A DNA stretch of 33,395 nt from positions 1-33,395 of the forward strand of contig CANQYE010000012.1 of NCBI GenBank assembly GCA_947627995.1. The letters run 5' to 3'. How positions within the stretch are numbered: the stretch's first letter is position 1; each line of letters begins with the position of its first letter. Made by a program: the position numbers and the translations under genes. This DNA is from an uncultured Bacilli bacterium (lineage in GTDB: Bacteria; Bacillota_I; Bacilli_A; RF39; UBA660). The notes beneath the pieces were generated by a model that worked only from the letters and a program-made list of their open reading frames with translations, was not told the DNA's origin and ran no database searches. This document shows, one piece after another, positions 1 through 33,395 of the stretch.

Positions 1-1
1 A

Positions 2-604
2 TATAATAAAAGAAGTTTAGAAAATGCAAGTGATACATTAATAGACAAATCAGGAAATAGATATAATGGAAAAGTAGTAGGTGCAACAAGTACAAGTGAA
101 GGTCTTTCATTTGATGGGACAAATGATGGCGTGATAATAGGTGAGCTTAATTATGATTATGTTACTTTGGAAACAGAAGTTAAAATTAATAATTTTTCAT
201 CTACTTATATGTGTACTATTGCTAATTTGCAAACAGGTGGATATGCTATAAGATTTTATAAACAACAAGTTCAGTCTATTATTTACGTAGGATCATATCG
301 TAGTTTTAATAGTACATCAAATTTAGCTACAGAAACTAAATATCACCTAGTAACAACATATGATGGAAAGGATATTAAATTATACATTGATGGTAAATTA
401 CAATCAACATCTATTCATGTTTCAGATACATTGACACCAGTCGGAAAGCCAGGAAATAAAACAAACTTAGCTTTAGGATGTAATCCTGATGGAGTAAGAT
501 GTTATGATGAATATTTTAACGGAACAATATCCAATGTAAAAGTATATAGTAGAGCATTAACAGCCGATGAAGTATTAAAAAATTATAATGCTTTACAAAA
601 TTAA
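2..604 (+). CDS. Secreted LamG-like (concanavalin A-fold) surface protein, 5' end outside window
   Basis: The frame is open from base 2 to a TAA at 602-604, so only the C-terminal ~200 residues are visible and the true start lies upstream of the window. The segment reads as a LamG/laminin-G-like jelly roll: a LSFDGTNDGV strand near its start, then YHLVTTYDGKDIKLYIDGKL, and a closing FNGTISNVKVYSRALTADEV, which is the typical end of LamG3-type domains. Such domains bind glycans or host and matrix ligands in secreted proteins. No anchor (LPXTG or C-terminal membrane helix) is present. The missing part probably holds a signal peptide, and by analogy with the gene at 32240 it may carry a SipW/TasA-like N-terminal domain; that is inference. 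The family call is fairly secure; ligand and exact role are unknown. Confidence 0.75.
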   Translation, partial: YNKRSLENASDTLIDKSGNRYNGKVVGATSTSEGLSFDGTNDGVIIGELNYDYVTLETEVKINNFSSTYMCTIANLQTGGYAIRFYKQQVQSIIYVGSYRSFNSTSNLATETKYHLVTTYDGKDIKLYIDGKLQSTSIHVSDTLTPVGKPGNKTNLALGCNPDGVRCYDEYFNGTISNVKVYSRALTADEVLKNYNALQN

Positions 605-663
605 CTATTTTATTCACAACAAGTTAATTTTAGTAGTTTTTTCTTTTTAAATAACGATTTTTC

Positions 664-692
664 TTGCATTTATAATTTATTTTTGATATTCT
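664..692 (+). promoter_or_regulatory. Probable promoter of the HU gene
   Basis: TTGCAT at 664-669 and TATTCT at 687-692 are separated by 17 bases, with a TG one base upstream of the -10 box (extended -10). The predicted start near 699 gives a leader of about 45 bases. Each hexamer matches consensus at four of six positions, so this is a plausible but unproven call. Confidence 0.45.
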
Positions 693-743
693 GTAAATGT
701 AAGGATAACAACCTTATAGTACATTTTAATGGGAGGTAAAAAA

Positions 744-1016
744 ATGAGTAAAACTGAATTAGTAGAATTTGTTGCAGCTAATGCTGGTTTAACAAAAACT
801 GATGCTTTAAAAGCTGTAGATGCAATGGTAGAAGGAATTACTGAAGGACTAAAAAAATCAGGTAAAGTTGCTTTAGTTGGTTTTGGTACTTTTTCAGCTA
901 AAAAAAGAGCTGCTAGAGATGGAATTAATCCATTAACAAAAGAAGCTTTACATATTCCTGCTAAAGTTGTTGCTTCATTCAAAGCAGGAAGCAAATTAAA
1001 AGACGCTTTAAATTAA
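744..1016 (+). CDS. hup: DNA-binding protein HU
   Basis: A 90-residue protein, the normal HU length. HU is a dimeric, nonspecific DNA-bending protein that compacts the nucleoid and assists replication, repair and recombination. It shows the N-terminal helices (MSKTELVEFVA), the GFGTF turn at residues 46-50, the flexible DNA-binding arm around residues 52-74 with the intercalating proline in the R-x-G-x-NP context (Pro63), and a PAKVVASFKAG C-terminal segment. The start at 744 is chosen because GGGAGG at 731-736 is an ideal ribosome-binding site; an in-frame ATG at 729 would place that site inside the gene. It is a single-gene unit with a promoter before it and a terminator directly after it. 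Confidence 0.97.
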   Translation: MSKTELVEFVAANAGLTKTDALKAVDAMVEGITEGLKKSGKVALVGFGTFSAKKRAARDGINPLTKEALHIPAKVVASFKAGSKLKDALN

Positions 1017-1020
1017 TTTC

Positions 1021-1044
1021 AAAAAAGACTTCGGTCTTTTTTTT
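1021..1044 (+). terminator. Intrinsic terminator after HU
   Basis: A perfect 9-bp stem (AAAAAAGAC pairing with GTCTTTTTT) closes a TTCG tetraloop and runs into a T tract, only four bases after the HU stop codon. UUCG loops are unusually stable. The A-rich left arm would also allow some function on the opposite strand. Confidence 0.9.
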
Positions 1045-1056
1045 ATGCTCATATTA

Positions 1057-1065
1057 TGTTAAAAT
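1057..1065 (+). promoter_or_regulatory. Extended -10 promoter element for the rlmN operon
   Basis: TGTTAAAAT carries a TG-n-TAAAAT extended -10 box. The 12-mer TTATGTTAAAAT (1054-1065) occurs identically before polC (9999-10010), which supports a promoter function. No good -35 box is visible; the expected place falls in the T tract of the HU terminator. A transcription start near 1072 would exclude the upstream ATG at 1064 as the rlmN start. Confidence 0.45.
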
Positions 1066-1081
1066 GATAATAGGTGTTTAT

Positions 1082-2104
1082 ATGAATAATATATTTAATT
1101 ATGACCTCATTGATTTAGAAAATATTTTAATAAATAATAATTATAAAAAATATAATGCAAAACAAATAATGTCTTGGATTTATGACAAAAAAATTTATGA
1201 TTTTTATAAAATGACTAACATAAGTAAAGAGTTGATTAATTATTTAAATCAAAATTTTAATTTATTTAATATTAAGTTACAAAAAACAGAAAAAAGTAAG
1301 GATACTAATAAATATTTGTTTAAATTAAAAGATGGGCATTTTATTGAATCAGTTTTAATGAAACATGATTATGGAAATAGCGTTTGTATCTCTTCTCAGG
1401 TTGGATGTAATATGGGATGTGCTTTTTGTGAAAGCGGAAGACTGAAAAAGCAAAGAGATTTATTGCCATATGAAATGGTTGAGCAAATCATTTTAATTCA
1501 AAATTCTATAAAAAAAAGAATTGATAGTGTAGTTATTATGGGGATTGGGGAACCTTTTGATAATTATGATAATGTTATGAAATTTATAAAAATAATAAAC
1601 AACCCACATCTTTTAGCTATAGGTGCTCGTCATATTACAGTTTCAACTTGTGGCCTTGTACCAATGATAGAAAAATTTAGTAATGAAAATTTACAAGTAA
1701 ACTTAGCAGTTTCTCTACACGCTCCTAATAATGAAATTAGAAATAAAATAATGAAAATAAATAAGGTATATGATATAAACAAACTAATTTCCGCTTTAAA
1801 AAAATATATTTCTAAAACTAATCGTCGTGTAACAATTGAGTATATTTTATTAGATAAAATAAATGATAGTGAAAAATGTGCTATAGAATTGGCTAATTTA
1901 CTTAAGGGAATGAATGTTTATGTGAATTTAATACCTTATAATGAAACATCTCATTTAAATTATAAAAAAACTAAAAAAGTGCAAAGTGATAGGTTTTATG
2001 ATATACTAAAAAAGAATAAAATTAATGTAACAATAAGAAAAGAATTTGGAAGTGAAATAACGGCGGCTTGTGGTCAACTGCGAGCTTCGGAGGTAGAAAA
2101 ATGA
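1082..2104 (+). CDS. rlmN: Dual-specificity 23S rRNA/tRNA adenine-C2 methyltransferase RlmN (radical SAM)
   Basis: Methylates C2 of A2503 in 23S rRNA, and in many bacteria A37 of certain tRNAs, affecting decoding accuracy. The radical SAM cluster motif CxxxCxxC lies at Cys109, Cys113 and Cys116, after the family-typical ISSQVGC. MGIGEPFDN, VSTCGLVP and the C-terminal AACGQL, whose cysteine forms the methyl-transfer intermediate, are all present. Length (340 residues) is normal. Start 1082 is preferred because AGGTG at 1072-1076 sits correctly before it; an in-frame ATG at 1064 lies upstream of that site. The TGA stop overlaps the ATG of the next gene (ATGA at 2101-2104), so it is translationally coupled to stp. 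Use of TGA as stop argues against genetic code 4. Confidence 0.96.
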   Translation: MNNIFNYDLIDLENILINNNYKKYNAKQIMSWIYDKKIYDFYKMTNISKELINYLNQNFNLFNIKLQKTEKSKDTNKYLFKLKDGHFIESVLMKHDYGNSVCISSQVGCNMGCAFCESGRLKKQRDLLPYEMVEQIILIQNSIKKRIDSVVIMGIGEPFDNYDNVMKFIKIINNPHLLAIGARHITVSTCGLVPMIEKFSNENLQVNLAVSLHAPNNEIRNKIMKINKVYDINKLISALKKYISKTNRRVTIEYILLDKINDSEKCAIELANLLKGMNVYVNLIPYNETSHLNYKKTKKVQSDRFYDILKKNKINVTIRKEFGSEITAACGQLRASEVEK

Positions 2105-2847
2105 AATCATTTTATTTAACAGATTGCGGTAAAGTTCGTGATCATAATGAAGATAGTGTAAGTATTATAAAAAATGAATCAAATGAACATTTACTCATTG
2201 TAGCAGATGGAATGGGTGGACATCGAGCAGGTGAAGTTGCGAGTTCTATTGCTGTAAGAATATTAGGAAAAAGATTTAGCGAAATAAGTAGCATTGGTAG
2301 CAAGCTTGATGCTGCTAATTGGTTAAAAGAAATATTTCAAGAAATTAATACAAGTATTTTAAATTATGCTAAAGAAAATTTTGATTCCACAGGTATGGGA
2401 ACAACTTTAGTTGTTGCTTTAGTAACTAAAGATTTTTTGATTTTTGCTAATATCGGAGATTCTTCTGGTTTTGTCTTAAAAGATGAAAAATTACATAAAG
2501 TAACAAAAGATCATACTCTAGTTAATGTTTTAGTCGATGCTGGTGATTTAACGGAAGAAGAAGCTAAATATCACCCTAAAAAAAATGTTTTAATGAAAGC
2601 TTTAGGGGTAAACGAAACTGCCGATCCTGATATTTTTGAAGTAACTGATGAAAATTATAATGGGATTTTATTATGTAGTGATGGGCTTACTAATATGCTT
2701 TCAAAAGATCAGATAGAAAAAGTATTGAATGATAGCGAATTAGAAATCGAAGAAAAAGTAATTAAATTAATTAGGAAGTGTAATGCTAGGGGTGGCTTAG
2801 ATAATATTTCAATTGCTTATATGGTAATGGATGAAGGGTGTGAATAA
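2101..2847 (+). CDS. stp: PP2C-type Ser/Thr protein phosphatase Stp/PrpC
   Basis: A cytoplasmic metal-dependent phosphatase that reverses phosphorylation by the partner kinase encoded next. All PP2C motifs are visible: RDHNEDS at residues 13-19, VADGMGGH at 34-41 with metal-binding Asp36, GMGTTL near 98-103, ANIGDSS near 116-122, CSDG at 192-195 with Asp194, and GGLDN at 231-235 with Asp234. The 248-residue length is standard. The start at 2101 follows GGAGGT at 2089-2094, a strong site lying inside the end of rlmN; an in-frame extension to 2068 is rejected for that reason. Only three bases separate its stop from prkC, so phosphatase and kinase are co-produced, as in Bacillus. Confidence 0.96.
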   Translation: MKSFYLTDCGKVRDHNEDSVSIIKNESNEHLLIVADGMGGHRAGEVASSIAVRILGKRFSEISSIGSKLDAANWLKEIFQEINTSILNYAKENFDSTGMGTTLVVALVTKDFLIFANIGDSSGFVLKDEKLHKVTKDHTLVNVLVDAGDLTEEEAKYHPKKNVLMKALGVNETADPDIFEVTDENYNGILLCSDGLTNMLSKDQIEKVLNDSELEIEEKVIKLIRKCNARGGLDNISIAYMVMDEGCE

Positions 2848-2850
2848 TAA

Positions 2851-4575
2851 ATGGTAATGAAAGGTCAAAAAATTAATGATCGATATCAAATAATAAAAAC
2901 AATTGGTGAAGGTGGCATGGCAAATGTTTATCTTGCTTATGATACGATACTAGACCGAAATGTCGCAGTTAAAATATTACGCGGGGATCTTTCTAATGAC
3001 GAAAAATTTTTACGCCGTTTTCAAAGAGAAGCATTATCAGCATCTAGTTTATCTCATCCAAATATCGTTGAAGTTTATGATGTGGGAGAAGATAATGGCC
3101 AATATTATATAGTAATGGAGTATATTGAAGGTAAACATTTAAAACAATTAATTAAAAAACGTGGAAAATTAACAATTCCTGAAGTTATAGATATAATGAC
3201 ACAAATAGCTGAAGGAATAGCTCATGCTCATGATTCATATATCATTCATCGAGATATTAAACCTCAAAATATTATGATTTTAGAAAATGGTTTAGTAAAA
3301 ATAACAGATTTTGGTATCGCTATGGCTATGAATTCAACTCAACTTACTCAAACTAATTCAGTTATGGGCAGTGTTCATTATTTACCACCAGAACAAGCTA
3401 GTGGAAAAGGTTCAACTATTCAAAGTGATATTTATTCAATGGGTATTTTAATGTATGAATTATTAACCGGAGCTCTTCCATATAAAGGAGATAATGCTGT
3501 TGAGATTGCTTTAAAACATTTAAAAGAACCATTACCAAGTATTAGAGAATATTTACCTAATATTCCCCAAAGTATTGAGAATATAATTTTAAAATCAACC
3601 GCAAAAAATCCTAAAAATAGATATACTGATGCAAGAGAAATGTGTGAAGATTTAAAAACAGCTATGGATGAAAGCCGTATTAATGAGCCGAAATATGAAT
3701 ATCAATATAAAGACGGAGAACTTGACGATACTAAAATAATGAAAGCTATTAAAGATGATAAAGAAGAAAAAACAAACACTACAGCTATAGCTAAACAATT
3801 AACTAATGGTGATTTAAAAAAACAAAATAAATTATTGATTATTTTGGCAGCTATTTTTACTGGTTTAATTTTAATAACTACTTGTATTATATTTTTACTT
3901 CCAGTTATTACTAGTAAACCAAATATTAAAATACCAGATGTTTCAGGTTTAACTATAATTAAAGCCGAAGAAAAATTAGAAAAATTAGGATTAGAAGTGG
4001 CAACTAATGTTGAACAAGTAGCAAGTGAAAAAATAAAAAAAGGAAGAGTTGTTAAAACTTCTCCGTCTAAAGGAAGAACCGTTAAAAAAGGAACAACAAT
4101 AACTTTATATGAATCTATAGGAAATGTCGCATTAACACTAGATGATTATACTGGAGAAAATTATTTAAGTGTTCAGTCGAAATTAGAAACAGCTGGAGTA
4201 AATGTTATTATTGAAAAAGTAGAAGTAGATAACGCTAGTAATTACAAAGATAGTCAAATATTAAAGCAAAGTCCTGCTGAAGGGGCAAAAGTAAAAAAAG
4301 GAGAGAGTGTTACACTTTATATACCAGATATAATTTCAACTTATCCTAATTTTGTGGAAGAGGGATGGACTGAAGAGGCTGTTAAAAAATTTGCTGATGA
4401 ATATGGGTTAACGTTGACTGTAGAAACAGAGGAAAGTGATTATTACGATGAGGGTTCAATAATTAGTCAAAGTAGGGCTGCTGGCAGTAAAATAGTTGTG
4501 GGGGCAACTTTAAAGATAGTAGTTGCTACTGCCCCTGAGGCTATAGATGAAAACGTCGAAGGAATGTTAGAATGA
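2851..4575 (+). CDS. prkC: Membrane Ser/Thr protein kinase with three PASTA domains (PrkC/StkP family)
   Basis: A Hanks-type kinase that senses peptidoglycan or muropeptides outside the cell and phosphorylates cytoplasmic targets in growth, division and wall synthesis. Kinase domain, residues ~12-270: glycine loop GEGGMANVY (19-27), Lys41 in VAVK, HRDIKPQN (133-140) with catalytic Asp135, DFG (153-155) and LPPEQAS. A charged juxtamembrane region of ~55 residues follows, one membrane helix (~328-351), then three extracellular PASTA repeats (~358-425, 427-495, 497-562) with phrases such as IPDVSGLT and SPSKGRTVKKG. Three repeats match Bacillus PrkC. A short acidic tail ends the protein. An alternative ATG at 2857 would remove two residues. 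Its TGA overlaps the rsgA start (4572-4575). Confidence 0.96.
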   Translation: MVMKGQKINDRYQIIKTIGEGGMANVYLAYDTILDRNVAVKILRGDLSNDEKFLRRFQREALSASSLSHPNIVEVYDVGEDNGQYYIVMEYIEGKHLKQLIKKRGKLTIPEVIDIMTQIAEGIAHAHDSYIIHRDIKPQNIMILENGLVKITDFGIAMAMNSTQLTQTNSVMGSVHYLPPEQASGKGSTIQSDIYSMGILMYELLTGALPYKGDNAVEIALKHLKEPLPSIREYLPNIPQSIENIILKSTAKNPKNRYTDAREMCEDLKTAMDESRINEPKYEYQYKDGELDDTKIMKAIKDDKEEKTNTTAIAKQLTNGDLKKQNKLLIILAAIFTGLILITTCIIFLLPVITSKPNIKIPDVSGLTIIKAEEKLEKLGLEVATNVEQVASEKIKKGRVVKTSPSKGRTVKKGTTITLYESIGNVALTLDDYTGENYLSVQSKLETAGVNVIIEKVEVDNASNYKDSQILKQSPAEGAKVKKGESVTLYIPDIISTYPNFVEEGWTEEAVKKFADEYGLTLTVETEESDYYDEGSIISQSRAAGSKIVVGATLKIVVATAPEAIDENVEGMLE

Positions 4576-5399
4576 ACGCTCGAATAATTAAAATTATTAG
4601 TAACAATTATACAGTTTTTTATAACAATAAACTTTATATTTGCAAAGCTAGAGGGAAATTTCGAAAATTAAATCTTCAACCCGCAGTTGGAGATTTTTGT
4701 GATATTGATTTAGAAAACAATTACATATTAAATATTCATGACAGAAAAAATTATTTGCAAAGACCAACAATAGCTAATGTCGATATTGGTTTAATTATAA
4801 TGAGCGTGAAAGAACCAGATTTATCTTTATATAATTTAGATAAAATTTTAGTTCATATAATTTATAATAAAATTTGTCCAGTTATTGTATTTACTAAAAT
4901 TGATTTAGTAGAAAATAAAGAAGAGCTCTTTAAAATAAAAAAATATTATGAAAGTTTAAAAATACCAGTTTACTTTAATGATGAACTTGAGAAAATAAAG
5001 AAAATTATTAAAAATAAAGTTGTTGTATTAACCGGACAAACTGGTGCTGGCAAATCAACTTTATTAAATAAATTAGATCAAAATTTACATATAAAAACTT
5101 CACCAATATCTAAAGCTTTAAATCGTGGTAAACACACTACAACTCATACTGAATTATACAATATATGTTCTTCTTTAATTGCAGATACTCCTGGTTTTTC
5201 TTCTTTAAGCTTGTCTTATATTAATAAAGAAGATTTAAAAAATAGTTTTTTAGAATTTTCAAATTTTACATGTCCGTTTAATGATTGCTTACATATAAAT
5301 GAAAGAAATTGTGCTGTGAAAAATGCAGTTACAAATAATATAATTTTAAAATCTCGATATGAAAATTATTTAAATTTTTCAAAGGAGGTAGGAAAGTGA
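4572..5399 (+). CDS. rsgA: Ribosome small-subunit-dependent GTPase RsgA
   Basis: Late 30S assembly factor that checks the decoding centre and leaves after ribosome-stimulated GTP hydrolysis. The GTPase motifs are in circularly permuted order, diagnostic of this family: G4 TKID at residues 108-111, G1 GQTGAGKS at 155-162, the G2 region RGKHTTTHT at 185-193, and G3 DTPG at 205-208. An N-terminal OB-fold precedes them. The C-terminal zinc site is intact (Cys234, Cys239, His241, Cys247). At 275 residues it is slightly short, mainly at the C-terminus. Its start is embedded in the prkC stop (ATGA), and in Bacilli RsgA homologues are reported substrates of PrkC, so the linkage makes biological sense. 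Confidence 0.95.
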   Translation: MNARIIKIISNNYTVFYNNKLYICKARGKFRKLNLQPAVGDFCDIDLENNYILNIHDRKNYLQRPTIANVDIGLIIMSVKEPDLSLYNLDKILVHIIYNKICPVIVFTKIDLVENKEELFKIKKYYESLKIPVYFNDELEKIKKIIKNKVVVLTGQTGAGKSTLLNKLDQNLHIKTSPISKALNRGKHTTTHTELYNICSSLIADTPGFSSLSLSYINKEDLKNSFLEFSNFTCPFNDCLHINERNCAVKNAVTNNIILKSRYENYLNFSKEVGK

Positions 5400-6031
5400 A
5401 AATATCCGTATCTTTTTTAAAAAGTAAATTTAGTATGGAAGAAACAATTGAAAAAATTAATAATTCGAATGCTAATTATTTACATGTAGATATTATGGAT
5501 GGGAATTTTGTTGATAATAAAAATTTTGATAAAGAAGGGCTTGATTTTTTAAAACAATCAATAAAGCCTTTAGATATTCATTTAATGGTTGATGACCCAA
5601 TTAATTGGCTTTATTATTTAGAAAGTTTAAATGTTGATTGTATAACTTTTCATAAAGAAGTTTTAAGTCAAAACAAAGGAATAATTGAAAGTATAAAAAA
5701 AAGAAATATTAAAGTTGGGTTAGCTTTAAATCCAGAAACACAATTAGATGATTGTTTTAAAGAATTAAAAATAATTGATAGAATTTTAATTTTAACTGTT
5801 AAACCTGGAAAAGGTGGGCAAAAGTTTTTAACATCTCAAATTGAAAAAATTGAGCGTTTAAAAAAAATTCAAAAAAAATATAATTTCGAAATAGAAGTTG
5901 ATGGCGGCCTTAATGATGAGACAATTAAATTACTACCTAAGATAGATATTATAGTTAGTGGATCATTTATATGTAATAGTGATGATTTTAATTTTCAAAT
6001 AAAAAAATTGCAAAATAAAAACCAAGATTAA
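5396..6031 (+). CDS. rpe: Ribulose-phosphate 3-epimerase
   Basis: Interconverts ribulose 5-phosphate and xylulose 5-phosphate in the non-oxidative pentose phosphate pathway. The TIM-barrel motifs are present: LHVDIMDGNF (His30, Asp32, Asp35), DIHLMVDDP (His62), KPGKGGQKF and EVDGGLND. The usual PSIL start strand is altered to VSFL. The gene begins with GTG at 5396, overlapping the rsgA TGA by four bases (GTGA), with a near-perfect AAAGGAGG site just upstream inside rsgA. In Bacillus, rpe is followed by thiN; no thiN is present here. The last codons (Gln-Asp-stop) form the left arm of a terminator hairpin, and the final four bases overlap the convergent rpmB. Confidence 0.94.
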   Translation: MKISVSFLKSKFSMEETIEKINNSNANYLHVDIMDGNFVDNKNFDKEGLDFLKQSIKPLDIHLMVDDPINWLYYLESLNVDCITFHKEVLSQNKGIIESIKKRNIKVGLALNPETQLDDCFKELKIIDRILILTVKPGKGGQKFLTSQIEKIERLKKIQKKYNFEIEVDGGLNDETIKLLPKIDIIVSGSFICNSDDFNFQIKKLQNKNQD

Positions 6032-6045
6032 TCTTGGTTATTTTT
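6020..6045. terminator. Bidirectional terminator palindrome shared by rpe and rpmB
   Basis: AACCAAGAT (6020-6028) and ATCTTGGTT (6031-6039) form a perfect 9-bp stem around a TA centre. It is flanked by ATTTTTATT on the plus strand and by TTTTATTTTG when read on the minus strand, so it can stop both transcripts. It contains the stop codons of both genes, and the arms encode Asn-Gln-Asp-stop in both directions. Confidence 0.85.
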
Positions 6046-6201
6046 ATTCATTGATTTTGCTTCTCTAGCGCTAATTCTTACTTTTTTACCATTTACAGTT
6101 TTCTTTTGTAAATTTACTTTTTGTTGTTTTTTAGTTGCGTTTAAAGCATGAGAACGACTATTTCCAGTTAAAGGTTTTTTTGCTGTAGCTTTTTTTGCCA
6201 T
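6028..6201 (-). CDS. rpmB: 50S ribosomal protein L28
   Basis: A 57-residue basic protein read on the minus strand. It begins MAKKATAKKPLTGNSRSHA and includes NLQKKTVNGKKVRISAR, matching the L28 pattern of an LTG-x-N-x-RSHA box and a VNGK-x-VR-x-SAR box. L28 is a late-assembling large-subunit protein near the E site. The cysteines of zinc-binding L28 forms are absent (C-minus type). A strong AAAGGAGGG site (complement of 6208-6216) precedes the start. The position, convergent with the stp-prkC-rsgA-rpe operon, is exactly that of rpmB in Bacillus. It overlaps rpe by four bases at the stop codons. The ending NNQD is encoded by the shared terminator palindrome. Confidence 0.93.
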   Translation of the reverse strand: MAKKATAKKPLTGNSRSHALNATKKQQKVNLQKKTVNGKKVRISAREAKSMNKNNQD

Positions 6202-6232
6202 ATTAATCCCTCCTTTAAATACTTACTAATAA

Positions 6233-6261
6233 ACTTTAACATATTATATTATTTTAGTCAA
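6233..6261 (-). promoter_or_regulatory. Promoter of rpmB
   Basis: On the minus strand TTGACT (complement of 6256-6261) and TAAAGT (complement of 6233-6238) are separated by 17 bases, with an extended -10 TGT directly before TAAAGT. The predicted start near 6226 gives a short leader of about 25 bases carrying the ribosome-binding site. Confidence 0.6.
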
Positions 6262-6297
6262 TAAATAATGATTTATGAAAATTTCGTTTAAAGATAG

Positions 6298-6323
6298 TGT
6301 ATAATTAATTTTTTTGATATAAT
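6298..6323 (+). promoter_or_regulatory. Candidate -10 boxes for the dnaE transcript
   Basis: Two perfect TATAAT hexamers occur at 6300-6305 (preceded by TG) and 6318-6323. No clear -35 box sits at the right distance from either. The first is favoured because a start near 6312 would keep the AGGTGG ribosome-binding site (6330-6335) inside the transcript. Confidence 0.4.
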
Positions 6324-6342
6324 TCTTATAGGTGGTGATTTT

Positions 6343-9243
6343 ATGATTCAACTTGGAATTAAAACAGATTATTCACTTTTAAGTAGTTTAATTAAAATTG
6401 ATGATTTAATTCTGTTTCTTAAGAAAAATAAAATCCCTTGTGCTGGAATAATTGATAGTAATTTATCAAGTAGTGTCGAATTTTATTTTAAATGTATTGA
6501 TAATGACATTAAACCAGTAATTGGTTTAGAACTTTATTTTAATAAACATAAATTTTATTTATATGCAAAAAATTATAATGGATATAAAAATTTACTTAAA
6601 ATTAATACGATCATTCAAAAAAGAGATTTGAGTATAACTGATTTGGAAATTCATAATGAAAATCTTATATGTGTTATTCCATGCTTAGAAACATCTAATT
6701 ATAATGAATTTAAAAATATTTTTAAATTATTATTTGTTAGTTATCAAAATGAATTTGAAAGAAAAAATTCATTAATTATTACAGAAAAAATATTATATTT
6801 AAAAGAAATTAAGTCATTAGATCAAAATAATTTGCAAGCATTAGCTTTGCTTGAGAGTATTAAGAGTGGAAACGAATTAGATTACAATATTAATTATTCT
6901 GATTTTTTGTATCCGAAAAAAATTTCAAATGAAGATCAAAAAAGTATTGAAAATTTTATTTCTTTAATTGATATAAAATTTGAAACACAAAAAATTTATT
7001 TACCTAAATTTGATAAAGATTCAAAAAAATTGTTGTACTCACTATGCAAAAAAGGACTTATTAAAAGATGTAATGGAATTATAGATAAAGTCTATACTAA
7101 TCGTCTTAAAATGGAATTAGAAGTTATTGAAAAAATGGGGTTTATCGATTACTTTTTAATTGTTTATGATTATGTATTATATGCTAAAACTCATGATATA
7201 TTAGTAGGACCTGGAAGAGGTAGTGCAGCTGGATCGTTAGTTTCTTATTGTTTAGGAATAACAGATATCGATCCAATAAAATATAATTTGTTATTTGAAA
7301 GATTTTTAAATATTGAAAGAATTTCTCTTCCTGATATTGATATTGATTTTGAAGATACTAAAAGGGAAGAAGTAGTAAATTATGTAACACAAAAATATGG
7401 CAAAATGAATGTAGCAAAAATTATTACTTATGGTACTTTTGGTTGCAAACAAGCTTTACGCGATGTAGCTAAATGCTTTCAAATAAAATCAGATTTAATA
7501 GATGGATTATGTAAAATGATTGACTCTAAAATTTCTTTAAAAGAAAATTTACAAAATCCAAATATTAAAAATTATATTCATAATAATCCAAAACTTCAAA
7601 AAACATATGAGTATGCAATAATAATTGAAGGTTTTAAAAGACACACATCTACTCATGCAGCAGGAATAGTTATTTCTAGTGTAAGCATTGATGATTTAAT
7701 ACCTTTAAATATTATTGGTGATCATGTTTTAACTGGAATTACGATGGAATATTTAGAAAAATTTGGCCTTGTTAAAATGGATTTTCTAGCTTTAGAAAAT
7801 TTAACTACCATAAAAAACACTAAAAATTTAATTGAAACATATACTAATACTAAATTAAATTTAAATGATATACCTTTAGATGATAAACTTACGCTTAAAC
7901 TATTTTATGATGTAGATACAACTGGAATCTTTCAATATGAAAGTGTTGGAATGAAAAATTTTTTAAAAAAGCTTCATGTTAATAATTTTTCAGATTTAAC
8001 TTCTGCTATTGCTTTATATCGCCCAGGGCCTATGGAAAATATAGATTGTTTTATCCGCCGTAAAGAAGGAAAAGAAAAAATAACTTATTTAATGCCAGAG
8101 TTACAACCAATATTACAAGAAACTTATGGAATAATTGTTTATCAAGAACAAATTATTGAAATTTTAAAAACTATCGGTGGGTATAGCTATTCAGAAGCAG
8201 ATAATATAAGAAGAGCAATGAGTAAGAAAAAATATGATGTTATGAATAACGAAAGAAAAATATTTATAGAAAAAGCTAAAAAAAATGGCTATGATGAAGA
8301 AAAATGTAATAAGTTATACGATTTAATTATTAAGTTTGCCAATTATGGTTTTAATAAATCCCATTCTGTTTCATATGCAATCGTTGCATTTTGGATGGCG
8401 TATATAAAAGCACATTATCCTAAAATGTTTATTATTAATATTTTAAACTCTTATATAGGTGATGAAAATAAAACTAAAGAGTATATAAAGGAAGCTAAGA
8501 TTAAAGGAATAAATGTTCTAAAGCCAATGGTAAATAAAAGTGAAAAAAAATATGTTTTGCATAATAATTCCCTTCTAATGCCTTTATCTATCATAAAGAA
8601 TGTAGGAATAATAGCTAGTGAAGAAATTTTAAAAAATAGAAATGAAAATTATAAAGATATTTTTGATTTTGTTTCTAGAAATTATAGCGCGAAAGTAAAT
8701 AAAAAAGTAATAGAAATGTTAATTGATGCTTCAGCATTTCGTGAATTTGGATTAAATAAAGCTACCTTACATAAAAATATCGATAGTGCTCTTAATTACG
8801 CAGAAATAACCAAAGATATCGATGAAAGTTTAATTTTAAAACCAGAAATCATCATAGAAGAAGAATATAATAATAATATTTTGCGCGAGAAAGAATTAAA
8901 AGCTTTTGGTTTTTATATTTCAAATCATCCAGCTAGTATATATAATTGTTATAAAAGTGATAATATTAAAAATTCACTTGATAAAATTGCTGACTTTATT
9001 GTATTAATTGAACAAATTAAAAAAATTAAGACAAAAAATAATGAAGATATGGCTTTTATTTTGGGGAGCGATGAAAATGGCGAAATAGATTTTGTAGTTT
9101 TTCCTAAGTTATTTTATTTAGTTAATGAATTAAAAAAATCTTCATTAGTGAAAATAACAGGAAAAATAACAAAAAGGTTTAGTAAATATTCTGTGATTGT
9201 AAATAACATAACAATAATAAAGGAAGAAAAAAATGAAAAGTAA
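6343..9243 (+). CDS. dnaE: DNA polymerase III subunit alpha, DnaE type
   Basis: Second replicative C-family polymerase; in Bacillus it extends lagging-strand primers before handing over to PolC. At 966 residues it is compact compared with about 1,115 in Bacillus. The catalytic motif PDIDIDFED gives Asp331 and Asp333 as metal ligands, and Asp480 in VKMDFLALENL fits the third. GPGRGSAAGSLVSY and the HTSTHAAG loop are present, followed by helix-hairpin-helix and C-terminal OB-fold regions (~880-960). The N-terminal PHP domain is degenerate: the usual HxH pair is replaced by GIKTDYSLL and the TDH triad by IDS, so it should not bind metals or act as a nuclease. AGGTGG precedes the ATG. It overlaps the next gene by 11 bases. 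Confidence 0.95.
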   Translation: MIQLGIKTDYSLLSSLIKIDDLILFLKKNKIPCAGIIDSNLSSSVEFYFKCIDNDIKPVIGLELYFNKHKFYLYAKNYNGYKNLLKINTIIQKRDLSITDLEIHNENLICVIPCLETSNYNEFKNIFKLLFVSYQNEFERKNSLIITEKILYLKEIKSLDQNNLQALALLESIKSGNELDYNINYSDFLYPKKISNEDQKSIENFISLIDIKFETQKIYLPKFDKDSKKLLYSLCKKGLIKRCNGIIDKVYTNRLKMELEVIEKMGFIDYFLIVYDYVLYAKTHDILVGPGRGSAAGSLVSYCLGITDIDPIKYNLLFERFLNIERISLPDIDIDFEDTKREEVVNYVTQKYGKMNVAKIITYGTFGCKQALRDVAKCFQIKSDLIDGLCKMIDSKISLKENLQNPNIKNYIHNNPKLQKTYEYAIIIEGFKRHTSTHAAGIVISSVSIDDLIPLNIIGDHVLTGITMEYLEKFGLVKMDFLALENLTTIKNTKNLIETYTNTKLNLNDIPLDDKLTLKLFYDVDTTGIFQYESVGMKNFLKKLHVNNFSDLTSAIALYRPGPMENIDCFIRRKEGKEKITYLMPELQPILQETYGIIVYQEQIIEILKTIGGYSYSEADNIRRAMSKKKYDVMNNERKIFIEKAKKNGYDEEKCNKLYDLIIKFANYGFNKSHSVSYAIVAFWMAYIKAHYPKMFIINILNSYIGDENKTKEYIKEAKIKGINVLKPMVNKSEKKYVLHNNSLLMPLSIIKNVGIIASEEILKNRNENYKDIFDFVSRNYSAKVNKKVIEMLIDASAFREFGLNKATLHKNIDSALNYAEITKDIDESLILKPEIIIEEEYNNNILREKELKAFGFYISNHPASIYNCYKSDNIKNSLDKIADFIVLIEQIKKIKTKNNEDMAFILGSDENGEIDFVVFPKLFYLVNELKKSSLVKITGKITKRFSKYSVIVNNITIIKEEKNEK

Positions 9244-9961
9244 AGTAAAGTTATTAATTATTATAATTATTTTTTTAACAATTTTTGTATATATATTTGT
9301 AAAACATGTAGAGCATCCAACAAATAAAAAGAGTGTTTCAAAAGAAACATCGTCTGAACAAGAAAAGAAAAAAATTTTGCAATCAGAGACTGCATCTGAA
9401 AATAAAACAAAAAAAGGATTTATAATTGAGCAAATTAATGGTGTGACCTATATTGATGATACTTTAATAGTAAATAAAACATATTCATTACCAGATACTT
9501 ATGGAAATGGTTTAGAAAAAGAAGTTTTAGATGCCTTTGATTTAATGAAAACAGATGCTTCTGCTATTGGATTAAATATTTATATTGCTAGTAGTTTTCG
9601 TTCATATGAACAACAAGTTAATTTATATAATAAATATGTATTAAGAGATGGTAAAGATGCGGCTGATACTTATTCTGCACGTCCAGGATACTCAGAACAT
9701 CAATCTGGCTTGTCTTTTGACCTTAATTCCATTAATTCTTCTTTTACTAATACAGCAGAAGGGAAATGGGTAAATGATAATTGTTATTTATATGGATTTA
9801 TTATAAGATTTCCAGAAGGTAAAGAAAATGAGACAGGTTATAAATATGAATCTTGGCATTTAAGGTTTGTAGGAAAAGAACTTGCTAAAAAATTATACAA
9901 TAATGGTGATTGGTTAAGTTTAGAAGGATATTTTGGCATAGATAGTAAATATCAAGATTAA
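9233..9961 (+). CDS. vanY: VanY/DdcY-like D-alanyl-D-alanine carboxypeptidase (M15B)
   Basis: A membrane-anchored or secreted zinc peptidase predicted to trim the terminal D-Ala from peptidoglycan pentapeptides. An uncleaved-type signal anchor (residues ~5-23) is followed by a Lys/Ser/Glu-rich linker to ~60 and the M15 domain from ~85. The zinc site is complete: SEHQSGLSFD gives His156 and Asp163, and ESWH gives Glu206 and His209. SSFRSYEQQ is the usual substrate-side motif. The ATG at 9233 follows AAGGAAG and lies inside the dnaE end, implying co-expression. The enzyme class is secure; whether it serves normal wall maturation or glycopeptide tolerance cannot be told, and no vanS, vanR, vanH or vanA neighbours are seen, so maturation is more likely. 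Confidence 0.9.
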   Translation: MKSKVKLLIIIIIFLTIFVYIFVKHVEHPTNKKSVSKETSSEQEKKKILQSETASENKTKKGFIIEQINGVTYIDDTLIVNKTYSLPDTYGNGLEKEVLDAFDLMKTDASAIGLNIYIASSFRSYEQQVNLYNKYVLRDGKDAADTYSARPGYSEHQSGLSFDLNSINSSFTNTAEGKWVNDNCYLYGFIIRFPEGKENETGYKYESWHLRFVGKELAKKLYNNGDWLSLEGYFGIDSKYQD

Positions 9962-9978
9962 TTAAATATTCTTGTTTT
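9953..9978 (+). terminator. Weak terminator candidate after the VanY-like gene
   Basis: CAAGA (9953-9957) can pair with TCTTG (9970-9974) around a 12-base loop, followed by four T. The left arm is formed by the last sense codons of the gene. The stem is only 5 bp, so termination would be partial at best. Confidence 0.3.
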
Positions 9979-10001
9979 GTATTTCAATAAAAACTATTTT
10001 A

Positions 10002-10010
10002 TGTTAAAAT
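10002..10010 (+). promoter_or_regulatory. Extended -10 promoter element of polC
   Basis: TGTTAAAAT is an extended -10 box identical, with its flank TTATGTTAAAAT, to the one before rlmN. TTTCAA at 9982-9987 would be a weak -35 with 17-base spacing. A start near 10017 gives a short leader carrying AGGGGAA before the ATG at 10034. Confidence 0.45.
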
Positions 10011-10033
10011 ATTTATTGCTAGGGGAATGTATT

Positions 10034-13000
10034 ATGAATGATGATTTAAAACGATTTTTATTAAAACTTAATATGAAAGATGAATCTTCTTCATTTTTAA
10101 AATCTAATGTAGAAAAAGTAGTTTTATATAAGAAAAAAGAAACGATGAAAGTCGTAATAAATATTCTTGATGATATAGATATAAAAATCATCGATAAATT
10201 AATTGAAACAGCTAAAAAGGGTTTTGATGAAATTAAAAGTATTGAAATAGAACTTATTTATCCAGAGATAAAAGATAGTTTTATAAATAGTTTAATTACA
10301 TATATCTTGAAAAAAATTATATCTATCAAACCTAGTCTTAGTAATTTAGAAAATTCTTTAATACAAGTAGAAAATAAAAAAATTAAAATCATTGTAGAAT
10401 CATCTATGGAAAAAACAATTTTGCAAGATGAAAAAAACAAAATAATTGAAAATTTAAAAACTTTTGGAGTAAATAACGTTAAAATAGAAATTGAAGTCGA
10501 TAAAAATAAAGAAGAAGAAACAAAAAAATTAATTGAAAGTGAAGAATTAAAAGAAATTAAACCTCAAAAAGAAAGTCCTGTAATTTTTGGAAATAAAAAT
10601 AATAATCAGCCAGTTTCTATTGAAAATATAATCGGAGAAGAAAAAAATTTAACTTTTGAAGCTTACGTATTCGGAATAGAATTATTTGAAAATGAAAAAA
10701 TTTGCATAATTACTTTAAAAATTAGTGATAAAACTAATAGTATATTAGCTAAATTAAAATTTTTTAAAAAATCTTTTGACGAATATAACCGAGTAAAAAA
10801 AATAATTAAAGAAAATGAGTGGTATAAATTTTTTGGACATATTGAAAATGATCCTTTTGCTAGAGATTTAGTTTTAAATGTTTTAAGCATGGAAAAAATT
10901 GATTCAAAAGATATTTCAGTTACTGATAACGAAGAAGAAAAAAGAGTTGAACTTCATGCTCATACAATGATGAGTCAAATGGATGGAGTTATTAAAGTAA
11001 CAGATCTTATTGCTCAAGCTAAAAAGTTTGGGCATAAAGCTATTGCGATAACAGATCATAATTCTCTTCAAGCTTTTCCAGATGCTTATAATTATCGTAA
11101 TAAAGATGGAATTAAAATTATTTATGGTTGTGAGCTAAATGTAATTAATGATGAGATAGATATTGTCTTAAACAAGAAAAATTACAATTTGTTAAATGAT
11201 GAATTTGTAGTTTTTGATATTGAAACGACTGGGTTCAATGCTTCTTTAGACTCTATTATTGAAATTGGTGCGGTTAAAATTAAAGATGGAGAAATCAATG
11301 ATCGCTTTGATATGTTAATAGATCCTAAAAGAAAACTGCCAACTAAAATAACGGAATTAACACATATAACTGATGAAATGTTAAAAAATCAAAAAAGTGA
11401 AGAAGAAGTTGTTAAAGAATTTATGGATTGGGTAAAAGATGCTCCAATGGTAGCTCATAATGCTAAATTTGATGTATCTTTTATAAGACGAGCATGCACT
11501 CAATATAACATATGTGATTTTAATAATACTGTATGTGATACGATGGAATTTTCTCGCATTTTAAACCCAGAGCTTAATCGTCATAGTCTTTCTGCTTTAA
11601 CTAAAAGATATGGAATTTCTTTTGCCGAAGATTCTCATCACCGAGCAGATTATGATGCGGAAGGTACTGCTAAAGCATTTTACAAAATGTCTACTATATT
11701 AAATGATCGTAATATTGAAACAATTGATGATTTATATAGAGATGTAGATACATCAGAATTACAAAAATTCAGTAAGCATTTTCATATTACAATATTAGCT
11801 AAGAATCAAGCTGGACTTAAAAATTTATTTAAACTTATTTCTTTAGCCAATACAAAATATTTATTTAAAGAGCCAAAAGTTCCAAAAAGTGAAGTTATTA
11901 AATATAAAGAGGGACTTTTAATTGGTAGTGGTTGTGTTAATGGAGAAATATTTAACAAAGCTTTATCGGTAAGTGATGAAGAATTATCAAATTTAATGTC
12001 TTTTTATGATTTTATTGAAGTTAATCCACCAAGTATTATTGAATACTTGATGGAAAAAAATGTAATAAATAGTAAACAAGAAATATATAATACATTAAAT
12101 AAAATCATTAATGTTGCAACTGAGGCGGGTAAAATTGTTTGTGCTACAGGAGATGTTCATAATCTTACGAAAGAAGATAAAATATACAGAGATATTATAG
12201 TTTACCAAAAAGTTCCTAATTTAGGTTTTCATCCGTTATATAAAGATAAAATTAAAAATATACCTAATGCTTACTTTATGACAACTAAAGAAATGAAAGA
12301 AGAATTTTCATTTTTAAATGATGAACAAAAAATACATGAGATTGTAGTAAAAAATCCTAACAAAATAGCTGATTTAATAGAGGAAATTGAAATTATTAAA
12401 AATAAACTTTATACTCCAGTAATGGAAAATTCTGATAATATTACAAAAGATATGGTTTATAAAAAAGCTCATGAACTATATGGAGAAAATCTGCCAAAAA
12501 TAGTTGAAGATCGAATAGAAGCAGAACTTAATGGTATTATAAGTAATGGATATTCAGTTTTATATTTAATTGCACAAAAATTAGTTGAAAAAAGTAATAA
12601 GGATGGTTACTTTGTTGGTTCTCGTGGTAGTGTAGGAAGTTCTTTTGTTGCAACTATGATGGGGATTACAGAAGTAAATGGATTGCCTGCTCATTATTTA
12701 TGTCCAAATTGTAAAAAATCTGTTTTTGAAGTTGATGGCGAACCATTAAGTTTGCATTACGCTAGTGGTTATGATCTTCCGGATAAGATATGTGAATGTG
12801 GAACAAAATTTAATAAAGAAGGACAAGATATGCCATTTGCTACATTTTTAGGATTTAAAGCTGAAAAAGTACCAGATATAGATTTAAATTTTTCAGGAGA
12901 AAATCAAGCAGATGCTCATAATTATACCAAAGTATTATTTGGTGAAAAGAATGTATATCGTGCTGGGACAATATCTACTGTTGCCGAAAAAACTGCATAT

Positions 13001-14314
13001 GGATTTGTAAAAGGTTACCTAGAGGATAAAGGAGTTAATTTAAGAAGTATTGAAATTGAACGTTTAGCTAAGGGAGTAACTGGGGTAAAAAGGACAACTG
13101 GCCAACATCCAGGTGGTATAATTGTAATTCCAGATTACATGGATGTTTTTGATTTTACATCATATCAATATCCAGCTGATGATACTACATCAGCTTGGTA
13201 TACAACACATTTTGATTTCCATGCTATTCATGATAATATTTTAAAATTGGATATTTTAGGACACGATGATCCTACAATGCTTAAGTACTTAAAAGATTCT
13301 ACAGGAGTTGATTTCATGACAATTCCTTTTGATGATAAAAAAGTAATCAGTCTTTTTAATTCTTGTAAAGCTTTAGGAGTTAAAAAAGAAGATATAAATT
13401 GTACGACTGGAACTTTAGGAATTCCTGAATTTGGAACAAATTTTGTTATTAAAATGTTAGAAGAAACTAAACCAACAACTTTTGCTGAACTTGTAAAAAT
13501 TTCTGGTTTATCTCATGGAACAGATGTTTGGAATGGTAATGCTAGAGATTTAATTATTAATAATGTAGTACCATTTAAAGATATTATTGGCTGTCGTGAT
13601 GACATTATGGTAAATCTAATAAATTATGGAATGGATTCTTCTAGATCATTTAAAATTTCAGAATTTGTCCGTAAAGGTCGTGCTTCAAAAGAACCAGAAA
13701 CTTGGAATGAAATGGAAAGAGAAATGCGTGAAAATAACATTCCTGAATGGTTTATTGGAAGCTGTAAAAAAATAAAATATATGTTTCCTAAAGCGCATGC
13801 CACAGCTTATGTTATGATGGGATATCGTGTAGCTTGGTATAAAGTTTATTATCCGCTTTATTATTATATGAATTACTTTTCAATTCGTTGTGATGATTTC
13901 GATATTAATGCGATGATTGGTGGAAAAGAGGGAATTAAAAGAAGAATTGCTGAAATTCAAGCAAAAGGTTTTGAGGCGACAAATAAAGAAAAAAATACAT
14001 TAGATGTTTTAAATGTAGCTTTAGAAATGGTAGAACGTGGCTTTGGGTTTAAAAATATTAATTTAGAAAAGTCTGATGGTACTTTCTTTACAATGGATGA
14101 AGATAAGAAAAATATATATTTTCCATTTAGAGCATTAGATGGATTAGGAGATTCTGTTGCTTATAAAATCATTGAAGAAAGAAAGATTAAACCATTTTTA
14201 AGTATAGAAGATTTTCAATTTAGATGTAAAGTTAATAATACAACAATCGATAAGTTAAAAGCTTTAGGCGTATTAGATAATTTAAATGAATCTAATCAAT
14301 TAAGTTTATTTTAA
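10034..14314 (+). CDS. polC: DNA polymerase III PolC (alpha subunit with built-in proofreading exonuclease)
   Basis: Main replicative polymerase of low-GC Firmicutes. 1,426 residues, the normal size. Order: N-terminal domain (1-~200), OB-fold (~210-290), PHP domain with an intact VELHAHT start (His308, His310) and ITDHNS, interrupted by a DEDD 3'-5' exonuclease (FDIETTG with Asp395 and Glu397; MVAHNAKFD; HHRADYDA), then the rest of PHP, the polymerase core with FVGSRGSVGSS, a zinc finger (CPNC ... CECG), PDIDLNF with catalytic Asp948 and Asp950, GQHPGGIIV, and a C-terminal region ending in a QLSLF clamp-binding motif. Start 10034 has AGGGGAA upstream; a longer in-frame reading from 9977 crosses the promoter and is rejected. 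The metal-binding PHP contrasts with the degraded one in DnaE. Confidence 0.97.
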   Translation: MNDDLKRFLLKLNMKDESSSFLKSNVEKVVLYKKKETMKVVINILDDIDIKIIDKLIETAKKGFDEIKSIEIELIYPEIKDSFINSLITYILKKIISIKPSLSNLENSLIQVENKKIKIIVESSMEKTILQDEKNKIIENLKTFGVNNVKIEIEVDKNKEEETKKLIESEELKEIKPQKESPVIFGNKNNNQPVSIENIIGEEKNLTFEAYVFGIELFENEKICIITLKISDKTNSILAKLKFFKKSFDEYNRVKKIIKENEWYKFFGHIENDPFARDLVLNVLSMEKIDSKDISVTDNEEEKRVELHAHTMMSQMDGVIKVTDLIAQAKKFGHKAIAITDHNSLQAFPDAYNYRNKDGIKIIYGCELNVINDEIDIVLNKKNYNLLNDEFVVFDIETTGFNASLDSIIEIGAVKIKDGEINDRFDMLIDPKRKLPTKITELTHITDEMLKNQKSEEEVVKEFMDWVKDAPMVAHNAKFDVSFIRRACTQYNICDFNNTVCDTMEFSRILNPELNRHSLSALTKRYGISFAEDSHHRADYDAEGTAKAFYKMSTILNDRNIETIDDLYRDVDTSELQKFSKHFHITILAKNQAGLKNLFKLISLANTKYLFKEPKVPKSEVIKYKEGLLIGSGCVNGEIFNKALSVSDEELSNLMSFYDFIEVNPPSIIEYLMEKNVINSKQEIYNTLNKIINVATEAGKIVCATGDVHNLTKEDKIYRDIIVYQKVPNLGFHPLYKDKIKNIPNAYFMTTKEMKEEFSFLNDEQKIHEIVVKNPNKIADLIEEIEIIKNKLYTPVMENSDNITKDMVYKKAHELYGENLPKIVEDRIEAELNGIISNGYSVLYLIAQKLVEKSNKDGYFVGSRGSVGSSFVATMMGITEVNGLPAHYLCPNCKKSVFEVDGEPLSLHYASGYDLPDKICECGTKFNKEGQDMPFATFLGFKAEKVPDIDLNFSGENQADAHNYTKVLFGEKNVYRAGTISTVAEKTAYGFVKGYLEDKGVNLRSIEIERLAKGVTGVKRTTGQHPGGIIVIPDYMDVFDFTSYQYPADDTTSAWYTTHFDFHAIHDNILKLDILGHDDPTMLKYLKDSTGVDFMTIPFDDKKVISLFNSCKALGVKKEDINCTTGTLGIPEFGTNFVIKMLEETKPTTFAELVKISGLSHGTDVWNGNARDLIINNVVPFKDIIGCRDDIMVNLINYGMDSSRSFKISEFVRKGRASKEPETWNEMEREMRENNIPEWFIGSCKKIKYMFPKAHATAYVMMGYRVAWYKVYYPLYYYMNYFSIRCDDFDINAMIGGKEGIKRRIAEIQAKGFEATNKEKNTLDVLNVALEMVERGFGFKNINLEKSDGTFFTMDEDKKNIYFPFRALDGLGDSVAYKIIEERKIKPFLSIEDFQFRCKVNNTTIDKLKALGVLDNLNESNQLSLF

Positions 14315-14328
14315 AAGAGGTGAATAAA

Positions 14329-14892
14329 ATGAAAATACCTGTTGGCGTAAGTGCTCATCATGTACATTTAACGAAAGAAACATATAAATTGTTATTTGGT
14401 GAAGAAATATTACCAAAAAGAAATGATTTAATCCAAACCGGTGAATTTGCAAGTGATAGGACAGTAACTTTAAAAAATGCTAATCAAGAAATCACTAATG
14501 TTCGAATTTTAGGCCCTTTTAGAACTTATAATCAAGTAGAATTATCCGTAACAGAAATGTATAAAATGAAGATAAATCCAATTGTTAGAAATAGTGGCGA
14601 TATTGCAAATACACCTGGGATTACTATTGTAGGTCCTAAGGGACAAATAATATTAGAACATGGCGTTATTGTAGCAACTAGACACATACATATGGATCCT
14701 AAAATGGCTACTACTTATGGAATTAGTAATAATGATATTATTTTGGTCAAAATAGATAAAGAAAAAAAAGCCACTTTAGAATGTATTGCTAAAGTTGTGG
14801 AAAATGGGGTGTTAGAACTGCACTTAGATACCGATGATGCAAACTCTAATTTGCTAAAAAGTGGTGATCAAGTAGAAACACTTAACATTTAA
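14329..14892 (+). CDS. pduL: PduL-family phosphate acyltransferase
   Basis: Transfers an acyl group between CoA and phosphate (acetyl-CoA or propanoyl-CoA to acyl phosphate), the step before acetate kinase in fermentative ATP formation. 187 residues: two similar half-domains with zinc-binding histidine motifs HHVHL (10-14) and RHIHM (118-122), LGPFRTYNQVE (61-71), PGITIVGP and LHLDTDDAN (164-172). In the first motif His replaces the usual Arg. There is no N-terminal microcompartment-targeting extension and no shell gene nearby, so it is likely the cell's general phosphotransacetylase in place of Pta. The start at 14329 follows AGAGGTG; a GTG at 14320 lies inside that site. It is 14 bases after polC, probably on the same transcript. 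Confidence 0.93.
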   Translation: MKIPVGVSAHHVHLTKETYKLLFGEEILPKRNDLIQTGEFASDRTVTLKNANQEITNVRILGPFRTYNQVELSVTEMYKMKINPIVRNSGDIANTPGITIVGPKGQIILEHGVIVATRHIHMDPKMATTYGISNNDIILVKIDKEKKATLECIAKVVENGVLELHLDTDDANSNLLKSGDQVETLNI

Positions 14893-15155
14893 AAAAAATG
14901 TGCTATTATTCTTTGGAAAACTTAAATAATAAAAATGATTGAATAAGAATAGTTTTACATTAAAAATAAGAAATTAAAATCATGTTATATTCAATTTTTA
15001 TTAAAGGATATTCAAAAAATTCAAATTAATTTAAAAAGTAAGTAATATAAATTTATTTGAAGAACCAGCTAATAAAAAAAATAAATAATTTTGGAATCCA
15101 TTTATACCAAAATTATTTTTATTTTTTAAGATATTTATAGAAAAGAGGTTTTATA
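14893..15155. other. Gene-free AT-rich spacer between pduL and dusB
   Basis: 263 bases without a convincing gene, the longest gap in the window. Short coding-like scraps lie just before the terminator: a frame reading DIQKIQINLKSK (15008-15046) and, in another frame, NLFEEPANKKNK (15050-15088), each ending in a stop. They may be the remains of a small decayed gene or chance. The 3' part is the terminator at 15084. Where dusB transcription begins is not clear. Confidence 0.4.
15084..15130 (+). terminator. Intrinsic terminator after the polC-pduL unit
   Basis: AATAATTTTGG (15084-15094) pairs perfectly with CCAAAATTATT (15107-15117) around a 12-base loop, followed by a T-rich tract. It lies about 190 bases after pduL and just before dusB. 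Confidence 0.8.
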
Positions 15156-16115
15156 ATGTTTAAAATAGGCGATATTAAAATAAAAAATAATGTTGTTTTA
15201 GCACCAATGGCTGGAATATCAAATACTAGTTTTCGTAAAATCATTAAAGATATGGGAGCTGGTTTAATATATTGTGAAATGGTTTCTGATAAAGCGATTG
15301 TCTTTGGTAATGAAAAAACTTTACAAATGCTTAAAATGGATAATAAAGAACGACCAATTGCTCAACAGATATTTGGGAGTGATGTAGAAAGCTTTGTTAA
15401 TGCTGCAAAAATTGTTGAAAAAACTATGAAGCCAGATATTATTGATATTAATATGGGGTGTCCGGTCCCAAAAGTTGCTTTAAAAAATCAAGCTGGAAGT
15501 GCTTTATTAAAGAACCCCAAAAAAATTTATGAGATAGTATCTTCTGTTGTAAAAGCTGTTTCAGTTCCAATAACAGTTAAAATAAGAAGCGGATGGGATA
15601 ATACAAGCATTAATGCTGTAGAAGTAGCTAAAATTTGTGAACAAGCAGGGGCTAAAGCAATAGCAATACATGGAAGAACTAGATCACAAGGATATAGTGG
15701 AAAAGTAAATTTAGATATTATTAAAGAAGTGAAAGAAAATGTAAAGATACCTGTAATAGGTAATGGAGATATTAAAACGATTTATGATGCCGAAAAAATG
15801 CTTAAATATACTAAATGTGATGCTATTATGATTGGTCGAGGTGTATTAGGAAATCCTTGGCTTATAAAAGACATTCTTGCTTATTTTAAAAATAAAACTT
15901 TACCTAAAAAAATTACAAAAAAAGAAAAAATAGAAATGTTAAAATATCATTATGAATTATTAAAAAAAGATAAAAATGAAAAATTAGCCCTTTTAGAAAT
16001 TCGATTTTTTGCTTCGTATTATTTAAAAGGAATTGAAGGTAATAAAGTAATTAAACAAAAGCTGTGCCAAGTAAAAACGGATGAAGAATTTTATCAAATA
16101 TTGAATAACTTTTAA
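15156..16115 (+). CDS. dusB: tRNA-dihydrouridine synthase (DusB type)
   Basis: FMN enzyme reducing specific uridines in the tRNA D-loop to dihydrouridine with NADPH. 319 residues: FMN-binding LAPMAGISN (15-23), catalytic Cys102 in INMGCPVPKV, KNQAGSALL, VKIRSGWD, AIHGRTRSQGYSG, the phosphate-binding VIGNGDI and a GRGVLGNPWLI stretch, then the C-terminal helical tRNA-recognition domain. These fit the DusB/Dus group of Firmicutes. AGAGG at 15143-15148 precedes the ATG. It stands alone between a terminator upstream and a separate promoter downstream. In many Bacilli dusB sits near lysS or the hslO region; that context is absent here. Confidence 0.94.
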   Translation: MFKIGDIKIKNNVVLAPMAGISNTSFRKIIKDMGAGLIYCEMVSDKAIVFGNEKTLQMLKMDNKERPIAQQIFGSDVESFVNAAKIVEKTMKPDIIDINMGCPVPKVALKNQAGSALLKNPKKIYEIVSSVVKAVSVPITVKIRSGWDNTSINAVEVAKICEQAGAKAIAIHGRTRSQGYSGKVNLDIIKEVKENVKIPVIGNGDIKTIYDAEKMLKYTKCDAIMIGRGVLGNPWLIKDILAYFKNKTLPKKITKKEKIEMLKYHYELLKKDKNEKLALLEIRFFASYYLKGIEGNKVIKQKLCQVKTDEEFYQILNNF

Positions 16116-16139
16116 ATAAAAAAAACTTTAATATTTTTA

Positions 16140-16168
16140 TTGACAATAATTTTAAGTTTATATAAAAT
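16140..16168 (+). promoter_or_regulatory. Strong sigma-A promoter before the unknown gene at 16193
   Basis: A perfect TTGACA (16140-16145), a 17-base spacer and TAAAAT (16163-16168). The predicted start near 16175 gives a leader under 20 bases with AAAAGGAAG as ribosome-binding site. One of the best consensus promoters in the window. Confidence 0.75.
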
Positions 16169-16192
16169 ATATTCCCAAAAGGAAGTGGTTTT

Positions 16193-17026
16193 ATGGAAAA
16201 ATTAAATTTGACACTGCCAAATGTTAGTCAAATAAAAGAATCAGAAATTATTTCTACTTGGGGTAAAGAAGCAGATGTATCAGATTTTGCTGTATTACAA
16301 GGAGCAAGTCTAAATAGATCACGTGGTACAGGCGATTATTGGTTAAAAGATATTTATGATTATAGTCATAATTATTCTAATGGTATAAATTGTGATGGTA
16401 TTTTTACTAAATACTCCATTTATTCCACTTATGCTGGAATTCGTCCGGTAACATCATATTCTTCAATAAAAAAATATTTTTTAAAAGAATTTAAAGGGAA
16501 AAATAATATAACTGAAGGGGAATTTGGTTTATTCCCTCAATATGCTCCTTCTAAAGAATTGCAAGAAGAAATAATAGGAAGAATAGAACATAATGAACTT
16601 GAAAGATCATTGTTAAAAGTACCAATTAATTCAACATTAAACAAACTTGAACGATTAAATTCTTATAAATATAATGGGAAAATATACACATTATGCACAG
16701 CAAATTTATATAATGGTAAATATGACGAATATTTAGCAACAAATGGAGTAATATATCATACCGGAGACAAAGTAGTAACAGAAATGTCTCCGATAAAAAC
16801 ATTAAATTCTGAAAAAGAAAATTTAACCATTTTTGAAAATATAATTATGAGTGGAATTTCTTATAACAATACAAGGAGTTGCTCTAAAGCATTTTCTAAA
16901 ACTCATTTATATTATTATATTTACAAATATTTGGCTCCATTCATTATGCAAAGTATTGAATTTATTACTGAAAATGATGAAGATGAAAATAAATTGCAAC
17001 AAAATGTTAAAAGACTAATGAAATAG
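16193..17026 (+). CDS. Protein of unknown function with a DUF6273-like segment
   Basis: 277 residues with no signal peptide or membrane helix. Residues ~20-90 read TWGKEADVSDFAVLQGA, then GTGDYWLKD, and about 30 residues later YAGIRPVTSYSS. This order (a TDYA-like stretch, a YWL-R/K site and a GIRPV strand) recalls DUF6273, a fold seen in gut Firmicute and phage-like proteins and resembling lectin-like or formylglycine-enzyme modules. The likeness is from memory of the pattern and needs a profile search. The second half (130-277) has two or three strands around a CTANLYNGKYDEYLATNG stretch and a helical, acidic-then-basic end. It has its own strong promoter and a terminator formed over its stop codon, so it is expressed as a single gene. 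Function unknown. Confidence 0.75.
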   Translation: MEKLNLTLPNVSQIKESEIISTWGKEADVSDFAVLQGASLNRSRGTGDYWLKDIYDYSHNYSNGINCDGIFTKYSIYSTYAGIRPVTSYSSIKKYFLKEFKGKNNITEGEFGLFPQYAPSKELQEEIIGRIEHNELERSLLKVPINSTLNKLERLNSYKYNGKIYTLCTANLYNGKYDEYLATNGVIYHTGDKVVTEMSPIKTLNSEKENLTIFENIIMSGISYNNTRSCSKAFSKTHLYYYIYKYLAPFIMQSIEFITENDEDENKLQQNVKRLMK

Positions 17027-17036
17027 TCTTTTTTTT
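17009..17036 (+). terminator. Terminator overlapping the end of the gene at 16193
   Basis: AAAAGACTA (17009-17017) pairs with TAGTCTTTT (17024-17032) around a 6-base loop and continues into T residues. The stop codon TAG at 17024-17026 opens the right arm, so the hairpin includes the last codons of the gene. Confidence 0.85.
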
Positions 17037-17060
17037 AAAATAAAAATCATAATATTTATT

Positions 17061-17441
17061 ATGAATTATGAAGATGTCGAAAAAATAGAAGAAATAAGAA
17101 TTGAGGATTTTATCTGGATTATTTATTTTTTTATTGCCATATTTGCACTTATTTCTGATCAATTAGAATTAGATGATATTTATAAACATAGTAATAAAAA
17201 TAATCCAAAAATTAAAGGAATAAATTTAACCATTTTAATTATTGCATTTATTATATATGTGTATTTTGTCTTTAGATCTTATAAAAGGATTAAAAATTTA
17301 AAAAAAGTTGCCTCTCAAAAAGAAGTATTGGCGGCTCATGCTTCTTTAATATCTAGTTTATTATTTTTAGCAGCTGGTATTTTTGCAATATATGCAGAAT
17401 ATAATAGTGGACCTAATCAAGATGAATTATTAATTTTTTAA
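17061..17441 (+). CDS. Small membrane protein of unknown function, three predicted helices
   Basis: 126 residues. The N-terminal 16 residues are acidic (four Glu/Asp within EDVEKIEE). Membrane helices are predicted at ~17-32, ~54-71 and ~94-112, with a charged loop (~33-53) holding Asp/Lys/Asn and a basic loop (RSYKRIKNLKK) after helix 2. The positive-inside rule puts the second loop in the cytoplasm and the N-terminus outside; this is weak evidence. No family is recognised. Unusually for this window no Shine-Dalgarno sequence precedes the ATG, and a strong terminator closes the upstream gene only 25 bases before, so it may be read from a leaderless transcript. A perfect terminator palindrome spans its stop codon. 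Confidence 0.65.
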   Translation: MNYEDVEKIEEIRIEDFIWIIYFFIAIFALISDQLELDDIYKHSNKNNPKIKGINLTILIIAFIIYVYFVFRSYKRIKNLKKVASQKEVLAAHASLISSLLFLAAGIFAIYAEYNSGPNQDELLIF

Positions 17442-17469
17442 AAAAATTAATAATTCATTTTTTTTTTTT
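17423..17469 (+). terminator. Very strong terminator centred on the stop codon of the gene at 17061
   Basis: Seventeen consecutive bases (17423-17439) pair perfectly with 17441-17457 around base 17440, then twelve T residues follow (17458-17469). The stop codon TAA (17439-17441) is at the tip of the hairpin, so the stem's left arm encodes the last five sense codons. Confidence 0.9.
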
Positions 17470-17474
17470 AATAT

Positions 17475-17503
17475 TTGACATTTAAAAAAAGATAATTTAA
17501 TAT
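17475..17503 (+). promoter_or_regulatory. Promoter before the unknown gene at 17531
   Basis: A perfect TTGACA (17475-17480) begins six bases after the preceding terminator. TAATAT (17498-17503) is at 17-base spacing; an overlapping perfect TATAAT (17501-17506) is at 20-base spacing. AAGGAG precedes the ATG. Confidence 0.65.
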
Positions 17504-17530
17504 AATAAAAAATTTAAGGAGCAAAAAAAA

Positions 17531-18112
17531 ATGGAAAATTTTAATCTAAAAAAATTAACAATTGAACAATTAAAGATTCTAGTTGAAGCGATTAAAAATA
17601 ACATTAATATTCAACCTTTAATTCAATGCTCATCAGCATTGGATCAATTAGATTCAGATACATTAGCATTATTTATAAGCTTAAAGGAAATACCTATTAT
17701 TTATTTTGATTTTGATGAATTAAAAATATCATTTACTCCAAGTTCGTTTAATGAATTAGTTGAATTAAGAAAGAAAGTTAATATAAATAGTTCTAAAGAA
17801 AAAATGAGATTATTATATAGAGCCAAACAAGATGGAATAGATATAGAATATTTAAATAATCCATTTTTATCTGTAAATTTATTAAAAAAGATTTTAAGCT
17901 GTTTAAAAAAGAATAGTGTAGATTTTCTAGAATTATTATGTTTATCTGAGCAATACACAATAGAAATTGCAAATTGTATAATAAATAAAATTCATCCTTA
18001 TGATTTACATAAAGATGCGATTATAGCACGTGAAGTTTTAAAAGAAGAGTATATAGCTTATATAAAATCTAATTTAAAAAACAATTCAAATATTATTAAA
18101 AAAAATCATTAA
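17531..18112 (+). CDS. Cytoplasmic, mostly helical protein of unknown function
   Basis: 193 residues without signal peptide or membrane helix. It is rich in Leu, Ile, Lys and Asn and almost entirely helical by eye, with repeated short units such as LTIEQLKILVEAIKNN, DSDTLALFISLK, LSVNLLKKILSCLKK and TIEIANCIINKI. The last unit is followed by YDLHKDAIIAREVLKEEY, and the C-terminus is Asn/Lys-rich. The spacing (~20-30 residues per unit) would suit a helical repeat or solenoid, but no known repeat signature is clear. It has its own promoter and an AAGGAG site, and it directly precedes the S10 operon leader. Function unknown. Confidence 0.7.
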   Translation: MENFNLKKLTIEQLKILVEAIKNNINIQPLIQCSSALDQLDSDTLALFISLKEIPIIYFDFDELKISFTPSSFNELVELRKKVNINSSKEKMRLLYRAKQDGIDIEYLNNPFLSVNLLKKILSCLKKNSVDFLELLCLSEQYTIEIANCIINKIHPYDLHKDAIIAREVLKEEYIAYIKSNLKNNSNIIKKNH

Positions 18113-18153
18113 TAATTATTTCAAATTTGTTATAAATTATGCAAAATTTAGGC

Positions 18154-18182
18154 TTGATTTTCATAACATTATAGTGTAAAAT
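18154..18182 (+). promoter_or_regulatory. Promoter of the S10-spc-alpha operon
   Basis: TTGATT (18154-18159), a 17-base spacer and TAAAAT (18177-18182). The predicted start near 18189 leaves a leader of about 128 bases before rpsJ. No comparably good promoter or terminator was seen inside the following 14 kb. Confidence 0.7.
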
Positions 18183-18188
18183 TAAATT

Positions 18189-18316
18189 CGTATGACTGCT
18201 TTGAAGCGTGAGGTTGCTGATACACTAGGTAGCGTTGTACAATGTTTGCTTATAAATCAGGTAATTTGCGTGGAGCAAGTCTATACTAGATATAGACGAA
18301 AGGAGACAATTAAGAA
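18189..18316 (+). promoter_or_regulatory. Structured 5' leader of the S10 operon (candidate autoregulatory RNA)
   Basis: This untranslated leader is visibly richer in G and C than its surroundings. A perfect hairpin GTCTATA-CTAGA-TATAGAC (18279-18297) sits immediately before the AAAGGAG site (18299-18305). A longer stem can form between TTTGCTT (18245-18251) and GAGCAAG (18273-18279), with two G-T pairs. S10 leaders are bound by L4 in gamma-proteobacteria; whether this one binds a ribosomal protein is inference. It has no T tract and so would act on translation rather than by attenuation. Confidence 0.6.
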
Positions 18317-18625
18317 ATGGCAAATGAAAAGATAAGAATTAGATTAAAGGCTTATGATCATAGATCTTTAGATTTGGCAGCATCTAAAATTGTTGAAACA
18401 GTAAAAAGAATAGGTGGGGAAGTTTCTGGACCAATTCCACTTCCTACAGAAATCGAAAAATTTACAGTTTTACGTGCGGTTCATAAATATAAAGATTCTC
18501 GTGAACAATTTGAAATGAGAACGCATAAGAGATTAATCGATATTAAAAAACCAAGTAAAGAAACAATTGATGCATTAACTCATTTGGATGTACCAAGTGG
18601 TGTTGACATTGAAATAAAATTATAA
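18317..18625 (+). CDS. rpsJ: 30S ribosomal protein S10 (NusE)
   Basis: First gene of the S10 operon. 102 residues, the standard length, opening with [19 protein letters not shown] and ending [13 protein letters not shown]10 sits in the head of the small subunit and, as NusE with NusB, also takes part in antitermination and links transcription to translation through NusG. The loop region [23 protein letters not shown] is intact. An AAAGGAG site follows a leader hairpin, so access of ribosomes to this gene may be controlled. Confidence 0.98.
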
Positions 18626-18642
18626 GAAAGAAGGAAAAAATA

Positions 18643-19383
18643 ATGAAAGGAATCTTAGGGCGTAAACGTGGAATGACTCAAGTGTTTACGCAAGAAGGAA
18701 AATTAATTCCAGTTACAGTTGTTGAAATCGAACCAAATATTGTAACACAAGTTAAAACAATTGATAAAGATGGTTATGAAGCAATTCAAATTGGTGTAAC
18801 TGAGAAAAAAGAATCAAAAGCTTCAAAAGCATCTTTAGGACATACTAAAAAAGCTAATACTACTCCTAAGCGCTTCTTAAAGGAAATAAGAAATGTGTCT
18901 GGATATAACTTAGGAGATGAAATTAAAGCTGATATATTTGCAATTGGCGAAATTGTTGATGTAACAGGAACTAGTAAAGGAAAAGGTTTCCAAGGTGTAA
19001 TTAAAAGACACAATCAATCTAGAGGACCTATGAGTCATGGCTCTCATTATCACAGAGGACCAGGATCAATGGGTACAATGTTACCAAAAAGAGTATTAAA
19101 AGGAAAAAATTTACCTGGACATATGGGATTTGAAACAGTTACTATTCAAAACTTAGAGATAATCGATATTAATACTACTGACAATTATATTTTAGTAAGT
19201 GGTAATATCCCAGGTGCTAAAAATTCATTAGTTTTAATTAAATCAGCAGTTAAAAATAATAAAAAGACAAATCCTAAAACACTTCTAAGTTATGAAAATA
19301 ATACAGTAGTTGATGAAGTTATTGAAGAACCAGTAGAAAATATTAAAACAGATGAAAATGAAGTTAAAGAAGGTGAAAACTAA
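18643..19383 (+). CDS. rplC: 50S ribosomal protein L3 with acidic C-terminal extension
   Basis: L3 nucleates large-subunit assembly near the peptidyl transferase centre. The canonical fold spans residues 1-~208 with [15 protein letters not shown] at the start, the [10 protein letters not shown] and [14 protein letters not shown] segments of the long central loop, and a [18 protein letters not shown] end. About 38 extra residues (209-246) rich in Glu, Asp and Asn follow, compared with ~209 residues in Bacillus. The tail has no motif I recognise. Its stop overlaps the L4 start by one base (TAATG at 19381-19385). Confidence 0.97.
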
Positions 19384-20006
19384 TGGCAAAAACTAAAGTA
19401 TTAAACATTAATGGTGAAAAAGTTAAAGATTTAACCATTGCTGATAATGTTTGGAATATTGAAATTAATGAAATCGTATTAAAAAAAGCTATTGATTTAT
19501 CACTTGCTTCATTACGTCAAGGAACTCATAAAACCAAAACTCGTGCAGAAGTTGCTGGTGGTGGTAAAAAGCCATGGCGTCAAAAAGGAACAGGACGTGC
19601 TCGTCAAGGATCTATTCGTGCTCCTCATTTTAGAGGCGGTGGAGTAGCATTCGGTGTTAATCCTCGTTCATATACTTTTAAAATGAATAAGAAAGAAAGA
19701 GTTTTAGCATTAAAAAGTGCTTTATCTAACAAATTTAAAAATAAAGAATTAATAGTTATCGATAATATAGAGCTAAAAACTTTAAAAACAAAAGAAGCTT
19801 TAGATATCCTTAATAATTTAAAATTAAATAATAAAGTTTTATTTGTTACAAGTGAAGATAATGAAAATTTATATATGGCAACAAGAAATTTACCAAATGT
19901 ATATGCAACTTTAGCTGAAGACGTTAGTATATTAGATTTAATGTACACTGATATGCTTGTCTGCGATGAAGCTGCTATTAAAGATATTGAGGAGGTGCTT
20001 AAATAA
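19383..20006 (+). CDS. rplD: 50S ribosomal protein L4
   Basis: 207 residues. The extended loop that lines the peptide exit tunnel is recognised by GGGKKPWRQKGTGRARQGS followed by RAPHFRGGGVAFG. L4 is the known repressor of S10 operons in Escherichia coli; here it would be the first candidate ligand for the leader at 18189. The C-terminal globular part ends IKDIEEVLK. One-base TAATG overlaps with rplC and rplW indicate translational coupling. Confidence 0.98.
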   Translation: MAKTKVLNINGEKVKDLTIADNVWNIEINEIVLKKAIDLSLASLRQGTHKTKTRAEVAGGGKKPWRQKGTGRARQGSIRAPHFRGGGVAFGVNPRSYTFKMNKKERVLALKSALSNKFKNKELIVIDNIELKTLKTKEALDILNNLKLNNKVLFVTSEDNENLYMATRNLPNVYATLAEDVSILDLMYTDMLVCDEAAIKDIEEVLK

Positions 20007-20284
20007 TGAAAGATTATACAGATATCATTATTGCGCCAGTAATCACTGAGAAAGCTAGCAATATTGCTGGTAGTGGAAAAAATTATGTATTTAAAGTTAG
20101 TAAGAATGCTAATAAAATTCAAATAAAAAAAGCGTTTGAAAAAGCTTTTGGAGTACATGTAACTAAAATTAATACATTAAATACAAATCCTAAAGACAAA
20201 AGAGTAGGTAGATATACAGGAAAAACTAAAACATATAAGAAAGCTATCATTACTTTAAAAGATGGCGAAAGCATTGAAATATAG
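20006..20284 (+). CDS. rplW: 50S ribosomal protein L23
   Basis: 92 residues. L23 lies at the tunnel exit, where trigger factor and the signal recognition particle dock. PVITEKAS near the start, YVFKVSKNANKIQIKKAFEKAF in two adjacent blocks, and a GRYTGKTKTYKKA basic stretch identify it. A normal bacterial form, coupled to rplD by TAATG. Confidence 0.97.
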   Translation: MKDYTDIIIAPVITEKASNIAGSGKNYVFKVSKNANKIQIKKAFEKAFGVHVTKINTLNTNPKDKRVGRYTGKTKTYKKAIITLKDGESIEI

Positions 20285-20299
20285 GAAAGGATAATTATT

Positions 20300-21130
20300 A
20301 TGCCAATAAGAAAGTATAAACCTACGACAAATGGTCGTAGAGGTATGAGTACTTTAGTAAATACTGAAATTACTACTTCTAATCCTTTGAAAAGTTTATT
20401 AAAAACAAAGAAAAAAAGTGGTGGAAGAAATAATCAAGGTAAAATCACTGTTAGACATATTGGTGGTGGCGCTAAAAGAAAATATCGCGTAATTGATTTT
20501 AAAAGAAATAAATTTAATATTCCTGGTAGAGTAATTTCTATAGAATATGATCCAAATAGAAATTCTAATATTGCATTAATTGCTTATAAAGATGGTGAAA
20601 AAAGATATATACTTGCACCTAAAAATTTAGAAGTAAATGCTATTATAATAAGTGGGGAAGATGTAGATATTCAAATCGGTAATGCTTTACCACTTGCAAA
20701 AATTCCAGTTGGTACAGTTGTTCATAATATCGAACTTCGTCCTGGAAAAGGTGGATCTTTATGTAGAAGTGCCGGTTCTTCTGCTCAAATATTAGGCAGA
20801 GAAGATAAATATGTAATGGTACGTTTACAAAGTGGTGAAACTAGAAAAATATTAGGAACATGTATGGCTACTATTGGAGAAGTTGGAAATGAAGATTTTG
20901 AACTTGTTAAAATAGGAAAAGCTGGACGTAAACGTCATATGGGAATTAAACCAACAAATAGAGGATCAGTAATGAACCCTAATGACCATCCACATGGTGG
21001 TGGTGAAGGTCGTACACCAGTAGGACGTAAGAGTCCAATGACTCCTTGGGGTAAACCAGCACTTGGTTATAAAACTCGTAAAAATAAGAAAGCTTCTAGC
21101 AAATTAATTGTTAGTCGTAAGAAAAAATAG
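20300..21130 (+). CDS. rplB: 50S ribosomal protein L2
   Basis: 276 residues, the standard length. L2 is needed for subunit joining and peptidyl transferase activity. The N-terminal [28 protein letters not shown], and the C-terminal [13 protein letters not shown] region with its functionally important histidine are intact, followed by the usual basic tail. Confidence 0.98.
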
Positions 21131-21139
21131 GAGGGTATC

Positions 21140-21403
21140 ATGGCAAGAAGTTTAAAAAAAGGACCTTATGTTAGCAAAAGATTACTCGATAAGGTAGAAA
21201 ATTTAAATAAAGAAAACAAAAAAGAAGTTATAAAAACTTGGTCTCGTAGATCGACAATTTTTCCTGCATTTATTGGACACACATTTGCTGTTCATAATGG
21301 AAAAGAATTTATACCAGTTTATGTAACTGAGGACATGGTTGGACATAAATTAGGAGAGTTTTCAATGACTCGTAAATTTGGTGGCCATGCTGGAAATAAA
21401 TAG
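21140..21403 (+). CDS. rpsS: 30S ribosomal protein S19
   Basis: 87 residues. S19 is in the head of the small subunit with S13, close to the A and P sites. [10 protein letters not shown] at the start, [20 protein letters not shown], and [18 protein letters not shown] at the end are typical. GGAGGG precedes the ATG. Confidence 0.98.
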
Positions 21404-21415
21404 GAAGGTGATTAT

Positions 21416-21760
21416 ATGGAAACTTATGCTATTCATAAAAATGCTATGATCGCCCCAAGAAAAGCAAGAATGACACTTGATTTAATTCGTGGAAAAAAAG
21501 TTAATGTTGCTTTAGGAATTTTAGAAAATACTAATACAAAATCTAGTAGATTAATTAAAAAAGTATTAAATTCTGCAATTGCTAATGCAGTTAATAACTT
21601 TGAAATGAAAGAAGAAAATTTATCTGTTTCAGAATGTTTTATTAATCCTGGAACAGTTTATAAAAGGGTTAAATTTGCATCACGTGGAAATGTTGATCGT
21701 AGAGATAAAAGAACTAGTCACATTACTATAAAAGTAAGTGATGGGAAAAAGGAGGCTTAA
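21416..21760 (+). CDS. rplV: 50S ribosomal protein L22
   Basis: 114 residues. L22's beta hairpin reaches into the exit tunnel and is a known site of macrolide-resistance changes. APRKARMTLDLIRGK and the hairpin region GTVYKRVKFASRGNVDRRDKRTS (read in two blocks) match the family; no loop insertion is seen. Confidence 0.97.
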   Translation: METYAIHKNAMIAPRKARMTLDLIRGKKVNVALGILENTNTKSSRLIKKVLNSAIANAVNNFEMKEENLSVSECFINPGTVYKRVKFASRGNVDRRDKRTSHITIKVSDGKKEA

Positions 21761-21763
21761 ATT

Positions 21764-22444
21764 ATGGGCCAAAAAGTAAATCCAATAGGATATAGAATAG
21801 GTGTAAATAAAGATTGGACATCAAAATGGTATGCATCAAATAAAGATTTTGGTGAAACTTTAAATAAAGATATTAAAATTAGAAAATTTTTAAATAAGAA
21901 ACTAAAAGATGCTGCTGTAAGTTCTATCATTATTGAAAGAAATAAAAAAAGAACAGATATAACTATTAATACTGCTAAACCAGGTGTTGTAATTGGCCGT
22001 GGTGGAGAAGATATTGAAAAATTACGTAAAGAAATTAAAAATTTAGTTAATGAAGATGTTTATGTTTCAATCGTTGAAATAAAAAAAGCTGATTTAGATG
22101 CTAAATTAGTTGCAGATAACATTGCTAGTCAAATTTCTAATCGTGCACCATTTAGAAGTGCTCAAAAAAGAGCTATTCGAAATACTATGAAAGCAGGAGC
22201 TAAAGGAGTTAAAACATTAGTTTCTGGACGTTTAGGTGGAGCAGAAATGGCTAGAAGTGAGGGATATACTGAGGGAACAGTTCCTTTACATACAATTAGA
22301 GCTGATATCGATTATGCTATAAGTGAAGCAGACACTACATATGGTAAAATTGGAGTTAAGGTATGGATATATAAAGGAGAAATACTTCCTTCTAAGAAAA
22401 ATGTAAAGGAGGATGCTATAAATGTTAATACCAAAAAGAACTAA
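21764..22444 (+). CDS. rpsC: 30S ribosomal protein S3
   Basis: 226 residues. S3 forms part of the mRNA entry channel and helicase site. [13 protein letters not shown] at the start, a type II KH domain with [13 protein letters not shown], and the C-terminal [17 protein letters not shown] and [11 protein letters not shown] segments are all present. Its last 23 bases overlap the L16 start, a longer overlap than at other junctions in this operon. Confidence 0.98.
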
Positions 22445-22844
22445 ATATAGAAAGCCTCATCGTTTAACTTATGAAGGTCATGCTAAAGGAAATACTGAAC
22501 TTCATTTTGGCGAATTTGGACTTAAAGCAAGCGAAGGAGCTTGGATTACAGCAAGACAAATTGAAGCAGCTAGAATTGCAATGACACGTTATATGAAACG
22601 TGGTGGAAAAGTATGGATTAATATTTTCCCTCATTTAGCAAGAACTCGTAAACCTTTAGAAACTCGTATGGGTAAAGGTAAAGGTAATGTTGAAGAATGG
22701 GTAGCAGTTGTAAAAACAGGTAAAATAATGTTTGAAATTGGAGGAGTAAGTGAAGATATTGCTCGTGAAGCTTTAAGACTTGCTTCTCATAAGTTGCCTA
22801 TAAAATGTAAATTTGTAAAAAAGGAAGAAAAGGCGGGTGTTTAA
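22422..22844 (+). CDS. rplP: 50S ribosomal protein L16
   Basis: 140 residues. L16 binds near the A-site tRNA elbow and 5S rRNA. The N-terminal [14 protein letters not shown], the FGEFGLKA stretch, the arginine-rich [21 protein letters not shown] and the [15 protein letters not shown] loop are typical. The ATG lies inside rpsC with AAAGGAGG just before it. Confidence 0.98.
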
Positions 22845-22845
22845 T

Positions 22846-23052
22846 ATGAAGGTTGAAGAAATTAGAAAATTAACAGATGAAGAAATTATAAAAAAGATCA
22901 GTGAAACAAAAGAAGAATTATTTTCTTTACGTTTAAAACAAGCTACTGGATCTTTAGAAAAACCTTCTAAATTAAATAGCTTAAGAAAAGATGTTGCTAG
23001 AATGAAAACGGTTTTAAATGAAAGAAAAAGAGGTGTAAACGATGGAAAATAA
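22846..23052 (+). CDS. rpmC: 50S ribosomal protein L29
   Basis: 68 residues, a helical hairpin protein next to L23 at the tunnel exit. [34 protein letters not shown] and [14 protein letters not shown] are diagnostic. The ATG at 22846 is chosen to match the family start; a GTG at 22837 would add three residues and overlap rplP. The end overlaps rpsQ by 11 bases. Confidence 0.96.
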
Positions 23053-23302
23053 TAAACAAAGTTATCTTGTTGGAAAAGTTATAAGTGCCAAAAATGATAA
23101 AACAATTACGGTTTTAATTGAAACACATCGTAAACATCCATTATATGGAAAAAGAATTAAATCTTCAAAAAAATATACTGCGCATGATGAAAAAAATATA
23201 GCAAAAATAGGAGATACAGTTAAAATTAGAAGCACAAGGCCATTATCTAAAACTAAGAGATATGAACTTGTAGAAATTCTAACTGAATCTGTAATACTAT
23301 AG
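23042..23302 (+). CDS. rpsQ: 30S ribosomal protein S17
   Basis: 86 residues, an OB-fold primary binder of 16S r[41 protein letters not shown], and [18 protein letters not shown] are conserved. An AAGAGGTG site inside rpmC precedes the ATG. Confidence 0.98.
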
Positions 23303-23311
23303 GAGGTTATT

Positions 23312-23680
23312 ATGGTAGCGCAAGAAAGTAGATTAAAAGTAGTAGATAACACTGGAGCTCGTGAACTTTTAGTTATTAGATGCTTAGGTGGAAGTCATAA
23401 AAAAACTGCTAATATTGGTGATATTGTTGTTGGTACAGTAAAAAAGGCAATACCAAATAGTAATTTACCAAAAGGTAAAGTAGTTAAAGCAGTAGTAGTT
23501 AGAACTGTACAAGGCGTAAGACGTAATGATGGTTCTTATATTAAATTTGAAGATAATGCTTGTGTCATAATTAAGGATGATAAAACACCTGTTGGTACAA
23601 GAGTTTTAGGACCAGTTGCTCGTGAACTACGTGATAAAGATTTTATGAAAATAGTTTCACTAGCACCTGAAGTATTATAG
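23312..23680 (+). CDS. rplN: 50S ribosomal protein L14
   Basis: 122 residues, standard length. L14 forms intersubunit bridges with 16S rRNA and binds the silencing factor Rsf[17 protein letters not shown] at the start, RCLGGS, the KAVVVRT strand, [15 protein letters not shown] and [13 protein letters not shown] are typical. Confidence 0.98.
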
Positions 23681-23688
23681 GAGGGCTT

Positions 23689-23970
23689 ATGAAGATTAAA
23701 GTTGGAGATAATGTTTTAGTAATTGCTGGTTCTAATAAAGGTAAAGAAGGCAAAGTTATTAAAACTTTAAAAAAAGAAAATCGTGTTGTAATTGAAGGCG
23801 TAAATATTCGAAAAAAACACGTAAAACCAAATGGTATGAATGAATCAGGCGGAATTATGGATATCGAAGCGCCTATTCATGTTTCAAATGTAAAAAAGAT
23901 AGAAAAAAAAGCTGCCAAAAAAGAAACAAAAAAAGAAACGAAGGCAGTAAAAGAAAAGAAAGTTAGTTAG
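23689..23970 (+). CDS. rplX: 50S ribosomal protein L24 with Lys-rich tail
   Basis: 93 residues. L24 initiates large-subunit assembly and lies near the tunnel exit. The KOW motif [19 protein letters not shown] and the [13 protein letters not shown]-like segment (here [13 protein letters not shown]) identify it. The usual zinc-type CPxC is absent. From about residue 72 a Lys/Glu/Ala-rich tail with two KKETK units extends the protein; such tails could bind rRNA or be disordered. It starts with ATG after GGAGGG. Confidence 0.96.
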
Positions 23971-23981
23971 AAGGTGACGAG

Positions 23982-24521
23982 TTGAATAGTTTAAAAGAAA
24001 AATATGTAAAGGAAATTGTTCCTGCATTATATAAAGAAAATAATTACAAATCTATTATGGAAGTTCCTAAATTAGAAAAAATTGTTGTTAATATGGGTGT
24101 TGGAGAAGCTGCTCATGATGCTAAATTCCTAGATGCTGCTATTAAAGATTTAGAAGCTATCACTGGTCAAAAAGCTATTAAAACAAAAGCTAAGAAGTCA
24201 ATTGCTGCTTTTAAATTAAGAGAAGGAGCTACAATTGGTGCTAAAGTTACTTTAAGAGGAGAAAAAATGTATATTTTCTTAGAGAAACTTATAAAAATTG
24301 CTTTACCTCGTGTAAGAGATTTTAGAGGTTTGAATAAACATGCATTTGATGGTTTTGGAAATTATACTTTAGGTATTAAAGAACAATTAATTTTCCCAGA
24401 AATAGAATATGACAATATATTAAAAATAAGAGGAATGGATATTGTTTTTGTAACTACTGCAAAAACAAATGAAGAAGGATTAAAATTATTACAATCTTTC
24501 GGATTACCATTTAGAAAGTAA
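23982..24521 (+). CDS. rplE: 50S ribosomal protein L5 (TTG start)
   Basis: 179 residues. L5 binds 5S rRNA and contacts the P-site t[16 protein letters not shown] at the start, [36 protein letters not shown], and the [10 protein letters not shown] and [19 protein letters not shown] segments are conserved. It begins with TTG at 23982 after AAGGTGA; no ATG fits the family start, so the rare start codon is well supported. Confidence 0.97.
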
Positions 24522-24532
24522 GGTGTAACATT

Positions 24533-24718
24533 ATGGCAAAAAAAAGTATGATCGCAAAAAATAAAAGAGGATCAAAATTTATGACTCGTAATTACACAAG
24601 ATGTGAAAGATGTGGACGTCCTCATGGTGTTTTACGTAAATTTAAATTATGTCGTATTTGTTTCAGAGAACTTGCATCTCGTGGAGAAATCCCTGGTGTT
24701 AAGAAATCTAGTTGGTAG
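24533..24718 (+). CDS. rpsN: 30S ribosomal protein S14, zinc-binding type Z
   Basis: 61 residues, the short zinc form. The four ligands are Cys24, Cys27, Cys40 and Cys43 (CERC and CRIC). The C-terminus [17 protein letters not shown] is the family standard. Firmicutes often carry a second zinc-free copy elsewhere; none is in this window. Confidence 0.98.
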
Positions 24719-24733
24719 GAAGGAAAGTATTAT

Positions 24734-25129
24734 ATGACAAATGATATTATAGCAGATATGCTAACAAGAATTAGAAATGCAAATCAAATGAAATATGAGA
24801 CTGTAGAAGTTCTTGCTTCAAAAATGACTAAAGGTATTGCAGAAATTTTAAAACAAGAAGGTTATATTGCTGATTATAAATATGAAGAAAATTCAAAAGG
24901 CGATAGAATTACTTTAACTTTAAAATATGGTGAAAAAAAAGAACATGTTATTGTTGGACTTAAAAGAATTAGCAAACCAGGACTTAGAGTTTATGCAAAG
25001 GCTGATGAATTACCTAGAGTTTTAAATGGACTTGGTATAGCTATTATTTCAACTTCAAAAGGCTTAATGACTGATAAAAAAGCTCGTGAAAATAAACTGG
25101 GAGGAGAAGTACTTGCCTATATTTGGTAA
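24734..25129 (+). CDS. rpsH: 30S ribosomal protein S8
   Basis: 131 residues. S8 binds the central domain of 16S rRNA and, in Escherichia coli, represses the spc operon. [19 protein letters not shown] at the start, [19 protein letters not shown], and [19 protein letters not shown] with the GGEVLAYIW end are typical. Confidence 0.98.
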
Positions 25130-25141
25130 GGAAAAAATCTT

Positions 25142-25678
25142 ATGAGTAGAATTGGAAAAAGAGAATTAGTTATTCCAGAAGGCGTAACTATTGAAGTTGA
25201 AAATAATAATGCTATTGTTAAAAGTAATAAAGGTAGTTTAAGTTTAGAAATTCCAAAATGTTTATCAATTGAAGTTAAAGAAAATAAAGCTTTAGTAAAA
25301 ATGAATGAAGAAACTAAAGATGCTAATATGTTACAAGGAACAATTAATTCTTTACTTAACAATATGTTAAAAGGAGTTAGTGAAGGATATAAAGTTGAGC
25401 TTGAAGCTGTTGGAGTAGGATATAGATTTGGTCTTAAAGGTAATACAATTGTTATTAATGCTGGTTATTCTCATCCAGTAGAAATTGAACTTCCTGAAGG
25501 AATAAAAGCAGAATCTAATAGTAATACAGAATTAACTTTAAGCGGAATAGATAAACAAAAAATAACTGAATTTGCAGCGAATGTAAGAAAAGTTCGTGAA
25601 CCAGAACCTTATAAAGGTAAAGGTATTAGATATAAAGGCGAACATATTCGTCGTAAAGAAGGAAAGAAAGCGGCATAG
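25142..25678 (+). CDS. rplF: 50S ribosomal protein L6
   Basis: 178 residues with the two repeated alpha/beta domains of L6, located near the factor-binding site. MSRIGKREL at the start, [18 protein letters not shown], and the C-terminal [16 protein letters not shown] and IRRKEGKKA are conserved. Confidence 0.98.
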
Positions 25679-25691
25679 AAGGAGTGAGTAT

Positions 25692-26042
25692 ATGACAAAT
25701 TCAAATAATAAAATGAGAATGAAAAGACATTCTCGTATTAGAAACAATATAAATGGTACTAAAGAAGTTCCAAGATTAAATGTATTTCGTTCAAATAATC
25801 ATATTTTTGCCCAAATCATTGATGATGATGCAAAAACTACATTGATTAGTTCTTCTTCCGTTGCTTTAAAATTAAAAAATGGTGGAAATATCGAAGGGGC
25901 AAGTGCTGTTGGTAAAGATTTAGCTATTAAAGCGAAAAAAGCTAAAATCAATAAAGTAGTATTTGATCGTGGAGGATATTTATATCATGGTCGAGTTAAA
26001 GCTTTAGCAGATGCTGCTAGAGAAAATGGATTAGAGTTTTAG
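25692..26042 (+). CDS. rplR: 50S ribosomal protein L18
   Basis: 116 residues. L18 carries 5S rRNA into the large subunit with L5. [24 protein letters not shown] (in two blocks), [41 protein letters not shown] are typical. The start at 25692 follows AAGGAG (25679-25684); a longer in-frame reading from 25596 lies within rplF and is rejected. Confidence 0.97.
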
Positions 26043-26051
26043 GAGGATATT

Positions 26052-26552
26052 ATGGCAAGAATAGATAATAAAAAGAAAAAACTTTTAGAAGAGAATGTTA
26101 TTTCTATTTCTCGTGTTACAAAAGTAACAAAAGGTGGAAGACATTTTAGATTTTCTGCAACTGTTGTTGTAGGTAATAGAAAAGGACTTGTTGGATTAGG
26201 AACTGGAAAAGCTAACGAAGTTCCTGAAGCTATTAATAAAGCCATTCAAGCAGCTAACAAGAATGTAACTAAAATTGCTTTAATTGATAATCGTACTATT
26301 CCTCATGAAGCTATTGGAAAAGTAGGTCGTGCTCGTGTAATGATTAAACCAGCTAAAGAAGGTACAGGAATTATTGCTGGTGGTGCTGTTCGTGCTGTTG
26401 TTGAACTTGCAGGAATTCATGATATTGTATCTAAATCTCTTGGTTCAAATACAAAAGTAAATATGGCAAAAGCTACAATAGAAGCTTTAAAATCTCAAAG
26501 AACTCCAGAACATATTGCTGCTCTTCGTGGTATTTCGAAGGAGGAATTATAA
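26052..26552 (+). CDS. rpsE: 30S ribosomal protein S5
   Basis: 166 residues. S5 lines the mRNA entry channel and affects decoding accuracy. The double-stranded RNA-binding-like N-terminal domain has [18 protein letters not shown] and [37 protein letters not shown] and [16 protein letters not shown] follow. TAATG couples it to rplO. The usual rpmD (L30) between rpsE and rplO is absent. Confidence 0.98.
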
Positions 26553-26992
26553 TGAAATTACATGAATTAAACAAAAATCCAGAAGTAAAAAATCGTAAAA
26601 GAGTTGGACGCGGACCTGGAAGTGGGACTGGAAAAACATCTGGACATGGAGAAAAAGGACAAAAAGCTAGAAGCGGTGTAAGTATCTCTGCTTGGTTCCA
26701 AGGTGGACAAACACCACTTTATAGAAGACTTCCTAAAAGAGGATTTAACAATAAAAGATTTACAAAAAGATACGCTATTATTAATTTATCAGATTTAAAT
26801 AGATTTAATGATGGAGATGTAATTACTCCAGAATTATTAAAAGAAACTGGAATAATTAAGAAAGAATTATGTGGAGTTAAAGTACTTGGAACTGGAACTT
26901 TAGAAAAGAAAGTAACAATTAAAGCTCATAGATTTTCATCTAATGCTGTAACTAAAATAGAAGAATTTGGTGGAAAAGCAGAGGTGATTTAA
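26552..26992 (+). CDS. rplO: 50S ribosomal protein L15
   Basis: 146 residues. [22 protein letters not shown] (in two blocks) and [17 protein letters not shown] at the N-terminal half and an [17 protein letters not shown] end are characteristic. It follows rpsE directly, with no L30 gene. One-base overlaps with rpsE and secY (TAATG) indicate coupling. Confidence 0.98.
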
Positions 26993-28248
26993 TGTTTGCA
27001 AAATTTAAGCAAATATTTATGCCCCATAATAAAGATTTAAGACGAAGAATCGTTTTTACTCTTGCTTGTCTTGCCTTATTTGCTTTAGGAACAAATATCA
27101 CTGTTCCAGGGGCATCACAAATAACTCGTGAACTTGGTTTTTTACAATTACTTGATTTAATGTCAGGTGGCGGATTAAAACAATTTTCAATTTTTGCTTT
27201 AGGTGTAACCCCATATATTACAGCATCTATTATTACACAATTATTGCAAGCAGATATTATTCCTTATTTTAAAGAATTAAAAGAAGAAGGATACACTGGT
27301 AGACAAAAAATTAATAAGATAACAAGATATTTAGGGATTGCTTTTGCTTTTATCCAAGGTTACTTTTTTTCATTAATGTTTCTTGGATCAGATAGTGGCT
27401 TAATGATTTTAAAAACCACTATTATTCTAACTGCTGGCACATCATTTTTACTTTGGTTAGGTGATCAAATAACAGAAAAAGGAATTGGTAATGGGACTTC
27501 TCTTATAATTATGGCCGGGATAATCCAAACAATACCATCTACATTTATTACTGCATTTAAATCTTTGATTACTAATGGATCAAATTTAGGAATTGGAATA
27601 TTATTATTTAGTTTATTTGTTTTAGTTTATCTAATTATATTGATTGGTATAATATTTGTTCAAGAAGCACAAAGAGAGATTCCAATTCAATATTCTAATA
27701 GAACAAATAGTTCTTATAATGCTAAACAATCAGTATTACCAATTAAGTTAAATAGTGCAGGAGTAATGCCAGTAATATTTGCTTCTATGATTCAAGCAGT
27801 ACCAGTAACTATTGCTGGATTTGTGAAAAATGAAGGATTTAAAAATTTTGTTAATAATTATATAAGTTATACTACACCAGTAGGATGTTTAATTTATATT
27901 ATATTAATTATTCTCTTTGGATATTTTTATACATATATGCAAATGAACCCTGAAGAAATGAGTGAAAATTTAAATAAAAGTGGAGCTTATATACCTAATG
28001 TAAGACCAGGTAATGATACTACTAAATATATTAAAAATGTTTTGTCTAAATTAATTATAGTTGGATCAGTATTTTTAGTTATAATTGCAATTTTACCTAT
28101 TATTTTTTCTAATGTTTCTACTTTGCCTAGTTCAGTTACTATCGGAGGAACAGGTTTGTTAATTGTAGTAGGAGTAGCTTTAGAAACTTATAAACAAATG
28201 GAAAGTAGCATGTTAACAAGAGAATATAAAAGGAGACTAAAAAAATAA
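26992..28248 (+). CDS. secY: Protein translocase subunit SecY
   Basis: Channel-forming subunit of the Sec translocon, 418 residues with about ten membrane helices. LRRRIVFTLACLALFALGT begins helix 1; the plug region has MSGGGLKQFSIFALGVTPYI; QITEKGIGNGTS precedes the loop before helix 5; the cytoplasmic loop QEAQREIPIQY and the NSAGVMPVIFAS helix follow. The C-terminal GGTGLLIVVGVALETYKQMES is typical. It is the route by which the signal-bearing proteins at both ends of this window would leave the cell. Coupled by TAATG to rplO and adk. Confidence 0.97.
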   Translation: MFAKFKQIFMPHNKDLRRRIVFTLACLALFALGTNITVPGASQITRELGFLQLLDLMSGGGLKQFSIFALGVTPYITASIITQLLQADIIPYFKELKEEGYTGRQKINKITRYLGIAFAFIQGYFFSLMFLGSDSGLMILKTTIILTAGTSFLLWLGDQITEKGIGNGTSLIIMAGIIQTIPSTFITAFKSLITNGSNLGIGILLFSLFVLVYLIILIGIIFVQEAQREIPIQYSNRTNSSYNAKQSVLPIKLNSAGVMPVIFASMIQAVPVTIAGFVKNEGFKNFVNNYISYTTPVGCLIYIILIILFGYFYTYMQMNPEEMSENLNKSGAYIPNVRPGNDTTKYIKNVLSKLIIVGSVFLVIIAILPIIFSNVSTLPSSVTIGGTGLLIVVGVALETYKQMESSMLTREYKRRLKK

Positions 28249-28895
28249 TGAAAAATATAATTTTTATCGCCCCACCTGCTGCAGGAAAGGGGACTCAAAG
28301 TAATACCTTACAAGAAAAATATGGTTATACTCATATTTCTACTGGTGATTTACTTCGTAATGTTTCAGAAGATACTGATTTAGGAAAAAAGATTCGAGAA
28401 ATAATGAATAATGGAGACCTAGTCAGCGATGAATTGGTTACAGAATTATTAAAAGAAAAATTAGAAAACACTACAGGGAATTTTATTTTAGATGGTTATC
28501 CAAGAAATGTTATTCAAGCTAAAATACTAGATGAATTGCTTTCTTCAATTAATAGAAATGATTATATTGTAATATATTTAAATATTAAAGAAGAATTAGC
28601 AATGAGAAGGGCTTTAAGTAGAATTACATGCAGTGATTGTGGTCATATTTATAATAGATACACACCGGGAATGCAACCAAAAATTGAAGGCATATGTGAT
28701 AAATGTGGAGGTAAAATTATTGCTCGAGATGATGATACTGAAGAAGCATTTAAAAAAAGATTTCAAAATTATATAGAAAATACTGAACCAGTTATTGATT
28801 ATTATAAGAATAAAAATATTTTAAAAATAGTTGATGTTTGCGATGATAAGAATCAAACATTCGAAAAAATATTAAAAATTTTAGAAGAGGATTAA
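28248..28895 (+). CDS. adk: Adenylate kinase with zinc-binding lid
   Basis: Catalyses ATP + AMP to 2 ADP. 215 residues. The P-loop reads APPAAGKGT (8-16), with Ala in place of the first and fourth Gly of the usual GPPGAGKGT; Lys14 is retained. THISTGDLLR (28-37) and DGYPRN (82-87) are the AMP site. The lid carries four cysteines (128, 131, 150, 153) for structural zinc, as in Gram-positive enzymes. The altered loop may be lineage-specific. TAATG couples it to secY. Confidence 0.96.
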   Translation: MKNIIFIAPPAAGKGTQSNTLQEKYGYTHISTGDLLRNVSEDTDLGKKIREIMNNGDLVSDELVTELLKEKLENTTGNFILDGYPRNVIQAKILDELLSSINRNDYIVIYLNIKEELAMRRALSRITCSDCGHIYNRYTPGMQPKIEGICDKCGGKIIARDDDTEEAFKKRFQNYIENTEPVIDYYKNKNILKIVDVCDDKNQTFEKILKILEED

Positions 28896-28896
28896 G

Positions 28897-29646
28897 ATGG
28901 TCGCTGTAAGATCAAATTCCGAAATAAAAAAGATGCAAAAAGCTGGCTCAATAAATTATCAAACACATAAATTATTATCAAAATATATTAAGCCAGGTAT
29001 CACAACAAAAGAACTTGATAATATCGCATATGAGTTTATTAAAAGTAAAGGTGGAATCCCATCTTTCTTAGGATATGATGGTTTTCCAGCATCTATATGT
29101 ACATCTATAAATGACGAAGTTGTACATGGTATTCCAAGTTTGAGAAAACTTAAAAAAGGTGATATAATATCTATTGACATTGGTGTTATTTATCAAGGAT
29201 ATCATTCTGATTCAGCTTGGACGTATCCTGTTGGAGAAATCGATGAGAAAAAAAAGCTACTTTTAGAAGAAACAAAAAATGCTTTATTCGCTGGGCTTTC
29301 TAAAATTAAAAATGGTGCTTATCTAGGTGATGTATCTGCTGCTATAGAAAAACATGCAAAAAAATATAACTTAGGAGTAATTAGAGAACTTGTTGGGCAT
29401 GGAGTAGGAAAAAATTTACATGAAGATCCTGATATTCCGAATTATGGGAAAGAACATACTGGTATTAAACTTAGAACAGGTATGACTTTAGCAATCGAAC
29501 CAATGTTAACATTGGGAAAAAGAAATATATGGATGCTTGATGATGATTGGACAATTGTAACCCAAGATGAGAGTCCATCAGCTCATTTTGAACACACTGT
29601 ACTTGTTACAGATGATGGATATATTATATTGACAGGAGAGATATAA
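28897..29646 (+). CDS. map: Type I methionine aminopeptidase
   Basis: Removes the initiator methionine from new proteins. 249 residues. All five metal ligands are found: Asp94 (SIDIG), Asp105 (HSDSAWT), His168 (GHGVG), Glu201 (IEPM) and Glu232 (FEHT). His77 in VVHGIP is the conserved substrate-side residue. The order adk-map-infA is that of Bacillus. One base separates it from adk. Confidence 0.97.
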
Positions 29647-29647
29647 T

Positions 29648-30057
<410 letters not shown>

Positions 30058-30066
30058 GGAGGATTT

Positions 30067-30441
30067 ATGGCAAGAATTAAAAATATCGAATTACCTAAAG
30101 AAAAAAGAACAGTAATTGGACTAACTTATATTTATGGTATCGGTAAAAGTACTGCAGAAAAAATTTGTGATGCTGCAAAAGTATCACAAGATACAAGAAT
30201 AAAAGATTTAACAAATGATGAAGTTAATGCTTTAAGAAAAGAAGTAGATAATTATTTAGTTGAAGGTGACCTTCGTCGTGAAGTTCAAATGAATATTAAA
30301 AATAAAATGGAAATAAATAGTTACGAAGGAACTCGCCACAAAAAAGGACTACCAGTTAGAGGTCAAAGAACATCAAGAAATGCGAAAACTAGAAAAGGCC
30401 GTGGAAAAGTAGTTGCAAATAAGAAAAAGGTAGGTAAATAG
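30067..30441 (+). CDS. rpsM: 30S ribosomal protein S13
   Basis: 124 residues. S13 forms bridges to the large subunit and contacts the P-site t[17 protein letters not shown] at the start, [15 protein letters not shown] (helix-two-turn-helix), and the C-terminal [21 protein letters not shown]-type tail (in two blocks) are conserved. Confidence 0.98.
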
Positions 30442-30450
30442 GAGGTTATT

Positions 30451-30834
30451 ATGGCTTATAATAGTAGAAAAAGAAAAGTTAAGAAAAATATTCCTGAAGC
30501 TGTAGCACATATTCATTGTACTTATAATAATACAGTTGTTTCAATAACTGATAATGATGGAAATGTTATATCTTGGGCATCATCTGGAACTATTGGATAT
30601 AAAGGAAGCAAAAAGAAAACTCCATTTGCTGCTGGCCTTGCTGCTGAAGCTGCGGCTACTAAAGCTATGGAAAATGGAGTAAAAAAAGTATCAGTAAAAG
30701 TTAAAGGTTTAGGACCAGGAAGAGAAAATGCAATTAGATCTTTAACATCAGTTGGCTTAGAGGTAACTAGCATAGCTGATGAAACACCAATTCCTCATAA
30801 TGGATGTCGTCCACCTAAAAGACCAAGAAATTAA
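30451..30834 (+). CDS. rpsK: 30S ribosomal protein S11
   Basis: 127 residues. S11 lies on the platform by the Shine-Dalgarno helix. [38 protein letters not shown], and [16 protein letters not shown] at the end are typical. Confidence 0.98.
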
Positions 30835-30848
30835 TAAGGAGGGTAATA

Positions 30849-31796
30849 ATGTTAAGATTTGAAAAACCAGTATATAAAATTAAAGAATCAAATGAAAGTA
30901 ATCATTATGGAAAGTTTGAACTAGAACCACTTGAACGTGGATTTGGAACTACTATTGGTAACGCTTTAAGACGTATTATGTTATCTAGTTTACCAGGATG
31001 TGCAATAACATCTGTAAAAATAGATGGAGTTTTACATGAATTTCAAAAAATAGATGGGGTAGTTGAAGATGTAACATCTATTGTTTTAGCCCTAAAAAGT
31101 GTAGTTATTAAAAATCATTCAGAAGATGATAATAAAATACTTAGAATTTCTGCTAGTAAAGAAGGACCTGTAACAGCTGGAGATATTGAAAAAGATGCAG
31201 ATATTGAAATTGTTAATCCTGATTTAGTAATTTGTAATTTAGTTAAAGGTGGAAAAATCGACATGGAAATGACAATTGGAAATGATCGTGGATATGTTGA
31301 TGCAAAAACTAATCAAAAATTATTGGGAGATAATAAAGTTGGTGTAATTGCAATTGATTCAATTTATTCACCTGTTGAAAGAGTTAGTTATGAAGTAGAA
31401 AGTGCCAGAGTAGGTCAAAATGAAAATTTTGATAAATTAATTTTAAATATTTGGACAAATGGTAGCATTACACCACAAGAATCTATTGCATTAGCTGCAA
31501 GAATATTAATTGAGCATTTAAATATAATAACTGATTTGAATGCATTAGGTAGTGTTTCAGGCTTAATGGCTGAAAAAGTAGAAGATACAACAGCTAAAAC
31601 ATTAGAAACACCAATTGAAGAAATTGAATTCTCAGTTCGTGCATATAATTGCTTAAAAAGAGCTGGAATTCATACAATACAAGATTTAATTTCTAAAAAA
31701 GAAATTGAAGTTACAAAAATACGTAATTTAGGAAAAAAATCTTTAAAAGAAGTATTGGATAAAGTAAAAGAAATGGGACTTAAGTTCCGTGATTAG
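30849..31796 (+). CDS. rpoA: DNA-directed RNA polymerase subunit alpha
   Basis: 315 residues. The N-terminal domain dimerises and holds beta and beta-prime: LEPLERGFGTTIGNALRR and MLSSLPGCAITSVKIDGVLH are conserved. A linker leads to the C-terminal domain (~245-315), which binds UP elements and activators, with FSVRAYNCLKRAGIHTIQDL and the NLGKKSLKEV stretch. A normal Bacilli form. Confidence 0.98.
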   Translation: MLRFEKPVYKIKESNESNHYGKFELEPLERGFGTTIGNALRRIMLSSLPGCAITSVKIDGVLHEFQKIDGVVEDVTSIVLALKSVVIKNHSEDDNKILRISASKEGPVTAGDIEKDADIEIVNPDLVICNLVKGGKIDMEMTIGNDRGYVDAKTNQKLLGDNKVGVIAIDSIYSPVERVSYEVESARVGQNENFDKLILNIWTNGSITPQESIALAARILIEHLNIITDLNALGSVSGLMAEKVEDTTAKTLETPIEEIEFSVRAYNCLKRAGIHTIQDLISKKEIEVTKIRNLGKKSLKEVLDKVKEMGLKFRD

Positions 31797-31806
31797 GAGG
31801 TAAATT

Positions 31807-32151
31807 ATGTTATATCGTAAACTGGGAAGAAATAATAAAATCAGAAGAAGTATCTTAGCGGGACTTACAAAAGATGTTATTATGAAAGAAAGTATTGTAA
31901 CAACTATATCTCGAGCTAAAGAAGTTAGAAAATTTGTTGATAAAATGATTACATATGGAAAAAACGGCAGTCTAGTATCTAGACGTAAAGCGTTAGCTTT
32001 CTTACATAATGATAATAATGTTGTATCAAAAATATTTAATGAACTTGCTCCACGTTATAAAGATCGTAATGGCGGATACACTAGAATAATTAAACTTAAA
32101 GAACGTGTTGGAGACGATGCTTTAACTGTAAAATTAGAATTAGTTAAATAA
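31807..32151 (+). CDS. rplQ: 50S ribosomal protein L17
   Basis: 114 residues, the last gene of the operon. MLYRKLGRNNKIRRSILAGL, TTISRAKEVRKFVDKMITYG, and a GGYTRIIKLKERVGDDA end identify L17, which sits at the tunnel exit. A terminator starts at its last stop base. In Bacillus the next genes are ecfA1, ecfA2, ecfT and truA; here a surface protein gene follows instead. Confidence 0.98.
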   Translation: MLYRKLGRNNKIRRSILAGLTKDVIMKESIVTTISRAKEVRKFVDKMITYGKNGSLVSRRKALAFLHNDNNVVSKIFNELAPRYKDRNGGYTRIIKLKERVGDDALTVKLELVK

Positions 32152-32175
32152 AACTGCTATGCAGTTTTTTTATTT
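32151..32175 (+). terminator. Terminator of the S10-spc-alpha operon
   Basis: AAACTGC (32151-32157) pairs with GCAGTTT (32161-32167) around a TAT loop, then T-rich sequence. The stem begins with the final A of the rplQ stop codon. Confidence 0.9.
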
Positions 32176-32184
32176 TATAATTTC

Positions 32185-32214
32185 TTGACCGAGGAGGGAA
32201 TAATTTTATATAAT
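32185..32214 (+). promoter_or_regulatory. Promoter of surface gene 1
   Basis: TTGACC (32185-32190) and a perfect TATAAT (32209-32214) with an 18-base spacer. The spacer contains GAGGAGGG, which resembles a ribosome-binding site but is 40 bases from the ATG and lies upstream of the transcript start. A start near 32221 gives a leader of about 19 bases with only a weak AAGG as ribosome-binding site. Confidence 0.75.
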
Positions 32215-32233
32215 CTTACTAGAAAGTAAGGTT
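32212..32233 (+). repeat. Inverted repeat over the -10/+1 region of surface gene 1
   Basis: CTTACT (32215-32220) and AGTAAG (32225-32230) flank AGAA; the pairing extends to 9 bp with one G-T pair, followed by TTTTT up to 32236. Its position over the predicted start site suits an operator. Read in a transcript from upstream it would look like a terminator. Confidence 0.7.
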
Positions 32234-32239
32234 TTTAAA

Positions 32240-33277
32240 ATGAGTAAAAAAAGGATGGTAGCATTAATAATAATAGGAATAATGATAGTAGTGCTAACAA
32301 TAGGGGGAACATATGCATACTTTAGTGCAGTAGTAAAAGGGAATGCAGAGAATAAAAATGCAGAAGTAAGCACAGGAACATTATCATTAAGTTTTGCAGA
32401 TAAAACAGGGAATATAAATATTGATAATATGCAACCTGGAACTTGGTGGGAAAAAAGAGTAATAGTAAAAAATACTGGTACCATACCTGTAAATTTTGAT
32501 CTACTTTTTTTAAAATTAAATAATCAAATAGAAAATGGTGAATTAAGAATTTCTATATATTGTACAAAAGGTGTTGAATTAGAAAATAATGACTATAGCT
32601 ATAAAAATTTAAATGATAAAAAATATTTTTGTAATAATTTTTCTTCAACTTATGTTTTAAATGAAAGATCTATTCCTAAACAAGATGGAGAAAATATAAA
32701 ACTTGTTAATAATATAAATATAAATCCACAAGATACTTATACTTTTTATATAAATTTTTTATTTAAGGAAACAAAAGAAAATCAAGATTATAATCAAGGA
32801 AAAGTATTTAATGGAAATATTGGAATAAAAGAAAGTGGAACATATGAAATAAATTACTTTAATGAAGTAATAGATGGAAATATAACAATAACAAATAACA
32901 AAAATGATATAATATCGAAAAATTTGTTATTATACAATTTAATGAAACCAAACACTAGATATAGATTATCGTGTGAAATTGAAGCGACAGATGCATTATT
33001 TAATACTCATAGTACGTCAGCAAATGCTTTTTCAAGATATGGTTGTTATGTCCATACAATAGCAAATCATAATGATTATTGGTATGGGGATTCTGTGAAA
33101 TATTTAAATAGTAATAATACATCTGCTAATAGAAATGCTTCTAAACAAAGATTATATTCAGAGTTTACAACTAATGAATATGAAATAAGTCAATCAACAG
33201 TTATTATGCAAATTATCGTTGATGGAATAAATGAAAATGTAAAAGTAGGCAATGTAATTTTAGAAGAAATTGATTAA
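32240..33277 (+). CDS. Secreted modular surface protein: SipW/TasA-like N-terminal domain and jelly-roll C-terminal domain
   Basis: 345 residues. A signal peptide (MSKKRMVALI, hydrophobic to ~21) ends in GGTYAYFSA (22-30), the site typical of proteins cut by the SipW-type signal peptidase. Residues ~31-200 fit a TasA/camelysin-like beta-sandwich: AEVSTGTLSLSF (41-52), then MQPGTWWEKRVIVKNTGTIP (64-83). TasA homologues form extracellular fibres or matrix. The second half (~200-345) resembles a carbohydrate-binding or tail-type jelly roll: MKPNTRYRLSCEIEAT and a closing IIVDGINENVKVGNVILEE. No sortase motif or C-terminal anchor is present. It follows the operon terminator, has its own promoter, and a near-copy of its head begins 1,125 bp later. 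No sipW gene is in the window. Confidence 0.8.
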   Translation: MSKKRMVALIIIGIMIVVLTIGGTYAYFSAVVKGNAENKNAEVSTGTLSLSFADKTGNINIDNMQPGTWWEKRVIVKNTGTIPVNFDLLFLKLNNQIENGELRISIYCTKGVELENNDYSYKNLNDKKYFCNNFSSTYVLNERSIPKQDGENIKLVNNININPQDTYTFYINFLFKETKENQDYNQGKVFNGNIGIKESGTYEINYFNEVIDGNITITNNKNDIISKNLLLYNLMKPNTRYRLSCEIEATDALFNTHSTSANAFSRYGCYVHTIANHNDYWYGDSVKYLNSNNTSANRNASKQRLYSEFTTNEYEISQSTVIMQIIVDGINENVKVGNVILEEID

Positions 33278-33294
33278 AATTATATAATCTTAAA

Positions 33295-33306
33295 TTTATT
33301 CACAAC
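33295..33306 (+). repeat. 12-bp motif shared by the 3' flanks of both surface genes
   Basis: TTTATTCACAAC occurs here, 17 bases after the stop of the surface gene and directly before the second 89-bp repeat, and also at 609-620, four bases after the stop of the LamG-like gene. It may mark a cassette boundary; two copies are too few to be sure. Confidence 0.45.
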
Positions 33307-33309
33307 TTC

Positions 33310-33339
33310 TTGACCGAGGAGGGAATAATTTTATATAAT
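33310..33339 (+). promoter_or_regulatory. Promoter of surface gene 2
   Basis: Identical in all bases to the promoter at 32185: TTGACC, 18-base spacer, TATAAT. A 13-base copy of its TTATATAATCTTA portion also lies 51 bases upstream at 33280-33292. Confidence 0.75.
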
Positions 33340-33364
33340 CTTACTAGAAAGTAAGGTTTTTAAA

Positions 33365-33395
33365 ATGGGTAAAAAAAGGATGGTAGCATTAATAA
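33365..33395 (+). CDS. Start of a second SipW/TasA-like surface protein, 3' end outside window
   Basis: Only the first ten codons are visible: MGKKRMVALI, equal to the first gene except Gly for Ser at position 2. The promoter and leader are also equal. This shows a second member of the same secreted family in tandem; what follows the signal peptide cannot be seen. Confidence 0.8.
   Translation, partial: MGKKRMVALI

Follow-up and report, generated by a model that had tools for sequence, protein, structure and literature searches.

A dispersed family of TasA-like surface-protein genes with poly-G promoter spacers, a candidate for slippage-based phase variation in uncultured gut Bacilli

The window analyzed here, a stretch of 33,395 nucleotides, is the entire contig C12 of a 969 kb genome assembled in 27 contigs (22-32% GC). 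Its right end carries a surface-protein gene and the beginning of a second one, and its left end carries the tail of a third (Table 1). The 89 bases at 32182-32270 recur at 33307-33395 with one mismatch, as the first-pass annotation had described; the sole difference, A/G at position 32243, changes codon 2 between Ser and Gly. Because the next best match to this 89-mer, on either strand of the whole window, has 43 mismatches, the pair is not a product of chance; it can be extended to 97 bases at 96%. The second copy stops at 33395 because the assembly stopped there. The remainder of the open reading frame at 32240-33277 has no match elsewhere in the window at the DNA or protein level, again as first read.

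Table 1. Features of the surface-protein family in the window.
Feature	Position	Strand	Support
LamG (concanavalin A-like) tail, the 3' part of another member; the left contig end cuts off its constant domain	2..604	+	PF13385, E=8e-21
Terminator-like hairpin after rplQ, between the ribosomal operon and the cassette	32150..32168	+	1 found, 0.1 expected
Copy 1 promoter: TTGACC (32185-32190), 18-base spacer, TATAAT (32209-32214)	32185..32214	+	11/12 consensus; common to four genomic copies
GAGGAGGG, interrupted version of the spacer tract (G8/G9 in the C6 and C14 sisters)	32191..32198	+	
Predicted SipW-class TasA/camelysin-like surface protein, 345 aa	32240..33277	+	PF12389, E=2e-10; TIGR04088 above cut-off
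Copy 2 promoter, sequence and spacer (18) as in copy 1	33310..33339	+	
Second tandem member, initial 10 codons (MGKKRMVALI), truncated by the contig end	33365..33395	+	

The repeat had been said to hold a promoter, an inverted repeat, and 10 codons of a secreted protein. The promoter and the codons are borne out: the two TTGACC-18-TATAAT sites are the best two promoter-like sites of the region, both of sigma-A type and matching 11 of the 12 consensus positions. The inverted repeat, CTTACTAGAAAGTAAG, is a different matter. Its arms are only 5 bases long, around a loop of 6 bases, and it begins immediately 3' of the -10 box, so that it overlaps the expected transcription start and ribosome-binding site. 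We assign it no role, since the leader RNA folds no better than shuffled sequences (z = -1.0); Rfam also returned no match to the leader, and we rejected it as an RNA element.

From its domain and signal matches, the 345-aa product is predicted to be a TasA/camelysin-like protein exported through SipW. It consists of a signal with the motif GGTYAYFS, a constant domain extending to about residue 189, and a C-terminal tail of its own. The Peptidase_M73/camelysin domain (PF12389) scores 41.3 bits against a curated cut-off of 22.5 and the SipW-type signal peptide (TIGR04088) 21.7 bits against 19. We call the protein TasA-like only, because its score on the TasA equivalog proper (NF046066) is 31.3 bits where 450 are required. 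The same genome encodes a SipW-class signal peptidase at C5:37048-37563 (TIGR02228, 95.3 bits against 51.85), near another open reading frame with a SipW signal at C5:34881. The product is 38% identical to paralogs of the type found in the relative G035, and a profile of it and four relatives had 5of1 and 8aur, both TasA structures, as its only matches, at weak scores (E about 5e-4). Residues 190-345, the 156-residue tail, matched no Pfam family; structure models were poor (pLDDT 45 and 52), and a fold search gave just matches of TM 0.2-0.3, which we did not use. The system resembles TasA, BsaA, and camelysin (CalY) of Bacillus in its SipW-type signal, its M73/TasA-like domain, and the SipW-class peptidase in the genome. 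It differs in being multi-copy, with own promoters and additional variable C-terminal domains, and, compared with Bacillus TasA, in lying outside any tapA-sipW-tasA operon, with 31 of 450 bits on the equivalog.

The first-pass annotation placed the repeat at the left edge of one array. Additional copies of the head do exist outside the window, on contigs C14 and C6 of the same genome, but a single tandem array beginning at 32182 is ruled out because the copies are mostly dispersed. The head is present four times at three loci: two copies are in the window, and there is one each at the right end of C14 (following ftsY-ylxM) and the left end of C6 (following ezrA). Family members mostly lie scattered beside housekeeping genes (after rplQ, between ylxM and ffh, after ezrA, before uvrC), one tandem pair is proven, and another member occupies the window's left edge. 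With six distinct tails, the family has at least six members. The LamG tail at 2-604 is also found at the ends of C3, C4, C13, and C14, and in G035 a LamG-like tail, 'YNKRSLENASDTLIDKSGNRYNGK...', comes after the same TasA-like constant domain. Eight of the 51 contig ends examined fall within the family (3 heads, 5 tails); the bodies of its members are missing from the assembly because they are repeats. Further contig breaks (C8/C21, C11/C18, C17/C22, C10/C25) fall in long internally repeated proteins, with ~70-aa repeats, LysM-like repeats, and others.

The adjacency of ylxM and ffh is established in other bacteria. The left end of C13 carries the final residues of a LamG-type tail followed by ffh, and we infer a join: C14-right and C13-left very probably flank one surface gene inserted between ylxM and ffh. 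A surface-protein gene thus apparently sits inside the signal-recognition-particle cluster (L007 right end, L329 left end). Homology among the dispersed copies (window 32150-32240; L007, L008, L321, L330) starts just 5' of the -35 box and ends at the stop codon or within about 22 bases of it. These limits point to the promoter plus the gene as the unit that spreads.

The family shares its promoter, leader, and secretion signal while the exposed domains vary, as the first reading proposed; domain matches, head and tail identities, and silent sites all bear this out. In paralogs of the relative G157, identity is 83-93% over residues 1-120 and falls to 14-42% beyond them; in those of G035, it is 94-99% over residues 1-200, 83% over 200-250, and 24-38% over 250-350. 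The host genome's LamG domains are 86-95% identical at their edges and 12-63% in the middle. The silent sites of the shared parts are homogenized, as gene conversion or recombination would do. Among five G035 paralogs, pS is 0.06-0.12 in the head and 0.43 in the tail (tail pN 0.45); in G157 it is 0.28-0.34 in the head against 0.57-0.59 in the tail; and in the host's LamG domains it rises from 0.17 at the domain start to 0.44 in mid-domain. Since selection on the protein alone would not reduce silent divergence, these values indicate recombination or a recent spread of heads, and part of the signal could reflect recent spread rather than ongoing conversion.

Recombinational antigenic variation by itself, with tails swapped through the shared head (an exchange that the first-pass annotation had suggested) and promoter slippage playing no part, would account for conserved heads, divergent tails, and silent sites homogenized in the heads and at the LamG tail edges. 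It would not explain the G tract in the promoter spacer described below, and we see no single expression site: each head seen carries its own promoter, although the promoters of most LamG-tail copies are unassembled. An expression site served by promoterless silent cassettes was therefore rejected, and exchange into such a site is not needed. We regard recombination without slippage as very improbable.

The spacer went unremarked in the first reading, and it offers a possible switch that works without recombination. In the four heads, the first half of the spacer reads GAGGAGGG, GAGGAGGG, G8, and G9, with spacer lengths of 18, 18, 18, and 19. An uninterrupted homopolymer lies exactly between the -35 and -10 boxes in the C6 head after ezrA (G8, spacer 18) and in the C14 head after ylxM (G9, spacer 19); both window copies have the interrupted form. 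The host genome contains nine sites with at least seven G's, five of them directly behind a promoter TTGAC. Two of the five are those of the heads, two more precede genes for other exported proteins, and the fifth precedes an EsaB/YukD plus WXG100-like pair; the spacers of these promoters are 16-20. The promoter of the pair (L048, G000:C9:32000-40000; tract at C9:34912) is TTGACG-16-TATTAT with G8 and is followed by an EsaB/YukD-like gene and a WXG100-like one, a hint that poly-G spacer promoters extend to a type VII secretion locus; G009 (L080) has a comparable YukD-like case. The remaining four runs, each of 8 G's (C2:2780, C7:27635, C13:10881, and C16:14949 of G000), lie outside promoters. 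Those on C2, C7, and C13 are in frame within long open reading frames and could be candidate coding contingency tracts. Loss of mismatch repair was rejected as the cause of the G tracts, as mutS1 is present in the host genome and in 137/145 relatives.

We searched relatives for the pattern TTGAC-(0-4)-G7-(4-14)-TATNNT, with 7 or more G's. Within the family, which is presumably RF39-like, 25 of the 145 genomes searched, each from a different genus, have it and the other 120 do not; the search gave 185 match rows, which include overlapping matches, and the reversed control gave 1. A second draw found it in 39/193 genomes, with 0 reversed matches, and a class-wide draw in 11/38 family genomes versus 4/258 others. 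Inside one genus, counts range from none to tens. Counted as distinct places from the listing, the pattern occurs at 38 sites in G177, 39 in G212, and 26 in G157; the genomes with 38-39 are ~1.1-1.3 Mb in size. The G run in the sister copies and in many relatives is 7-11 long. A poly-C mirror of the pattern gave 2 matches, in one genome. Spread by viruses was rejected, since the head is absent from viral contigs and the general pattern has merely 5 scattered viral matches, as was a defense system, PADLOC giving no match. In G021, there are 35 matches to the backward C pattern (AACTG-G7-ATANNA on the opposite strand) and none to the promoter pattern; a wider-gap pattern aimed at these control counts found nothing in that genome, which may have a different G-tract arrangement.

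Among the matches listed in a scan of named genomes, most are from uncultured Bacilli of rabbit cecum and also goat cecum; some are from Clostridia, Faecalibacterium, Ancillula, and the complete Treponema ruminis genome, and some of the matches in high-GC genomes are probably chance. Uncultured Clostridia, mostly from rabbit gut, have poly-G spacer promoters before lipoprotein genes (L116, L126, L159, L176, L191, L206), suggesting that the same device occurs beyond the Bacilli family. Several contigs of Faecalibacterium and similar genomes (L130, L151, L158, L204) have a recurring TTGACACC-G8/G10-TATG(C/T)TATAAT together with a common short start, MGLYLLYTI, with G8 and G10 versions in one genome (L130, L158). 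Candidatus Ancillula Gsp477_bin129 (L135, L145, L165) shows a length series within one genome, G9, G12, and G13, in similar promoters of the form TTGACAAG..-Gn-TGCTATAAT.

The poly-G promoters mostly precede secreted proteins. An N-terminal hydrophobic segment is found in 91/98 downstream genes compared with 61/219 other genes at the same family loci (p = 2e-29, a value inflated by paralogs, with the direction unaffected). The named downstream families are SipW/TasA/BsaA, LPXTG surface proteins, TafC, LamG, a type IV pilin-like protein, and one P-type ATPase.

Tract length was read from the consensus of assembled MAGs, one genome per species, and the differences seen with unchanged flanks are between paralogs (G212, G097). 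In G212, 39 promoters have the common form TTGACACC-Gn-TAATATATAAT. The tract departs from its modal length in 16/39 copies (41%), compared with changes at 3/312 free flank sites (1%). Spacers of 14, 15, 16, and 17 occur 8, 22, 6, and 2 times, so that 30 of the 38 scored promoters are at 14-15. Three tandem copies in G097 have G9, G10, and G11 between identical flanks, and tract length also varies in G157, G161, G076, G249, and G109. In contrast, tracts are near-uniform in G035 (11/12 at G8) and G080 (17/21 at G9), and this is the main fact against switching. The lack of the pattern in most of the family genomes, and the interrupted tracts of the window copies, also speak against it.

Such uniformity is what one would see if the G tract were a fixed promoter element, for example a regulator binding site or a matter of spacer composition, that coordinates surface genes without switching, the heads being plain duplicates. 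The concentration of spacers at 15-16 in several genomes fits this idea, as does the restriction to G, and not C, on the coding strand, a requirement that slippage alone would not impose. Against it, nothing in the otherwise identical G212 promoters varies nearly as much as tract length, the six other genomes with differing tracts vary too, and the spacers seen, from 14 to 21, straddle the known optimum. We consider a static element unlikely, though it deserves weight.

The draft state of the MAGs raises the question of artefact: misassembly, or read errors in poly-G, could have created both the second copy and the G tracts. All the genomes are draft MAGs, the window terminates within the repeat, and many relatives' heads lie at contig ends. 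Short-read assembly breaks at genuine multi-copy sequence, however, and copy 2 is preceded by sequence of its own and shows the codon-2 difference. The G tracts occupy a single promoter position within contigs, in rabbit as well as goat MAGs, and the reversed pattern has almost no matches. An artefact is scarcely credible.

We think it probable that this is a dispersed family of SipW-exported, TasA-like proteins, controlled promoter by promoter through slippage in the G tract, with recombination among heads and divergence of tails. The shared head would supply the export signal and a standard promoter, and a constant head would carry variable C-terminal tails, often LamG lectin-like. Sigma-A RNA polymerase prefers spacers of 16-18. 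Slipped-strand mispairing would add or remove G's and move the spacer through 14-21 around this preferred length, so that chance would set each copy to strong, weak, or silent. Head-to-head recombination would keep the heads alike while the tails diverge, building a repertoire. Both window copies have A's within the tract and should be locked near the optimum; the copies after ezrA and ylxM, with uninterrupted tracts, should still switch. The position of the tract and the length differences between paralogs make phase variation of the porA type, at unusual scale in uncultured gut Bacilli, the best reading. Slippage within strains and an effect on expression are predicted on this reading, and the surface role of the family is likewise putative.

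We lean, with some reserve, towards a broader reading: a genome-wide stochastic surface program in which a genome of ~1.1-1.3 Mb has tens of genes for exported proteins, every one with its own slippable poly-G promoter, few are on in any cell, heads recombine, and tails diversify. That few copies would be on follows from most being at sub-optimal spacing, as in G212. Few known promoter-slippage repertoires would be as dense, and none before it would have been linked to TasA/SipW export.

Phase variation by tract slippage has been described mainly in Gram-negative mucosal pathogens. The variable lipoproteins of Mycoplasma, which switch at promoters (vlp, with poly-A tracts) or by vsa/mpl-type recombination, offer a parallel, in that the genomes are small and carry numerous surface genes whose 5' ends are conserved while their tails diverge. 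Mycoplasma uses poly-A tracts or inversions and lipoprotein signals, whereas here the tracts are poly-G and the proteins mostly SipW-type or otherwise membrane-anchored. A close likeness in mechanism is porA of Neisseria meningitidis, for which promoter-spacer phase variation is reported (van der Ende et al, 1995, as cited in PMC5084427). There, too, a homopolymer between the -35 and -10 boxes of a surface-protein gene sets spacer length and thereby transcription. The porA type concerns one or few genes in a Gram-negative pathogen, whereas here there are up to 38-39 promoters per ~1.1-1.3 Mb genome, the tract is G on the coding strand only and tied to paralog families with shared heads, and switching is a prediction from sequence. 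The simple-sequence contingency loci of Neisseria, Helicobacter, and Campylobacter likewise have homopolymeric G/C tracts with surface functions (PMC5084427, PMC2823697, PMC8355987); theirs are mostly in reading frames or off the core promoter, while here dozens of genes have the tract at one fixed core-promoter position. In the open-access literature, with subscription journals and preprints outside our scope, we found no report of poly-G spacer switching in uncultured gut Bacilli.

The repeat family also accounts for the way assemblies in this group are interrupted at their surface genes and lose just those, and the proposed switching is testable on existing metagenome reads through mixtures of tract lengths. 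It is probable that the surface coat of these commensals varies in a random way; if this is true, gut bacteria with small genomes would change their coat against immunity, phages, or shifting glycans without the need for regulators.
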